Source of the DNA: an uncultured Porphyromonadaceae bacterium
GTDB taxonomy: Bacteria > Bacteroidota > Bacteroidia > Bacteroidales > Muribaculaceae
DNA: 64,000 bases
NCBI GenBank assembly: GCA_947178215.1
Contig: CAMWXJ010000007.1
Coordinates: 1-64,000 of the forward strand
Direction of reading: 5' to 3'
Positions 1-64,000 of the stretch are shown here, one piece after another. Positions within the stretch are counted from its first letter, which is position 1; the number at the start of each line of letters is the position of its first letter. Made by a program: the position numbers and the translations under genes. The notes beneath the pieces were generated by a model. The model had not been told where the DNA came from, did not search any database, and worked only from the letters and a program-made list of their open reading frames with translations.

Positions 1-38
1 TGGCCACTCTATACTCTTGACACCCCCTCCGCTCACCG

Positions 39-72
39 GAAAAATCCGCTGACCCGAAAAATCCGCTGACCC
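39..72. repeat. two tandem copies of a 17-bp unit
   Basis: A 17-bp unit beginning GAAAAATCCGCTG occurs twice without a gap (39-55 and 56-72). A weaker third copy lies just before it (about 21-37). No gene is seen in positions 1-130. The sequence from about 90 to 118 may belong to a dispersed intergenic repeat, but no second copy was noticed in this window. Confidence 0.8.
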
Positions 73-131
73 GCTATCGGGGCGCGCTCGGGACTTGCAC
101 CCGTTAGAGTATGCCCATGTCGGACGAACAC

Positions 132-167
132 AAAAAAAGCCCTACGACCTATGGCCGTAGGGCTTTT
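132..167 (-). terminator. Rho-independent terminator of tRNA-Met
   Basis: An inverted repeat with the arm GCCCTACG and its complement surrounds a short loop. On the minus strand it is followed by a run of seven T. It lies just beyond the 3' end of the minus-strand tRNA and matches an intrinsic terminator for that transcript. Confidence 0.85.
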
Positions 168-171
168 CAAG

Positions 172-245
172 TAGCGGGACCGAGAATTGAACTCGGGACC
201 TCCGGGTTATGAATCCGACGCTCTAACCAACTGAGCTATCCCGCC
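172..245 (-). tRNA. tRNA-Met (anticodon CAT)
   Basis: On the minus strand the 74-nt sequence starts GGCGGGATAGCTCAG and ends with a T arm carrying GTTCAATTC. The 7-bp acceptor stem pairs GGCGGGA with TCCCGCT (first pair G-U), with discriminator A. The anticodon loop reads TTCATAA, giving CAT. The first acceptor pair and the D-arm fit elongator Met better than initiator Met, which usually has a C-A mismatch at the first pair. CCA is not encoded. A promoter lies upstream (287-318) and a terminator immediately downstream. Confidence 0.93.
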
Positions 246-286
246 AGGTTTTTGTTTCGCAAGAGCCTTAGTGGCGTTTGCGAGTG

Positions 287-318
287 CAAAGGTAGAGCCT
301 TTTTGTGGACTGTGCAAA
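287..318 (-). promoter_or_regulatory. Bacteroidales-type promoter for tRNA-Met
   Basis: On the minus strand TTTG (318-315) is followed after exactly 20 nt by TACCTTTG (294-287), matching the Bacteroidales sigma consensus TTTG/TAnnTTTG. Transcription would start near 280, about 35 nt before the tRNA. Confidence 0.75.
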
Positions 319-489
319 TTTTTTGGCAAAAATTTTTCGCCTGACCCTGATTTTTTCTTCCCTACCTTGATTTTGACACCGTGTTCAGACATATTTACAA
401 TAGTAGCATAGACTATGACCAACGAACCACAACGGCATGCGGCGTGTTAACAATCTATATATTTCATCCCACAATTTTAACTTACTCTT

Positions 490-1194
490 ATGAAAAAGTA
501 TTTCGCCGAACTCATCGGCACAATGCTGCTCGTGCTTCTTGCCTGCGGAAGCGCCGTACTTGCCGGCCCGGCCATCGGGGTTCTTGGCATAGGCATCTGC
601 TTTGGCCTGATTCTGCTCTGCCTTTGCTACTGCATCGGCAACATATCGGGTTGCCATGTCAATCCCGCCGTATCGTTTGCCATGCTCCTTGCCGGACGCA
701 TGAACGGCCGCGACTTCTGCGGCTATGTTATCGCACAACTCATCGGAGCCGGCATTGGTGCCGGCCTGCTTGCCTGGTTCATGGCCCTCGCTCCCGGCTA
801 TAACTTCGGCGGCATCACTCCTGGTGTGGCCGACCTCGCCGCCAACGTATGCCAGCCCGGCGCCACCCAAGGCATGGCTCTTCTGGCCGAGATACTTCTC
901 ACCATGACGTTTGTGCTCGTGATTCTCGGCGCCACTGACTCCAAAAAGGGCTTCGGCAATTTCGCCGGCCTTGCTATCGGCCTCGCCCTCGGCCTTGTCA
1001 ACATAGTGGGCATTCCAGTCGATAATTGCTCCGTCAATCCCGCCCGCTCGTTTGGCCCCGCGCTGTTCAGCCCGGGCGCATGGCCCGACTTCTGGATTAT
1101 GGTGGTAGGCCCGCTCGCCGGCGCTGCTATCGCCGTAGTACTCTGGAAGATGTTTACATGCGCAAAGTGCGACAGCGCCTCCTGCGCCTCCTGA
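490..1194 (+). CDS. aqpZ: aquaporin (MIP family, AqpZ-like)
   Basis: Six-helix channel protein of 234 residues for water, or possibly small neutral solutes, across the inner membrane. Both half-helix motifs are present: NPA at residues 58-60 (CHVNPAVSF) and 183-185 (SVNPARSFGPAL). The length equals E. coli AqpZ. The aromatic/Arg filter aligns as Phe38, Asn171, Cys180, Arg186. In AqpZ these are Phe, His, Thr, Arg, so the His position is replaced. The C-terminus carries CAKCDSASC, an unusual Cys-rich tail. The gene stands alone between a divergent tRNA and the men operon, with a terminator about 120 nt downstream. The family call is secure. Strict water versus glycerol or ammonia specificity is not settled by sequence. 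Confidence 0.92.
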   Translation: MKKYFAELIGTMLLVLLACGSAVLAGPAIGVLGIGICFGLILLCLCYCIGNISGCHVNPAVSFAMLLAGRMNGRDFCGYVIAQLIGAGIGAGLLAWFMALAPGYNFGGITPGVADLAANVCQPGATQGMALLAEILLTMTFVLVILGATDSKKGFGNFAGLAIGLALGLVNIVGIPVDNCSVNPARSFGPALFSPGAWPDFWIMVVGPLAGAAIAVVLWKMFTCAKCDSASCAS

Positions 1195-1313
1195 CACTGC
1201 ACAGTTAAAAATCACAAAAGCCGTTTCGCGGGCGAACAACATGCCCCACTCTATTGTCTTTATTATAGAGAATGATACTAAGAAACAGCTTTTTGATTAT
1301 AAGTAAAACTATT

Positions 1314-1352
1314 AAGCCGCTACTGCTCGCGAAGAGCCGCAGCGGCTTTTTC
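1314..1352 (+). terminator. Rho-independent terminator upstream of menD
   Basis: AAGCCGCT (1314-1321) pairs with AGCGGCTT (1341-1348) around an inner GC-rich segment and is followed by a T run. It probably ends the aquaporin transcript, since the menD -7 box lies downstream of it. If menD were instead read from farther upstream it would act as a leader attenuator. Confidence 0.65.
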
Positions 1353-1379
1353 ATTATACCGAAAATATGACTAATTTTG
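1348..1379 (+). promoter_or_regulatory. candidate promoter of the men operon
   Basis: TAATTTTG (1372-1379) matches the TAnnTTTG box. The -33 position 20 nt upstream reads TTTT, a weak match inside the T run of the terminator. Predicted transcription from about 1386 argues for a menD start downstream of this point. Confidence 0.45.
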
Positions 1380-1408
1380 CACACGATATGATGACAGCCA
1401 ACGACACA

Positions 1409-3085
1409 ATGAACCTACCCGAAATGATTGTGATGACGCTAATACGTCGTGGCATAACACGTTGCGTGGCCTCGCCGGGCACGCGCAACGCCCCACTCGT
1501 CGAGGCCGCATCGGCTGCGGGTATGGATGTCACCTCGGTGGTCGACGAACGTGTCGCCGCTTTCATGGCTCTCGGCATAGCGGCCACGACAGGTGAACCT
1601 GTGGCGCTGATATGCACCTCCGGCTCCGCGATGCTCAATTACGCACCGGCGCTTGCCGAGGCCCTTTATCGTGACATACCGCTCATAGCACTCACGGCCG
1701 ACAGGCCCGAGGTGTGGATTGACCGAGCCGACAGCCAGACGATACGCCAGCCGAGCGCACTCGGGGCCGTTGTCAAGCGATATGCCTCGCTAATGTCAGC
1801 CGGCGCTCCCGACGCGCAACGCCAAGCGTCGCTCACCCTCAACGAGCTGCTAATAGCCGCGACAGCTTTCCCGCAGGGGCCGGTGCACCTCAACATACCG
1901 ATTGATTTCACGACCGACCCGCAATCGGGCTTCACGCCACGCCTCGTCGACATCATAGAGCCGGAGCCGGCGCTCACCGTGGCGCGCACGCGTCAGTTGG
2001 GATGCTTGCTCGCATCGCCCCGTAAAGTGCTGATAGCCGCCGGCGGCTACCCGCCTGCCGAAAAGCTCAACCGCGCACTTGCGCGGCTGGCCGAGCTGCC
2101 CAACGTAGCCGTGGTCACCGAACCGACAGCCAATCTCCACGGTCGGCTGTTCATCCCCTCACCTGAGGCGGCAATCATAGCCTCTGCCGACACGACACAG
2201 CTCGACCGTCTGCGTCCCGATGTCGTCATCACCGTAGGCGGCGCGCTCGTCAGCGCAAAACTCAAAGGACTGCTGCGCCACAAACCCGCCCCTGAGCACT
2301 GGGTAGTTGGCGGAATGATTAACGGCTGCCTTCCCGACACATTCGGCTCCATATCCACAGTCGTAGACCTTCCTGCCGAAGCGTTTATGTCGCAGCTCGC
2401 GTCGGCGATGCAGCCCCATCGCGCCCCTTCGACTTTCGGCGACGACTGGCGCATTGCCTCCGACCGCGGTGCCTCGCTGCTCCGCTCCGTGGTAGCCCGC
2501 GCTCCCTGGTGCGGCCTCAAAGCAGCAGCCACACTTCTCGGCCTCGTGCCCAAGCGCTGGAACGTACAGGTTTCAAACGGCATGAACATACGCTATGCAT
2601 GCCTCGCCGCCTGCCTCACCGACGCACCCCACCGGTTCGACTGCAACCGTGGCGTGAGCGGAATCGACGGATCCACCTCGACAGCCGCAGGAGCCGCCTT
2701 GGCCTACACCTCCGCCCCCACCCTGCTGCTGACCGGCGACATGAGCGCACTCTACGACATGTCGGTCCTCGCATCAGGCGCAATTGTGCCACGGCTACGC
2801 ATCGTCGTGGCAGACAATGGAGGCGGCGGCATATTCAACTTCGCCAAGCCCACACGCAACCTCGCGTGCCGCCCCGCATTACTCGAACACAAGGGGCTCA
2901 CGCTGCCGCTGAGCCAAATTGCCGACGGGTGCGGCTTCGACTATTTCGAGGCGACCTCGGAGGCCGAGCTACGCCGTGTGTGGCCCGCTTTCAGTTCCGA
3001 GAGTCATGGGCGGCCGGCGATAATGCGTCTGATAACCGACGGAGCGACCGACGCCGACATCATCAACCGTTACTATAATCAATGA
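1409..3085 (+). CDS. menD: 2-succinyl-5-enolpyruvyl-6-hydroxy-3-cyclohexene-1-carboxylate synthase
   Basis: Thiamine-diphosphate enzyme of menaquinone synthesis that joins isochorismate with 2-oxoglutarate. The N-terminal Pyr domain has the SPGTRNAP motif and the catalytic Glu in VDERVAAF (about residue 47). The C-terminal domain has the ThDP/Mg motif starting GDMSALYD and continuing to NGGGGIFNF. In-frame ATG codons lie at 1367, 1388, 1391 and 1409. The start at 1409 was chosen because a TAATTTTG box covers 1372-1379 and because it gives 558 residues, close to E. coli MenD. The 1367 start would give 572. It is the first gene of menD-menB-menC-menE. Neither menF nor menH is adjacent. Confidence 0.93.
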   Translation: MNLPEMIVMTLIRRGITRCVASPGTRNAPLVEAASAAGMDVTSVVDERVAAFMALGIAATTGEPVALICTSGSAMLNYAPALAEALYRDIPLIALTADRPEVWIDRADSQTIRQPSALGAVVKRYASLMSAGAPDAQRQASLTLNELLIAATAFPQGPVHLNIPIDFTTDPQSGFTPRLVDIIEPEPALTVARTRQLGCLLASPRKVLIAAGGYPPAEKLNRALARLAELPNVAVVTEPTANLHGRLFIPSPEAAIIASADTTQLDRLRPDVVITVGGALVSAKLKGLLRHKPAPEHWVVGGMINGCLPDTFGSISTVVDLPAEAFMSQLASAMQPHRAPSTFGDDWRIASDRGASLLRSVVARAPWCGLKAAATLLGLVPKRWNVQVSNGMNIRYACLAACLTDAPHRFDCNRGVSGIDGSTSTAAGAALAYTSAPTLLLTGDMSALYDMSVLASGAIVPRLRIVVADNGGGGIFNFAKPTRNLACRPALLEHKGLTLPLSQIADGCGFDYFEATSEAELRRVWPAFSSESHGRPAIMRLITDGATDADIINRYYNQ

Positions 3086-3106
3086 CACCAAAGTATACAT
3101 ACAGCT

Positions 3107-3922
3107 ATGCGTGAATGGAAAAAGATAAAGGAGTATGAAGACATACTCTTCGAGCAATGCGGCAAGGTGGCCAAGATAACCATCAACCGCCCGGAAGTCT
3201 ACAACGCCTTCCGTCCGCAGACCACCATGGAGATGATAGACGCCGTGGCCTACGTGCGCGAGGCTCCCGGTATCGGAGTGCTTTTGCTCACCGGCGCGGG
3301 CGACAAGGCGTTCTGCTCCGGCGGCGACCAGCGCGTCAAGGGCAAGGGTGGCTATGTTGACGACAACGGCGTGCCGCGCCTCAACGTGCTCGACCTCCAC
3401 AAAGCCATACGCTCGCTCCCCAAACCGGTTATCGCACTCGTAAACGGCTACTCCATCGGAGGCGGCAACGTACTCCAAGTGGTGTGCGACCTAAGCATCG
3501 CATCCGAGAACGCCCGCTTCGGCCAGGCCGGTCCCAAGGTAGGCAGCTTCGACGGCGGCTTTGGTTCATCCTATCTCGCCCGTTGCGTAGGTCAGAAAAA
3601 GGCGCGCGAGATATGGTTTCTCTGCCGACAGTACTCCGCACAGGAAGCGCTTGAAATGGGGATGGTCAACAAAGTGGTTCCTTTCGAGCGACTTGAAGAC
3701 GAGGCCATGGAGTGGTGTGCCGACATACTCAAACGCTCGCCCATGGCGATACGCATGATTAAGCGTGCTCTCAACGCCGAGCTCGACGGCCAGCACGGCC
3801 TTATGGAGCTTGCCGGCGATGCCACGCTCATGTTCTACATGATGGAAGAGGCCCAGGAGGGCAAGAACGCTTTCCTTCAAAAACGCGAGCCCAACTTCGA
3901 CGACTTCCCCCGCTTCCCATGA
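3107..3922 (+). CDS. menB: 1,4-dihydroxy-2-naphthoyl-CoA synthase
   Basis: Crotonase-fold enzyme that cyclises o-succinylbenzoyl-CoA to dihydroxynaphthoyl-CoA in the cytoplasm. At 271 residues it has normal length. Oxyanion-hole and substrate motifs are visible: [12 protein letters not shown] (68-79), NGYSIGGGN (113-121) and [15 protein letters not shown] (145-159), a typical MenB stretch that separates it from general enoyl-CoA hydratases. It starts 21 nt after menD and overlaps menC by 4 nt (ATGA), so translation is probably coupled. Confidence 0.96.
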
Positions 3923-4995
3923 TACGCGCCCGCTCAGTGCGCCGCGACCTCCGTTTCATACGCCCGGCCGTGACATCGCGCGGCGCCCTCACCGTTAAAG
4001 AGACATATTATATTGGCCTCACCGATACCTCCCGCCCAGGCGTGGAGGGCATCGGCGAGTGCGCGCTGTTTCGCGGCCTCGGGTGCGACGACCGTCCCGA
4101 CTATGCGGCTATGGTCAACCTGGTGTGCGACTCATTCAACACCTCGCGCGAGTTACCCGACCTCACCCCCTGGCCCTCGATTCGCTTCGGAGTGGAGATG
4201 GCCCTGCGCTCGCTCCAAGCCGGCGGCAACGGCATCGTATGGCCATCCGAGTGGACCCGCGGCGTTGGACAGGGAATCAAAATCAACGGTCTTGTGTGGA
4301 TGGACTCCCCCGACAGGATGGAGAAGAGCGCATTTGCCAAGGCCGAAAACGGCTTCGACTGCATCAAGTTCAAAATTGGCGCCTGCGATTTCAACGCCGA
4401 AGTGCGCATGATTGAGCGCTTGCGCAGACAGTACGGCCCCGACCGCGTGGAGATACGCCTCGACGCCAATGGCGCGTGGCGCGATGACGACGAGGCCATA
4501 GCGCGGCTGCGGCGGCTCGCCCCACTCGACATCCACTCGCTCGAACAGCCGATAAAGGCGCGCAACGAGGAGATGATGCAGTGTGTGGTCGCCAACTCCC
4601 CCATACCCATAGCACTTGATGAGGAGCTGATAGGCCGTGACCCCGACACCGAGGCCACCCGGCTGCTCGACCTCATCCGCCCGGCCTACATCATACTCAA
4701 ACCGTCGCTCTGCGGAGGATTTTCGGGCGCGGAGCGGTGGATTGCCGAAGCCGACCGACTCGGCATCGGCTCATGGGCCACAAGCGCCCTTGAATCTAAC
4801 ATCGGACTTAACGCCATAGCTCAGTGGACTGCTCGCAACGGCATCCCCGCAATGCCTCAGGGACTCGGCACAGGCGCTCTCTACCGCAACAACATCGAGT
4901 CGCCGCTACGCCTTGACGGCCAGTATCTCCGATTCGACCCCACCGCCGCAACAGCCGGTCCTTTCGACCTCGCCGATTCTACCGCTGCCAAATGA
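3919..4995 (+). CDS. menC: o-succinylbenzoate synthase
   Basis: Enolase-superfamily dehydratase that forms o-succinylbenzoate from SHCHC. The expected residues are all present: the Lys pair in IKFKIG (150 and 152), metal ligands Asp182 (LDANGAW), Glu209 (SLEQP) and Asp234 (LDEEL), and the second-side Lys261 (ILKPSLCGG). The protein has 358 residues. Both ends overlap neighbouring men genes by ATGA, which supports the pathway assignment over other muconate-cycloisomerase relatives such as dipeptide epimerases. Confidence 0.93.
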
Positions 4996-5951
4996 CCTAC
5001 GACGAGTTCTACGCCGAATGGCGCGATGACAGCGAGTGGGCAAGCGCCCACACAAGCGGCTCGACAGGCAAGCCCAAACCCGTGAGGCTCGCCAAGGCCG
5101 ACATGCGACTTAGCGCCCGCGCCACGATAGCCTTTTTCGGCATCAAGGCCGGCGACCTGCTCGCCACTCCCCTCGCCGCCGACTATATTGCCGGCAAGAT
5201 GATGGCTGTGAGGGCTGACGAGAGCGGCGCGCGCCTGCACGTCGAGGAGCCGTCGCGCTTTCCCCTCGCCACGCTCGCGGCGGCCGACAAGGTGCGCCTC
5301 GCGGCAATCGTCCCACAACAGATTCCCGGCATCGTGGCCGCGCCATGCGCCATAGATCATATCATAGTGGGTGGCGCGCCATGCACTCCGGAGCAGGAGC
5401 GGGAGGCACTCGCCGGACGCCCCGACACCTCGTGGTGGGCCACCTACGGCATGACCGAAACGTGCAGCCATGTGGCCCTCCGCGCGTTCGGCGACAACCG
5501 CTATCACGCGCTCCCGGGCGTGAGCCTGGCTACCGACCTGCGCGGATGCCTCATCGTCAAGGCCCCGGAGGCCGGCTGGAGCCCGGTAGTGACAAACGAC
5601 ATTGTTGACCTTATCGACTCCACAACCTTTATCTTTCGCGGCCGTGCCGACAATGTCATAATCTCGGGTGGCATAAAAATCCACCCGGAAGAGGTAGAGC
5701 GTGTCATAGCCCCGGCGCTCGACGGTCGCAAGGGCTACGTCAGGGCAGTAGCCTCGGAGCAGTGGGGCAGCGAGCCTCAGCTTGTTGTGGAGAGCACAAG
5801 CGACACCTGTAATGGCGCGGCCCTGCTCGCACGCTGCGACGACTTGCTCACCGCCGCGTTTGGCCGTAGCGGTCATATCATGCGCCCCAAAAGCGTGATT
5901 TTCATTTCCCGCCTCCCCCTCACATCCACCGGAAAACTTCGCCGGTTCTGA
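4992..5951 (+). CDS. menE: o-succinylbenzoate-CoA ligase (compact form)
   Basis: Acyl-adenylate-forming ligase that activates o-succinylbenzoate with CoA. The phosphate loop TSGSTGKPK lies at residues 21-29, the TYGMTET motif near 151, the hinge region SGGIKIHPEE in the C-terminal part, and the catalytic Lys at 315 in STGKLRRF. At 319 residues it is much shorter than the usual 450-490 because the N-terminal subdomain before the phosphate loop is almost absent. The C-terminus is intact and the gene overlaps menC by ATGA, so this looks like a compact natural form rather than a broken gene. It is the last gene of the men series. Confidence 0.88.
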   Translation: MTYDEFYAEWRDDSEWASAHTSGSTGKPKPVRLAKADMRLSARATIAFFGIKAGDLLATPLAADYIAGKMMAVRADESGARLHVEEPSRFPLATLAAADKVRLAAIVPQQIPGIVAAPCAIDHIIVGGAPCTPEQEREALAGRPDTSWWATYGMTETCSHVALRAFGDNRYHALPGVSLATDLRGCLIVKAPEAGWSPVVTNDIVDLIDSTTFIFRGRADNVIISGGIKIHPEEVERVIAPALDGRKGYVRAVASEQWGSEPQLVVESTSDTCNGAALLARCDDLLTAAFGRSGHIMRPKSVIFISRLPLTSTGKLRRF

Positions 5952-6031
5952 GACCCCGCAGCCCGCACCATTATTAACAATATTTAACACGTACACACCT
6001 CCGAGGTAATCGGCTGATTGTCCTACTTTTA

Positions 6032-6040
6032 CCCCCCCCC
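6032..6040. repeat. homopolymeric C9 tract upstream of the fimbrial operon
   Basis: Nine consecutive C lie in the 355-nt gap between menE and the fimbrial operon, about 34 bp upstream of the predicted -33 box and directly after TACTTTTA. Tracts of this kind can change length by slippage during replication. Confidence 0.85.
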
Positions 6041-6073
6041 TGAAACTCTTTTTTCTTTCTCCATTAGAAAACT

Positions 6074-6105
6074 TTTGGTTTTCAAAACATTATTTCATAA
6101 ATTTG
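6074..6105 (+). promoter_or_regulatory. promoter of the fimbrial operon
   Basis: TTTG (6074-6077) and TAAATTTG (6098-6105) are separated by exactly 20 nt, a full match to the Bacteroidales consensus. The spacer contains the palindrome GTTTTCAAAAC (6078-6088) next to the -33 box, a possible operator. Transcription would start near 6112, giving an AT-rich leader of about 195 nt before the first gene. Confidence 0.75.
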
Positions 6106-6174
6106 CACGCAAATCACACTCATACCAGTCTAAATTAGGGTTTGACTACAAAATAGAAATTCTTTTCTTCCTAT

Positions 6175-6199
6175 ATAGGGATTGTACAAATAGGGATTG
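6175..6199. repeat. direct repeat in the fimbrial operon leader
   Basis: ATAGGGATTG occurs at 6175-6184 and 6190-6199, a 15-nt period, and a weaker relative (TTAGGGTTTG) lies near 6135-6144. The copies fall inside the predicted untranslated leader. Their role is unknown. Confidence 0.7.
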
Positions 6200-6306
6200 C
6201 ACACAAGCTTTCTGCTATGGAAATCAACTAAGGACAGAAATTTTTTCTACGCGTTACATTTCAGTCAAATTTTTTTCAGGGTTTATTCATCCACAAGCAC
6301 ATATTT

Positions 6307-6891
6307 ATGAAATCGAAAAATTGGGTGCTTATTTTTGGTTTTGCGTTGGTGCTCCCCTTTACAGGACGGGCCCAGATTGCTGTGAAAACCAATATCCTTG
6401 ACGACGCCTTTCTTAATGTCAATCTCGGCGCCGAGATGCAGCTTTCTCCGAAGTGGACAGCCGACATCTCGGCCAGTCTCAATGCGTGGACACTGTCAGG
6501 CGGCAAGCGCTGGAAACATCTCTCCGTCCAGCCCGAAGCGCGCTATTGGTTCTGCAATACGTTTGCCGGACACTTTGTCGGCGTAGAGGCTCACGGAGGC
6601 CAATATAATATAGGTGGCGTGGACTTCGGACTCAAACTGCTCGGCACCGACTTCGGCAAGCTAAAAGACTCACGCTATCAGGGATGGTTTGTCGGCGGTG
6701 GCGTCACCTACGGCTACTCATGGATTCTCAACCGCCACTGGAACATCGAGGCCGAAATTGGCTTAGGTTACAGCTACACCCGCTTCGACCGCTATCCGTG
6801 CGCCCTGTGCGGCACCAAGCTTGAAAGCGATGCCTCACACAACTATGTCGGCATCACCAAAGCCGCTATCAATCTCGTCTACGGGTTTTAA
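6307..6891 (+). CDS. DUF3575 family protein of a fimbrial operon
   Basis: Secreted or outer-membrane protein of 194 residues with a signal peptide ending near FTGRAQ (residue 22). The body alternates aromatic and polar residues as in a small beta-barrel, from VKTNILDDAFLNVNLG at the N-terminus to KAAINLVYGF at the C-terminus. DUF3575 genes are commonly found in front of Bacteroides Mfa-type fimbrial subunits, as here. It starts about 195 nt after the predicted transcription start and lies 24 nt before the next gene. The exact role, perhaps an outer-membrane part of fimbrial assembly, is inferred from context only. Confidence 0.82.
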   Translation: MKSKNWVLIFGFALVLPFTGRAQIAVKTNILDDAFLNVNLGAEMQLSPKWTADISASLNAWTLSGGKRWKHLSVQPEARYWFCNTFAGHFVGVEAHGGQYNIGGVDFGLKLLGTDFGKLKDSRYQGWFVGGGVTYGYSWILNRHWNIEAEIGLGYSYTRFDRYPCALCGTKLESDASHNYVGITKAAINLVYGF

Positions 6892-6915
6892 TAATCACAG
6901 CACAGACCAATCATT

Positions 6916-8361
6916 ATGAAACTGTTATATGCCGCCGTGGGCGCGATTGCCGCGTTCCAGGCCCTCCCCGTCGCAGCTTCAACCGACACAGCAGCCGGCA
7001 ATATTCCACTCAAATCGGTCAACTTAGTGCCTAAACCGGGCGCCATTACCCTCGACATGGCTCTCAACACAGCTTCGCTACGCCTCGGCCGCGACAGCGA
7101 GTATCTCGTCACACCGGTAATAGTGTCGGCCGACGGACGCGACTCCGTAGAGTTCGCCCCCGTACTTGTAGCAGGCCGCAACTTCTACTACCTCCACCTG
7201 CGCCGCAACGATCTCGACGGCACGCGCATGGTACGCCCTGGCGACGCCCCTGTGCCCTACACTTCAACAGTGGAGCGCGAGCCCTGGATGACCGACGCCA
7301 CAGTGCGCGTCAACACCATCCTCTACGGCTGCTGCTCTTCTATCGACGGGGAATATTCCACCCCCGTGGCGCGTATCGAGCCAGTGACATATACGCCTAA
7401 GTTTGAATACGTGACGCCCGACGCCGATTCCGTGAAAGTGTTTCAGCTCGCAGGCTCGGCGTTCATCAACTTCCCCGTCAACCGCACCGAGCTTTACCCC
7501 GATTACATGTCAAATCCGGCAGAGTTGCGCAAAATCACCGGCACTATCGACTCTATAAAGGGGGACACCGACATCACCATCACGTCGCTCATGATTAAGG
7601 GTTTTGCATCGCCCGAGGGCTCGTATGCCAACAACGAGCGCCTTGCCAAAGGCCGCACTGCCACCCTGCGCCAGTATGTGGAGAAGCTCAACGACTTCCC
7701 CGCCGGCTTCATCGCCACCGACTACATGCCTGAGGACTGGCCGGGCCTACGCGCCTACGTGGCCTCGTCGACGCTGCCCGACCGCGGAGCTATCCTTGAC
7801 CTTATTGACTCCGATATGGAACCCGACGCCAAGGACCGCAAGCTACGTGCCGACTTCCCCGCCTCCTATGCGTTCCTGCTCCGCGAGGTCTACCCCTCGC
7901 TCCGTCACTCCGACTACGTGATTACCTACAATGTGCGCTCCTACACCTCAGTCGACGAGATTCTTTCAGTAATGCACACCGCCCCGCAGAAGCTCTCGGC
8001 AGCAGAGTTCTACCGTGCCGCCCGTAGCCTCGAAAACGGAAGCGAGGAGTACAACCGCGTGATTGAGACCGCAGTGGCCTCACACCCCAACGACGCCGTG
8101 TGCAACCTCAACGCCGCCAACGCCGCCATGTCGCGCGGCGATCTCGACACCGCCCGCCGCTACCTCGACCGCGCAGGTCAGAACGCCGAAGCCGAGTATG
8201 CCCGTGGCGTGCTTGCCGCCCTCAACACTGACTATACAGGCGCCCTCGCATACTTCCGCCACGCCTCGTCGCTCGGCTACGTTCCCGCCACCGCCGCCCT
8301 GACTCAGATAGAGCAGCTCGTGACCAACCCCGACGGCGTAGTCACCCTCCTCACCGACTAA
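6916..8361 (+). CDS. DUF3868 / OmpA-like fimbrial accessory protein with TPR-like end
   Basis: A 481-residue exported protein (signal peptide up to about VAAS, residue 22). The N-terminal half is strand-rich and fits DUF3868. A central OmpA-like region includes FINFPVNRTELYPDY and the helix segment GFASPEGSYANNERLAKGR, which resembles the peptidoglycan-contact part of OmpA domains. The last 100 or so residues are Ala-rich helical pairs like TPR or Sel1 repeats (LNAANAAMSRGDLDTA). It lies between the DUF3575 gene and the major fimbrial subunit, an order known from Bacteroides fimbrial loci. It may tie the fimbrial base to the cell wall, which is an inference. Confidence 0.82.
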   Translation: MKLLYAAVGAIAAFQALPVAASTDTAAGNIPLKSVNLVPKPGAITLDMALNTASLRLGRDSEYLVTPVIVSADGRDSVEFAPVLVAGRNFYYLHLRRNDLDGTRMVRPGDAPVPYTSTVEREPWMTDATVRVNTILYGCCSSIDGEYSTPVARIEPVTYTPKFEYVTPDADSVKVFQLAGSAFINFPVNRTELYPDYMSNPAELRKITGTIDSIKGDTDITITSLMIKGFASPEGSYANNERLAKGRTATLRQYVEKLNDFPAGFIATDYMPEDWPGLRAYVASSTLPDRGAILDLIDSDMEPDAKDRKLRADFPASYAFLLREVYPSLRHSDYVITYNVRSYTSVDEILSVMHTAPQKLSAAEFYRAARSLENGSEEYNRVIETAVASHPNDAVCNLNAANAAMSRGDLDTARRYLDRAGQNAEAEYARGVLAALNTDYTGALAYFRHASSLGYVPATAALTQIEQLVTNPDGVVTLLTD

Positions 8362-8437
8362 ACGTCAGCACTATTCAATACACAATAATCTATTGCGTTT
8401 CGACAAAAATACACAACAACCATAAATCTGCTCTATT

Positions 8438-10156
8438 ATGAAGCTTAACAAACTCTTTGCAGCAAGCACACTGCTTGCCGCAATGGTGCTTACAGGCTGC
8501 TCCGACGAGAAAACCGACGGACCCGCCAACAGCGCATCAGAGGGCAATGTCTACGCATCCCTCAAACTTTCGCTCCCTGTGGGAAGCCGTTCAACGACGA
8601 TCGACCCCGACGACAACACTAATTCCAACGACGGCTACGAAATCGGTCAAGAATACGAAAACACAGTTGCATCGGTATTCGTAGTCCTCGCCACACAAAA
8701 CGGCAGCGGTACTTTCGAAAAAGTAGCGACCGCCAATTCCGACCTCAAAACCGGAGGCGATGGCGAACATCCTGTCTACGTCCTCACCTTCCAGAACTCC
8801 GAATTGCAGGAGGTTGCCGGCAAGGAGGAAGAGATATTTGTATTTGCCTACTGCAATGCTTCGTCAGCATTACAGAATAAAATCAAAACCGAGACGGACT
8901 TTGCCGCACCCACAGGTGATGTTACCACCTCCGGAGAAATCATATGGGGCAAGAATGCATTCCTTATGAGCAACCGCGAATTAGCATCCATCAAGGATGG
9001 AATACCCGCAGATCTTTCGGATTACAACACTCCCGCCAAGCCATTTGATCTCGGCACTGTTGACGTGCAGCGCGCGGCCGTGCGTTTCGACTTCAAGCAG
9101 TATCAGGAAGAAGGCAGAGAGCCAAACACCTACCCGATCAAGCATGAGATATTAGATGAATATATGGGCGAAGTAGTGCTTGAAGAGATGGCCCTCATCA
9201 ATCAGTCAAACACCTACTATCTTCTGTCGCGCACCTCGGCATCAGCTAACTGGTCCGACCCCAAACTCTGTGTACGCGAAAACAGAAATAACTGGGTTGT
9301 CAGCACCAACGAAGACTTGAAGAATCAATCGAATCTTGGTAGCCAAATCGACGCTATAAATAAAGCGTTCAGCTTCACCGGCCGCACCGTTGAGAATACT
9401 AACATCGACTTCAACTCCAAGGATTTCGAATGGACCAAGATAAGCGATATTGCCAATAATGATGATGACAATCATTATGACAAGGAAGGCAATCTCACCT
9501 GGCCCGAAGATAATAATATCATGGAGGGATACAAAATATGGCGATACACCACCGAAAACACTATCCCTTGTATCAGCGCAACTGAAACCGGCGCACAGAA
9601 ACGTGGCATCACAACAGGCATAATATTCAAAGGCTACATCAAATCACTCGGAGACGACGACTTATCAGACAACAATGAAGTTCTGTACGCCTTTAATAAT
9701 TTACTCTACGGCAACAAAGACGCATTAAAAGCCGCTGTTGACGCCGCGCCCGCTTCCGGACTTGCCGATGCCTTCCAAGCCGCATTCACAGATGGCCAGA
9801 TGGACGAAAACGGCGACTTGCATGCATCATACTACGGATTCACAGTCTACCGTCCGACCAATATCGGAACCACAGACAAGCCTGTGTATCGCCACTATGT
9901 CTACTACACCTACTGGAACCGTCATAACGATAACGGCAACAACACACAGATGGGTCCGATGGAGTTTGCCACCGTCCGCAACAACGTTTACAAGCTTGCT
10001 GTAACGGCCATCAACCAGTTTGGCCATCCCGGCGACCCCGACGATGATCCCGATCCCGAAGATCCCGATGATCCCGACGAAAGCGACAAAGTCTACTTCA
10101 AGGTAAGCGTGCGCGTAATGCCCTGGGTAGTCCGCATCAACAATATCACACTCTGA
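8438..10156 (+). CDS. Mfa1-type major fimbrial subunit
   Basis: Lipoprotein precursor of 572 residues. The signal peptide ends in the lipobox LTGC with Cys21. The first mature strand VYASLKLSLPVGSR is followed by Arg51, the kind of site where P. gingivalis fimbrillins are cut by an Arg-specific protease to free the groove for donor-strand polymerisation. Near residues 529-549 there is an Asp/Pro-rich linker, followed by a C-terminal strand ending MPWVVRINNITL. Subunits would be lipidated, exported to the surface and polymerised. The coding sequence is clearly richer in A/T than the housekeeping genes around it, especially 8600-9900. A CT-rich spacer of 127 nt separates it from the anchor gene. 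Confidence 0.87.
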   Translation: MKLNKLFAASTLLAAMVLTGCSDEKTDGPANSASEGNVYASLKLSLPVGSRSTTIDPDDNTNSNDGYEIGQEYENTVASVFVVLATQNGSGTFEKVATANSDLKTGGDGEHPVYVLTFQNSELQEVAGKEEEIFVFAYCNASSALQNKIKTETDFAAPTGDVTTSGEIIWGKNAFLMSNRELASIKDGIPADLSDYNTPAKPFDLGTVDVQRAAVRFDFKQYQEEGREPNTYPIKHEILDEYMGEVVLEEMALINQSNTYYLLSRTSASANWSDPKLCVRENRNNWVVSTNEDLKNQSNLGSQIDAINKAFSFTGRTVENTNIDFNSKDFEWTKISDIANNDDDNHYDKEGNLTWPEDNNIMEGYKIWRYTTENTIPCISATETGAQKRGITTGIIFKGYIKSLGDDDLSDNNEVLYAFNNLLYGNKDALKAAVDAAPASGLADAFQAAFTDGQMDENGDLHASYYGFTVYRPTNIGTTDKPVYRHYVYYTYWNRHNDNGNNTQMGPMEFATVRNNVYKLAVTAINQFGHPGDPDDDPDPEDPDDPDESDKVYFKVSVRVMPWVVRINNITL

Positions 10157-10162
10157 CGCAAC

Positions 10163-10248
10163 CACACCCTCCTCTCTCCTCATCACTCTCTCCTCATCCT
10201 CTTACTCCTCTCTCCTCACCCTATCACCTCTTTCCATCTCCTCCTCAA
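10163..10248. repeat. polypyrimidine spacer between major subunit and anchor genes
   Basis: About 86 nt of almost pure C/T on the plus strand, with repeated CTCTCTCCTCATC-like units, lie between the major fimbrial subunit and the Mfa2 gene. No hairpin terminator and no promoter box were recognised in it. Confidence 0.75.
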
Positions 10249-10283
10249 TCAATAATCAATCGCGACGACAAAAAGTCACTTCA

Positions 10284-11318
10284 ATGAACCCAATCAACCG
10301 AAGATTCCTGTCCCGTATAGCGGGCGTGGCCATGACGGCCACGCTCGCAGCCGGGCTTGCATCGTGCGACTCACTGATCAACGACCATCTCCCCGAGTGT
10401 AACGAAGGCGTTGAGCTGAGATTTATCTATGACTACAACATGGAGTATGCCAACGCATTTTACTCACAGGTAGATTGTCTCACCCTCCATGTCTACGACA
10501 GCGACGGCCGCTATGTGACAACACGCACCGAGACAGTGTCGGAACGCCTCGCCGACGAAAACTACCGTATGACGGTCGACCTCCCCGCCGGACGCTACCA
10601 CCTTGTGGCCTACGGCGGCATGGAGTGCGGAGCGAGCACATTCGACTACGTCAGCAAGCCTGACGCCGGCGACACACTCGACCATCTGTCCGTCACACTC
10701 TCCGACGCCGTGAAGCAGAGCGAGACAGGGGTTGAGCTCCACCCGCTATTCTTCGGCGAACTCGACATTGAAGTCGACCCGCAGACGCTTGAATACAAAA
10801 CCTACACCCTACCGATGATGAAGGACACCAACAACCTGCGCATAGTATTGCAGCAGCTCAGCGGCGCCCCTCTCGACGGCAACGACTTCTCCTACACCAT
10901 CACTGCCGACAACACCCTGCTCGACGGACGCAACAACGTAGTGGCTACCTCCACCCCATTCGACTATACCCACTGGACCCGCGGCACAGCCACAGCCGGC
11001 ACCCTCGAAGGTGGCGCCGACCTGAGCGTAGCTTATGGCGAGATCAGCTTCAACCGCCTCGTGGCCAACAGCACCCCGACACTCCGCATCCACAGCCGTA
11101 CGGCCGGGCGCGACATTGTCAACCTCCCCCTCATCGACTATCTGCTGCTGACCAAGAGCGACGGTTCGCGCCCCATGTCGGACCAGGAATACCTCGACCG
11201 CGAGAGCCGATGGTCAATGATATTTTTCCTCGACGGCAACCAGCGCTGGGTTCAGCTCCACCTCGTTGTCAACAACTGGGTAGTGCGCATCAACAACCCC
11301 GAACTCGGCCTCAACTAA
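10284..11318 (+). CDS. FimB/Mfa2 family fimbrial anchor
   Basis: Lipoprotein of 344 residues with lipobox LASC (Cys28). The N-terminal domain begins with ECNEGVELRFIYDYN and includes DLPAGRYHLVAYGG, both typical of Mfa2/FimB proteins. These anchor the fimbria in the outer membrane and limit its length. The C-terminus NNWVVRINNPELGLN shares the block WVVRINN with the end of the major subunit. It lies directly downstream of the major subunit as in P. gingivalis mfa1-mfa2. GC content returns to that of the chromosome here, in contrast to the subunit gene. Confidence 0.88.
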   Translation: MNPINRRFLSRIAGVAMTATLAAGLASCDSLINDHLPECNEGVELRFIYDYNMEYANAFYSQVDCLTLHVYDSDGRYVTTRTETVSERLADENYRMTVDLPAGRYHLVAYGGMECGASTFDYVSKPDAGDTLDHLSVTLSDAVKQSETGVELHPLFFGELDIEVDPQTLEYKTYTLPMMKDTNNLRIVLQQLSGAPLDGNDFSYTITADNTLLDGRNNVVATSTPFDYTHWTRGTATAGTLEGGADLSVAYGEISFNRLVANSTPTLRIHSRTAGRDIVNLPLIDYLLLTKSDGSRPMSDQEYLDRESRWSMIFFLDGNQRWVQLHLVVNNWVVRINNPELGLN

Positions 11319-11330
11319 TCCACCTCAAAG

Positions 11331-12551
11331 ATGACAGCGATGACGAAGATGATGCGATTATCTCTCAATACTCTCACCGCGGCGGCTGTGACGCTGCTTG
11401 CATCGGCGTGCAGCGAATCAGCCGAGCCCTCGCTTCCCGAGGTTGACGACGAAGGCATGGTCTACTTCACCATCAACGTCAGTTCCGGCTCCATAGGCGG
11501 TAGTCGCGCCGACGGCGATTTTTCTTTCGACAACGGGCTTTCCCCTTACGAACAGATGCAGACGTTGAGAGCAATCATCGTACGCTCCACTCCCGACAAT
11601 CCCGCAACAGATGGCCTAATAGAGCATAATGAGCTGATTTACAACACAAACAGCAATCAAGGGGTCAATCTGTCGTCAAGTGGCTTTCTGAAAGTGATAG
11701 GTGGAGAGAAAAAAAATGTATATCTCTTTGCCAATGAAAACCATACCTACCCTTCTCCCTTCACCAACAACAATCTCACCCCTAAGTTAAACAATCTCAC
11801 TATCGGCAAAAAGTTTCCCGCCGAAGAGTTCATCGGAATGGAAATCGAATTTCCTGACGGAACGACTCAACAACCGATCATCGACAACGAGACTTCCAGA
11901 GCAAAAAAATATCTGCCGATGAGCGAGCGGTTTGAGATAACAGTCGACAAGCTCAACGACGACGCAAGCAACCGCTATCAGTCAGCCGACCTCTTCGTCA
12001 CCCGCGCCGCAGTCAAATACGGCTTCTACATCGATGAGAAGAGCACCTCACAGAGCAATATCAAGATTACCGACATCACAGTCCACGGCCTCGCCGACCG
12101 CGAGTACCTACTGCCCCAAAACGGGACCGGCGTAGATGCAACTTATGCCCCCGATAAATATTCCGTCACCAAAGATGACCGTATTATCACCGCCTACACA
12201 TGTCCTGACGATGTCGAAACCTACGACTATACATTCACCATGCCGGAGAACTTCGGTATATTATACGATACTGACGGTAAAGATATTGCAACTAAAAAAT
12301 ATGAACCGGCACTCTACTTTGCTGAAAGCCCGTTACCTGACGATGCAAAGTATTGCATCACTGTAAAAACTAACAATGACTATTTTACGAAACCTGTCAT
12401 TTATGGGCCTATCTCACTACCCAATCTACCTAATTTGCCCAGAAACACATTCGTGAAAGTCATTCTTAAATTGACTGATGATGAACTGGAAGTCATTGTA
12501 CAACCATATACAGGTGTATGGCTTGAGCCTGACTTCGGTATAGAACGTTAG
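11331..12551 (+). CDS. accessory fimbrillin-like lipoprotein
   Basis: Lipoprotein of 406 residues (lipobox LASAC). After EVDDEGMVYFTINVSSGS comes a fimbrillin-type fold with the conserved sector NRYQSADLFVTRAAVKYGF near residue 220. The C-terminus ends PYTGVWLEPDFGIER, in the style of FimA-type subunits (strand, then PDFG). It lies 12 nt after the Mfa2 gene and before the large tip candidate, the place held by Mfa3/Mfa4-like components in known operons. Stretches around 11560-11900 and 12130-12540 are AT-rich while the middle is GC-rich, so the gene looks mosaic. Exact subunit identity is not certain. Confidence 0.75.
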   Translation: MTAMTKMMRLSLNTLTAAAVTLLASACSESAEPSLPEVDDEGMVYFTINVSSGSIGGSRADGDFSFDNGLSPYEQMQTLRAIIVRSTPDNPATDGLIEHNELIYNTNSNQGVNLSSSGFLKVIGGEKKNVYLFANENHTYPSPFTNNNLTPKLNNLTIGKKFPAEEFIGMEIEFPDGTTQQPIIDNETSRAKKYLPMSERFEITVDKLNDDASNRYQSADLFVTRAAVKYGFYIDEKSTSQSNIKITDITVHGLADREYLLPQNGTGVDATYAPDKYSVTKDDRIITAYTCPDDVETYDYTFTMPENFGILYDTDGKDIATKKYEPALYFAESPLPDDAKYCITVKTNNDYFTKPVIYGPISLPNLPNLPRNTFVKVILKLTDDELEVIVQPYTGVWLEPDFGIER

Positions 12552-12607
12552 TTTTTTCTTTACCGTTATATCTCGTCTTCACTTTCCATATTTCTTAATA
12601 TTTTACG

Positions 12608-15600
12608 ATGCGACACCATATCAGAACAATCTTCTCCATATTACTTCTTTCATGTCTTCCCATAGCAATGACATCGTGTGAAGACGATCCAATTCTCGAC
12701 TCCGGAATCATAGGCGATGGAGAAGCTGTAATTTCAGCTGAAGTAAGTTTTAAGCCTCTTGTATCGGCCTTAAATTCTCGAGCAGTAGAAGGTGGCACAT
12801 CCGGAAAAACGATTTCAGAAATAAATAATCTCCACATATTTGTTTACGATCAAACCGGTTCTACACTCATTCAGGATATTTCAGTTGAGAATCCAATTAT
12901 CGGCACCAACACTGCAACATCATCTGATGCAGACAAGTCTAATCAAGCAGAATCCGAGACAAAGAAAGCATCATTCAGAGTCGCACTCCCGTACGGCAAA
13001 TTCAAAATATATGCAGTAGCCAATGTTGCTGAAACGGATTTGACAGATGAGAACATCGCCTCGGAAACAGCGCTGAAAAACATCAATCTTAATTGGCACG
13101 ATGATATAGCTTACAACGGAGAAATGTTTGGCTATTTCACTACAGGAGATAAAAGCGCCGGCTTCGAAGCTCCTGTTATTACTGTCGATAAACCCGCTCT
13201 TAAACTCAGAGCGTGGCTTAAACGCGCAGCCTCAAAAGTTACCGTGGCTTTCGATGGCACCGGCCTGAAAGATGGTGTAGAAATCTTTATCAAATCTGTA
13301 CAAATCAAAGATATCCCTTCCACTTGCTATCTTGGAAAATATAATCCTTACAATCCTTATTCATCTGATTCTTCTACCGAATCGAATATTGATGATAACA
13401 CCGGCCAACCCTCTACACAACAATCGGAAGGTGAGATTATCCTGATTTCAGATCCGAATGAGATTATAACCTATTATCCCGATGGCATAACAGGCCAAGC
13501 AAATCTTTCTTCCGATGATTATGACCAGAATTGGCCGGGATATATTTCGAAGGCTCATCCCATCAATGGTTATGATCAAGGGATTGTCAACAATTCAGGA
13601 CTTTCTACTGAAGAAAAACTTAACAGACTTCATTCAGAAAATACAAATGCATTGTATTTCTACGAAAACATGCAGGGACTTGGTAAAGAAGGTACTCCTA
13701 CCGATAAGCGTCAGCAAGTTGCAGACCAACATGTGACAGACAAAATCGTGTCATATCCCAATGGTGTTGACCCGACCAATATTGCATGGAAAGACGCCAA
13801 GAAATATGGCTCGTATATTGAAGTGCAAGCTTATTACAAATCACACGATGAACAAGAGGGCGAAGGGCCTATAACTTATCGCTTTATGCTCGGTAAGGAC
13901 ACTCAACTCGATTACAACGCCGAACGCAACTACCACTACAAACTCACCCTTAAATTCAAAGGGTGGGCCAATGATGTTGACTGGCATATCGACTACAAGA
14001 AGGACAAGACAAAACTGCGCTTCCCTCATCCTTTCTACATATCCTATCTTTACGGCCAGACGGCAATGATTCCGTTGGAGTTTGACGCGCCGGAGAGTGT
14101 GACAATCAAGGAGATTAAAGCCGAGATAGTGAGCAACAACTGGTGGCCTATGGACTGCTCGAATCCCTACACCGCCGACCGGCAACCTGACGCGACAGAT
14201 TATGACGAATATTACAAATATGTCGGCACCGCTAATGTGCTCTACAATAAGCCTTGGAATGGCTTCCTGTCATTAAAGAAACCTAAAAACCTGCTTGTAC
14301 TCGAGCAACCCAACCCGGTGCCAACATTCTCTGACCCTTCTATGCTAAATCAGGATCATTATGAAAAAGAGAATTTAGGTAACCGCACATACTCGGAAGA
14401 CGAACTAAAAGTAAGTGACCGCCCTCTTTATGAGGCAGCGGATAATGACAAGGCCCATGTATCGTGGGACAACGGAACCTACTATGTCAAAATTCCGATA
14501 TGGACCCGTGCGCGCCAGATGATCACAGCAACAGGATATACCGGCAGTAATCCTTATGACGCTTACTATCGTGAGGCGTCGGTTAAAATTGTCGTGACGT
14601 TGTCGGACGGCACTACTCTTGACAGCAGCGATCTCGCTCAAATCGGAGGCCTTGTAACAACAACCGACACCAAGCTAAGTCCTAACATTCAGGTCAAGCA
14701 GGTACGTCGACTGGTCAATCCCAAAGGAATCTATCGAAGCAAGGAGAATCATGATCCATTCAGAGTCGTCTTAAAGGTACTCGAGAGTGATAATGACGCA
14801 ACATTCACCGACCTTAAAAGCGATGGTCAGTGGAGAGCCTACATCATACGCGACTCCGAAGCTGACAAGGAGACAGGCACAGGCGGATTTGTGTCGCTTA
14901 CGGCCAACTTACCGTCGACCACGACCGCAGATTACACCTTTGAATACCGAGGAGAGGTACTTACCCGTAAATCACTTGAAGGTGTTGACGGATCGACGAT
15001 GGATTTTACAGTCAATTTCTCAGGCCCGGCAAGCAAGCCAAGATATGCGATAATAAGAGTCGAGTACAACTATTGCAGCTGTTATCATCTCATCTTCGTA
15101 CGTCAGGGCTATGAGGCGGATGATACATTCGGCACCGGCACAAAATGGTGTACCGGCAACAATATCGACCAAAACACTGTGGCACAGAATCCTCTCCAGG
15201 AGGGTTCGCTATTCAGATTCGGCAACTGGAACGGCATTCCTTCAACCGAAAACACTAATTCATTTGCTTATAATAAGCAAATAAAACCTAATGATTTTAT
15301 AGGCAATGCTTATAACAGCACAGCCTGGGAAAACATGGCTTCAGCAAGCACAAATCCGGAAAACACCGAATTCAAAGCCGGCTCAGGACGACGCATCGCC
15401 GGATTGGAAGATTTTCAATTATTGGCTCCGGAACCGGAAAAGCTTAACGATGACGCCTATGTCGAAAATTTTCCTATCAAAACCGGTTACGGTGTGTGTT
15501 ATGGCGACGGAGCCACAGTGACCGCATCGACTGTGGCCGACGCTTTCGGCTATAACGAGAATGGAGCTAACAGCAATAAAGGAATGAGAGGCTGCTTTGT

Positions 15601-15988
15601 TTACGATGTCACAACCGGCGGCAATCTCTTCTTCCCGATCGGCAATTCAGGCTTCGGCCACCGTAAATCAAAATTAAATGTTTACGACGGAGTACTAAGA
15701 TACTCCGTCAATTCCCGTTGGGGATACTTCGATGCAAAAGCTGACAACGGTATTTATCAACACGGAGTATTTAACGCGCCACTGTTTCTCGACATCTTCC
15801 GTGCCAACGGCGCCATTTATTGGTTCAATAAAGGCGCTGAGACTAAGGATTACAATCACGCTACGGTGAAATTCGTAGGCTGGGATATAAATTTTTCCAC
15901 TTACGATTTCGCAGGCATAGCTTTAAGTAATGTTTATAGTGCCGACAATGGCGCTGACGCCTGCTTCGTAAGATGCATTGAAGAATAA
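12608..15988 (+). CDS. large fimbrial tip/adhesin lipoprotein (DUF4906-like)
   Basis: An 1126-residue lipoprotein (lipobox TSC, Cys24) at the end of the fimbrial operon. The N-terminal third has fimbrillin-like features such as INNLHIFVYDQTGS and VALPYGKFKIYAVANV, and a middle section RAASKVTVAFDGTG as seen in DUF4906 proteins. The last 230 residues contain LEDFQLL, GNLFFPIGNSGFGH and ANGAIYWFNKG, resembling C-terminal modules of Bacteroidales surface lipoproteins. No DxSxS metal-site motif of a von Willebrand A domain was seen, unlike Mfa5. Most of the gene is AT-rich compared with its surroundings. A tip adhesin role is inferred from size and position. The ligand is unknown. Confidence 0.72.
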   Translation: MRHHIRTIFSILLLSCLPIAMTSCEDDPILDSGIIGDGEAVISAEVSFKPLVSALNSRAVEGGTSGKTISEINNLHIFVYDQTGSTLIQDISVENPIIGTNTATSSDADKSNQAESETKKASFRVALPYGKFKIYAVANVAETDLTDENIASETALKNINLNWHDDIAYNGEMFGYFTTGDKSAGFEAPVITVDKPALKLRAWLKRAASKVTVAFDGTGLKDGVEIFIKSVQIKDIPSTCYLGKYNPYNPYSSDSSTESNIDDNTGQPSTQQSEGEIILISDPNEIITYYPDGITGQANLSSDDYDQNWPGYISKAHPINGYDQGIVNNSGLSTEEKLNRLHSENTNALYFYENMQGLGKEGTPTDKRQQVADQHVTDKIVSYPNGVDPTNIAWKDAKKYGSYIEVQAYYKSHDEQEGEGPITYRFMLGKDTQLDYNAERNYHYKLTLKFKGWANDVDWHIDYKKDKTKLRFPHPFYISYLYGQTAMIPLEFDAPESVTIKEIKAEIVSNNWWPMDCSNPYTADRQPDATDYDEYYKYVGTANVLYNKPWNGFLSLKKPKNLLVLEQPNPVPTFSDPSMLNQDHYEKENLGNRTYSEDELKVSDRPLYEAADNDKAHVSWDNGTYYVKIPIWTRARQMITATGYTGSNPYDAYYREASVKIVVTLSDGTTLDSSDLAQIGGLVTTTDTKLSPNIQVKQVRRLVNPKGIYRSKENHDPFRVVLKVLESDNDATFTDLKSDGQWRAYIIRDSEADKETGTGGFVSLTANLPSTTTADYTFEYRGEVLTRKSLEGVDGSTMDFTVNFSGPASKPRYAIIRVEYNYCSCYHLIFVRQGYEADDTFGTGTKWCTGNNIDQNTVAQNPLQEGSLFRFGNWNGIPSTENTNSFAYNKQIKPNDFIGNAYNSTAWENMASASTNPENTEFKAGSGRRIAGLEDFQLLAPEPEKLNDDAYVENFPIKTGYGVCYGDGATVTASTVADAFGYNENGANSNKGMRGCFVYDVTTGGNLFFPIGNSGFGHRKSKLNVYDGVLRYSVNSRWGYFDAKADNGIYQHGVFNAPLFLDIFRANGAIYWFNKGAETKDYNHATVKFVGWDINFSTYDFAGIALSNVYSADNGADACFVRCIEE

Positions 15989-16040
15989 TCTGTAAATCCA
16001 TGCTGCGTGACTATCGCACTGCTGATATGCACCCGGATCT

Positions 16041-16066
16041 CATGGCCGCGCATCGGCGCGGCCATG
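16041..16066. terminator. hairpin at the end of the fimbrial operon
   Basis: CATGGCCGCG (16041-16050) and CGCGGCCATG (16057-16066) form a perfect 10-bp stem with a 6-nt loop, 52 nt after the last fimbrial gene. No T run follows, so it may stabilise the 3' end or pause the polymerase rather than act as a full intrinsic terminator. Confidence 0.55.
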
Positions 16067-16108
16067 TCTGTGGTTCAGCGCGTCATATTTAGGCACTTTG
16101 AAGAAAAA

Positions 16109-16140
16109 TTTGCAGGGACAATGTATTTTGAGTAACTTTG
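16109..16140 (+). promoter_or_regulatory. promoter of glnS
   Basis: TTTG (16109-16112) and TAACTTTG (16133-16140) are 20 nt apart. The expected start of transcription (about 16147) rules out the in-frame ATG at 16138 as the glnS start and supports 16222. Confidence 0.75.
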
Positions 16141-16221
16141 CGCCTTAAATGTGCCGATGTGCAGGCTCTGCCCCCGACGCGTCGGCGAGTTAACCATCAC
16201 TTCGCAATATCTTCCACTCAA

Positions 16222-17932
16222 ATGGCTGAAAAAGTAGTTGACGCAGAGGCTCAGGAGCCCGCAGGCAAGGGCCTTAACTTCGTAGAACAGATCGTGGCCG
16301 ACGACCTCGCCGCCGGTAAGAACGGCGGCCGCCTCAACACCCGTTTCCCGCCCGAGCCCAACGGCTATCTCCACATTGGCCACGCCAAGGCCATCTGCAT
16401 GGACTTCGGTGTCGCAGAGAAGTTTGGCGGCACGTGCAACCTCCGTTTCGACGACACCAACCCCGTGAAGGAGGATGTTGAGTATGTCGACGCTATCAAG
16501 GAGGATATACACTGGCTCGGATTCGACTGGGGCGACCGCGAGTATTATGCCAGCGACTATTTCCCCAAGCTCTACGACCTCGCCATCCGTCTGATAAAGG
16601 AGGGCAAGGCTTATGTCGACGACCAGACTTCGGAGCAGATTGCCGAGCAGAAAGGCACTCCCACGGAGCCGGGCCGCGAAAGCCCTTACCGCAACCGTTC
16701 GGTTGAGGAAAACCTCGACCTCTTCGAGCGCATGAATAAGGGCGAGTTTGAGGAGGGAGCGCGTGTGCTCCGCGCCAAAATCGACATGGCGAACCCCAAC
16801 ATGCACTTCCGCGACCCTATCATGTATCGCATCATCAAGACACCCCACCACCGCACCGGCACCACATGGAAAGTCTACCCGATGTATGACTTCGCCCACG
16901 GCCAGAGCGACTACTTCGAGGGTGTCACCCACTCAATATGCACGCTTGAATTTGTAGTTCACCGCCCGCTCTACGAATATTTCGTCAAGGAGCTCGCCGA
17001 TGAAACCTACTGCCCGCGACAGATAGAATTTAACCGCCTCAACCTCACCTACACCGTGATGAGCAAGCGCAAGCTGCTCCAACTCGTCAAGGAGGGCCTG
17101 GTGGCAGGCTGGGACGACCCCCGCATGCCGACTATCTCGGGTATGCGCCGCCGCGGCTTCACCCCGCAGTCGATACGCAACTTCGTCGACCGCATAGGCT
17201 ATACCAAGTACGAGGCACTCAACTCCGTGGCACTTCTCGAACACGCTGTGCGCGAGGACCTCAACGCCCATGCCACACGCGTAATGGCCGTGATGAACCC
17301 CCTCAAAGTCATCATCACCAACTATCCCGAAGGAGTTACCGAAACCGTCGAGATGGAAAACAATCCCGAAGAACCGGAAGCAGGCACTCACAAGATGCCG
17401 TTCAGCCGAGAAATATATATCGAGCGCGACGACTTCATGGAGAATCCTCCCAAGAAGTTCTTCCGTCTTGCTCCCGGCGGCGAAGTGCGTCTCAAAGGCG
17501 CATATATAATAAAGTGTGAGGAAGTGGAGAAGGACGCCGACGGCAACATCACCGCCCTCCGCTGCACCTACGACCCCGACACCCGCTCGGGCCTCCCCGG
17601 CAGCATGCGCAAAGTCAAGGGCACACTCCACTGGGTCAACGCCGCTACGGCCACCGACGCCACCGTGCGCCTTTACGACCGCCTATTCAACGTAGAGAAT
17701 CCTGCCGAGGAGAAGGACCGCGACTTCCGCGAGCTCCTCAACCCCGACTCGCTCAAAGTGGTCGAAGGCGTAAAGGTTGAGCCTTATATCGCCGAGCACG
17801 CTACTCCCGGCACCCATTTCCAGTTCCAGCGCGTAGGATATTTCACTCCCGATTACGACAGCAAGCCGGGTGCCCTTGTGTTCAACCGCACGATAGCCCT
17901 CAAAGACAGCTGGGAGAAGGAGCAGAAAAAGA

Positions 17933-17940
<8 letters not shown>
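16222..17940 (+). CDS. glnS: glutaminyl-tRNA synthetase
   Basis: Class I aminoacyl-tRNA synthetase of 572 residues that charges tRNA-Gln. The HIGH motif lies at 51-54 ([12 protein letters not shown]) and the KMSKS-like loop VMSKR near 280. The RFDDTNP block follows HIGH, as in GlnRS and GluRS, and the C-terminal anticodon-binding beta-barrels are present. The start at 16222 (MAEKVVDAE) was chosen because an in-frame ATG at 16138 lies inside the promoter. Its end overlaps the next gene by 8 nt, and the run glnS-TPR-ABC-F is tightly packed. Confidence 0.95.
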
Positions 17941-21060
<3,120 letters not shown>

Positions 21061-21072
21061 TCAATCGCCATC

Positions 21073-21366
21073 ATGGTCAACCATATCGTAATGTTCCGCC
21101 TCGAAGGCGACGCGGTCGCCGTGGCCCGCGCCGCTCTCGGCTTCAAGGAAGCCATCGAGGCGCTCGTATTCACCATCCCCTTCCTCGTCGAGGCCTCGGT
21201 AGGCATCAACAGCAATCCTGCCGAAAAGTGGACCCTCGCGCTCACGTCGAAGGTAGAGTCGTGGGAGGCTCTTGCCGCCTACGCCACCCACCCCGACCAC
21301 CTCAAAGCAGTGGCTGTCATCAAGCCGCTGATAGCAGAGCGCGCGTGTGTCGACTTCGAGAGCTGA
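21073..21366 (+). CDS. Dabb (stress-responsive A/B barrel) domain protein
   Basis: A 97-residue protein starting MVNHIVMFRL, the usual opening of Dabb proteins, with later blocks VEASVGINSN and YATHPDHLKAVAVIKPL that match the ferredoxin-like dimeric barrel pattern. It follows the ABC-F gene by 12 nt and precedes the OPT transporter by 32 nt. Members of this family have varied or unknown functions, so no reaction is assigned. Confidence 0.85.
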   Translation: MVNHIVMFRLEGDAVAVARAALGFKEAIEALVFTIPFLVEASVGINSNPAEKWTLALTSKVESWEALAAYATHPDHLKAVAVIKPLIAERACVDFES

Positions 21367-21398
21367 CACCATTTTCAATCCTTTTCAATCTATCAGTC

Positions 21399-23384
21399 AT
21401 GTCAGACAACATCAAGAACCGCGACAACGTCTACGTCGACGCCGACCCCGCCGAGCTGCCGGAAAGCGCATTCCGCGAGCTTGCCGCCGACGAGACCTAC
21501 CGTCCGCTGATGCACCCCGCCCGCGACTATCAGGAGGCAACGCCTTACAGCGTGACCCTCGGCTTGATACTCGCCGTAATTTTCAGCGCAGCAGCCGCCT
21601 ACCTCGGTCTACGCGTAGGCCAGGTGTTTGAGGCCGCCATACCCATTGCCATCATCGCCGTAGGCCTTTCGGGCGCCCTTCACAAAAAAGATCCCCTGGG
21701 CCAGAACGTAATCATCCAGTCGATAGGCGCCTGCTCGGGTGTAATAGTGGCGGGAGCAATCTTCACCCTCCCGGCTCTCTATATTCTTCAGGCCAAGTAT
21801 CCCGACATCACCGTGAGTTTCTTCGAGATATTCCTCAGCTCGCTCTTCGGCGGCATACTCGGCATACTCTTCTTTATCCCCTTCCGCAAGTATTTCGTGA
21901 AGGACATGCACGGCAAATATCCTTTCCCCGAGGCGACAGCAACAACTCAGGTGCTTGCCAGCGGCCGCAACACTACCGACGGCTCACAGGCCAAGGTACT
22001 CGTGGTGGCCTCGCTCATAGGCGGCGTCTACGACTATGTTGTAGCCACGTTCGGTTTCTGGGCCGAGAACGTCAGCACGGCCCTCTGCGGCTGGGGCGCA
22101 ACTCTTGCCGAGAAGACCAAGGTGATGCTGAGCATCAACACCGGTGCCGCCCTCCTCGGCCTCGGCTATATCATCGGACTTAAATACGCCTTTGTTATCT
22201 GCGCCGGCTCCGCTTTTGTGTGGTGGATTATCCTGCCGCTGCTTGGTGCCTACGGCGCTCCTGAGATTGCATCACTCCCCGCCGAAAGCCTCTTCCGCGA
22301 CTATGCGCGCCTCATCGGCATCGGAGGCATCGCCATGGCCGGCATCATCGGCATCATCAAGAGCTGGAACATCATCACCCAGGCCGCCGGCCTGGCTGTG
22401 CGCGAGTTCAAAGGCGGCGCCTCCAATTCGGAGAAGCCGGTGCGCTGGCAGTGGGACATCTCGATGAAGCATATCGTTGCTTTTATCGTCATCGCCCTCG
22501 TGGCCGTGCTTATTTTCTTCTGGATAGGCGTGCTCCACAACTTCTGGCAAGCTCTCGTGGCCTGGGTCGTAGTCACCGTCATCGCCTTTCTATTCACCAC
22601 CGTGGCGGCCAACGCAATCGCTATCGTGGGCACCAACCCGGTGAGCGGCATGACCCTCATGACCCTTATCGTCGCATCGGCAATCTTTGTCGGCGTGGGC
22701 ATCTCCGGCACCTCAGGCATAGTGGCCTCGATGGTTATCGGCGGCGTGGTATGTACCGCCCTCTCTATGGCCGGCGGCTTCGTCACCGACCTCAAAGTAG
22801 GCTACTGGCTCGGATCCACTCCACGCGTTCAGGAACGATGGAAATTCCTTGGCACACTCGTGTCGGCCCTCACAGTGGGCGGCGTGATAATGCTCCTCAA
22901 CAATGTCTACGGCTTCTCGGGTGATAACGCCCTCGTAGCGCCCCAGGCCAACGCCATGGCCAAGGTAATCGAGCCCATCATGATGGGCGGCGACACCCCC
23001 TGGACCCTATACGCCACCGGCGCCGTACTCGCTCTGCTCCTCAACTGGCTCGGCGTACCCGCCCTCGCATTCTGCCTCGGCATGTTCATCCCCATGGACC
23101 TCAACCTTCCGCTCCTTGTAGGCGGCGGTATAGCATGGTTTGTCAGCACCCGCAGCAAAGACAAGGCCATCAATGACGCCCGTCGTGACCGCGGTACCCT
23201 CATCTCTTCGGGACTCATCGCCGGCGGCGCGCTCTTCGGCGTGTTTGCCGCCCTCACCCGCTTCGCGGGCTTCGAGTACAGCTGCCCCATGCCCGTGTGG
23301 ATTAACCAGGCACTCGGCATCGCAGTATATGTAATGCTTATAATATATCTCGCAACCGCCTCTATGCGCGCACGCGCCAAATAA
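21399..23384 (+). CDS. OPT family oligopeptide/metal-chelate transporter
   Basis: Polytopic inner-membrane protein of 661 residues with about 14 hydrophobic segments. The early part has YSVTLGLILAVIFSAAAAYL and GLRVGQVFEAAIP. KYPFPEATATTQVL and AIVGTNPVSGMTLMTL follow, all typical of bacterial OPT proteins. The start at 21399 (MSDNIKNRDN) was chosen because the upstream in-frame stretch lies inside the Dabb gene. OPT transporters import peptides or metal complexes by proton coupling. The substrate cannot be read from sequence. Confidence 0.9.
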   Translation: MSDNIKNRDNVYVDADPAELPESAFRELAADETYRPLMHPARDYQEATPYSVTLGLILAVIFSAAAAYLGLRVGQVFEAAIPIAIIAVGLSGALHKKDPLGQNVIIQSIGACSGVIVAGAIFTLPALYILQAKYPDITVSFFEIFLSSLFGGILGILFFIPFRKYFVKDMHGKYPFPEATATTQVLASGRNTTDGSQAKVLVVASLIGGVYDYVVATFGFWAENVSTALCGWGATLAEKTKVMLSINTGAALLGLGYIIGLKYAFVICAGSAFVWWIILPLLGAYGAPEIASLPAESLFRDYARLIGIGGIAMAGIIGIIKSWNIITQAAGLAVREFKGGASNSEKPVRWQWDISMKHIVAFIVIALVAVLIFFWIGVLHNFWQALVAWVVVTVIAFLFTTVAANAIAIVGTNPVSGMTLMTLIVASAIFVGVGISGTSGIVASMVIGGVVCTALSMAGGFVTDLKVGYWLGSTPRVQERWKFLGTLVSALTVGGVIMLLNNVYGFSGDNALVAPQANAMAKVIEPIMMGGDTPWTLYATGAVLALLLNWLGVPALAFCLGMFIPMDLNLPLLVGGGIAWFVSTRSKDKAINDARRDRGTLISSGLIAGGALFGVFAALTRFAGFEYSCPMPVWINQALGIAVYVMLIIYLATASMRARAK

Positions 23385-23400
23385 GGTGAAGCACGGATTT

Positions 23401-24729
23401 ATGTCACAAGCGGCCGGCGCCGACCTCCGAAAGGTGGTGGCGCTGGCCGTTCCGTCTATCATAACCAACATCACCACTCCCCTTCTCGGCCTTGTTGACC
23501 TTGCCATAACCGGCCACATGGCCGATGGTCCAGACGACCGGAGCGCGGTATATATCGCAGCGATAGCCGTAGGCAGCGGACTATTCACAATGCTCTACTG
23601 GCTATTCGCTTTTCTGCGTATGGGCACAGGCGGAATCACCGCACAGGCACGCGGAGCAGGCGATTGCGAGGGCGTGGCATACTCACTGTGGCGCTCTCTC
23701 GCCGTGGCCATGATGCTCGGGGCGGTAATAATCGCCCTCGGCCGACCGCTCGGCGAACTGCTGCTCAGATTTATGGACCCCAATCCCGCTACCATTCCAC
23801 CCGCACGCGACTACATAGCAATATGCTTGTGGGGAGCGCCCGCAGTGCTCGGCACATTCGCAATGACCGGCTGGTTTATCGGCAACCAGGACACCCGGTC
23901 GCCCATGTGGGTAAGCATCGCAATCAATGTGGCGAATATCGCTTCGAGCCTTATCCTGGTGGTCGGATGCGGACTGAAAATCACGGGTGTCGCAACGGGC
24001 ACGCTGCTGGCTCAGTGGCTCGGATTTCTGTTGTCGCTCACTCTTTGCATAAACCACTACCATCCCAGAAGGCCTATGATTGCCACACTGGTTGACACGA
24101 CCGCTCTCAGCAGGTTTTTTCGCGTTAATTCAGACATATTCCTGCGCACACTGTGTATGGTTTCGGTGACAATATGGTTTACCCGCGCAGGAGCGCGTCA
24201 AGGCGACGTGATGCTTGCCGTCAACGCTCTGCTGATGCAGCTCTTTCTCACGTTCAGTTATTTCATGGACGGCTTCGCTTTTGCAGGTGAGAGCCTGTGC
24301 GGGCTACGCTATGGCGCGCACGATGATGCCGGACTGCGGCGCGTGGCACTTGTCACCATGCTATGCGGCGGCGTAGTAGCCCTGCTTGCCACACTACTTT
24401 ACTTCACCTGCGGCGAGTGGTTTCTCGGCATCATGAGCAGCGACACACGCGTCACCGCGATGAGCCGCGAATACTTCATGTGGGCAGTGAGCGTGCCGCT
24501 GATAGGATTCACAGCCTTTGCCCTCGATGCAGTGGCAATAGGCATCACGGCCACACGGCGTATGCTCGTGTCGGCTTTCACCGGAGCCGTGCTGTTCTTT
24601 GCTGTCTATTTCGCCGCTTTCCCCTCCATGAGCAACCACGGCCTCTGGCTCGCTTTCATAGCCTACCTGGCGCAACGCGGCATCACACTTGCGGTGTTGC
24701 TACGCGGCGAGCTGCGGCGTCAGCGCTGA
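23401..24729 (+). CDS. MATE family efflux transporter (DinF-like)
   Basis: Inner-membrane antiporter of 442 residues with 12 predicted hydrophobic helices in two halves. The first half carries [20 protein letters not shown] and later [13 protein letters not shown], typical of the DinF branch of MATE proteins. A GTG at 23386 would add five residues but leaves only one base after the previous stop. The ATG at 23401 (MSQAAGAD) is preferred. The last 10 nt overlap the end of the convergent smpB. Exported compounds are unknown, and cationic drugs are usual for the family. Confidence 0.88.
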
Positions 24730-25175
24730 AACGCACGCGCGATAGCGCGCTTGTCGTCTCGCTCCTTTATGCTCTGGCGCTTGTCGTATTCCTTTTTACC
24801 GCGGGCCACACCTATCACGAGCTTGGCAAGACCGCGCTCGTTGATGTACAGGCGCAGCGGCACGATGGTAAAGCCCGATTCCTTTCCGGATTTTTCCAAA
24901 GCGCGTATTTCCTTGCGCGACAACAACAGCTTGCGGTCACGACGCGTAGAGTGATTGTTATAAGAGCCGTAAAAATACTCGGCCACATACATATTCTTGA
25001 CCCACACTTCGCCACGATCTACAAAGCAGAATGTGTCGGCGAGGCTTGCTTTGCCCTGACGAATCGACTTTATTTCGGTGCCGGTAAGCACAATACCAGC
25101 TGTGTATGTGTCGCCGATAGCGTAATCGAATGTGGCGCGGCGGTTTTTTATATTGACATCTGACGACTTTCTCAT
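24720..25175 (-). CDS. smpB: SsrA-binding protein SmpB
   Basis: Small beta-barrel RNA-binding protein of 151 residues that carries tmRNA into stalled ribosomes. Visible signatures are [45 protein letters not shown] and the C-terminal helix [19 protein letters not shown]. The start at 25175 gives the normal length, and a longer reading would run through the upstream gene. It overlaps the upstream membrane-protein gene by ATGA. The tmRNA gene itself was not found in this window. Confidence 0.95.
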
Positions 25176-25708
25176 AGCAACATAATCAATAGTGGTGGAA
25201 CGATGACCGAAACGACGGCCAGGATAACGAAGACAACTCTCTTGTCGGGAGCCACCTTCATGAAGCGCTCGCCGCGCCAAATAATTATGGCGAGATAGAA
25301 GTACAGGAACCAAATGATTGAATAATCGGAGGGGAGCAGATTGCGCAGCAGCCCGATTACCACCATAAGTCCTATCGTGCATACCGAAAACAGCTTTATG
25401 CACCGTATTGACGGGCCTATGCCGTCGTCGGCTATCTGCGGCAGGCCGCTCGACAGGGCAAACACGGCTATGAAATAGCCCACAATCCACGCACCAAACT
25501 CCACCACGGCCTTTAAAAGTAATGACATCAGCGTCGTGTCGGCGTGATAGAGTATGCCTAAAAACGACATTAGCGCGGCGAGAGCCGCCAGCGGATAGAG
25601 TCCGCGGCGCATCAGTTCGTCGGGGTCGACCTGTTCGGCCGAGAGGTCCTCCCAGCCCTGCTTGGGAGCGAGAAAAAGCTGAACCAACAGCCTGAGATAG
25701 CGCTTCAT
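25172..25708 (-). CDS. Yip1-like multi-pass membrane protein
   Basis: A 178-residue inner-membrane protein with about five hydrophobic helices (for example [16 protein letters not shown] and [21 protein letters not shown]). The N-terminus [14 protein letters not shown] resembles the opening of Yip1/DUF1282 proteins. The start at 25708 (MKRYLRLL) is preferred because the candidate -7 box lies at 25736-25743. It overlaps smpB by 4 nt, and the two form a short operon. The function is unknown. Confidence 0.75.
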
Positions 25709-25735
25709 CGTGTGGTGCTTGGGGTTTAGTAAGTG

Positions 25736-25743
25736 CAAAATTA
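25736..25743 (-). promoter_or_regulatory. candidate -7 box for the Yip1-like gene and smpB
   Basis: The minus strand reads TAATTTTG, a match to TAnnTTTG, 28 nt before the start codon. No clear TTTG box was found 20 nt upstream. Confidence 0.45.
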
Positions 25744-25777
25744 GCGAAAAAAAGCCGATATGTTTATATTTTTTAGC

Positions 25778-25785
25778 TACTTTTG
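25778..25785 (+). promoter_or_regulatory. candidate -7 box for the outer-membrane protein gene
   Basis: TACTTTTG matches TAnnTTTG, with only TTTA-like sequence at the -33 position. It is divergent from the box at 25736-25743. Transcription from about 25792 excludes upstream in-frame ATG codons and supports 25848 as the start. Confidence 0.5.
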
Positions 25786-25847
25786 TAGCTCATACCCGAC
25801 CTAAATCGAGCAGTGGTTGTTTAACCGTTGTATCACACATCATCACC

Positions 25848-26387
25848 ATGACACGATTCAAGTTGACCTCAGCCCTCATCCTCACCCTCATCGCTATTAT
25901 ATTCTCAGCCGCTCCCGTCGACGCACGCTCACCCTACAAGGGTCAGAAAAGCATCGGCCTCTACGGCGGTTATTCCACCCACACCGAGTCGGCCGTCGCT
26001 GGGCTCTATTACCAGTACCGTTTCACACGCGCGCTTCGCATCGCGCCATCGGTCGACTATGTGTTCCGCTCCAAAAATCAGGACTCATATAATTTTGATT
26101 TCAACGTACACTTCCCGATTAGACTCGACGCCGCCGACAATGCCAACTTTTACCCCATAGCCGGACTGGGCTACTCAGCCATATACCACCGCTGCAACGA
26201 TTCCAACCTCACCGTGTACGACGCTACCGACAGCTCGCACCGCTACGACCGTGTCGGCATCAACCTGGGCGGAGGCTTCGAGTATTTCGTCAATTCAACT
26301 CTCCGCGTCGCCGTAGAGGGCAAATGGCGCTTGCGCGAGGACTATTCCACCGGGCTGTTTACTGTCGCCATCGGTTACCGATTCTAA
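25848..26387 (+). CDS. outer-membrane beta-barrel protein
   Basis: A 179-residue protein with a signal peptide (MTRFKLTSALILTLIAIIFS, cleavage near VDARS). The mature part alternates in barrel style: KSIGLYGGYSTHTES, LYYQYRFTRALRIAPSVDYV, YPIAGLGYSAIYH, and a C-terminal strand ending FTVAIGYRF with terminal Phe, the usual outer-membrane insertion signal. It resembles the small eight-stranded barrels (OmpW or OmpX style). It lies 3 nt before the glycosyltransferase gene. Function unknown. Confidence 0.8.
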   Translation: MTRFKLTSALILTLIAIIFSAAPVDARSPYKGQKSIGLYGGYSTHTESAVAGLYYQYRFTRALRIAPSVDYVFRSKNQDSYNFDFNVHFPIRLDAADNANFYPIAGLGYSAIYHRCNDSNLTVYDATDSSHRYDRVGINLGGGFEYFVNSTLRVAVEGKWRLREDYSTGLFTVAIGYRF

Positions 26388-26390
26388 GCC

Positions 26391-27383
26391 GTGGATGTGA
26401 CCGAACGCGAAGTCGACATCATAGTGCCTGCTTATAACGCGGTCTCCACCATTACGCGCACGCTCGACAGTCTGCGCCGACAGACAGCGTTTGACAGGAT
26501 ACACATCATACTCGTAGACGACGGCTCTACCGACAACACCTACACGACGGCCATGAGTATGGCCGAGACTGACAGACAACTCGCTTCACGACTCGAAATT
26601 ATCACGCACCCTCAGAACTATGGCGCGGCTGCTGCCTACCGCACCGGAATCAAAGCTACACAGGCGAGGTGGATAGGTCGCTGTGACGCCGACGACACCA
26701 TGCCGCCCGACGCCATAGAGCGTATGCTTGAAGCGGGACGGCAGGCCGATATGGTATGCGGTCGGGTACTTCGCAGCCACGGCTTGGATCATAGAATACT
26801 GTTCCCTCACGCAGGAGATCTCAACAGCGCTCCTATCGACACCCCGACATTCTCGCTCGGCAACCGCATATACCGCCGCGACCTGCTGCTTGACGCCCCC
26901 GATTCCGTGCCGCTCAACGTAATGGAGGGAATCAACTGCTGGGACGACGTTTCGCTCACGGCGCGCCTTATGGCACTTCCTGGCGTCAGAACAGCTTACC
27001 TTAAAGGGGAGCCTGTATACAATTACAATCTCGCCCCCGACAACTCGTCGCTGTCGAAAGCCAACCAGCAGTATATCCTTACCCAGCACATTGAGTGTGC
27101 CGGTCGGCTCACGAAGTGGTTTGAGGCAAACGGACTATCGGAGCTCTACCGCCCTTTCCTTCTTAGATTGCGATTTATCGCCAAAGTGAAAATGCTTAGG
27201 CTCAGACAAAGAGCAGACCTTGTCGGCCTCTGGAAGTCAACCTTCCCCGAAACCAACAAGGTCATAATGTCGCGGACCATAATGGGGCCCGCAGTATCGT
27301 TGCCGCAGCGCCTCGCCTTCAAGGCTGTCGATATGATGCCTGTCGGGGTCAGCGCGTCAATCATGCGTCTTTTCAGCCGTTGA
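26391..27383 (+). CDS. family 2 glycosyltransferase
   Basis: A 330-residue GT-A fold enzyme. It begins with the nucleotide-sugar strand VDIIVPAYNAVSTI, then ILVDDGSTDNT and the DXD-like motif GRCDADDTM that binds the metal and the UDP- or GDP-sugar. The start codon is GTG at 26391, the first in-frame start after the previous stop. Its end overlaps the convergent acyl-CoA ligase by 11 nt. It may modify lipopolysaccharide, capsule or surface protein. The sugar and acceptor are unknown. Confidence 0.87.
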   Translation: MDVTEREVDIIVPAYNAVSTITRTLDSLRRQTAFDRIHIILVDDGSTDNTYTTAMSMAETDRQLASRLEIITHPQNYGAAAAYRTGIKATQARWIGRCDADDTMPPDAIERMLEAGRQADMVCGRVLRSHGLDHRILFPHAGDLNSAPIDTPTFSLGNRIYRRDLLLDAPDSVPLNVMEGINCWDDVSLTARLMALPGVRTAYLKGEPVYNYNLAPDNSSLSKANQQYILTQHIECAGRLTKWFEANGLSELYRPFLLRLRFIAKVKMLRLRQRADLVGLWKSTFPETNKVIMSRTIMGPAVSLPQRLAFKAVDMMPVGVSASIMRLFSR

Positions 27384-29070
27384 TGCGCTTCACGCTGTCG
27401 GCAGTGTAGAGAAAACGGCGTATAGAGCGCTTCGGTGTCTTCTCAAACTCCTCTTTCATCACCACTACGTCGCGCAGCTGCTCGTATGAGGCAAGAGAGG
27501 CGTTGACTTTCTTTACTGCCTGAGCGGCGGCAGCGCTCTTCTCCCCGTCGCTCATCTTTTCGGTCGCTTCGGGGTCGAGATATATCAATGCCGTGAGTTG
27601 ACCCTTGTCGCCGTCAATCACAAGGCTTTCGGCCACCGGAGCTACTGCGTTGAGCTTCGCCTCTATCTCCTCGGGATATATATTCTGGCCCGAAGGGCCG
27701 AGAATCATGTTCTTGTCGCGGCCGCGGAGCGAGATAAGGCCGTCGGCGCCCACCGTACCAATATCGCCGGTGTTCATCCAGCCGTCGGCGCCCATGACGG
27801 CATCCGTCGCTTTCCTGTTCTTGTAATAGCCTGTCATCACATTGTCGCCCTTGACATAGATGATGCCGGGGATGTTAGCGGGGTCCTTGGATTCGATGCG
27901 TATCGCCATGCGGTCAACGATATGTCCGCAGGTGCCGGCACGCTGCTCGTCCCATGATGCGTAGCCAATCAGCGGGCCGGCTTCGGTCATGCCGTAACCC
28001 ACAGTAAACGGAAAGCGTATCTTGCGCAGGAACGACTCTACGTCGGCGCTAACGCCGGCACCCCCGAGTATAAGCTGCTGCAAGTTGCCGCCAAAGGCGT
28101 CGATAAGCTTATTGTGGAGCTTGCGGTAGATGATGCTGCATACGCCCGGTATTTTCACGAGTGTCTTCAACGGCTGTTTTTCAAGCTGCGGGAACACCTT
28201 TTTGCGAATTATCTTCTCAATGACGAGCGGTACCGACACTATCAGCTTAGGCTTTACGCTGGCAAACGCGTCCATTATCACTGCGGGCGACGGGGTGCGA
28301 GTCACGAAATGTATGTGACAACCCTTTACAAACGGATGAAGCAGATCGACGAGCAGCCCGAACATGTGTGCCAGCGGCAACATGCATATTGTGCCGTCGC
28401 CCGGATTGAGGAATGTTAGGCCATCAATAGAGTAGCGGATATTGCTCCAAATCGAGCGTTCGGGCAATACCACGCCTTTCGGGTCGCCGGTGGAACCCGA
28501 CGTATAGTTTATCACTACGGGATCATCCGGGGCAAGCTCTGCGACCTTCGGGAGAAACATTACCGACGGCTCAGTTTCGGCCAGTTCGGTAGCGAGCGGG
28601 AGCGTGGCGAGCGTCTGTGCCGTTACCGCGGCCGGCTCCGCGTACGGAGTCAGCGAGCCGAGTTCCACAATGCCGAGCACCGACTTGTTTATTTCGGCCA
28701 TGCGTTCATCGCCGAGCGCATGGGCAGTGTGGGTGTCAATCATCAGCAACCGAGCATCGCTGTGGAGAGTGAGTCCCTTGATGTCGTCGGCCTGAAAATC
28801 GGCCAGAATGCTTACAGTGACCGCGCCGTAGGTGACGAGTGCCAGAAACGCCACGCCCCACTCGGCTGAGTTACGGGCGCAGATAGCCACATGATCGCCT
28901 TTTTTAAGGCCAATGCCGTTGAAGAAAAGATGCAGGCGCCCTATCTCGCGGGCCGTGTCGCCGTAACTGAAAGTGACGTCGGAATGTAGATTTGACAATG
29001 CCGGCAGATTGCCGTACTCGGCGAGTGCCTGAACGATATATTCATTGACCGTGGACTGATGCTTGGGCAT
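27373..29070 (-). CDS. AMP-dependent acyl-CoA synthetase (long-chain type)
   Basis: Acyl-adenylate ligase of 565 residues. The phosphate loop is YTSGSTGDPKGVV, followed by the TVGYGMTEAGPL motif, the GWMNTGDIG motif and the C-terminal hinge LRGRDKNMIL. The closing region EKTPKRSIRRFLY contains the expected catalytic Lys. The start at 29070 (MPKHQSTVNEY) gives a normal N-terminus. It is the last gene of the minus-strand series starting at ileS, after an 85-nt gap. It probably activates fatty acids. The chain length is not known. Confidence 0.87.
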   Translation of the reverse strand: MPKHQSTVNEYIVQALAEYGNLPALSNLHSDVTFSYGDTAREIGRLHLFFNGIGLKKGDHVAICARNSAEWGVAFLALVTYGAVTVSILADFQADDIKGLTLHSDARLLMIDTHTAHALGDERMAEINKSVLGIVELGSLTPYAEPAAVTAQTLATLPLATELAETEPSVMFLPKVAELAPDDPVVINYTSGSTGDPKGVVLPERSIWSNIRYSIDGLTFLNPGDGTICMLPLAHMFGLLVDLLHPFVKGCHIHFVTRTPSPAVIMDAFASVKPKLIVSVPLVIEKIIRKKVFPQLEKQPLKTLVKIPGVCSIIYRKLHNKLIDAFGGNLQQLILGGAGVSADVESFLRKIRFPFTVGYGMTEAGPLIGYASWDEQRAGTCGHIVDRMAIRIESKDPANIPGIIYVKGDNVMTGYYKNRKATDAVMGADGWMNTGDIGTVGADGLISLRGRDKNMILGPSGQNIYPEEIEAKLNAVAPVAESLVIDGDKGQLTALIYLDPEATEKMSDGEKSAAAAQAVKKVNASLASYEQLRDVVVMKEEFEKTPKRSIRRFLYTADSVKRING

Positions 29071-29155
29071 AATTACACGAAGATTATTGGCGGAGGAAAG
29101 GTAAGAATAAGTATTGATGAAAGTCTTTGGCCTATATAACACGGGAAAGGGCCGT

Positions 29156-29362
29156 TTAGGTCGGCCCCGTCACCGGTTTAACATTCATTTTTCTGTCTGT
29201 GACAGTAACCTCGACCGTTCCCGGATAAAACCGCGTGTCGGCAGTCTCCTCGACAAACGGCGTAATGGTCAGCCGCCCTGTGTCGCTGTCGTATTCAGCG
29301 ATATGCAATCGATAGCGGCTACCGCCGTAAACAATCTCATGGGCGAGGATGCGATGCTTCAT
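29156..29362 (-). CDS. small conserved-looking hypothetical protein
   Basis: A 68-residue protein, MKHRILAHEIVYGGSRYRLH onwards, with strand-rich segments such as LTITPFVEETADTRFYPGTV. No signal peptide or membrane helix is present. It lies 28 nt after the DUF4296 gene in the same direction, and its composition looks like a real protein rather than a frame shadow. The family is not recognised with certainty and no function is proposed. Confidence 0.6.
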   Translation of the reverse strand: MKHRILAHEIVYGGSRYRLHIAEYDSDTGRLTITPFVEETADTRFYPGTVEVTVTDRKMNVKPVTGPT

Positions 29363-29390
29363 ATCACCAAAGGTATCATGGGTAGTTGCG

Positions 29391-30242
29391 TTACACTCCG
29401 CGTGGTCCTACTCGGTGAGTGCGCGGGTCGCGGGTCATGCCCTCCTCGAAGCGGGTGCGCACGAGAGAAATCGAGTCAAGTATTGCCTTGTAATCGTCGG
29501 CCTTGTCGGCATCGGGAGTGTACTCAATGGTGCCGTAGACATATCGGGCCACAAGTGCGGTGTCGAGATTGAGCGTGGCCGAACGCCAGCCGTTGCCGAC
29601 ACTCCGCACCGTGATATGGTCGACACTTCCGTTCATGTACTCGACAGCGAGATTGAGCACAAGGCCCTGGCTCACGCCCATGAGCTTGCCACGGAGGGTA
29701 TATACGTCGCCGCGCTCCCAGTAGTTGTCGTTGTTGAGACCAAACGACAGAACCGACACCGGCGACGTTGGTGAGAACGAGATCATGCGGGGGAGCCCCC
29801 ACACATCAACCGAGTCACCGTCAACCGATATGTTTATCTCGCCCGATGCGAGCGCTGCGGTGTTGCCGTCGGTGGCCGCGACCTCTTCGGCCACGGCGAT
29901 ACGCTTTTCAAGGATGGATACTATCTCGTCATAGAGCTTTGCATAGCGGTCGATGTGCTGGCCGTAGTACATGAGCGACGAATCAAATTTCGCCACGTCG
30001 TAGCCGTGACGCGCAAGCACACTCTGCTTCAACACCTGCTTCATAGAGTCGCCCTGAAACTGGCGGCGCTCTGTGTCGGCGACGCTTTCGGCGACATGGA
30101 TGTCGGCCATGAGCTCGGCCATTTCGTCGGGCTTGATGACACCGTCGGGAGTACGGTCACACGACACTGTTGACAGCGCAACAGCCGCGGCACATACCGT
30201 CCCAAACAGACGCATAGGCGATATACAGTTAAGCCTGGTCAT
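29391..30242 (-). CDS. DUF4296 lipoprotein
   Basis: A 283-residue lipoprotein (signal peptide ending STVSC). The N-terminal part GVIKPDEMAELMADIHVAESV and the following KQSVLARHGYDVAKFDSSLMYY are the core of DUF4296. The C-terminal half is strand-rich. The start at 30242 overlaps lspA by ATGA. An internal ATG at 30215 would also give a good signal peptide. The pairing with lspA suggests a role in lipoprotein or envelope biology. No activity is known. Confidence 0.85.
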   Translation of the reverse strand: MTRLNCISPMRLFGTVCAAAVALSTVSCDRTPDGVIKPDEMAELMADIHVAESVADTERRQFQGDSMKQVLKQSVLARHGYDVAKFDSSLMYYGQHIDRYAKLYDEIVSILEKRIAVAEEVAATDGNTAALASGEINISVDGDSVDVWGLPRMISFSPTSPVSVLSFGLNNDNYWERGDVYTLRGKLMGVSQGLVLNLAVEYMNGSVDHITVRSVGNGWRSATLNLDTALVARYVYGTIEYTPDADKADDYKAILDSISLVRTRFEEGMTRDPRTHRVGPRGV

Positions 30243-30898
30243 TGCCTGAGGGGCCTGGAGCCCGGTTCATCGTCAGCCTCCTCTTTGTGGAAATGGAGGT
30301 GTGAGATATAGTTGGAGTAAAATATGAACAGCGCTATCACGCCAACCGAGATGGCGGCATCGGCGAGATTGAACACAGGCTGGAAGAACACGAAATGCTC
30401 ACCGCCGACAAAAGGCATCCACAAAGGCCAGTCGAAGCTGACCAGAGGGAAATAGAGCATATCGACAACACGGCCGTGGAGCCACGGCGCATAGCCGCCT
30501 CCCTCCGGGAAGAGTGTCGCAACCTCGGGGGGCATCGGATTGTTGAAGATGCGTCCGTAGAAGATACAGTCGATGATATTGCCGGCCGCTCCCGCCGTTA
30601 TGAGCGCGATACACACCATGTAACCGATGCGTATGTCGCGTCTGCGGGCCAGCCACACGAGGTAGTACACCAGCAGGATAACAGCCACGACACGAAATAG
30701 CGACAGTATCAGCTTCGACCCCATTTCGAGGCCGAAAGCCATACCGTTGTTCTCGATGAAGAAGAGTTGAAACCACTTGGTAATCTCAACGTCTTCGCCG
30801 AGATAGAAATGGGTTTTGACCCATATTTTGAGCCACTGGTCGAGCACCACCACAAGGATGGCAATCAGAGCCGCAAGCTTGCCTTTATGACACTGCAT
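30239..30898 (-). CDS. lspA: lipoprotein signal peptidase
   Basis: Inner-membrane aspartic protease of 219 residues that removes signal peptides from lipidated prolipoproteins. The catalytic motifs are AGNIIDCIFYGR and FNLADAAISV, with the two Asp residues in their normal setting, and four hydrophobic helices are present. It has a charged C-terminal tail (HKEEADDEPG). The start at 30898 lies 10 nt after the DksA-like gene, and an in-frame stretch further upstream is only a shadow of that gene. It serves the many lipoproteins of this organism, including the fimbrial proteins in this window. Confidence 0.95.
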   Translation of the reverse strand: MQCHKGKLAALIAILVVVLDQWLKIWVKTHFYLGEDVEITKWFQLFFIENNGMAFGLEMGSKLILSLFRVVAVILLVYYLVWLARRRDIRIGYMVCIALITAGAAGNIIDCIFYGRIFNNPMPPEVATLFPEGGGYAPWLHGRVVDMLYFPLVSFDWPLWMPFVGGEHFVFFQPVFNLADAAISVGVIALFIFYSNYISHLHFHKEEADDEPGSRPLRQ

Positions 30899-30908
30899 CG
30901 CTCCGGGT

Positions 30909-31292
30909 TTACTTTCGGTTAGCGACAGCCTTGCCGTCGACCGATGTTGTGGCGTGGGGTACGGCACGCAGTCGTTCCTTGGGGATGAGCTTGCCGGTGA
31001 CGCGGCACACTCCGTAGGTCTTGTTCTCAATGCGCACCAGAGCAGCTTGAAGATGCTTGATGAAGTCGAGCTGACGATTGGCAAGACGGGCGTTCTCCTC
31101 CTTGCCGAGAGTCCCGGCGCCCTCTTCAAGAGCCTTGAAGGTGGGCGAGGTATCGGCGACGTCGTTGCCCTCCGAGTTTGTCACGTCGGCGCGGAGCAGT
31201 TCGTAATCGCGGCGGGCTTTTTCGAGCTTTTTTAGGATTATCTCCTTAAACTCTTGAAGTTCGTCGTCGGTATAACGGGTCTTTTCACACAT
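30909..31292 (-). CDS. DksA/TraR family protein with degenerate zinc finger
   Basis: A 127-residue protein with a long coiled-coil N-terminus and a C-terminal region placed like the C4 zinc finger of DksA/TraR (YGVCRVTGKLIPKERLRAVPHAT). Only one Cys (residue 96) of the four is kept. DksA binds the RNA polymerase secondary channel and works with ppGpp. Loss of zinc ligands is known in some DksA-like proteins, and the single-Cys form appears to be usual in Bacteroidetes. It lies between ileS (5-nt gap) and lspA (10-nt gap). Confidence 0.85.
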   Translation of the reverse strand: MCEKTRYTDDELQEFKEIILKKLEKARRDYELLRADVTNSEGNDVADTSPTFKALEEGAGTLGKEENARLANRQLDFIKHLQAALVRIENKTYGVCRVTGKLIPKERLRAVPHATTSVDGKAVANRK

Positions 31293-31297
31293 GGTAT

Positions 31298-34200
31298 TTA
31301 TTTCTTGGATGGATTAATCAAGGCATCTACCTGCCAGTCGGTGAGGTCAAGACGCTCGGCATCGGCAAGGGTGTCAGTGTCGGCTACATCGATTGAATCG
31401 GCGAGTACCTGCGCGGCCACATAGTCGCTCCAACGTGTGAGTGCATCGCGCACTTCCTGTGAAGGTGAGGCGAAGCAGAGCGTTATGCGGTCGGTAATCT
31501 CGTAGTTGCGCGACTTACGTATATTCTGCACGCGGTTTACAATCTCGCGGGCTATGCCTTCTGCGCGAAGTTCGGGGGTCACCTCGATGTCGAGCGCTAT
31601 GGTGAGATTGCCTTCGTTGGCGACGAGCAGACCGGGAATATCCTCGGATATAATTTCCACGTCGCCACGTTCTACGGTAGCCGGCTCACCGTCAACAGCG
31701 AGGGTTACCGAACCGTCGCGTTCCAGTGCAGCGACTTCGGCCGGTGTGAGTGTCTGGATGGCTGCCGCCACCTTCTTCATCATCTTGCCGAAGCGCGGAC
31801 CGAGCTTCTTGAAGTCGGGCTTGACGCGCTTCACGAGAATACCTTCGCCCGAATCAACCGATTCAAGCTCCTTGACGTTGATTTCGCCGAGCACAAGCGG
31901 CGCAACCGAAAGGATGTCGGCACGCTGACGCGCATCGACCGCCGGCACGAGTATGCGTTGGAGCGGCTGACGCACCTTGATGTTGGCCTTGCGGCGGAGC
32001 GCAAGAGCCATGGAGGTAATGGTCTGGGCCACCTGCATACGGCGTTCGAGGTCGGTGTCAATCACGCTATTGTCGGCCTCGGGGAAGAGTGCAAGGTGCA
32101 CGGGGCTGTCCTGCTCTGTAAGGTCGCGGTATAGGCGGTCGGCCACAAAGGGGGCGATGGGAGCCATGAGAAGAGCCACGGTTTTGAGGCAGGTGTAGAG
32201 GGTCTGGTAGGCGGCAAGTTTATCCTCGGTCATCTCTCCGCCCCAGAAGCGCTTGCGGTTGAGGCGCACATACCAGTTCGACAGATTGTCGCTGACAAAG
32301 TCGGCTATGGCGCGAGCGGCTCGTGTGGGTTCGTAGTCGTCAAGGCTGCTTTCCACAGTCAGGATGAGGCTGTTGAGAAGCGATATGATCCAACGGTCGA
32401 TTTCGGGACGACGCTCGACGGGCACTGCGGGCGCATCGGGGTCGAAGCCGTCGACATTGGCATATAGCGCGAAGAACGAATATGTGTTGTGGAGCGTCGA
32501 GAAGAACTTGCGCGACATCTCGGCCACTCCCGCCGGGTCGAATTTGAGGTTATCCCACGGGCTTGAATTAGCAATCATATACCAGCGGAGGGGGTCGGAG
32601 CCAAACTGCTCTATTGCTTCGAAGGGGTTGACGGCATTGCCGAGTCGCTTCGACATCTTGTTACCCTCGCGGTCAAGCACAAGGCCGTTGGAGATTACTG
32701 CCTTGTAGGCGTTTGAGTCAAACACCATGGTGCCTATGGCATGGAGCGTGTAGAACCAGCCTCGGGTCTGGTCGACACCCTCGGCGATGAAGTCGGCAGG
32801 ATAGAGGTCGCCGCGGTCAAATGCTTCCTTGTTTTCGAAGGGGTAATGAATCTGGGCGTAAGGCATCGAGCCGGAATCAAACCACACATCAATCAGATCG
32901 GTCTCGCGCTTCATCGGCTTGCCTGAGGGCGAGAGCAATATGATGTCGTCGACATAAGGACGGTGGAGATCGATTTTCTCGTAGTTGGTCTTGGAGTAGT
33001 CGCCCGGAACAAAGCCGCGGTCACGGTAGGGGTTCGAGGCCATGAGGCCGGCCTCCACCGCACGGTCTATCTCGTTGAATAGTGTCTCGACAGATTCGAT
33101 GCACACCTCCTCGGATGCGTCCCCTGTGCGCCAGATTGGGAGCGGAGTGCCCCAGTAGCGCGAACGCGAGAGATTCCAGTCCTGGAGATTCTCGAGCCAC
33201 TTGCCGAAACGGCCGGAGCCGGTCGACGCGGGCTTCCACTTGATGGTGTCGTTAAGCTCCATCATGCGCTCGCGCACGGCGGTAGAGCGAACAAACCATG
33301 AGTCGAGAGGGTAATATAGCACCGGCTTGTCGGTGCGCCAGCAATGGGGATAATTGTGCACGTGCTTCTCCATGCGCATGGCTCGGCCGTCGGCCTTCAT
33401 CGCCATGCAGAGGCGCACGTTGAGGTCCTCGTCGGTCATGGCTGCCTTCTCGTCATACTTGCCGTCGACGGTGTAGCGGGGGTCGTAGGCGTTCTTCACA
33501 TACTCGCCCTGATACTTGGCATACAGCTCCGTGTTCACCGCCTTGGCGACAAATTCGGGAGCGAGTTCATCGATTAGATAGAACTTGCCGGTGAGATCGA
33601 CCATAGGACGTGTCTCGCCCCTGCGGTTAATCATGAAAAGCGAGGGTATGTCGGCGGCTTTGGCCACCTTGGCGTCATCGGCGCCGAATGTCGGAGCTAT
33701 ATGAACTATGCCTGTACCGTCATCGGTGGTCACATAATCGCCGCCAATCACACGGAAAGCGCACTCTCCAAGCTCGACAAAGTTCTCGCGGTCGACGCTG
33801 AACATCTTTTCCGGATGAGCGGCGGCATATTCGGCCACATAGGCCGGCGAGAGCTTGTTTACCTTTTCCACGGGCTTCACCCACGGCATAAGCTGGCTAT
33901 AATGCATACCTACGAGTTCTGTACCTTTCCAGCGGCCTACGATACGATAAGGCACAACCTTGTCGCCGTGGGCATACTCTTCGAGCGGCTTCTCGGCTCC
34001 CTCTTTCTTGAAATAGGCGCCTACAAGCTCTTCGGCCAGCACTACGGTTACCTTGGCGTCGGTATATGGATTATATGTGCGCACGGCCACGTAGTCGTAT
34101 TTCGGACCTACGCAGAGTGCGGTGTTGGACGGAAGAGTCCAGGGGGTGGTGGTCCATGCCATGAAGCAGGGAGTGCCCCATCCGGTCATCTCCTCCTTAG

Positions 34201-34855
34201 GGTCATTGATATTGAAGAGGACCGTGGCTGTGAGGTCCTTGACGTCGCGGTAGCAGCCGGGCTGGTTGAGCTCGTGGGAGCTGAGGCCGGTGCCGGCAGC
34301 GGGCGAATAGGGCTGAATGGTATAGCCTTTATAGAGATAACCCTCTTTGTAGAGCTGAGCCAGAAGCCACCACACGCTCTCGATATAGCGATTGTCGTAG
34401 GTAATATATGGGTCGGAGAGGTCAACCCAGTAGCCCATGCGCTGGGTAAGGGTCTCCCACTCGCGGGTATATTTCATCACCTCCGAGCGGCACGCAGCAT
34501 TATATTCATCGACCGAAATCTTCTTGCCTATGTCTTCTTTGGTGATTCCGAGGCCCTTCTCTACGCCGAGCTCCACCGGCAGGCCGTGGGTGTCCCAGCC
34601 GGCCTTGCGCTTCACGTGGAAGCCCTTCATGGTTTTGAAGCGGCAGAATATATCCTTGATAGTGCGCGCCATGACATGGTGGATGCCGGGCATACCGTTG
34701 GCCGAAGGGGGGCCTTCGTAAAACACAAACGAAGGACAGCCTTCGCGCACGGTCATACTACGTTCAAACAGGCCCTCTTTCTGCCATTTGGCCAGGACAT
34801 CTTTGTTGATTTGCGACAGGTCGAAGCCGCTATATTCATTGAAGACTTTCTTCAT
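31298..34855 (-). CDS. ileS: isoleucyl-tRNA synthetase (long, eukaryote-like type)
   Basis: Class I synthetase of 1185 residues. The HIGH-like motif lies in PSANGMPGIHHVMART and the KMSKS motif is GNKMSKRLGNAV. The CP1 editing domain and the long C-terminal part match the eukaryote-like IleRS type found in Bacteroidetes. No C-terminal zinc-finger Cys pairs were seen. Members of this type are often less sensitive to mupirocin, which is family knowledge and not tested here. The start at 34855 (MKKVFNEYSGF) was chosen because the predicted promoter occupies 34895-34925. It is the first gene of the series leading to dksA-like, lspA and DUF4296. Confidence 0.95.
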   Translation of the reverse strand: MKKVFNEYSGFDLSQINKDVLAKWQKEGLFERSMTVREGCPSFVFYEGPPSANGMPGIHHVMARTIKDIFCRFKTMKGFHVKRKAGWDTHGLPVELGVEKGLGITKEDIGKKISVDEYNAACRSEVMKYTREWETLTQRMGYWVDLSDPYITYDNRYIESVWWLLAQLYKEGYLYKGYTIQPYSPAAGTGLSSHELNQPGCYRDVKDLTATVLFNINDPKEEMTGWGTPCFMAWTTTPWTLPSNTALCVGPKYDYVAVRTYNPYTDAKVTVVLAEELVGAYFKKEGAEKPLEEYAHGDKVVPYRIVGRWKGTELVGMHYSQLMPWVKPVEKVNKLSPAYVAEYAAAHPEKMFSVDRENFVELGECAFRVIGGDYVTTDDGTGIVHIAPTFGADDAKVAKAADIPSLFMINRRGETRPMVDLTGKFYLIDELAPEFVAKAVNTELYAKYQGEYVKNAYDPRYTVDGKYDEKAAMTDEDLNVRLCMAMKADGRAMRMEKHVHNYPHCWRTDKPVLYYPLDSWFVRSTAVRERMMELNDTIKWKPASTGSGRFGKWLENLQDWNLSRSRYWGTPLPIWRTGDASEEVCIESVETLFNEIDRAVEAGLMASNPYRDRGFVPGDYSKTNYEKIDLHRPYVDDIILLSPSGKPMKRETDLIDVWFDSGSMPYAQIHYPFENKEAFDRGDLYPADFIAEGVDQTRGWFYTLHAIGTMVFDSNAYKAVISNGLVLDREGNKMSKRLGNAVNPFEAIEQFGSDPLRWYMIANSSPWDNLKFDPAGVAEMSRKFFSTLHNTYSFFALYANVDGFDPDAPAVPVERRPEIDRWIISLLNSLILTVESSLDDYEPTRAARAIADFVSDNLSNWYVRLNRKRFWGGEMTEDKLAAYQTLYTCLKTVALLMAPIAPFVADRLYRDLTEQDSPVHLALFPEADNSVIDTDLERRMQVAQTITSMALALRRKANIKVRQPLQRILVPAVDARQRADILSVAPLVLGEINVKELESVDSGEGILVKRVKPDFKKLGPRFGKMMKKVAAAIQTLTPAEVAALERDGSVTLAVDGEPATVERGDVEIISEDIPGLLVANEGNLTIALDIEVTPELRAEGIAREIVNRVQNIRKSRNYEITDRITLCFASPSQEVRDALTRWSDYVAAQVLADSIDVADTDTLADAERLDLTDWQVDALINPSKK

Positions 34856-34894
34856 CTGACTGGGATAGATTTCGCGTAACGAAAAAAATTTTTG

Positions 34895-34925
34895 CAAATA
34901 TACGCATTTTCTACCAATCGGCAAG
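34895..34925 (-). promoter_or_regulatory. promoter of the ileS series
   Basis: On the minus strand CTTG (34925-34922), a 3 of 4 match to TTTG, precedes TATATTTG (34902-34895) with a 19-nt spacer. The leader to the ileS start would be about 35 nt. Confidence 0.6.
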
Positions 34926-35100
34926 TCAACCCTGAATATGAATGAGTGCCGTCATATTGAAATGACTAAATTGTGCCGGAATGGTTTTCAGGCCATAACT
35001 GTCATATGACGTCCTACGCCTCGCCTTCACCGGTCTGTACCTTCAACCGCCGGCAAGGACGACGAGGTGTGCTTGGGCGGGGAGCCGGAGGGCGGGAGTG

Positions 35101-37317
35101 TCAGCGTACAGTGACCGACGAGACATACGACCTTACCTCATCCGACGAGATGACATCTACTATGAGCCGATAGCGGCCGGCCATGGAAACCATATCAAGC
35201 AAAGGAATATCCTTGCTGTCGACTGAAGCAAGACCCTTAGGGCGCACAATCGAACCCTTTGACGGAGCCTGAGGATTAGGAGCGAGTTTGCGGGTCTCAA
35301 CCACGACAGCGCCATTAAGCGGATGATCGACATAAAACAACGCCTCAGCCGGGGTTAGCTGCTCCACCGATTCTACTTCCTGAGCCGACATATCAAAATA
35401 TATCTGAGTCATAGGTCCGGTTACCTTTACGCCATCTACAACAAAGGCCATCTTATCAGTACCCTTAAGCGTCGAACTACCCCTCTTGGTTTTTAGGACA
35501 GGCCCCCGGTCTTCCCAATTAGCAGCTTTATTATCCTTTATCACCTCTATAAACGGCATATCACGCAATATATCTTCGAGAGTGAGGTAATTTCGTCGCT
35601 CTATTTCCTCACGATCCTTTATTCTAAACTGATAAAATGATTTGTCGTTGACCTCGTTGGTTCTCACCACTACAGCCTTGACCGTCACATCAGGGAGATT
35701 TATGGACCCGCCCGACGAATATACCCCGCCATCGACTGCCGTAGAAGCCTTGTGATCTGACATATGCACACGCCGCCACACTCCGGGCGACGGATACACG
35801 TTGTCGTCCATATCAACCTTCGCCGACACGGCTTTACCGCTCTTGGCATGAGGCTGAAGGAAGAAAGATGTGCCGTCGGCAAAGTCGCTCACTTCGTCAC
35901 AAAAACGACCGTCGGCTCCTATTATGGTGTCGCGCCCGGCAAATGTGACATTATCAAGAGCTGATATAGTACCCCCACGCACCGGTTTGTTATCCCTGTG
36001 TCGGTCATATACCGTTCCGCGCAGGAGCATCCTGCTCTCGGGATGATAGCCATACACTTGTGTGTCGGCGTTGACAACGTCTTTCAGAGCAAATCGCTTC
36101 AGCTTCGACTCCGACAGCCACGCCGATATGTCGCCGAAATCATGGCTTGTGCCCATTGAGCACGACGGAAACGGCAGCAACGACTCATATTCGGCAGTAT
36201 AGACCAGAGCGGCCTCGGCAGGCTGACTCCACGGATCGTTGTCGGCAACAAGGCGTATAAAGGTACGCACACTGCTCGTATCGATACCCGATACAGTGAC
36301 TTCAGGGCGCTCACCCGACGCTATGACATCGGGAATATCCACCTGCACACCACGCTCCGGCACGCGGCTTATCATCGTTGTCTCATATATCACATTTAGA
36401 GCGGCATCGGTCAGAAAAAGTGTCACCGGGCCTTTCGGCTCATCAGGCAGCGACACCGCCGCCCCACGCTGCTCTTCAATCGATATCTCCGACAAACCGT
36501 TGTCACGGTTATAGACAAACACCCGATGCCCTTTCACCTTCCGGGCCCCGTCGCTTAGCTCCATGAACAGACTGCGGCCCTTAAGCCGTGTCATGACCTG
36601 GACACCGTCATCCACCGTCTCGGGAACAAGAAAACGTCGCACACCATCGCCTATAGCTGCATCCACAGCATATCTGTGACCTGCCACCGGTATAAAACCG
36701 AAGGACGCATAACCCGAGGGGGATGTTTGCGCCACGGCCACTGTGTCGTCGCCTGATGTCATATCTATCAGACTCACAAGCCGGCTTTCCAAAGGATAAC
36801 CCGCGCAGGTCAGTACTGCCGAAAGGCGGCGGGGCACACCGGCGAGAATCTCACCACCGGTGCCTATCAAACAATCGACATCCGATATGGAAATCTCTTC
36901 ATCACGACGGGGAAGCGGCATGCCTATGGCAACAGGATGCTCAGCAAAGGCCGCCGGCGAGAAATTGCGCATAAAATTCGTGTACGCACGCAGATAATAG
37001 ATACCGCCCACACCGCAGCTTTCGGTCGGGACAGCGGCAACAAAACGACCTCCGTCGCCACACGACAGCTTTTGACGCACATACACCGAGTCGGAGTTGC
37101 CAATCAGCTCAAGATAAAGATAGCGGCTATACGGCAACACGCCCTTTTGCTCGATGCAGGTAACCTGACCCTCCACCCAAAGGGTATCGCCACGGGAACA
37201 CTCCACAGTATGAGGCGCCAGATATATCTGCTCTGTAGGCAATTTACTTCGTATCTGCGCACTAACCGTCAATGCCGCCAAAAACACCAGCGAAAAGAGC
37301 CACCTGTACTGTATCAT
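35101..37317 (-). CDS. TonB-receptor plug-domain protein without a barrel
   Basis: A 738-residue exported protein (signal peptide ending TVSAQ). The N-terminal two thirds consist of Ig-like or macroglobulin-like strands, for example SRGDTLWVEGQVTC, and a later carboxypeptidase-regulatory-like stretch with LLRGTVYDRHRDNKPVRGG. The C-terminal part contains a TonB-dependent receptor plug-like domain (LTLEDILRDMPFIEV, then FVVDGVKV and GAVVVETRK). No 22-stranded barrel follows, and the protein ends about 90 residues after the plug. Such orphan plug proteins exist in Bacteroidetes, but their role is unclear. It has its own strong promoter with a palindrome over the start site. Confidence 0.75.
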   Translation of the reverse strand: MIQYRWLFSLVFLAALTVSAQIRSKLPTEQIYLAPHTVECSRGDTLWVEGQVTCIEQKGVLPYSRYLYLELIGNSDSVYVRQKLSCGDGGRFVAAVPTESCGVGGIYYLRAYTNFMRNFSPAAFAEHPVAIGMPLPRRDEEISISDVDCLIGTGGEILAGVPRRLSAVLTCAGYPLESRLVSLIDMTSGDDTVAVAQTSPSGYASFGFIPVAGHRYAVDAAIGDGVRRFLVPETVDDGVQVMTRLKGRSLFMELSDGARKVKGHRVFVYNRDNGLSEISIEEQRGAAVSLPDEPKGPVTLFLTDAALNVIYETTMISRVPERGVQVDIPDVIASGERPEVTVSGIDTSSVRTFIRLVADNDPWSQPAEAALVYTAEYESLLPFPSCSMGTSHDFGDISAWLSESKLKRFALKDVVNADTQVYGYHPESRMLLRGTVYDRHRDNKPVRGGTISALDNVTFAGRDTIIGADGRFCDEVSDFADGTSFFLQPHAKSGKAVSAKVDMDDNVYPSPGVWRRVHMSDHKASTAVDGGVYSSGGSINLPDVTVKAVVVRTNEVNDKSFYQFRIKDREEIERRNYLTLEDILRDMPFIEVIKDNKAANWEDRGPVLKTKRGSSTLKGTDKMAFVVDGVKVTGPMTQIYFDMSAQEVESVEQLTPAEALFYVDHPLNGAVVVETRKLAPNPQAPSKGSIVRPKGLASVDSKDIPLLDMVSMAGRYRLIVDVISSDEVRSYVSSVTVR

Positions 37318-37323
37318 AATGTA

Positions 37324-37376
37324 ATGTTATATTTGCCGTAGAAGTGAGAATCGCAACTACCCGACAAATATAACAT
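37324..37376. repeat. 12-bp inverted repeat over the plug-gene start site
   Basis: ATGTTATATTTG (37324-37335) and CAAATATAACAT (37365-37376) are perfect complements separated by 29 nt. The right arm contains the -7 box of the minus-strand promoter, and the predicted start of transcription falls between the arms. Confidence 0.8.
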
Positions 37377-37396
37377 ATTTCCATATTAGGTGCAAA
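37365..37396 (-). promoter_or_regulatory. promoter of the plug-domain gene
   Basis: TTTG (37396-37393), 20 nt, then TATATTTG (37372-37365) on the minus strand is a full consensus match. The start codon lies about 40 nt beyond the predicted transcription start. Confidence 0.75.
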
Positions 37397-37425
37397 TGAC
37401 TTTATACCAAAGCTCATTTTAAGAC

Positions 37426-37602
37426 TTATTTTTTACCGAAGCCGTTCAACGTACAAGCCAAACGGATAGAGTAATAGCTTTGAATGTCACCCGCTACTGT
37501 CTTTTTCACCGGAAAGTCTATCAATGCCTCAGCTAAACCAAGCACAAAAGCTCCATCCAAATCCACATAGAGATTTCTCAAGTCGTATACGGGAATACCA
37601 CG
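37426..37602 (-). pseudogene. 3' remnant of an unidentified gene
   Basis: Reading the minus strand gives 58 open codons (37602-37429) and then TAA (37428-37426). In this frame the codon before them is TGA and there is no ATG. The peptide contains IPVYDLRNLYVDLDGAFVLG and ends SYYSIRLACTLNGFGKK, which looks like the tail of a real, possibly exported protein rather than random sequence. The segment is visibly richer in A/T than the flanks. It is probably the end of a gene whose front part has been lost. The family is not recognised. Confidence 0.45.
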
Positions 37603-37616
37603 TCATGCCGAGCTAA

Positions 37617-37652
37617 AACCGTCGTGGCGCTGTAGTGAAACTGTGCCACGAC
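37617..37652 (-). terminator. possible terminator of the small lipoprotein gene
   Basis: GTCGTGGC (37621-37628) pairs with GCCACGAC (37645-37652). On the minus strand the stem is followed by GGTTTTAG, a short T run. It lies about 40 nt after the stop of the 81-residue lipoprotein gene. The 16-nt loop is rather long, so the call is tentative. Confidence 0.45.
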
Positions 37653-37693
37653 GACTGTGTGAATCTCAATGCTTTACCACATGAAGCGACAGC

Positions 37694-37939
37694 TCAATCA
37701 TCGTCGTCATCGTGGTCGTGATGCTTGTGATGCTTGGGCTTCTTGTGCTTCGGCTTATGACGCTTGGGCTTTTTGTGCTTGCCCGGCGCGAAGTGGTAGC
37801 CGCCGTCACCCCAGTCGTAATCGCTCTCTACGCCCCAGTAGCTGTGGGTAGTGCCGCACGACTGCAACGTCAGGGCCGGGGCGGCTCCGAGTAGCGCTAT
37901 AACAAATATCAGCAGAAGGCGGCGCAGGTTGCGTTTCAT
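37694..37939 (-). CDS. small His/Lys-rich lipoprotein
   Basis: An 81-residue lipoprotein. The signal peptide runs MKRNLRRLLLIFVIALLG and ends in the lipobox LQSC (Cys28). A short aromatic section (SYWGVESDYDWGDGGYHF) is followed by two copies of a 10-residue unit starting KHKKPK (54-63 and 64-73), and the protein ends HHDHDDDDD. Eight His lie in the last 28 residues. The tail could bind metal ions or negatively charged surfaces. No family is recognised. Its plausible signal peptide and lipobox support a real gene. Confidence 0.7.
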   Translation of the reverse strand: MKRNLRRLLLIFVIALLGAAPALTLQSCGTTHSYWGVESDYDWGDGGYHFAPGKHKKPKRHKPKHKKPKHHKHHDHDDDDD

Positions 37940-38068
37940 ATCGTCGAGGAATAATATAAAGGTTGACGTGAGTTTCTGTTACAACGACTGTGGAGCACGC
38001 TTGGTTCACGATACCCCGCGGCTATCACTTCGCGCGTGCGCACACGCGTTAATAATAATGTAGCCGCG

Positions 38069-38100
38069 TTTGGCCGAATCGAAAAAAATGCGTAACTTTG
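38069..38100 (+). promoter_or_regulatory. promoter of gyrB
   Basis: TTTG (38069-38072) and TAACTTTG (38093-38100) are separated by 20 nt. Because an in-frame ATG at 38070 lies inside the -33 box, the gyrB start is placed at 38169. The leader is about 60 nt. Confidence 0.75.
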
Positions 38101-38168
38101 TAGTCGCAAACGGCCTCCTCACGGCCGCAACGACCTCTCCCCCCTCCCCACCGATTTTATCATCCAAT

Positions 38169-40112
38169 ATGTCAGAAGATATTAAAGAAAAGGCTGAGGA
38201 CTACGGCGCCGAGTCAATCCAGGTGCTCGAAGGCCTCGAAGCTGTTCGTAAACGCCCGTCGATGTATATAGGCGACACGGGCGTCAAGGGTCTCCATCAT
38301 CTCGTCTACGAGGTTGTCGACAACTCAATCGACGAGGCTCTCGCAGGCCATGCCGACCGCATAGAGGTCGCTATCAATCACGACAACTCCATCACAGTGG
38401 TCGACAACGGCCGAGGCATCCCCGTGGGAATGCATGAGAAAGAGCACAAGAGCGCGCTCGAAGTAGTGCTTACGGTGCTCCACGCCGGCGGCAAGTTCAA
38501 CAAGGATTCATACAAGGTGTCGGGCGGCCTGCACGGCGTAGGTGTGTCGTGTGTCAACGCCCTCTCGACCTATCTCCGCGCCGAGGTGCGCCGCGACGGC
38601 AAGATTTACGCTCAGGAATATTCGTGCGGCAAGCCAACGACCGAACTGATGATAGTGGGCGACGCCGACTCTACCGGCACCGCGGTGACTTTCAAGCCCG
38701 ATGCGTCGATATTCTCAGTGACCGAATACGACTACTCCACCCTCGCCAACCGTCTCCGCGACCTCGCTTTCCTCAACGCCGGAATCACCCTCACCCTCAC
38801 CGACAAGCGCGTGACCGACGCCGAGGGTAACTACAAGAGCGAGACATTCTACTCAGCCCGCGGCCTCCGCGAGTTTGTGGAATACATCGACTCCAACAAG
38901 GAGAGCCTCATCAACGACGTGATTGACCTCAAAACGGAACGCCAGGGCATCCCCGTGGAAGTGGCCCTCACCTACAACAACACCTACAACGAGAACGTCT
39001 ACTCGTTTGTCAACAACATCAACACCATAGAGGGCGGCACCCACCTCACCGGTTTCCGCCGCGGCCTCACATCCACCCTCAAAAAGTATGCCGAGGACAA
39101 CAAGATGCTGGAGAAGGTGAAAATCGACATTTCTTCCGACGACTTCCGCGAGGGTCTCACCGCCGTCGTTTCGGTTAAGGTAATGGAACCCCAGTTCGAA
39201 GGCCAGACCAAGACCAAGCTCGGCAACAACGAAGTAATGGGCGCCGTGAGCTCATCGGTGAGCGAGGCGCTCCGCAATTACCTCGAAGAGCATCCCCGCC
39301 AGGCCAAGACTATCGTCGACAAAGTGATACTCGCAGCCCAGGCACGCCACGCCGCCTACAACGCGCGCGTAAAGATACAGCGCAAGAGCCCTCTCAGCGG
39401 CGGCGGCCTCCCAGGCAAGCTTGCCGACTGCTCGTCGCGCACGGCCGAAGACTGCGAGCTCTTCCTTGTCGAGGGTGACTCGGCAGGCGGAACGGCCAAG
39501 CAGGGCCGCAACCGCACATTCCAGGCCATACTTCCCCTCCGAGGCAAGATTCTCAACGTCGAGAAAGCCATGGACCACAAGATTTTCGACAATCAGGAAA
39601 TAACCTCGCTCTATCGCGCCATGCGCGTCACAATAGGCACCGAGGAGGATCCCAAGGAGGTCAACGTGTCGAAAATCGCCTACCACAAGATTATCATCAT
39701 GACCGATGCCGATGTCGACGGTGCACACATCGCCACTCTGCTCATGACATTCTTTTTCCGCCGCATGCGTCCGGTAATCGAGAACGGCTACCTCTATCTC
39801 GCCACACCACCGCTGTTCAAGTGCAGCAAGGGCAAGGTCGAGGAATACTGCTGGACCGATGGACAGGTGCAGAAATTTATCGCCACTTACGGCGACAAGA
39901 CCAAGGTACAGCGCTACAAAGGTCTTGGCGAGATGAGCGCCGAAGAGCTCCGCGACACCACCATGGATCCGGAAAAGCGACTGCTCAAACAGGTAAGGAT
40001 TTCCGATGCCGCCGAAGCCGACCGCATCTTCTCGATGCTCATGGGTGAGGATGTCGCCCCACGACGCGACTTCATCGAAACCAACGCCAACTACGCTAAC
40101 ATCGACGCATAA
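38169..40112 (+). CDS. gyrB: DNA gyrase subunit B
   Basis: ATPase subunit of gyrase, 647 residues. The GHKL ATP site has NSIDEALAGHAD, DNGRGIPVGMHEKE and the GGLHGVGVSCVNAL loop. The TOPRIM domain has LVEGDSAGGTAKQGRNR with the catalytic Glu, and DADVDGAHI with the metal-binding Asp residues. The C-terminal block RYKGLGEMSAEEL is typical of GyrB. The length is that of the short GyrB form without the E. coli insertion. It is not next to gyrA, dnaA or recF here. ParE is the alternative, but the QGRNR and LRGKILNVEKA forms favour GyrB. Confidence 0.93.
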   Translation: MSEDIKEKAEDYGAESIQVLEGLEAVRKRPSMYIGDTGVKGLHHLVYEVVDNSIDEALAGHADRIEVAINHDNSITVVDNGRGIPVGMHEKEHKSALEVVLTVLHAGGKFNKDSYKVSGGLHGVGVSCVNALSTYLRAEVRRDGKIYAQEYSCGKPTTELMIVGDADSTGTAVTFKPDASIFSVTEYDYSTLANRLRDLAFLNAGITLTLTDKRVTDAEGNYKSETFYSARGLREFVEYIDSNKESLINDVIDLKTERQGIPVEVALTYNNTYNENVYSFVNNINTIEGGTHLTGFRRGLTSTLKKYAEDNKMLEKVKIDISSDDFREGLTAVVSVKVMEPQFEGQTKTKLGNNEVMGAVSSSVSEALRNYLEEHPRQAKTIVDKVILAAQARHAAYNARVKIQRKSPLSGGGLPGKLADCSSRTAEDCELFLVEGDSAGGTAKQGRNRTFQAILPLRGKILNVEKAMDHKIFDNQEITSLYRAMRVTIGTEEDPKEVNVSKIAYHKIIIMTDADVDGAHIATLLMTFFFRRMRPVIENGYLYLATPPLFKCSKGKVEEYCWTDGQVQKFIATYGDKTKVQRYKGLGEMSAEELRDTTMDPEKRLLKQVRISDAAEADRIFSMLMGEDVAPRRDFIETNANYANIDA

Positions 40113-40144
40113 GTCAGCTTGCTGACAAGCGCATTACGCTCTCA

Positions 40145-40202
40145 CGCGCGGCAAAGGGATGACTGCGAGACAGCCTCGCGAACCGCATCCTGTTGCCGCG
40201 CG
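40145..40202 (+). ncRNA. long structured 3' region of gyrB
   Basis: CGCGCGGCAA (40145-40154) pairs with TTGCCGCGCG (40193-40202). Pairing continues inward with one mismatch (AGGGAT with ATCCTG), and a further small hairpin GCGAG-ACAGC-CTCGC (40165-40179) lies inside. No strong T run follows. It may be a 3'-end stabiliser, a Rho-resistant structure or a small RNA. Confidence 0.4.
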
Positions 40203-40281
40203 TTATCATTTTAACGGTAAATATACCACCGTTCTGACTCTCCCCTTTATACCCCACATTCCCTTATAACCATTCCACACA

Positions 40282-42576
40282 ATGGGTTCAAAACCGACAC
40301 AAAAAGCGCCAAAGTCCCGGAAGGAACAGAGGCACGACAACGCTACGGCAGCTTCGACACCCAAGCTCACCTCAGCCGACCTGCGCAAGCGTATATTCGA
40401 CTATATAGCCCAACAGGGCAATAATTCTTTCAATTACAAACAGGTGGCATTCGCTATCGACGCCACTACCCCGGCCGCACGCCGTGCCACGGAGGCGATA
40501 CTGTCGACCATGGCTTTCGACGGCGACCTCATAGAGCAGGGCCCCGGAGCCTACAAGGCACCCGAACGCGACAGCGTGGCAATGGGCACATTCGTACGCC
40601 GCGCCAACGGCAAAAACTTTGTCGTGACAGAACCCGACGGCGAGACACTGCTCGTGGCCGAACGCAACTCAATGCACGCCCTTAACGGCGACAAGGTGCG
40701 CGTAATCGTAGCCGCACGCCGCCGAGGCGTGGAGCCGGAGGCCGAAGTAATCGAAATCGTAGAGGAAAAAGACCAGACTTTCATCGGCACTCTACGCGTA
40801 GACCGCCTTTACGCCACACTCCAAACCGACTCGCGCTACCTCGCCACCGACATAATTATCCCGCGCCAGAAGCTCAAAGGAGGCAAGACGGGCGACAAAG
40901 CGCTCGTGCGTATCACCTCATGGCCCGAGGATGAGAAATGCCCCACCGGCGAAGTGGTCGACATCCTCGGTGCGTCGGGCGACAACACCACCGAGATGCA
41001 CGCCATTCTCGCCGAGTTCGGACTCCCCTACCGCTACCCCAAGAATGTTGAAGCGGCCGCCAACCGCATCGACGCCGGCATCACTCCCGAAGTGGTGGCG
41101 GCACGTGTCGACATGCGCGACGTCACGACCTTTACAATCGACCCGAAAGACGCAAAAGACTTCGACGACGCTCTCTCGTTCCGCAGCCTCCCCAACGGTA
41201 ATTACGAGGTGGGCGTACATATCGCCGACGTTACTCACTACGTTCACCCCGACACCATAATCGACCGAGAGGCCCAGCAGCGCGCCACGTCGGTATATCT
41301 CGTCGACCGCACCATACCGATGCTCCCCGAGCATCTCTCCAACGGCATCTGCTCGCTCCGTCCCGACGAGGACAAGCTCACATTCAGCTGCATATTCGAG
41401 ATGGACGACAAGGCTCGGGTAATCAACTCGCAGATATGCCGCACAGTGACACGCTCCAACCGCCGTTTCACCTACGAGGAGGCGCAGGAGGTAATCGAGA
41501 CAGGCAAAGGCGACTATGCCGACGAGATACTCAAACTCGACGCACTTGCCAAGATACTACGTGCCGAACGCTTCGCCAACGGCTCCGTAGAGTTCGAACG
41601 CGCCGAAGTGCGTTTTGAAATCGATCCCAAAGGTCATCCCGTATCGGTATATTTCAAGGAGTCGAAAGACGCCAACAAGCTTATCGAGGAGTTCATGCTG
41701 CTCGCCAACAAGACGGTAGCCACCGTCATCGGCAAACCCGCAGGCAAGAACAAGCCCAAGGCGTTTGTTTACCGCGTGCACGACATGCCCGACCCCGGCA
41801 AGCTTGCCGACCTGTCGAAGATAGCCCGCACCTTCGGCTTCAAGGTCAAGGAGACAGGTTCGTCGCGTGAGGTCAACCGCTCGATAAACCGCATGCTGAA
41901 AGATGTCAAAGGCCGTGGCGAGGAAAACTTCCTCTCCACTCTCGCCATACGCTCAATGGCTAAGGCCGTCTACACCACTCAGAACATCGGCCACTATGGA
42001 CTTGCCTTTGACTTCTACACCCACTTCACCTCGCCCATACGCCGCTATCCTGACATGATGGTACACCGTCTGCTTGACCGCTATCTTGCGTCGGGCCGCA
42101 GCGTCAACGTACAGAAGCTCGAAGACCAGTGCAAACATTCGAGCGACATGGAGCAGCTCGCCACCAACGCCGAGCGCGCCTCAATCAAGTACAAGCAGGT
42201 GGAATATATGGGCGACCATCTCGGCGAAGTATATAGCGGAGTAATCTCGGGCGTGACCGAATGGGGCCTCTATGTAGAGCTCGACGACAATATGTGCGAG
42301 GGCCTTGTGCCGGTGCGCGACCTCCCGGGCGACTACTATGATCTCGATGAGAGCAACTACTCGCTCGTAGGACGCCGTACCGGCGCCCGCTACCGCCTCG
42401 GCGACAAAGTCAAGGTACAGGTGGCGCGCTGCGACTTGCCGAAAAAGATGCTCGACTTCGCGCTCCTCGACGACGAGGGCAATCCCTACGCTCCTCGCAC
42501 CGGAAAGGCCAAGCATCAGGAGCACGGACGCGGCTCCAAGAAGAAGAATCCCAAAGGACGAACACGCAAGAAATGA
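40282..42576 (+). CDS. rnr: ribonuclease R
   Basis: A 3'-5' exoribonuclease of 764 residues that degrades structured RNA. An N-terminal winged-helix-like part (RKRIFDYIAQQGNNSFNYKQ) is followed by cold-shock OB folds, the RNB catalytic domain with the Asp cluster IDPKDAKDFDDALSF, the block HFTSPIRRYPDMMVHRLL, a C-terminal S1 domain (GVISGVTEWGLYVELDDN), and a Lys/Arg-rich tail. The promoter is not obvious in the 169-nt gap after gyrB. It overlaps folB by ATGA. Confidence 0.94.
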   Translation: MGSKPTQKAPKSRKEQRHDNATAASTPKLTSADLRKRIFDYIAQQGNNSFNYKQVAFAIDATTPAARRATEAILSTMAFDGDLIEQGPGAYKAPERDSVAMGTFVRRANGKNFVVTEPDGETLLVAERNSMHALNGDKVRVIVAARRRGVEPEAEVIEIVEEKDQTFIGTLRVDRLYATLQTDSRYLATDIIIPRQKLKGGKTGDKALVRITSWPEDEKCPTGEVVDILGASGDNTTEMHAILAEFGLPYRYPKNVEAAANRIDAGITPEVVAARVDMRDVTTFTIDPKDAKDFDDALSFRSLPNGNYEVGVHIADVTHYVHPDTIIDREAQQRATSVYLVDRTIPMLPEHLSNGICSLRPDEDKLTFSCIFEMDDKARVINSQICRTVTRSNRRFTYEEAQEVIETGKGDYADEILKLDALAKILRAERFANGSVEFERAEVRFEIDPKGHPVSVYFKESKDANKLIEEFMLLANKTVATVIGKPAGKNKPKAFVYRVHDMPDPGKLADLSKIARTFGFKVKETGSSREVNRSINRMLKDVKGRGEENFLSTLAIRSMAKAVYTTQNIGHYGLAFDFYTHFTSPIRRYPDMMVHRLLDRYLASGRSVNVQKLEDQCKHSSDMEQLATNAERASIKYKQVEYMGDHLGEVYSGVISGVTEWGLYVELDDNMCEGLVPVRDLPGDYYDLDESNYSLVGRRTGARYRLGDKVKVQVARCDLPKKMLDFALLDDEGNPYAPRTGKAKHQEHGRGSKKKNPKGRTRKK

Positions 42577-42938
42577 CAGCCGGACCGACCGATCGTATGA
42601 CAGTCACGCTCGATTCAATGCGCCTCTATGCCCGTCACGGCGTAGGGGCGCAGGAACGTGAGGTGGGCAATCTGTTTGACGTGACTGTGAGCGTAGACAT
42701 ACCGCCCGTTTACTCCGACTGCCTCGACGACACTGTAAGTTACGCCGACATAGCCGACTTGATAAGGGAACAGATGTCGATACCGTCGATGCTGCTCGAA
42801 CATGTCGCCGCACGGCTGCGCGACGCCCTCACAGAGCATTTTCCGCAGATAACAGGCGGCTCGATAACAGTCGCCAAACTGACACCGCCAATCCCGGCCA
42901 TACAACTCCGCTCAGCGTCAGTGACACTCACCTGGTAA
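42573..42938 (+). CDS. folB: dihydroneopterin aldolase
   Basis: Folate-pathway enzyme of 121 residues that splits dihydroneopterin into hydroxymethyl-dihydropterin and glycolaldehyde. The start of the fold is visible (SMRLYARHGVGAQEREVGN), with the substrate region VSYADIADLIREQM and the closing strand pattern SITVAKLTPPIPAIQLRSAS. The overlap with rnr by 4 nt indicates co-translation. The nearby ATG at 42597 would remove eight residues, but ATGA coupling favours 42573. Confidence 0.9.
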   Translation: MTAGPTDRMTVTLDSMRLYARHGVGAQEREVGNLFDVTVSVDIPPVYSDCLDDTVSYADIADLIREQMSIPSMLLEHVAARLRDALTEHFPQITGGSITVAKLTPPIPAIQLRSASVTLTW

Positions 42939-42977
42939 TCAACAACCGCTTCAAACCTACATACCTTAAATCTGTAA

Positions 42978-44069
42978 ATGCACAAAAAATTGCTTTCGTC
43001 AGTAGCGCCGATTATAGGCCTGCTGCTTGGATTCGCGGCATGCTCGTCATCGTCAGCGACAGATGAACCACTGCCCGCCCCAGAAACTCCCGAAGAAATT
43101 GCCGACAATCTTCCATTTGCCCGCGGCGCCGATGTGAGCTGGGTAACCGAAGAGGAGGCCAACGGCGCCAAATGGTACGACAGTCTGGGACGCGAGACCG
43201 AAATATTTAGTCTCCTCAAAAATGAATGTGGCATCAACGCCATACGCCTGCGCGTGTGGGTCGACCCTACCGACGGCTGGTGCGGCCTTGATGATATGCT
43301 TGTCAAGGCGCGCCGTGCCCGCGACCTCGGGCTGATGCTAATGATTGACTTCCACTTCTCTGACTCATGGGCCGATCCCGGCAAACAGCCTATTCCGGCA
43401 GCATGGACCGGCATGGATCTTACCCGGACAAAGGTGGCCCTCGCCGCCCACGTCGACAAGGTGCTCAAAGCGCTTAAAGCCGAGAATATCAACCCCTATT
43501 GGGTACAGGTTGGCAACGAGACCACCAACGGCATGCTCTGGCCTCTCGGACAGGCCGACAAGAACGCCCGCAATTTCACCGAGCTAATCAACGCCGGCTA
43601 CGACGCTGTAAAAGCCGTATTTCCGGAGTCAATAGTGATTGTGCATCTCGACCGAGGCAACGTGATGAGCCAGTATGAGTACATTTTCGGCATACTCTCT
43701 ACCTACGGCGGCAAATACGACATGATAGGCATGTCGCTTTATCCTGACGCCGACAACTGGGTAACCGAGACCAACGACCTGCTCGCCAACATCAATACCT
43801 GCTGGAACCGTTGGCGACGCCCCGTGATGATATGCGAGGTGGGCATGAACTGGCAGCAAGCCGAACAGTGCCGCGACATGCTTGCGGCGCTCATTAGCGG
43901 ATGCCGCAACAACACGTCGGGCCACGGCCGCGGCATATTCTATTGGGAACCACAATCGACTCCCGGCTACAATGGCGGTTACGACAAAGGCGCTTTCACA
44001 GCCGACGGCAAAGCCACCGTGGCTCTCACGGCGTTCAAAGCCGACGCCGAAACACACCCTGACAAATAG
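42978..44069 (+). CDS. GH53 arabinogalactan endo-beta-1,4-galactanase, lipoprotein
   Basis: A 363-residue lipoprotein (signal peptide with Cys22 in FAACSSS), probably surface or periplasmic. The GH53 TIM barrel shows RGADVSWVTEEEANGAKWYD at the start, INAIRLRVWVDP, the acid/base Glu181 in VGNETTNGMLWP and the nucleophile Glu287 in MICEVGMNW. GH53 enzymes cut beta-1,4-galactan of pectin side chains. It is followed after 44 nt by a GH2 beta-galactosidase. No SusC/SusD pair lies nearby. Confidence 0.92.
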   Translation: MHKKLLSSVAPIIGLLLGFAACSSSSATDEPLPAPETPEEIADNLPFARGADVSWVTEEEANGAKWYDSLGRETEIFSLLKNECGINAIRLRVWVDPTDGWCGLDDMLVKARRARDLGLMLMIDFHFSDSWADPGKQPIPAAWTGMDLTRTKVALAAHVDKVLKALKAENINPYWVQVGNETTNGMLWPLGQADKNARNFTELINAGYDAVKAVFPESIVIVHLDRGNVMSQYEYIFGILSTYGGKYDMIGMSLYPDADNWVTETNDLLANINTCWNRWRRPVMICEVGMNWQQAEQCRDMLAALISGCRNNTSGHGRGIFYWEPQSTPGYNGGYDKGAFTADGKATVALTAFKADAETHPDK

Positions 44070-44113
44070 ACAGTAACAAGAATAACAAACATAAAGACAC
44101 ACCAAAGCCAATA

Positions 44114-46549
44114 ATGAAAAGCAGCAGCATGTTAGCGATAGCACTTACCGCTATCACGGCCGCCGCGGCTTCGGCCGCGACTCCGCGACAGTCGACGACA
44201 CTCCGCGACGGCTGGATATTCACAAAGGCCGATCCGGCGTCAAACCCCAATTGGGAACGGGTAACCGTGCCCCACGACTGGGCTATCTACGGACCGTTCT
44301 CACGCGACAACGACCTTCAGGTCGTGGCAGTGGAACAAAACGGCGAGAGCGTCCCCACTGAAAAGACAGGCCGAACGGGAGGCTTGCCGTTTATCGGCAA
44401 GGGATATTACAAGACCGAGTTTGAGGTCGCCGACACCACGGGCCGAGCCGTCACTCTTGTCTTCGACGGAGCCATGAGCAACGCTCACGTGAGTGTCAAC
44501 GGCAAAGAGGTAATGTTCTGGCCCTATGGTTACAACTCATTCTATGTCGACGTGACACCCGAGGTCGTGCCGGGCTGCAACACCCTTGAAGTAAGCCTGG
44601 AAAACTACGAGCGTGCGTCGCGCTGGTACCCAGGCGCCGGCCTTTACAGAAACGTACATGTTGTGGAGACCGACCGCGTGCACATACCGGTATGGGGCAC
44701 CTACATCACCACTCCCAACGTGAGCGCCACCGACGCCACCGTAAAACTCGTGTCAACTATCGAAGGGCTCGACAAAGGAGATAAAATCAGCGTCGTAACC
44801 GACATAAAGTCGCCCGACGGCAAAGTAGTGTCGCGCGACAGCTCGCTCTACGTGGCCCACGGCCAGGACTTCACACAATGGTTCAATGTCGATAAGCCCG
44901 ATCTCTGGTCACCCGAGAATCCGGCGCTTTACACAGCCGTCACCAATCTTGTTTCCTCCGACGGCAAACTGCTCGACAGCTACACAACCCGTTTCGGCAT
45001 CCGCTCCATTGAGTATGTTCCCGAAAAGGGATTTTTCCTCAACGGGCAGCCCACGAAATTCAAAGGCGTGTGCATGCACCACGATCTCGGCCCACTCGGC
45101 GCAGCTGTCAACCGCTCGGCTATCCGTCATCAGCTCGACATCCTCAAAGACATGGGCATCAACGCAATCCGCACCTCGCATAATATGCCGGCCCCGGAGC
45201 TTGTCGAGCTGGCCGACGAAATGGGCATCATGCTCATGGTAGAGCCGTTTGACGACTGGAGCTTCCGCCCCAAGAGCCCCAACGGCTACGGCTCCGTGTT
45301 CACCGAATGGGCCGAGCGCGACGTCACCAACATGGTGAAACACTACCGCAACTCTCCAGCAGTGGTGATGTGGAGCAGCGGCAACGAGGTGCCCTCACAG
45401 TGGGGACCCGACGGAGTGGCTGAATCGGAGATGCTTCTTGACATCTTTCATCGCCTCGATCCCACACGCCCCGTCACCAACGGCATGGACCAGATTGGCG
45501 CTGTGCTCGACAACGGTTTCGCCGCCACTCTCGACATCCCCGGCTTCAACTATAAGCCGCAGCATTACCTCAACGCTTACGAGAAGCTGCCGCAGAAGCT
45601 GATTTTAGGCTCAGAGACAGCATCGACTGTGAGCTCACGCGGAGTTTACCATTTCCCGGTCATCTTCCGCGGCCAGGAAGCAGTGGAGCACCCCGACCAC
45701 CAAAGCAATTCTTACGACAACGAGAACTGCTATTGGAGCAATACCCCCGACATTGATTTCGCCATGGACGAGGATTACCCATGGGTACTCGGACAATTCG
45801 TGTGGACCGGCTTCGACTATCTCGGCGAACCGTCGCCCTATGACACCGACGCCTGGCCCAGCCACTCGTCAGTATTCGGCATCGTCGACCTCGCGTCGCT
45901 GCCCAAAGACCGCTACTATCTCTACCGCTCGCAGTGGAACCGCGAAACACCCACCCTACACATGCTCCCTCACTGGACCTGGCCCGAGCGCGTGGGCAAA
46001 GTGACACCGGTGTTTGTCTACACCTCTTATCCGTCGGCCGAGCTTTTCATCAACGGCACGTCGCAGGGGCGCCGCGAGAAAAACGACTCGACCTACCAGG
46101 CCCGCTATCGCCTCATGTGGAACGACGTGGTATATGAGCCTGGCGAAGCAATGGTCGTAGCCTACGATGCCGACGGCACTCCCGCCGACACTGTTGTGAC
46201 CCGCACCGCCGGCAAGCCCCATCACCTCGTCATCACTCCCGCCTCCAGAGTCGTAAAAGCCGGCGACGAGGAGCTCATCTACTTCACCGTGACCGCGGCC
46301 GACAAGAACGGCAACCTCGTGCCGCGCGACTCACGCCGCGTGAAGTTTACCGTTGAGGGCGAAGGTGTGTTTGAAGCCACTGCCAACGGCGACCCCACAT
46401 GCATCCTGCCCTTCCAAAAACCGGAAATGGATCTGTTCAGCGGCGCCGCCACCGCGATAGTACGCAGCAACGGCAAGCCGGGCGACATCACAATAAAAGC
46501 TTCTGCCCACGGCGTAAAACCTGCCAAGACGACAGTCACGCTCCACTGA
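44114..46549 (+). CDS. GH2 beta-galactosidase
   Basis: An exported enzyme of 811 residues (signal peptide ending ASAATP, no lipobox). The GH2 sugar-binding domain (VTVPHDWAI, GYYKTEFEV), Ig-like domain and TIM barrel are present, with the acid/base Glu425 in WSSGNEVPS and the nucleophile Glu501 in ILGSETAST. Bacterial Ig-like domains close the protein. It would remove galactose from oligomers made by the GH53 enzyme upstream. The terminator at 46564-46612 ends the pair. Confidence 0.92.
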   Translation: MKSSSMLAIALTAITAAAASAATPRQSTTLRDGWIFTKADPASNPNWERVTVPHDWAIYGPFSRDNDLQVVAVEQNGESVPTEKTGRTGGLPFIGKGYYKTEFEVADTTGRAVTLVFDGAMSNAHVSVNGKEVMFWPYGYNSFYVDVTPEVVPGCNTLEVSLENYERASRWYPGAGLYRNVHVVETDRVHIPVWGTYITTPNVSATDATVKLVSTIEGLDKGDKISVVTDIKSPDGKVVSRDSSLYVAHGQDFTQWFNVDKPDLWSPENPALYTAVTNLVSSDGKLLDSYTTRFGIRSIEYVPEKGFFLNGQPTKFKGVCMHHDLGPLGAAVNRSAIRHQLDILKDMGINAIRTSHNMPAPELVELADEMGIMLMVEPFDDWSFRPKSPNGYGSVFTEWAERDVTNMVKHYRNSPAVVMWSSGNEVPSQWGPDGVAESEMLLDIFHRLDPTRPVTNGMDQIGAVLDNGFAATLDIPGFNYKPQHYLNAYEKLPQKLILGSETASTVSSRGVYHFPVIFRGQEAVEHPDHQSNSYDNENCYWSNTPDIDFAMDEDYPWVLGQFVWTGFDYLGEPSPYDTDAWPSHSSVFGIVDLASLPKDRYYLYRSQWNRETPTLHMLPHWTWPERVGKVTPVFVYTSYPSAELFINGTSQGRREKNDSTYQARYRLMWNDVVYEPGEAMVVAYDADGTPADTVVTRTAGKPHHLVITPASRVVKAGDEELIYFTVTAADKNGNLVPRDSRRVKFTVEGEGVFEATANGDPTCILPFQKPEMDLFSGAATAIVRSNGKPGDITIKASAHGVKPAKTTVTLH

Positions 46550-46563
46550 CCGTCCCCTGCCTG

Positions 46564-46612
46564 ACAAAACCAATGGCCTGTGTCCATCGAGGGCACAGGC
46601 CATTGGTTTTGT
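46564..46612. terminator. bidirectional terminator between GH2 and hutU
   Basis: A perfect 19-bp stem with arms ACAAAACCAATGGCCTGTG (46564-46582) and its complement (46594-46612), extended by three more pairs, closes a 5-nt loop. It has TTTT on one side and AAAA on the other, so it can end both the plus-strand GH2 transcript and the minus-strand hutU transcript. Confidence 0.9.
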
Positions 46613-46637
46613 TAGAATGTTCGGTTATACCGCCTCG

Positions 46638-48653
46638 TCACTCTTTGGAGGCGAGAGCGGAATCAATAACGGAGTCGGATGCATCGACGGGTATTGTGAC
46701 CTTGAAGCCGGGGGTGCGCTCCATTTCGCGCACGATAGCGTCGTGCGCACCCTTGTTGCGTGCCCAGCTGCGGCGTGTGATACCGTTGTTCACGTCCCAG
46801 AAAAGCATCCCGGAGATGCGCTTGGCCGATTCAGGCGAGCCGTCAATCACCATACCGAAACCGCCGTTGATGACCTCGCCCCAGCCTACACCGCCGCCGT
46901 TGTGGAGCGACACCCATGTAGCGCCGCGGAAAGAATCACCGATGACATTCTGCACGGCCATGTCGGCGCAATATTGCGAACCATCGTAGATATTTGAGGT
47001 CTCACGATAGGGCGAGTCTGTGCCGCTCACGTCATGATGGTCACGGCCGAGCACGATCGGGGCTGAGATTTCGCCGCGTGCTATGGCGTCGTTGAACGCG
47101 AGGGCAATCTTGGTGCGGCCCTCACAGTCGGCGTAAAGTATGCGGGCTTGCGAGCCTACAACGAGGTGGTTACGACCGGCCTCCTTAATCCAGTGGATAT
47201 TGTCGTCGAGCTGACCCTTGATATCATCGGGAGCCGATTGGCGTATCTCTTCGAGCACGCGGGCAGCTATCTCGTCGGTCTTGGCGAGGTCGTCGGGATT
47301 GCCCGACGTGCATACCCAGCGGAACGGGCCGAAACCATAGTCGAAGAAGAGGGGGCCCATGATGTCCTGCACATACGACGGATAGCGGAATGTTCCGTCG
47401 GGATTGGTGATGTCGGCGCCAGCGCGCGAACTTTCGAGCAGGAAAGCGTTGCCGTAGTCAAAGAAGTACATTCCGCGGGCTGCGAGCTTGTTGATAGCAT
47501 TCACCTGACGACGCAACGATTCTCTCACGCGCTCCCTGAACTCCTCGGGATTGTCGGCCATCATAGCTTTCGATTCTTCGAGGCTTAGTCCGGCAGGATA
47601 GTAGCCGCCCGCCCACGGGTTGTGAAGCGAGGTCTGGTCAGACCCGAGCTCCACGGTAATATCTTCGTCAGCAAGGCGTTCCCAAAGGTCCACAACATTG
47701 CCTTGATAGGCGAGCGAAACTGCCTCGCCGTTGGCGCGGGCCTCGCGTATGCGCTTCATCAGCTCGTCGAGCGACGTATACACCTCGTCGACCCAACCTT
47801 GCTCGTGACGCTTCTCCACGGCCTTGGGGTTAATCTCAGCCGTCACGCTCACTACTCCGGCTATGTTGCCGGCCTTGGGTTGAGCGCCGCTCATGCCGCC
47901 GAGTCCGGCGGTGACAAAGAGCATTCCGGCAAGCTTTCCGTCGGCCGAATGACGTCGTCCGGCATTAAGTACCGTGATTGTCGTGCCATGGACTATGCCC
48001 TGCGGACCGATATACATGTACGAGCCGGCGGTCATCTGGCCGTACTGGCTAACGCCGAGAGCATTGAGGCGTTCCCAGTCGTCGGGCCTGGAATAGTTGG
48101 GGATAACCATGCCGTTGGTGACTACGACGCGTGGCGCTCCCCTGTGGGAGGGGAACAGGCCGAGCGGATGACCCGAGTACATGACGAGGGTCTGCTCGTC
48201 GGTCATCTCGCTAAGGTAGCGCATCGTGAGCAGGTACTGTGCCCAGTTCTGGAACACGGCGCCGTTGCCGCCGTAGGTTATGAGCTCATGAGGATGCTGT
48301 GCTACGGCCGGGTCGAGATTATTCTGAATCATCAACATTATGGCGGCCGCCTGACGCGACTTTGCGGGGTATTCCTCTATCGGACGGGCATACATCGCGT
48401 AGTCGGGGCGATAGCGATACATGTAGATGCGTCCGTAGTCGTGTAGCTCGCGGGCAAATTCCGGCGCAAGCTCAGCATGCTGGTGCTTGGGGAAGTAGCG
48501 GAGAGCGTTTTTCAGAGCAAGACGCTCTTCGGCGGGAGTAAGAATCTTTTTGCGACGCGGGGCGTGGTTCACCTCAGGGTCGTATGGCTTTGCGGCAGGT
48601 ATCTCGGCAGGTATACCCTGACGGATAGTCCGGCGGAAATCTTCGTTGGTCAT
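46638..48653 (-). CDS. hutU: urocanate hydratase
   Basis: NAD-dependent enzyme of 671 residues that turns urocanate into imidazolonepropionate in histidine degradation. Characteristic blocks are the YSGHPLGLFPSHRGAPRVV region near residue 160, GGMSGAQPKA in the NAD-binding part, and GFGPFRWVCTSGNPDDLA in the later half. The length fits the longer urocanate hydratase form (about 670) rather than the 550-residue HutU. It starts 6 nt after ftcD and is followed by the terminator, so hutI and hutH are not downstream in this transcript. Confidence 0.94.
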   Translation of the reverse strand: MTNEDFRRTIRQGIPAEIPAAKPYDPEVNHAPRRKKILTPAEERLALKNALRYFPKHQHAELAPEFARELHDYGRIYMYRYRPDYAMYARPIEEYPAKSRQAAAIMLMIQNNLDPAVAQHPHELITYGGNGAVFQNWAQYLLTMRYLSEMTDEQTLVMYSGHPLGLFPSHRGAPRVVVTNGMVIPNYSRPDDWERLNALGVSQYGQMTAGSYMYIGPQGIVHGTTITVLNAGRRHSADGKLAGMLFVTAGLGGMSGAQPKAGNIAGVVSVTAEINPKAVEKRHEQGWVDEVYTSLDELMKRIREARANGEAVSLAYQGNVVDLWERLADEDITVELGSDQTSLHNPWAGGYYPAGLSLEESKAMMADNPEEFRERVRESLRRQVNAINKLAARGMYFFDYGNAFLLESSRAGADITNPDGTFRYPSYVQDIMGPLFFDYGFGPFRWVCTSGNPDDLAKTDEIAARVLEEIRQSAPDDIKGQLDDNIHWIKEAGRNHLVVGSQARILYADCEGRTKIALAFNDAIARGEISAPIVLGRDHHDVSGTDSPYRETSNIYDGSQYCADMAVQNVIGDSFRGATWVSLHNGGGVGWGEVINGGFGMVIDGSPESAKRISGMLFWDVNNGITRRSWARNKGAHDAIVREMERTPGFKVTIPVDASDSVIDSALASKE

Positions 48654-48659
48654 GTGATA

Positions 48660-50369
48660 TTATTGACGGTCGATGTTTGCGTTGACTATTTCAAGGACTT
48701 CGGCTTCAAGGCGGCGCGACTCGGCATCGAGCTCGGCAGCCTCGGCGGCAAGTTCGGCAGCCTTGGCCTTGTCGGCGAGACCGGCGGCGTTGATGCGCAC
48801 GTTGAGAGCGGCGCCACGCACAGCGGCACAAGCGGCGAGGGCGCCTACGCCGGCGTCGCTTGCCGAGGCGGGATTGCCTTCACGCGCCACCTGCATCAGC
48901 AGCGGGAACATGGCAAGCGCCTTGCGGGCAGTCGAAAGGGGCACTTCGGCGGCATAGAGCGTGGCGGCTTCGAGGGCGGCGGCGCGGGCCTCCTTCTCTT
49001 CCGGCGACGACTTAGGCATACCGAGTGCATCCATGATACGGTTGAAGGCGGCGGTGTCCTCATCCACAGCATGGAGCAGACCCGACAGATGTTGCTGACC
49101 ATCCACAGCCATGTTGCTGAACTCTTCCCAGCGGTCGTCCCAACCGCGTTTGTGGGCCGAGAGATTTGCGACCATAGTGCCGAGAGCCGCCGCGAGTGCG
49201 CCCATGTAGGCGGATATGGAGCCGCCGCCCGGAGCGGGAGCCTCGGAAGCCGTCGTGTCGGCAAACTCTTTGCAGGTAAGGTCGATGAGACGCTTGACAC
49301 GCGGACCGGCGGCCTCAATCATATATTCCACGACTTTTTCCTCAGGATTGAACGGCTTGAGCTGGTCGAGACCCATTGAGAGGATAGCCATGCGTATAAT
49401 CTCCTCCTCGGGGATGCCAAGCGAACGCTGCTGAAGAGTCAGATAATGACGTCCGGCTTCAAGCAGAGTCGACTTGGGCACAAGGCCCACAATCTCTGTA
49501 CCGGTGACGCGGAGGCCGCGTGCGGCAGCGGCACGGCTCACCTCATCAAAAGCCTTGTGGAGCGGAGTGACGCGACAGTCGGTGATGTTCATCGACACCT
49601 GGGCGATACCGTATTCGTCTATAAACCAACCTATGGCCTTTGTGCCTTTGAGGGTTCCGGGCTGCATCACGGTATTGCCGTTCTCGTCCTTGATGATTTT
49701 GCCGGTCAGTGAGCCCCCCTCACGCATGGGACGGCCTTTTTCGCGTACATCGAAAGCGATGGCGTTGGCGCGACGGGTGGAAGTGGTGTTGAGGTTGAAG
49801 TTGACGGCGATGAGGAAGTCGCGCGCGCCACACGCAGTAGCGCCTGTACGGGCTACTTTCTCGTCAAACGGACGGTTGCCGAAGTCAGGGCCCTTGTCGG
49901 TGTCGCCAAGACGTTCGGGCAATCCCTCGTACTCCCCCTTGCGGCATACGGCGAGGTTCTTGCGCTCGGGGCGGAAAGCTGCGGCCTCGTAGGCGTAAAC
50001 CGGTATTTCAAGCTCGTCGGCTATGCGCTTACCGAGCTTGCGGGCCAGTTCGGCACACTCTTCCAGAGTTATGTTGCTTACCGGTACAAGGGGAAGAACA
50101 TCCGTCGCGCCCATGCGCGGGTGAGCACCATGGTGGCCACGCATATCTATAAACTCGGCCGCTTTTTTGACGCCACGGAAGGCGGCCTCCATGACTGCTT
50201 CCGGCTCGCCTACAAAGGTGACTACCGTACGGTTGGTTGCGGCTCCCGGGTCTACGTCAAGGAGTGTTATTTCGGCGACGCTCTCAATGGCATCGGTTAT
50301 CTGCTTGATAATTTCAGGATTGCGGCCCTCACTGAAATTGGGCACACATTCAATGATTTGTTTTTTCAT
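48660..50369 (-). CDS. ftcD: glutamate formimidoyltransferase / formimidoyl-THF cyclodeaminase
   Basis: A 569-residue fusion enzyme. The N-terminal part (1-330) is the formimidoyltransferase (ECVPNFSEGRNPEII, then HHGAHPRMGATDV with the conserved His residues). The C-terminal part from about 360 is the cyclodeaminase, an all-helical domain with ASEAPAPGGGSISAYMGALA. Together they move the formimino group of formiminoglutamate to tetrahydrofolate and release ammonia. The gene precedes hutU by 6 nt, so the two steps are co-expressed. Confidence 0.95.
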   Translation of the reverse strand: MKKQIIECVPNFSEGRNPEIIKQITDAIESVAEITLLDVDPGAATNRTVVTFVGEPEAVMEAAFRGVKKAAEFIDMRGHHGAHPRMGATDVLPLVPVSNITLEECAELARKLGKRIADELEIPVYAYEAAAFRPERKNLAVCRKGEYEGLPERLGDTDKGPDFGNRPFDEKVARTGATACGARDFLIAVNFNLNTTSTRRANAIAFDVREKGRPMREGGSLTGKIIKDENGNTVMQPGTLKGTKAIGWFIDEYGIAQVSMNITDCRVTPLHKAFDEVSRAAAARGLRVTGTEIVGLVPKSTLLEAGRHYLTLQQRSLGIPEEEIIRMAILSMGLDQLKPFNPEEKVVEYMIEAAGPRVKRLIDLTCKEFADTTASEAPAPGGGSISAYMGALAAALGTMVANLSAHKRGWDDRWEEFSNMAVDGQQHLSGLLHAVDEDTAAFNRIMDALGMPKSSPEEKEARAAALEAATLYAAEVPLSTARKALAMFPLLMQVAREGNPASASDAGVGALAACAAVRGAALNVRINAAGLADKAKAAELAAEAAELDAESRRLEAEVLEIVNANIDRQ

Positions 50370-50391
50370 CGGTATTCTTATTTGTATGACG

Positions 50392-50399
50392 CAAAATTA
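50392..50399 (-). promoter_or_regulatory. candidate -7 box of the ftcD-hutU operon
   Basis: The minus strand reads TAATTTTG, 22 nt before the ftcD start. No clear TTTG is placed 20 nt upstream, which would fit a promoter needing an activator. Confidence 0.4.
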
Positions 50400-50481
50400 A
50401 TGTTTTTTTCACAATCACAGGCGTGGCCATCCACAAATAAATTTCGGAATTTGAGGACGAAACACCCATATTGTTGCAAAA

Positions 50482-50499
50482 GTATGTTGTAAAACATAC
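50482..50499. repeat. 7-bp palindrome between ftcD and the EF-G2 gene
   Basis: GTATGTT and AACATAC (50482-50488 and 50493-50499) are separated by GTAA. A second TACTTTTG box on the minus strand (50484-50477) overlaps its left arm. It may be an operator of the hut operon, but this is tentative. Confidence 0.4.
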
Positions 50500-50613
50500 A
50501 TCCCAGCGGCGAATCCACCACCTTTTTTCACTAAATTTAGCCCCTGAATTGCTACTGCAATCTCTCTCCTGCCACCTAAGAATACTAATATCAACCTATA
50601 AACCCCATTGACC

Positions 50614-52773
50614 ATGAAGGTTTATCAGACCAACGAAATCAAAAACATCGCCCTGCTCGGTAGCAAGGGCTCCGGTAAAACCACACTCGCGGAAGCTATG
50701 CTCTACGAGTGTGGAGTGATAAAACGCCGCGGCACCATAGAAGCCGGCTCAACGGTAAGCGACTACTTCCCCGTAGAAAAGGAATACGGCTACTCGGTGT
50801 TCTCAACCGTGTTCTACGCCGAATTTCTCGGCAAGAAGCTCAACGTGATAGACTGCCCGGGCGCCGACGACTTCGTTGGCAACGCCATCACCGCACTCGG
50901 TGTCACCGACACCGGCGTGATTGTGGTCGACGCACAATATGGCGTTGAGGTAGGCACACAGAACATATTCCGCACATGCGCCTCCGTCAACAAGCCGGTG
51001 ATTTTCGCCGTCAACCAGCTCGACGGTGAGAAAGCAGACTTCGACAACACGCTCGAACAGCTGCGCGAGGTATTCGGCAACAAAGTTATTCCAATCCAAT
51101 ATCCCATAAGCGTAGGCCCCGGCTTCAACGCCATGATTGACGTGCTCCTCATGAAAAAGTACTCATGGGGACCCGACGGTGGCGTACCTACAATAGAAGA
51201 AATTCCCGCCGACCAGATGGACCGCGCCATGGAGCTTCACAAGCAGCTCGTCGAGGCAGCCGCCGAGAACGACGAGGGCCTTATGGACAAGTTCTTTGAA
51301 GAAGAGCATCTCACCGAGGACGAGATGCGCATGGGTATCCGCAAGGGCCTTATCGACCGCTCCATCTATCCAGTGTTCTGCGTCAGCGCACTCAAAGACA
51401 TGGGTGTGCGCCGCATGATGGAGTTCCTTGGCAATGTAGTGCCGTTTGTCGACGACATGCCCGCTCCCACCGACACAGTCGGCACTGTGGTTGAGCCCAA
51501 GGCCGACGGCCCTCTCAGCGTATTCGTATTCAAGACCACAATCGAGCCGCATATCGGCGAAGTGAGCTACTTCAAGGTAATGAGCGGCACCCTCAACGCC
51601 GGCACCGACCTCGACAACGTGTCGCGCGGCTCCAAAGAGCGCCTCGCGCAGATATTCTGCGTGTGCGGCCAGATTAAGACCCCTGTCGACACTCTCGTAG
51701 CCGGCGACATTGGCGCCACTGTTAAGCTCAAAGACGTGCGCACCGGCAACACCCTCGACGCCAAGGGATGCGACTACACATTCGACTTCATCAAATATCC
51801 CGCACCCAAGTATCAGCGCGCAATACGTCCCGCCACGGAGAGCGACGCCGAAAAGCTCGCCGCTATCCTCACCCGCATGCACGAAGAGGACCCCACATGG
51901 GTAGTTGAAATGTCGAAGGAGCTCAAACAGACCATTCTCAAAGGTCAGGGCGAATTCCACCTCCGCACCCTCAAATGGCGCGTCGAGAACAACGACAAGC
52001 TCCCGATCATATTTGAGGAGCCGAAGATTCCTTACCGCGAAACCATAACCAAAGCCGCCCGCGCCGACTATCGTCACAAGAAGCAGAGCGGAGGCTCGGG
52101 TCAGTTCGGCGAGGTACATCTCATCATCGAGCCTTACACCGAAGGTATGCCCGCTCCCACAAGCTACCGTTTCGGCAACCAGGAGTATGTTATGAAGGTG
52201 CGCGACACCCAGGAGATACCCCTCGAATGGGGCGGCAAGCTCGTGGTGTGCGACTGCATCGTAGGCGGCGCCATCGACACCCGCTTCATCCCCGCTATCG
52301 TAAAGGGTCTGATGGACCGCATGGAGCAGGGCCCGCTCACCGGCTCATACGCCCGCGACGTGCGTGTGTGCATCTACGACGGCAAAATGCATCCTGTTGA
52401 CTCCAACGAAATATCATTCCGCCTCGCCGGTCGCAACGCTTTCAGCGAAGCCTTCCGCAACGCAAACCCCAAGATTCTCGAACCCATCTATGACCTCGAA
52501 GTCATGGTGCCCTCCGACGTAATGGGCGACGTGATGAGCGACCTTCAGGGACGCCGCGGCATCATCATGGGCATGGACAGCGAAAACGGCTTCCAGAAAA
52601 TTTCGGCCAAAGTGCCTCTCAAAGAACTGAGCAGCTACTCGACGGCCCTCTCGTCGATAACAGGCGGACGCTCGTCGTTTACAATGAACTTCTCGAGCTA
52701 TGAGCTCGTGCCCGGCGACGTACAGGACAAGCTCCTTAAAGAGTACGCCGAAAAGACGGCAGGTGAAGAGTAA
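50614..52773 (+). CDS. EF-G paralogue (EF-G2-like) with altered GTPase motifs
   Basis: A 719-residue elongation-factor G homologue with all five EF-G domains by length. The P-loop GSKGSGKT (16-23) is kept. The switch-I motif, usually RGIT, reads YGYS. The DTPGH motif reads DCPGA, so the catalytic His is Ala84. NKxD reads NQLD (134-137). EF-G2 of Bacteroides, as I recall from published work in B. thetaiotaomicron, supports translocation without GTP hydrolysis during starvation and is needed in the gut. This gene looks like its orthologue. The ATG at 50614 was chosen over a TTG two codons earlier. It is monocistronic and ends at a strong terminator. Confidence 0.88.
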   Translation: MKVYQTNEIKNIALLGSKGSGKTTLAEAMLYECGVIKRRGTIEAGSTVSDYFPVEKEYGYSVFSTVFYAEFLGKKLNVIDCPGADDFVGNAITALGVTDTGVIVVDAQYGVEVGTQNIFRTCASVNKPVIFAVNQLDGEKADFDNTLEQLREVFGNKVIPIQYPISVGPGFNAMIDVLLMKKYSWGPDGGVPTIEEIPADQMDRAMELHKQLVEAAAENDEGLMDKFFEEEHLTEDEMRMGIRKGLIDRSIYPVFCVSALKDMGVRRMMEFLGNVVPFVDDMPAPTDTVGTVVEPKADGPLSVFVFKTTIEPHIGEVSYFKVMSGTLNAGTDLDNVSRGSKERLAQIFCVCGQIKTPVDTLVAGDIGATVKLKDVRTGNTLDAKGCDYTFDFIKYPAPKYQRAIRPATESDAEKLAAILTRMHEEDPTWVVEMSKELKQTILKGQGEFHLRTLKWRVENNDKLPIIFEEPKIPYRETITKAARADYRHKKQSGGSGQFGEVHLIIEPYTEGMPAPTSYRFGNQEYVMKVRDTQEIPLEWGGKLVVCDCIVGGAIDTRFIPAIVKGLMDRMEQGPLTGSYARDVRVCIYDGKMHPVDSNEISFRLAGRNAFSEAFRNANPKILEPIYDLEVMVPSDVMGDVMSDLQGRRGIIMGMDSENGFQKISAKVPLKELSSYSTALSSITGGRSSFTMNFSSYELVPGDVQDKLLKEYAEKTAGEE

Positions 52774-52806
52774 TCCTCACCGCGCAGACAGCGATATAAT
52801 TACACA

Positions 52807-52844
52807 CTTCGGGCCGCTCCTGACGGAGCGGCCCGAAGATTTTT
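52807..52844 (+). terminator. Rho-independent terminator of the EF-G2 gene
   Basis: CTTCGGGCCGCTCC (52807-52820) and GGAGCGGCCCGAAG (52825-52838) form a perfect 14-bp stem with a TGAC loop, followed by ATTTTT on the plus strand. Confidence 0.92.
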
Positions 52845-52871
52845 GTCGTACTGCCTGAGGCAGAAAAACGA

Positions 52872-53573
52872 TTACTGAAGCGTGCCGGCCTCGGCTTTCT
52901 GAACCATGGCCTGGTTGGCGAGGATATAAATCTCTACACGGCGATTCTGGGCACGGCCGGCTGCTGTCTCGTTGGAGGCCACATAATCCTGCATAGGCAG
53001 GCCCTTGGCAGTCATACGGATTGCCGGGATGCCGCTTTCGATGAGATATGTCTCTACGGCGTCGGCTCGACCGTTGGCGACACGGGTGTTCACTTCAAGC
53101 GAGCCGGTGTTGTCAGTAAAACCGTAGATCTGCACGTCGGTGTCGGGGTTGGCGAGGAGCGACGCGGCAAACTTGGTGAGGTCCTTGCGGGCGTTGGTGC
53201 TGAGCGTGGTGCCGTTGGTGGGGAAGAGGATTCCACCTTCAAAGGTCACGCGAATGGCGGTGAGGCCGTTGTTGTCGGTCACGGTGTCGACGGTAGCGGC
53301 GCCTGCGAGTTCCTTTTCAAGCTCGGCTTTCTGCTGATCCATCTTGCGTCCGATAAGCATACCGGCTCCTGAGCCTACGGCTGCACCGATAGCCGCACCG
53401 ATGCCGGCACCCTTGCCGCCGCCTATTAGCGCGCCTATGCCGGCGCCTGCGGCTGCGCCCGAACCGCCGCCTATGGCTGCGCCTTTACCGAGGTTGGTCA
53501 TGCTTGAACATGACGAAGTAATCAGGAGGCTGAGGGCAACGCCCGCGGCAGCCAATGTCTTGATAAGCTTCAT
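52872..53573 (-). CDS. OmpA-family lipoprotein with glycine zipper
   Basis: A 233-residue lipoprotein (lipobox SSC, Cys22). After the lipobox come Gly/Ala-rich zipper segments (GAAIGGGSGAAAGAGIGALI) that can insert in a membrane or pack helices. Then follows an OmpA C-terminal domain with FPTNGTTLSTNARKDL, IYGFTDNTGSLEVN and AGRAQNRRVEIYI, where the Asp and Arg contact peptidoglycan. It probably links the outer membrane to the cell wall, like YiaD-type proteins. It has its own promoter and is convergent with the EF-G2 gene. Confidence 0.9.
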   Translation of the reverse strand: MKLIKTLAAAGVALSLLITSSCSSMTNLGKGAAIGGGSGAAAGAGIGALIGGGKGAGIGAAIGAAVGSGAGMLIGRKMDQQKAELEKELAGAATVDTVTDNNGLTAIRVTFEGGILFPTNGTTLSTNARKDLTKFAASLLANPDTDVQIYGFTDNTGSLEVNTRVANGRADAVETYLIESGIPAIRMTAKGLPMQDYVASNETAAGRAQNRRVEIYILANQAMVQKAEAGTLQ

Positions 53574-53649
53574 ATATCTTTTGTGTTATGAGTTAATAAG
53601 CTGAAACGTGATGCGCCGCTCATGGAGACCGACGCTTATGTTTCGGCCA

Positions 53650-53679
53650 CAAAGTTAGATAATTTTTAATAAATAACAA
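53650..53679 (-). promoter_or_regulatory. promoter of the OmpA-family lipoprotein gene
   Basis: The minus strand has GTTG (53679-53676), a 3 of 4 match, then 18 nt and TAACTTTG (53657-53650). The leader would be about 70 nt. Confidence 0.5.
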
Positions 53680-53745
53680 CCGCGGAGCCCCATTGGTTGG
53701 CAGGAGACACCGCAAGTGTCAGGCCGACGCATAACCTGAATGCTT

Positions 53746-53778
53746 TTTGGTCGCTGTCAAAATTTTTTGCTACCTTTG
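53746..53778 (+). promoter_or_regulatory. promoter of the DMT transporter gene
   Basis: TTTG (53746-53749) and TACCTTTG (53771-53778) are 21 nt apart. Transcription from about 53785 excludes an in-frame GTG/ATG start upstream and supports 53864. Confidence 0.65.
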
Positions 53779-53863
53779 CGGCGCAACGCAAACGAGGCTT
53801 CTCTTCCCTCATCATCCCAACTTACCACGTTTCACCGGACCGACATATCCGTGCCATTGCTTT

Positions 53864-54775
53864 ATGAGTCATATCCGTCACTCCGCCTCACGCTATCCGA
53901 CGCTGATGGTTCACATCGGCGCACTCGTTGCCGTATCGGCATGGGGAGCTTCCTTCGTCGCTACAAAGGTGCTCACCAATGCCGGTCTTAATGCTGTAGA
54001 AATCTACATCTACCGCTTTCTCCTCGCCTACGCGGTTACGCTGCTGTTCTGCCCGCGTCCGTTTTTCAGCCACTCGCTACGCGACGAAATGATGTTCTTG
54101 CTGTGCGGTATCTGCGGCGGCTCCGTCTACTTCATCTCCGAGAACACGGCAGTGATATACACCATGGTGAGCAATGTGGCTCTCATCACCTCGCTTTCGC
54201 CTATCATACTGATGATAATATCGGCGGGAGTGTTCCGGAGCGAACGCATTTCGCGCGGCTTCATCTTTGGCTCCATAATAGCGCTCATAGGCGTAGGCTG
54301 CGTGATATTCAACAGTTCAATGGAGCTCAACGTCAACCCGTTCGGCGACATGCTCGCCCTTTTGTCGGCGGTATGCTGGGCGGTCTACACCATTCTGCTC
54401 AGGCCGCTCAATGCCACCTACTCTGCCTGGTTCATCTCACGCAAGACATTTTTCTACGGAGTGATTACGGCACTGCCTTTCATGGCCATGGAGCCCACCC
54501 ACACGCCCCTGTCGCGTCTGCTCCAGACCGACGTATTGCTCAACCTCTGCTTCCTGGGCCTCATCTGCTCCTTCCTGGCATATCTGCTGTGGTCGTTCAC
54601 AGTGCGCAGGCTCGGCCCTAACAAGAGTGGCAATTATCTCTATTTCTCACCTATCGTTACGCTCGTACTGTCGGCAATAGTGCTGTCCGACCCTATCACC
54701 GTGATAGGCGTCACAGGCTGTGTGCTCATTCTCGGCGGCGTAATCCTATCCGAGAAGCTGAGCAACCGCGGCTGA
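53864..54775 (+). CDS. DMT superfamily (EamA) transporter
   Basis: A 303-residue inner-membrane protein with ten hydrophobic helices in two EamA halves. The first half has VSAWGASFVATKVLTNAG and the second IALIGVGCVIF and LLSAVCWAVYTILLRPL, the typical helix starts of EamA proteins. In-frame ATG codons lie at 53864 and 53906, and 53864 (MSHIRHSAS) is used here. The substrate is unknown. Family members export amino acids or other metabolites. Confidence 0.87.
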   Translation: MSHIRHSASRYPTLMVHIGALVAVSAWGASFVATKVLTNAGLNAVEIYIYRFLLAYAVTLLFCPRPFFSHSLRDEMMFLLCGICGGSVYFISENTAVIYTMVSNVALITSLSPIILMIISAGVFRSERISRGFIFGSIIALIGVGCVIFNSSMELNVNPFGDMLALLSAVCWAVYTILLRPLNATYSAWFISRKTFFYGVITALPFMAMEPTHTPLSRLLQTDVLLNLCFLGLICSFLAYLLWSFTVRRLGPNKSGNYLYFSPIVTLVLSAIVLSDPITVIGVTGCVLILGGVILSEKLSNRG

Positions 54776-54806
54776 GCAACAACGGCAGACCCGGCGCCGC
54801 TCAGAG

Positions 54807-55355
54807 TCAGAGTCCGAGCATAAACCTGGCCTCCTCGGCCAATCTCTCAGCAAGCGTTTTCAGCGATGCGTCATCGCCGCGCGTTGCCTCCGATTCCGCT
54901 ACCGGCAATATCTCGGCGGCGCGGGTGTTGACCAGATTCCACAGCAGGCGCAGACCTGCGTAGCGCGACTCTACGTCATCACCGGCAAGCATCTTCCGGG
55001 CGAGAGCGAAAGCGTAAGGCTCGTGACGCAGTAGCGAATGACACAACACATCGACCGCCTCACGGCTTTTCAATCCCCTCAGCCAATTCTCGGCACGATC
55101 GGCGTCTACCTCTCCGCGCGGCATCAACATCGGCGCGATGAGCTGGCTTTCGCGGCTCAGAGTGTCGGCAATCAGCTCGTCGGCGAGCGCTGCATCGGTG
55201 CCATACTCAGACGCAATCTCTTTCAGCTGAGGCAGATTCACGCCCATGATATATCTGTACGGCGAACCGGCCTTGCGAAGAGCATCGGCCACTATGCCGT
55301 TGCGCATCGCAAAAATGCGACGCTTAATCTGCTGCATATTGTTGTAAGTAGTCAT
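54807..55355 (-). CDS. AlkD-like DNA alkylation repair protein
   Basis: A 182-residue helical HEAT-like repeat protein. Visible blocks are IKRRIFAMRNGIVADALRKA, NLPQLKEIASEYG and ESQLIAPMLMPRGEVD, which occur in Bacteroidetes proteins grouped with AlkD DNA glycosylases. Family members remove alkylated purines. A direct glycosylase role is not proven for this short form. The start at 55355 lies only 9 nt from the -7 box. An internal ATG at 55337 would give a longer leader. It is divergent from dnaN. Confidence 0.78.
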   Translation of the reverse strand: MTTYNNMQQIKRRIFAMRNGIVADALRKAGSPYRYIMGVNLPQLKEIASEYGTDAALADELIADTLSRESQLIAPMLMPRGEVDADRAENWLRGLKSREAVDVLCHSLLRHEPYAFALARKMLAGDDVESRYAGLRLLWNLVNTRAAEILPVAESEATRGDDASLKTLAERLAEEARFMLGL

Positions 55356-55363
55356 AATGGCTG

Positions 55364-55395
55364 CAAAATTACCCATTCTTGCCCAAGCGGCCAAA
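55364..55395 (-). promoter_or_regulatory. promoter of the AlkD-like gene
   Basis: TTTG (55395-55392), 20 nt, then TAATTTTG (55371-55364) on the minus strand. Transcription would start near 55358, almost at the start codon 55355, so the mRNA may be nearly leaderless. Confidence 0.7.
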
Positions 55396-55475
55396 TCAAT
55401 CGCCAAACGGAGCACAGCCGGGCGCGTCAGCGAGAATTTCATCAGCTATCCGAGCGCTTATTCAAAAGGTTTTTG

Positions 55476-55483
55476 TAATTTTG
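55476..55483 (+). promoter_or_regulatory. candidate -7 box of the dnaN operon
   Basis: TAATTTTG matches TAnnTTTG. The -33 region has no clear TTTG. The leader to the dnaN start at 55556 would be about 65 nt. Confidence 0.5.
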
Positions 55484-55555
55484 TGGATTGAAATTGGGGC
55501 GCTATGCCCTTTTCATTCCAATCACGATTATAACCAAACCTCGACCATAAAGAAT

Positions 55556-56683
55556 ATGAAATTCAACGTCGCGAGCAAAACCCTCTATACCAGCATCTCG
55601 GCCGTAAGCAAGGTCATCAACTCGAAAAATGCCCTGACGGTACTCAACAACTTCCTCTTCACTCTCCATGACTCGGTGCTTACCGTGCGCGCCTCCGACA
55701 TGGAAAACTCGCTCGTGGCCACTCTCGATGTCATGGACGCCGAGGGCGACGGCTCGTTCTGCCTCGATGCGCACCGCATGGTCGACCTCCTGAAAGAGAT
55801 GCCCGCCCAGGAAATGACTTTCGAGATTGACGACACAAACTTCGAAACCCTCATCAGCTACTCCAACGGCGAGTTCAAGACCATGGCTATTGACGGCAAC
55901 GAGTACCCTCAGCCCGAAATAGAGGAAGCCGGCGCCGAGAGCATCCGCTTCGCCTGCCCTGCAACAGTGGCCCTCGCCGGCATCGAACGTACCATTTTTG
56001 CAGTGGGCACCGACGAACTGCGCCCCCAGATGACCGGCATACTTTGGGACATCAAGCCCGACAGCATCATCTTCGTAGCCACCGACACCCGCAAACTCGT
56101 GCGCTACACCAACAAGGCCGTTGAGCCCGGAGCCGCCTGCTCGTTTATCCTCCCCCTCAAGCCCGCCACAGTGATGCGCAACATTTTCAGCAAGGACGAT
56201 ACTATCGACGTCACCATTTCCAAGAAGTCGGTGACCTTCTCGACCGCCGGATATCGCTTTGACTGCCGCTTCATAAAGGGCATGTTCCCCGACTACAACC
56301 GCGTCATCCCCAAGACCAACGACAAGATCCTCACCGTCGACCGCCAGATGTTTATCAACGCCATGCGCCGCGTTACAGTGTTCGGTAACGGCGGCAACGG
56401 CCTCATCCGCTTCCACTTCGACGAGAATGTAGCCACTCTGTCGACCCAGGACAGCAGCTACGGCACTTCGGGCCGCGAAACACTCTCGTGTGATTACCAG
56501 GGCACTCCACTCACCATAGGATTCGGCGCCCCCTATCTGCTTGAAATTTTCTCCACCATACCCACTCCCGAGGTTATCATGAAGCTCGCCGATCCGTCGC
56601 GTCCCGCCGTAATCGTACCCTCCGACAACGAGCCCGACACCGACCTGCTCATGATTCTCATGCCGATGAACATAGTGGACTGA
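55556..56683 (+). CDS. dnaN: DNA polymerase III beta sliding clamp
   Basis: A 375-residue processivity clamp with three repeated domains. The start MKFNVASKTLYTSISAVSKV and the following VLNNFLFTLHDSVLTVRASD are characteristic. RPQMTGILWDI sits in domain 2, and the C-terminus ends LLMILMPMNIVD near the protein-binding pocket. The start at 55556 is the natural N-terminus, because an in-frame stretch further upstream crosses the promoter region. It is the first gene of a series with a nuclease, coaBC, porD, recN and rlmB, and not adjacent to dnaA. Confidence 0.95.
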   Translation: MKFNVASKTLYTSISAVSKVINSKNALTVLNNFLFTLHDSVLTVRASDMENSLVATLDVMDAEGDGSFCLDAHRMVDLLKEMPAQEMTFEIDDTNFETLISYSNGEFKTMAIDGNEYPQPEIEEAGAESIRFACPATVALAGIERTIFAVGTDELRPQMTGILWDIKPDSIIFVATDTRKLVRYTNKAVEPGAACSFILPLKPATVMRNIFSKDDTIDVTISKKSVTFSTAGYRFDCRFIKGMFPDYNRVIPKTNDKILTVDRQMFINAMRRVTVFGNGGNGLIRFHFDENVATLSTQDSSYGTSGRETLSCDYQGTPLTIGFGAPYLLEIFSTIPTPEVIMKLADPSRPAVIVPSDNEPDTDLLMILMPMNIVD

Positions 56684-56733
56684 CCTCCCTTGACACCCGA
56701 CTCCTCACCCCCCCGACCCTATCCAAGCCGTAA

Positions 56734-57552
56734 ATGAAATTAAAGCTCAAACGCCCGGTGGTGTTTTTTGACCTCGAAACCACCGGCACCTCAGTGACCC
56801 ACGACCGCATCGTGGAAATATCCATAATAAAGGTCAACCCTGACGGCAGCGAGACAGTACACTCGCGCCGTATCAACCCCGGCTGTCATATACCCGAGGA
56901 GGCTACCGCCATACACCATATCACCGACGAGGACGTGGCCGACCAGCCGCTCTTTGAGAAGGTGGCTCCCAAGCTCGCAAGGTTCATCTCGGGATGCGAC
57001 ATCGCGGGCTTCAACTCCACTCGCTTCGATGTGCCGTTGCTCGACCAGGAATTTCACCGCGCCGGAATAGACTTCGACTTCTCCGACGTCAAGTTCATCG
57101 ACGTGCAGAACATATTCCACAAGAAGGAGCAACGAACACTTGTGGCCGCCTACCGCTTCTATTGCGACAAGGACCTCAACGACGCCCACTCGGCCACTGC
57201 CGACACCCGCGCCACATACGAGGTGCTGCTTGCGCAGCTCGACCGTTATCCCGACCTCGGGTGCGACGTCGACAGCCTCAGCGACTTTTCGGCCATGAAC
57301 CGCGCGGTAGACTTCATGAGCCGTCTTGTCTATGACGACCAGGGCCGCGAGGTCATCAACTTCGGCAAGTACAAAGGCCGCTTGTGCGAGGAGGTGCTCG
57401 CATCCGAGCCGGGCTATTACGACTGGATAATGAAGAGCGACTTCCCCGCATCCACGCAGAAAGCGTTCACCACAGTAATGGAGCGCGTGAGAAGCGCGCG
57501 CAAGGCTGCCGCCCGGGCCGCCAACGCCACCGAGGGCGTTGCCAATGCTTAA
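56734..57552 (+). CDS. DnaQ-like 3'-5' exonuclease (DEDDh)
   Basis: A 272-residue nuclease. The first motif is VFFDLETTG with Asp13 and Glu15. A middle motif GFNSTRFDVPLL carries the third acidic residue, and the last motif HSATADTRAT has His and Asp of the DEDDh type. After about residue 205 a short module with INFGKYKGRLCEEV resembles the C-terminal DUF3820-like part found in related exonucleases. It lies 50 nt after dnaN, so a proofreading or repair role beside the clamp is likely. It is not certain that it is the polymerase III epsilon subunit. Confidence 0.87.
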   Translation: MKLKLKRPVVFFDLETTGTSVTHDRIVEISIIKVNPDGSETVHSRRINPGCHIPEEATAIHHITDEDVADQPLFEKVAPKLARFISGCDIAGFNSTRFDVPLLDQEFHRAGIDFDFSDVKFIDVQNIFHKKEQRTLVAAYRFYCDKDLNDAHSATADTRATYEVLLAQLDRYPDLGCDVDSLSDFSAMNRAVDFMSRLVYDDQGREVINFGKYKGRLCEEVLASEPGYYDWIMKSDFPASTQKAFTTVMERVRSARKAAARAANATEGVANA

Positions 57553-58771
57553 AGGCAAGCACATAGTGCTCGGCATCACCGGAGGCATCGCCGCATATAA
57601 ATCGGTGATGCTTTTGCGCCTGTTAGTCAAGGCCGGCGCGGAGGTACAGATAGTCATCACACCCGCCGGCAAGGAGTTCATCACTCCGGTCACACTCTCG
57701 GCGCTGTCGGGCAAGCCGGTGATAAGCGAATTTTTCACGGCCAATACCGGTGAGTGGCATAGCCATGTCGACATAGGCCTGTGGGCCGACGCCATGGTTA
57801 TCGCGCCAGCTACGGCTTCCTCTATCGCCAAGATGGCCAACGGCGTGGCCGACAATATGCTCATCACCACTTATCTCTCAGCCAAGGCGCCGGTATTTCT
57901 GGCACCTGCGATGGACCTCGACATGATGGCGCATCCGTCGACACAGCGCAATATAGCCACTCTCCGCTCCTACGGAAACCATATCATCGAGCCGGCCGAA
58001 GGCGAGCTTGCCTCACACCTCGTCGGCAAAGGGCGCATGGCCGAGCCGCAGGAAATATTCAACACCCTCGCCCGCTACTTCGCCGCCAAAGAAGGCTCTC
58101 TGAGAGGGCGCAAGGTACTCATAACCGCCGGCCCGACCTACGAGCGTATCGACCCGGTGAGGTTTATCGGCAACTTCTCGACCGGAAAAATGGGTTACGC
58201 CATTGCCGACGAAGCGGCAGCACGCGGCGCCGATGTCACCATAGTGTCGGGTCCGGTAGCCGTAAGGCCCTCCGACTCTGAGGCCGTAAAGGTGGTAAGC
58301 GTGGAATCGGCCCGAGAAATGCTCACCGCCACACAGGAGCGTGTGGCCGACGCCGACATCGTGATTCTCGCCGCTGCTGTAGCCGACTACGCCCCGGCAC
58401 ATCCCGCCGACCACAAAATCAAGCGCGAGAAGAGTGCTGATGCTCCTACTATCGAACTGGTAAAGAACCCCGACATCGCCCGCACCCTCGGCGCTGAAAA
58501 GCGCGACAACCAGATATTCGTAGGCTTCGCCCTGGAAACCGACGACGCCGATGCCAACGGCCGTGCCAAGCTTGTAGCCAAGAATCTCGATATGATAGTA
58601 GTCAATTCTCTCGCCGACGCCGGCGCCGGGTTCGGCACCGACACCAACGTCGTCACCATCATAGATGCAGCGACGGGCAGCGCGCGACGCTTCCCTCTCA
58701 AAAGCAAGCGGGCCGTGGCGGCCGACATCCTTGACGCCGTCGAATCGGCCCAATCAGCCGGCAAGCAATAA
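57545..58771 (+). CDS. coaBC: bifunctional phosphopantothenoylcysteine decarboxylase / synthetase
   Basis: A 408-residue coenzyme A pathway protein. The N-terminal flavin domain (LGITGGIAAYKS, EWHSHVDIGLWADAMVIAPA) carries out decarboxylation. The motif usually PAMNxxMW reads PAMDLDMMAH. The C-terminal part (ITAGPTYERIDPVRFIGN, STGKMGYAIADEAA) is the synthetase that joins phosphopantothenate and cysteine with CTP. The ATG at 57545 was preferred over a TTG two codons before it. It overlaps the exonuclease gene by 8 nt. Confidence 0.93.
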   Translation: MLKGKHIVLGITGGIAAYKSVMLLRLLVKAGAEVQIVITPAGKEFITPVTLSALSGKPVISEFFTANTGEWHSHVDIGLWADAMVIAPATASSIAKMANGVADNMLITTYLSAKAPVFLAPAMDLDMMAHPSTQRNIATLRSYGNHIIEPAEGELASHLVGKGRMAEPQEIFNTLARYFAAKEGSLRGRKVLITAGPTYERIDPVRFIGNFSTGKMGYAIADEAAARGADVTIVSGPVAVRPSDSEAVKVVSVESAREMLTATQERVADADIVILAAAVADYAPAHPADHKIKREKSADAPTIELVKNPDIARTLGAEKRDNQIFVGFALETDDADANGRAKLVAKNLDMIVVNSLADAGAGFGTDTNVVTIIDAATGSARRFPLKSKRAVAADILDAVESAQSAGKQ

Positions 58772-58798
58772 CCCTTTCACGCTTCTCCCCCTCCCGAT

Positions 58799-59713
58799 AT
58801 GCGCCTGTTGATTTCACTCATATCATTTCTGTGCCTCGCGCTCCCGGCGGTCAACGCCCAGGAGTTGCGCGCCACTGTCGAAATCAACACCGACCTAATC
58901 CAGGGCACCAACAAGGATGTGTTCGAGGCGCTTCGCGAAGCGGTCGACAACTATCTCAACAACACCCGCTTCTCGCGGGCACAGATAGCGGCAGTGGAGC
59001 GCATAGAGTGTCGAATGATGCTCACTGTCACCGAATATGCCGACGACCGCATCAAGGGCGAGCTGACCGTACAGTCGACACGCCCCGTCTACAACAGCAC
59101 CTACACATCCACGCTGCTCAACATAAAGGACAGTAATGTGGAGTTTGACTTCCGTAAAGGCGAACCGCTCGTGTACAACGAGATGGAGGCGGCCACCAAC
59201 CTCAACGCCCTACTCGACTACTACGCCTTTCTTATCCTCGCTGTCGACTTCGACACATTTTCGCCGCGTGGCGGAGAGCAGTTTTTCGAGCGTCTCGCCA
59301 CGATAGTGCAGAAAGCTCAGAGCGGCAGCGAGACAGGGTGGAAAACGTTTGAGGACAACCGCAACCGTGCCGCCATACTCGCCGCGTTCACCGACCCGTC
59401 GACCTCGTCGGTACGCGACATGTATTACGCCTACCACCGTCGCGGCCTCGACGAGATGTTTACAGCTCCCGACCGCGGTCGCTCGGCTATCACCGAATCG
59501 CTCTACGCCCTTGAAAGGGTACGCGATGTCGACCCCATGAGCATCGCCTTGACAATATTCCGCGACACCAAGTTGGACGAGCTCGTCAACATCTACTCCA
59601 AGTCGCCGCAAACCGAACGCGAAAGCGTGGCGAAGATACTGACTGAGCTTTATCCCACCGACCGCAACCGTATAGACCTTATCAAGAACCCTCCCGAAAC
59701 AAACACACACTGA
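58799..59713 (+). CDS. porD: DUF4835 family protein, PorD-like type IX secretion component
   Basis: A 304-residue exported protein (signal peptide ending AVNAQ). The start of the mature part ELRATVEINTDLIQGTNKDV and later FDFRKGEPLVYNEMEA, LLDYYAFLILAVDFDTFSP are the main DUF4835 blocks. In P. gingivalis, PorD belongs to this family and is linked to the type IX secretion system. It lies between coaBC and recN with short gaps, a gene order frequent in Bacteroidetes. The symbol is given on family grounds. Other T9SS genes are not in the window. Confidence 0.85.
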   Translation: MRLLISLISFLCLALPAVNAQELRATVEINTDLIQGTNKDVFEALREAVDNYLNNTRFSRAQIAAVERIECRMMLTVTEYADDRIKGELTVQSTRPVYNSTYTSTLLNIKDSNVEFDFRKGEPLVYNEMEAATNLNALLDYYAFLILAVDFDTFSPRGGEQFFERLATIVQKAQSGSETGWKTFEDNRNRAAILAAFTDPSTSSVRDMYYAYHRRGLDEMFTAPDRGRSAITESLYALERVRDVDPMSIALTIFRDTKLDELVNIYSKSPQTERESVAKILTELYPTDRNRIDLIKNPPETNTH

Positions 59714-59718
59714 CGCCA

Positions 59719-61386
59719 ATGCTTGAAACGCTCCACATAGCCAACTACGCCCTTATCGACTGCATTGACATCGACTTCCACCCCGGCCTCAACATCATCA
59801 CGGGTGAGACCGGCGCGGGCAAGTCGATAATGCTCGGCGCTCTCTCGCTCATTCTGGGCGGCAGGGCCGACACTCGTGCCGTGCGCCATGCCGACCGCAA
59901 ATCGGTCATCGAGGCCACGTTCAATGTCGCCGGTCATGAAAGGCTGCGGGAGTTCTGCGAAGCCAACGACATTGACTGGGACCCGGAACACTGCATAGTG
60001 AGGCGAGAGATAAGCCCTTCGGGACGTTCGCGCGCATTTGTCAACGACTCGCCCGTGCCCCTCACCAAGCTCGCGGAAGTGTCGGGACGCCTCGTCGACA
60101 TCCACTCACAGCACCAGAACCAGTTGCTCACGCGCCCGGAGTTCCAGATGGAGGTCATCGACACAATGGCCGGAAACGGCGACCGCCTCGCCGAACACCG
60201 CCGCCGCTACGAGACATTCCGCGAAGCGGCCCGCGCCCTTAAAGTGGCTAAAAAGCGCCTCGAACGCTCACGCGAGGACGAAGAGTACACCCGCTTTCAA
60301 CTCGACCAGCTCAACGAGCTCCACCTTAAAGGACCCGAAGAGCAGGATGAGCTTGAACAGCGCCGCGACCTGCTCACCAACATCACTACCGTAAAGGACG
60401 CGCTACGACGCACGCTCGACGCCCTCGAAGGCACTCCCGGGGCGCTTGATTTGCTCGACGACGCCGCACAGGCTGCACGCGAGGCTACTCCCGCTCTTGA
60501 CGAGAGCGACGATCTTCCCGGACGCATCGAAAGCGCGCGAATCGAAATAAAAGACATTACCGACAGCCTCACGGCGGCCGACAGCCGGCTTGACGCCGAC
60601 CCGGCCGAACTGGAAGCTATCGAAGAGCGCCTGTCGACCATATACTCGCTCCAAGCACGTCATCACGTCGATACCGTGGAAGCGCTAATCAAACTGCGCG
60701 ACACACTCCAACGGCGCCTCGACGAGATTGACAACAGCGACACCGCCATTGCCAACCTCGAACGCGAGGCCAGACGCGCCATGGCTCTTGCACGCGAGAG
60801 TGCGGCCGTGCTGACAGCCGCCCGACGCGAGGCCGCACAGCAGTTTGCCGACGAACTGCTTGAACGCGCCCGCCCGCTCGGCATGCGCAATCTCCGCTGC
60901 GAGGTAGCCGTCACGCCGTCGCAGAGCCTCTCCACCACAGGCTCCGACGAAGTGTCGTTCAACTTTGCTTTCAACAAGAACCAGCCGCTGATGCCTGTCG
61001 GCGGCGCAGCATCGGGCGGTGAAATCTCGCGCCTGATGCTTTCAATCAAATCAATCATAGCCGACCGCATGGAACTTCCGTCGATTATCTTCGACGAGGT
61101 AGACACCGGTGTGTCGGGAGACGTGGCCAACCGCATGGGCCTCATGATGGCCGACATTTCGCAGTCGCTGCAAGTCATAGCCATTACCCATCTGCCGCAA
61201 GTCGCCGCAAAAGGCTCGCATCACTACAAGGTATATAAACACGACGACGACACGTCGACCCATACACGCATCACGCAGCTAACACCCGATGAACGCATCG
61301 GCGAGCTTGCGCTCATGCTCTCGGGCGACCCCGACAGCCCCTCGGCACGCGCCGCGGCCCTCGCTCTTCTGTCGCCCGACAAATAA
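59719..61386 (+). CDS. recN: DNA repair protein RecN
   Basis: An SMC-like ATPase of 555 residues for double-strand break repair. Walker A is GETGAGKS (29-36). A coiled-coil central part with many Arg/Glu/Leu residues runs from about 160 to 365. The C-terminal ATPase half carries the signature GGAASGGEISRLML and Walker B SIIFDEVDTGVSG, followed by ITHLPQVAAKGSHHYKV. It lies 5 nt after the porD gene and 39 nt before rlmB. Its length and motifs are standard. Confidence 0.95.
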   Translation: MLETLHIANYALIDCIDIDFHPGLNIITGETGAGKSIMLGALSLILGGRADTRAVRHADRKSVIEATFNVAGHERLREFCEANDIDWDPEHCIVRREISPSGRSRAFVNDSPVPLTKLAEVSGRLVDIHSQHQNQLLTRPEFQMEVIDTMAGNGDRLAEHRRRYETFREAARALKVAKKRLERSREDEEYTRFQLDQLNELHLKGPEEQDELEQRRDLLTNITTVKDALRRTLDALEGTPGALDLLDDAAQAAREATPALDESDDLPGRIESARIEIKDITDSLTAADSRLDADPAELEAIEERLSTIYSLQARHHVDTVEALIKLRDTLQRRLDEIDNSDTAIANLEREARRAMALARESAAVLTAARREAAQQFADELLERARPLGMRNLRCEVAVTPSQSLSTTGSDEVSFNFAFNKNQPLMPVGGAASGGEISRLMLSIKSIIADRMELPSIIFDEVDTGVSGDVANRMGLMMADISQSLQVIAITHLPQVAAKGSHHYKVYKHDDDTSTHTRITQLTPDERIGELALMLSGDPDSPSARAAALALLSPDK

Positions 61387-61425
61387 TCCACCCGTTCATC
61401 ACTAACCAAGCTAATTCATACGACA

Positions 61426-62184
61426 TTGGACCGCAACGACTACATATTCGGCATACGCGCCGTCATCGAGGCCATAGAAGCAGGCCGCGACATCGACAAG
61501 ATTTTCGTCAAGAAAGATATTCAGGCCGATAACGCCCGCGAACTCTTCGAGCTGACACGACGCTACCGCATACTTGTGCAGCGTGTGCCCGTGGAGCGCA
61601 TCGACCGCATCACCCGCAAGAATCACCAGGGCGTGCTCGCCATTCTCTCCCCCATCACCTACCACCGACTCGACCATCTCACCGCACAACTCTATGAGGA
61701 GGGCGTGCTGCCGTTCGTTGTACTTCTCGACGGCATCACCGACGTGCGCAACTTCGGCGCAATAGCACGCACTGCCGAGGCCGCCGGCGCCGACGCAATC
61801 ATAATCCCCGAACATGGCAGCGTATCCGTGGGCGGCGACGCGGTAAAGACTTCGGCGGGCGCGCTGCTACGTCTGCCCGTGTGCCGCGAACGATCGATTC
61901 TGAGCGCGGCTCGCTATCTGAAAGACAACGGCTATCGCCTCGTGGCCGTTACCGAAAAAGCCGACATCAACTACACTACAATCAACTACACAGACACCCC
62001 GATAGCACTCGTCATGGGCTCGGAGGACACCGGCATATCGCCCGACGTGCTCGCCATGTGCGACGAGTTCGCATCAATACCCATGCTCGGCCATATAGGT
62101 TCACTCAACGTATCGGTAGCTGCCGGCGTTATGATGTATGAAGTGGTACGTCAACGCCTCGCCGCCAACCTCGAAGTGATATGA
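61426..62184 (+). CDS. rlmB: 23S rRNA 2'-O-methyltransferase RlmB-like (SpoU family)
   Basis: A 252-residue SPOUT methyltransferase. The N-terminal substrate-binding part starts DYIFGIRAVIEAIEAG. Motif 1 is NFGAIARTAEAAG, motif 2 IALVMGSEDTGIS and motif 3 IPMLGHIGSLNVSVAAGVMM, together forming the trefoil knot that binds S-adenosylmethionine. The start codon is TTG at 61426, and no in-frame ATG lies near. The target is probably the 2251-type guanosine of 23S rRNA, though TrmH-like tRNA methylation cannot be excluded. The last 4 nt overlap the following lipoprotein gene. Confidence 0.9.
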   Translation: MDRNDYIFGIRAVIEAIEAGRDIDKIFVKKDIQADNARELFELTRRYRILVQRVPVERIDRITRKNHQGVLAILSPITYHRLDHLTAQLYEEGVLPFVVLLDGITDVRNFGAIARTAEAAGADAIIIPEHGSVSVGGDAVKTSAGALLRLPVCRERSILSAARYLKDNGYRLVAVTEKADINYTTINYTDTPIALVMGSEDTGISPDVLAMCDEFASIPMLGHIGSLNVSVAAGVMMYEVVRQRLAANLEVI

Positions 62185-64000
62185 CCGGCGTCCGACACAT
62201 AGCCGTCGCCACACTCATCGCGGCAATTGCCGCGGGAACCGTTTCATGCTCCGACAATATGACCAACACTGGCGGTGGCTCCGGTGCGCTTCAAGTCAAT
62301 ATCGAAGTGGACCCGACAATACACGCCGGAGGCGCTACAAGTGTCCCGTCGGATATTGTCGCCGCTCCGCAGGCCGATGACTTCGACATCTATATCACCG
62401 ACACAGAGGGCACGCGGGCGCTCTGGACGGGAGACACGTCAGACGCCTTGCCGGAGCTTCTGCTTCCCGGCGTGTATGACCTTACAGTGTTGTCAGGCAC
62501 GCTCGACGCCGAGGGATTCGGTACGCCATGTTTCCGCGCCTCCACAGCCATAGAGATATGCCACGGCCAGACGACAGTGGCCGACGTCACCGCGACACTC
62601 GCCACAGCTCTCATCGACATAGACTTCGACAGCTCGGTGACGCGGACTTTCAGCGATATTTCAGCCTCACTGCACTCATTCAGCGGCCACTACATAACCT
62701 ATTCGCTTGACGAACAGCGCCCCGCTTTCATACGCCCCGGAGACATAATGCTGGCGTTCAACGCGACTATGCCCGACGGACGTGAGCTCATGTTCTATTC
62801 GCTCACACTCAAAGACACCTCTCCGGCCACATACTACAAGATTACCGTCAACGCGTCGACCGACAGCGACGGCAATCCTGTGGTGACCGCTCGCGTGTCG
62901 ACCGGCGACGAGGCATCGGTGACGCTTACGCCTGAATTTATAGCGAGTCGCGGCCCCGAGCTCTCCTCCTCCGGTTTCACCAACAACCACACCATCACAC
63001 TAAGCGAGGGCGCCATACCCGATGAACCGCTTATTGTAACAGTAAGTTCCGACAATCTCGCCCACCTTTTTCTCACGGCAATCGCTCCGACACTCGGCTC
63101 GGCGTTCACCCGCGAAATGGATCTGCTCAACCTCTCCCAGGCCGAAGCCGATTCGTTGAAGCATTACGGACTTGTCATGTCGGGGCTGCACAAAGGGGCG
63201 GTCGAAAACGCGACCGTCGACCTCACCGAACTTGTGCGGCATCTCCGTTACGTTGATGCCGGTGTTCCGTCGACCATGTCGCTCCTTGCCGTCGATGTGC
63301 AGGAGCGCATATCGCCGCCGCTCATTCTCTCGGTGGAGACAGCTCCCGTAGAGCTCGACATCGAATCCGTTTCCGACGCAATAATAGGCGTCAACACAGC
63401 ACAGATGCTGGTACGCTCGTCGACCTCGCAGCTCGACGGCAACCTCACTCTCCAAGCTTTCGACGCCGAGGATAACGACTGGACCGATCTCACCATTTCG
63501 TCGATAGAGCATGACAGCGGCAACCTGTGGGCTGTCAACTTCACAATACCTGATGGGGTGAATCCGGTGATTGTCAGAGTGTTTTATTGCAGCAAAGAAC
63601 GCGACACATTTACCGTGAAGCGCGCGTCTCCGTCATACAGCATAGCGGTAGATCCGTTCGCGCTCCACGCCGACATAATAGTCGAGGCCGAAGATGAGCG
63701 TATGACCGGCATCGTCACTTCGGCTATGCAGATATATACCGATGACGGCAAGACACGACTTCAACTGCTCGAGCGCTACCCTTCGGAGGGACGCATAAAG
63801 GTTTCGGGACTTGAAGCTGGGAAGAATTACAGTCTGCGCCCCACACTTGTGGCCGTACCCGGCCAAGACGACTTCGGCCCCACACTCAATTTCAAGACCG
63901 AGAACGCGACACAGTTTGCCAACGGTGATTTCGAGCGTGTGGTATTCGACGCAATCAAATATGCCGATATGCCATCGGGAGGCCGCTACTCGCAGAATAT
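62181..64000 (+). CDS. DUF4493-type surface lipoprotein, cut by the window end
   Basis: The frame from the ATG at 62181 stays open to the end of the window, about 606 residues so far. A lipoprotein signal peptide with TVSC (Cys23) is followed by SGALQVNIEVDPTIH and DFDIYITDTEGTRALW, as in DUF4493 proteins of Bacteroidales. Near the end NATQFANGDFERVVF resembles the start of the PCMD putative carbohydrate-binding module. It overlaps rlmB by ATGA, an unexpected partner for a surface protein. The 3' end is not visible and the ligand is unknown. Confidence 0.78.
   Translation, partial: MTGVRHIAVATLIAAIAAGTVSCSDNMTNTGGGSGALQVNIEVDPTIHAGGATSVPSDIVAAPQADDFDIYITDTEGTRALWTGDTSDALPELLLPGVYDLTVLSGTLDAEGFGTPCFRASTAIEICHGQTTVADVTATLATALIDIDFDSSVTRTFSDISASLHSFSGHYITYSLDEQRPAFIRPGDIMLAFNATMPDGRELMFYSLTLKDTSPATYYKITVNASTDSDGNPVVTARVSTGDEASVTLTPEFIASRGPELSSSGFTNNHTITLSEGAIPDEPLIVTVSSDNLAHLFLTAIAPTLGSAFTREMDLLNLSQAEADSLKHYGLVMSGLHKGAVENATVDLTELVRHLRYVDAGVPSTMSLLAVDVQERISPPLILSVETAPVELDIESVSDAIIGVNTAQMLVRSSTSQLDGNLTLQAFDAEDNDWTDLTISSIEHDSGNLWAVNFTIPDGVNPVIVRVFYCSKERDTFTVKRASPSYSIAVDPFALHADIIVEAEDERMTGIVTSAMQIYTDDGKTRLQLLERYPSEGRIKVSGLEAGKNYSLRPTLVAVPGQDDFGPTLNFKTENATQFANGDFERVVFDAIKYADMPSGGRYSQN

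Follow-up and report, generated by a model that had tools for sequence, protein, structure and literature searches.

The EF-G2 gene and its motifs

The locus encodes an EF-G paralog of 719 amino acids at positions 50614-52773 on the forward strand of the window, as the whole stretch of 64,000 nucleotides that was analyzed is called here. The reading frame is intact and its translation contains five EF-G domains (Pfam), in agreement with the initial annotation, which had described a full-length EF-G body. The ATG at 50614 is preferred as the start over a TTG two codons upstream, which is present in the list of open reading frames, because the N-terminal sequence MKVYQTNE is shared with the Protein Data Bank entries 7uvp and 8dmf. 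The features of the locus are collected in Table 1.

Table 1. Features of the EF-G2 locus and their positions in the window
Feature	Positions	Strand	Basis
Coding sequence of EF-G2, fusA2 type (719 aa), starting with the ATG at 50614	50614..52773	+	Family model, Pfam, N-terminus MKVYQTNE
P-loop GSKGSGKT, residues 16-23; Gly19 where canonical EF-G has Asp	50659..50682	+	
Switch I YGYS, residues 58-61 (canonical RGIT)	50785..50796	+	YGYSV given for Bacteroidetes EFG II (PMC3150367)
Switch II DCPGA, residues 80-84; Ala84 in place of the catalytic His	50851..50865	+	Alignment
G4 motif NQLD, residues 134-137	51013..51024	+	Alignment
Domain IV insert of 27 residues, 512-538, absent from EF-G1; predicted to be largely β-strands	52147..52227	+	Alignment, model
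Predicted Cur/BT4338-type palindrome TATGTTGTAAAACATA, 14 of 14 specified bases	50483..50498	.	Consensus of PMC6989115 and PMC3878776
-7-like box TAAATTTA, at an offset of 49 nt from the start of the Cur-type site	50532..50539	+	Box present before 58 of 61 orthologues
Intrinsic terminator stem-loop, 14 pairs, followed by a T tail	52807..52838	+	Terminator scan

The altered GTPase motifs DCPGA, NQLD and YGYS were found exactly as they had first been read, and GKT is retained at Gly21-Lys22-Thr23. The genome to which the window belongs (G000; 2.5 Mb in 48 contigs) has one canonical EF-G, located on contig C30, which is the single match above the TIGR00484 cut-off. When aligned with the window protein, this canonical EF-G has LIDTPGHVDF, YVNKMD and ERGITI at the equivalent columns. 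The motif changes are common to the orthologues of the window protein and are therefore no chance changes. The initial annotation had overlooked two further features, Gly19 at the place of the P-loop Asp and the insert in domain IV.

Family assignment

Judged from its sequence, the gene is orthologous to the one for EF-G2 in Bacteroides thetaiotaomicron (fusA2/BT2167; its product is abbreviated BtEF-G2). The window protein scores 1317 bits with the family model NF058620 (EFG2_Bacteroid; cut-off 1000). Its best match by sequence among solved structures is 7uvp/8dmf, over the full length and with 1215 bits, and the title of 8dmf is that of a ribosome-bound B. thetaiotaomicron EF-G2. The predicted fold gives the same answer in Foldseek, where 8dmf ranks first with a TM score of 0.90 and 73% identity over the full length; ordering by the VIA-align Z score places ten EF-G family chains above 8dmf.

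Two trees of 59 and 62 rows were built with a quick method and one support measure. In both, the window protein lies in the Bacteroidales EF-G2 clade with a support of 100 (20 and 16 rows, respectively), away from EF-G1. The first tree has a long PrfC branch and sets the window protein apart from this release factor 3; the second, built without PrfC, agrees with the first. Bacteroides EF-G2 is represented in the trees by the proteins of B. faecis and B. salyersiae, that of B. thetaiotaomicron being left out. Thus the EF-G2 type proposed in the initial annotation is upheld by the family model, by the sequence and fold match to the BtEF-G2 structure and by the trees. Furthermore, Gly16 and Leu25, which mark the EFG II subfamily, are present in 86 of 86 Bacteroidales proteins, the 26 of 26 EF-G1 proteins having Ala and Thr instead; the window protein lacks RGITI.

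An assignment to canonical EF-G was rejected, with a TIGR00484 score of 518.5 bits below the cut-off of 659.4, Ala84 in place of the histidine and the contrary position in the trees. Tetracycline ribosomal protection was rejected on family scores alone, as such proteins are absent from the trees: the scores are 247.5 bits for tet_protect (NF012153; cut-off 775) and 118.7 bits for TetQ (cut-off 1425). The PDB sequence table nevertheless labels 7uvp/8dmf as TetQ, although 8dmf, with an identical sequence, carries the title of a B. thetaiotaomicron EF-G2. The names given to this protein in databases can therefore mislead. The NF058620 cut-off of 1000 is also passed by proteins from outside the Bacteroidales (L095, L096 and L098) that have DTPGY or DTPGF and a shorter insert, so the name of this model does not imply the features characterized in BtEF-G2.

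Distribution and samples compared

NF058620 is exceeded in 56 of 59 Muribaculaceae genomes, and in 51 of 51 of those with a completeness of 90% or more and a contamination of no more than 5%. EF-G2 is a core gene of this family. The cut-off is also exceeded in 134 of 149 genomes of the order and in 22 of 395 genomes of the phylum; a match with E ≤1e-250 is present in 102 of these 395.

Four sets of proteins were compared. The Bacteroidales set (n = 86) consists of the window protein, the best 80 of 583 loci and five proteins from the search of the 395 phylum genomes; being the best 80 of 583, the loci are biased towards close relatives, and the same species may be counted twice between the 80-locus collection and the other genomes. 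The wider EFG II set (n = 96) holds every match outside the Bacteroidales with E ≤1e-250 in the 395 genomes, so that weaker members of the subfamily could hold the histidine. The EF-G1 set (n = 26) is made up of the canonical EF-G of the same genome and the 25 best-scoring matches. Twenty further Bacteroidales proteins were picked by hand to span NF058620 scores of 1006-1300 bits. The window itself (L001 and L094), a part of its own EF-G1 (L003) and PrfC (L004, used in one tree only) were left out of the counts.

One internal stop codon is found in the matched stretch of each of two EF-G2 relatives (L171 in G296, and G503:C36:10807-12948). In 16 of 61 genomes (e.g. G001, G004, G009 and G014) two proteins exceed the canonical EF-G cut-off. 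The second copy scores 675-707 bits in 12 of these genomes and 900-966 bits in four; such copies are further EF-G lineages besides EFG II.

The GTPase center

The switch II histidine is present in none of the 202 EFG II proteins compared, whereas all 26 canonical EF-G proteins have it. The residue that takes its place at site 84 is variable. It is Ala in 58, Ser in 25, Met in two and Gly in one of the 86 Bacteroidales proteins; in the wider set of 96 it is Thr (45), Tyr (27), Leu (10), Phe (6), Ser (6), Pro (1) or Ala (1); and among the 20 further Bacteroidales proteins it is Ala (5), Phe (5), Ser (4), Leu (2) or, once each, Gly, Pro, Met and Tyr. The P-loop Asp, which takes part in catalysis via a monovalent ion, is present in 26 of 26 EF-G1 proteins, absent from 86 of 86 Bacteroidales EF-G2 proteins and retained in two of the 96 wider EFG II proteins.

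Lys22, Thr23, Asp80, Pro82, Gly83, Asn134 and Asp137 are invariant in 182 of 182 EFG II proteins. Among the 20 further Bacteroidales proteins, Asp137 is replaced by Glu in five and Pro82 is missing in one; G4 is therefore not fixed among those Bacteroidales. The five proteins (L251-L254 and L242) have NxLE in place of NxLD, which could affect the specificity for guanine. Overall, the alignments indicate that the hydrolysis residues are lost, that the residues for GTP binding are largely kept, and that this pattern is far older than gut Bacteroides.

The loss of the histidine alone does not prove the loss of GTP hydrolysis, because GTP hydrolysis without it has been reported. Thermus EF-G-2 (1wdt), in which switch II reads DAPGYGDF, is reported to bind and hydrolyze GTP and to make poly(Phe) (PMC3150367). 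One study of E. coli EF-G found that the H91A mutant hydrolyzes GTP about seven-fold more slowly, with a rate of 28 per second, and it also cites other groups for complete or significant impairment (PMC4532990). M. smegmatis EF-G2 (9k0z), with DTPGYADF in switch II, is described as lacking ribosome-dependent GTPase activity (PMC3150367); a search of the open-access literature gave no paper naming 9K0Z. A Ser at the position of the Mg-coordinating Thr is considered to preserve the role of that residue (PMC3150367).

The case for hydrolysis-free translocation therefore rests on orthology to BtEF-G2. The latter is reported to enable GTP-independent translation (PMC10294740), is described as an EF-G paralog that translocates without GTP hydrolysis (PMC12775393) and, by the title of a cited paper, lacks GTPase activity. 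The reading of the window protein as a hydrolysis-free factor, put forward initially with the lost histidine in view, thus stands on its orthology, but the histidine by itself does not carry it. Orthology and the insert in domain IV are more telling than the loss of the histidine.

The domain IV insert

Residues 512-538 have no partner in the alignment with the EF-G1 of the same genome, and most of this segment is predicted to form β-strands. The stretch from GQFGEV to IVGGAI, within which the segment can be measured across the family, measures 59 residues in all 86 Bacteroidales proteins, 50 in all 96 proteins of the wider EFG II set and 30-32 in all 26 EF-G1 proteins. The 20 further Bacteroidales proteins divide into 14 with 59-61 residues and six with 50. 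The EFG II proteins are thus longer than EF-G1 by either 18-20 or 27-29 residues. On the tree built without PrfC, with the states coded by hand, the insert length changes once.

A 2023 EMBO J abstract reportedly describes a region of about 26 residues that is unique to EF-G2 and responsible for its lack of GTPase activity. Residues 512-538 are likely this region. The insert probably helps the window protein to leave the ribosome without GTP hydrolysis.

The upstream region and the terminator

The gene is preceded by a gap of 244 nt with a GC content of 39%, compared to 57% for the gene itself and 56% for the window, which bears out the long AT-rich upstream region of the initial annotation. 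A scan for intrinsic terminators returned five sites, against a mean of 3.0 in shuffled sequence, and only the site downstream of the gene exceeds 10 pairs; this predicted structure, with its 14-pair stem and T tail, corresponds to the strong terminator of the initial annotation. At the gathering threshold, Rfam gave no structured RNA match in 50300-53000. A scan for σ70 promoters gave four hits, all within the gene, against a shuffle mean of 1.6, and was not used.

In B. thetaiotaomicron, fusA2 is induced by BT4338/Cur via a 22-bp site (PMC6989115), and the published Cur consensus is wwwTATGTTnTAnAACATAwww (PMC6989115, PMC3878776). The predicted Cur-type site of the window lies 131 bases before the ATG, and none of 100 mononucleotide shuffles contained an equally good one. 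At least 12 of the 14 specified bases are matched in 62 of 83 orthologue upstreams (the 86 orthologues minus three with less than 250 nt of upstream sequence). The 21 upstreams below this score include L025, L038, L060, L068, L075, L076 and several named Bacteroides. Among the named Bacteroides in general, scores of only 10-12 are frequent, mostly at the same place near -131. No site with at least 12 matches was found in the 24 upstreams scanned for the 96 wider EFG II genes or in those of the 20 further Bacteroidales genes; in each of these two groups the best score was 11, reached by two members.

In 58 of 61 upstreams, a -7-like box begins 40-62 nt past the start of the site; its offset is 49, the spacing in the window, in 46 of them and 48 in 10. 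The comparison required 250 nt of upstream sequence with 90 nt separating the site from the ATG, which left 61 of the 62 upstreams that have a site. In 200 shuffles of the same stretch the mean was 3.6 and the maximum 10; these numbers refer to a loose pattern, TA[ACT][ACT]TT[TG][GCA], that was taken from the conservation of each column and set after the data had been seen. The strict box TAnnTTTG is weak, with six and five of 61 upstreams at offsets 48 and 49, respectively, and eight of 62 at offset 16.

The gene neighborhood is not conserved. Six neighbors in the window (hutU, ftcD, an OmpA-like gene, EamA, a 211-aa gene and a gene resembling dnaN, which was identified by eye) were sought in the loci of 80 relatives, within flanks that never exceeded 6 kb and were often shorter. 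Five of them recur in none of the 80 and the OmpA-like gene in one. Since the site and the box are conserved and the neighbors are not, gene, site and box travel as a unit without synteny. The separate expression unit proposed at the outset is thereby supported and can be sharpened to a predicted Cur-type promoter consisting of the site and the -7-like box. Directly upstream of EF-G2 and divergent from it, at 46638-50369 of the reverse strand, are genes for urocanate hydratase and a fused formiminotransferase-cyclodeaminase; histidine-degradation genes adjoining EF-G2 were absent from the loci of the 80 relatives.

A candidate regulator

The genome to which the window belongs contains five perfect Cur-type sites. 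There are 20 places with no more than two mismatches, compared to nine for the reversed pattern. Apart from the perfect site before EF-G2, three are located 81-219 nt before genes for SusC-type TonB-dependent receptors, and one is located 685 nt before a GH97 gene. Sites with one mismatch number four, of which two were assigned to a gene. One of these (L149 1501; G000:C5:105948) lies 176 nt before a gene for a membrane H+-pyrophosphatase, another energy-saving enzyme, which may belong to the same regulon.

Another one-mismatch site lies 107 nt upstream of a Crp-family gene (L154 1036-1734). A similar site is reported upstream of BT4338 and its orthologues, where it suggested autoregulation (PMC3878776). 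Relatives of this Crp-family protein with 55-57% identity were found in five of five Bacteroidales genomes that have EF-G2; outside the order the best matches, in three of three genomes, have an identity of only 24-27%. The protein is a candidate for Cur. A second Crp-type gene (L155) has no Cur-type site in about 1 kb of upstream sequence.

Proposed function

The window gene very probably encodes a Cur-induced EF-G2 translocase that works without GTP hydrolysis during starvation and is the orthologue of fusA2. On carbon starvation, the Crp-family regulator, a candidate orthologue of Cur/BT4338, would bind the palindrome at 50483-50498 and thereby activate transcription at the -7-like box (50532-50539); the message would end at the terminator, 52807-52838. 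Since the GTP-binding residues are kept, the protein should bind GTP, and it would enter the ribosomal A site as EF-G does and shift the tRNA-mRNA complex with binding energy. The switch II histidine and the P-loop Asp are lacking, and the insert in domain IV would probably aid the exit from the ribosome. The orthology, the motifs, the insert, the promoter elements and the candidate regulator come from the present analysis. Induction, hydrolysis-free translocation and a need for the gene in the gut are carried over by analogy from published work on B. thetaiotaomicron, in which the need of EF-G2 for gut colonization has been demonstrated (PMC6989115).

Three other explanations were weighed. 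It is unlikely that the protein, although an EF-G2 by descent, is a slow ribosomal GTPase that relies on other residues and serves in slow translocation. Thermus EF-G-2, with its Tyr, the residual rate of E. coli H91A and the Ser that is considered to stand in for the Mg-coordinating Thr would all accommodate such an activity (PMC3150367, PMC4532990), but the nearest characterized relative, BtEF-G2, with 73% identity, is described as enabling GTP-independent translation (PMC10294740) and, by the title of a cited paper, as devoid of GTPase activity. Furthermore, the window protein has the 27-residue insert, which Thermus EF-G-2 probably lacks, as its chain length of 665 residues suggests.

A factor for ribosome recycling or rescue, rather than an elongation translocase, is less probable still. 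Such a division of labor has precedents in the Borrelia EF-G paralogs, which divide translocation and recycling between them (PMC3150367), and in the mitochondrial EF-G homolog that is specific for recycling (PMC8203779), and an altered GTPase center with an insert in domain IV would be compatible with another task. However, the sequence is closest to BtEF-G2, the reported enabler of GTP-free translation (PMC10294740), and is far from mitochondrial EF-G2 (228-242 bits compared to 1215). Finally, a tetracycline ribosomal protection protein, as the TetQ label on 7uvp/8dmf would have it, or a decaying EF-G copy is refuted as far as sequence can do so, by family scores far below both cut-offs, the intact frame, the seven binding-site residues invariant in all 182 proteins and the presence of the gene in every well-assembled genome of the family. 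The Cur-induced, hydrolysis-free translocase remains the preferred function.

Novelty and implications

YGYSV as a mark of Bacteroidetes EFG II has been in print since 2011 (PMC3150367), and EF-G2 and its control by Cur since 2020-2023 (PMC6989115, PMC10294740). Among the matches listed in a search of the open-access literature, no title dealt with EF-G2 of the Muribaculaceae or with site 84 in the phylum as a whole. New here are the promoter unit of the Muribaculaceae gene and the candidate regulator, together with the finding that all EFG II proteins examined in the phylum lack the histidine and the caution that this lack alone does not decide GTPase activity. The window gene is an ordinary one for this group of gut bacteria.

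The Muribaculaceae are abundant in the mouse gut. With EF-G2 in 51 of 51 well-assembled genomes they form a second bacterial family that carries this factor, and this prevalence together with the starvation-type promoter found here makes energy-saving translation a likely core trait of related gut families. More tentatively, and with the balance of our judgment against it, the hydrolysis center may have been stripped across the EFG II proteins of the Bacteroidota, possibly in free-living lineages too; the Bacteroidales would later have gained the longer insert, and some of them YGYS as well as control by Cur, giving a starvation factor. If this phylum-wide reading is true, hydrolysis-free translocation is no invention of gut Bacteroides. 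The natural series of residues at site 84 (Ala, Ser, Gly, Met, Thr, Tyr, Phe, Leu and Pro), combined with the insert lengths, offers material on what abolishes GTP hydrolysis.

Comparison with known systems

The closest known system is BtEF-G2 (BT2167; 8dmf, 7uvp), which resembles the window protein in its fold, in YGYS, in DCPG followed by a small residue and in NQLD, and whose gene also has an upstream Cur-type site. The two differ at site 84, where BtEF-G2 has Ser and the window protein has Ala. Moreover, the window site matches 14 of 14 specified bases, whereas the published B. thetaiotaomicron site matches 12 of 14 by our count.

The EFG II subfamily as defined by Margus et al. in 2011 (PMC3150367) shares Gly16, Leu25 and the Bacteroidetes G2 motif YGYSV with the window protein. 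That paper gives G3 as DxPG, and the word histidine is absent from its main text. The proteins from Thermus (1wdt) and M. smegmatis (9k0z) are like the window protein in that the catalytic histidine is replaced, in both cases by Tyr, but they are much more distant from it, with 380 and 323 bits, respectively, compared to 1215 for BtEF-G2. The canonical EF-G of the same genome can be aligned over the whole length of the window protein, with 33-44% identity in pieces. Unlike the window protein, it has the histidine, the P-loop Asp and RGIT, and it lacks the insert.
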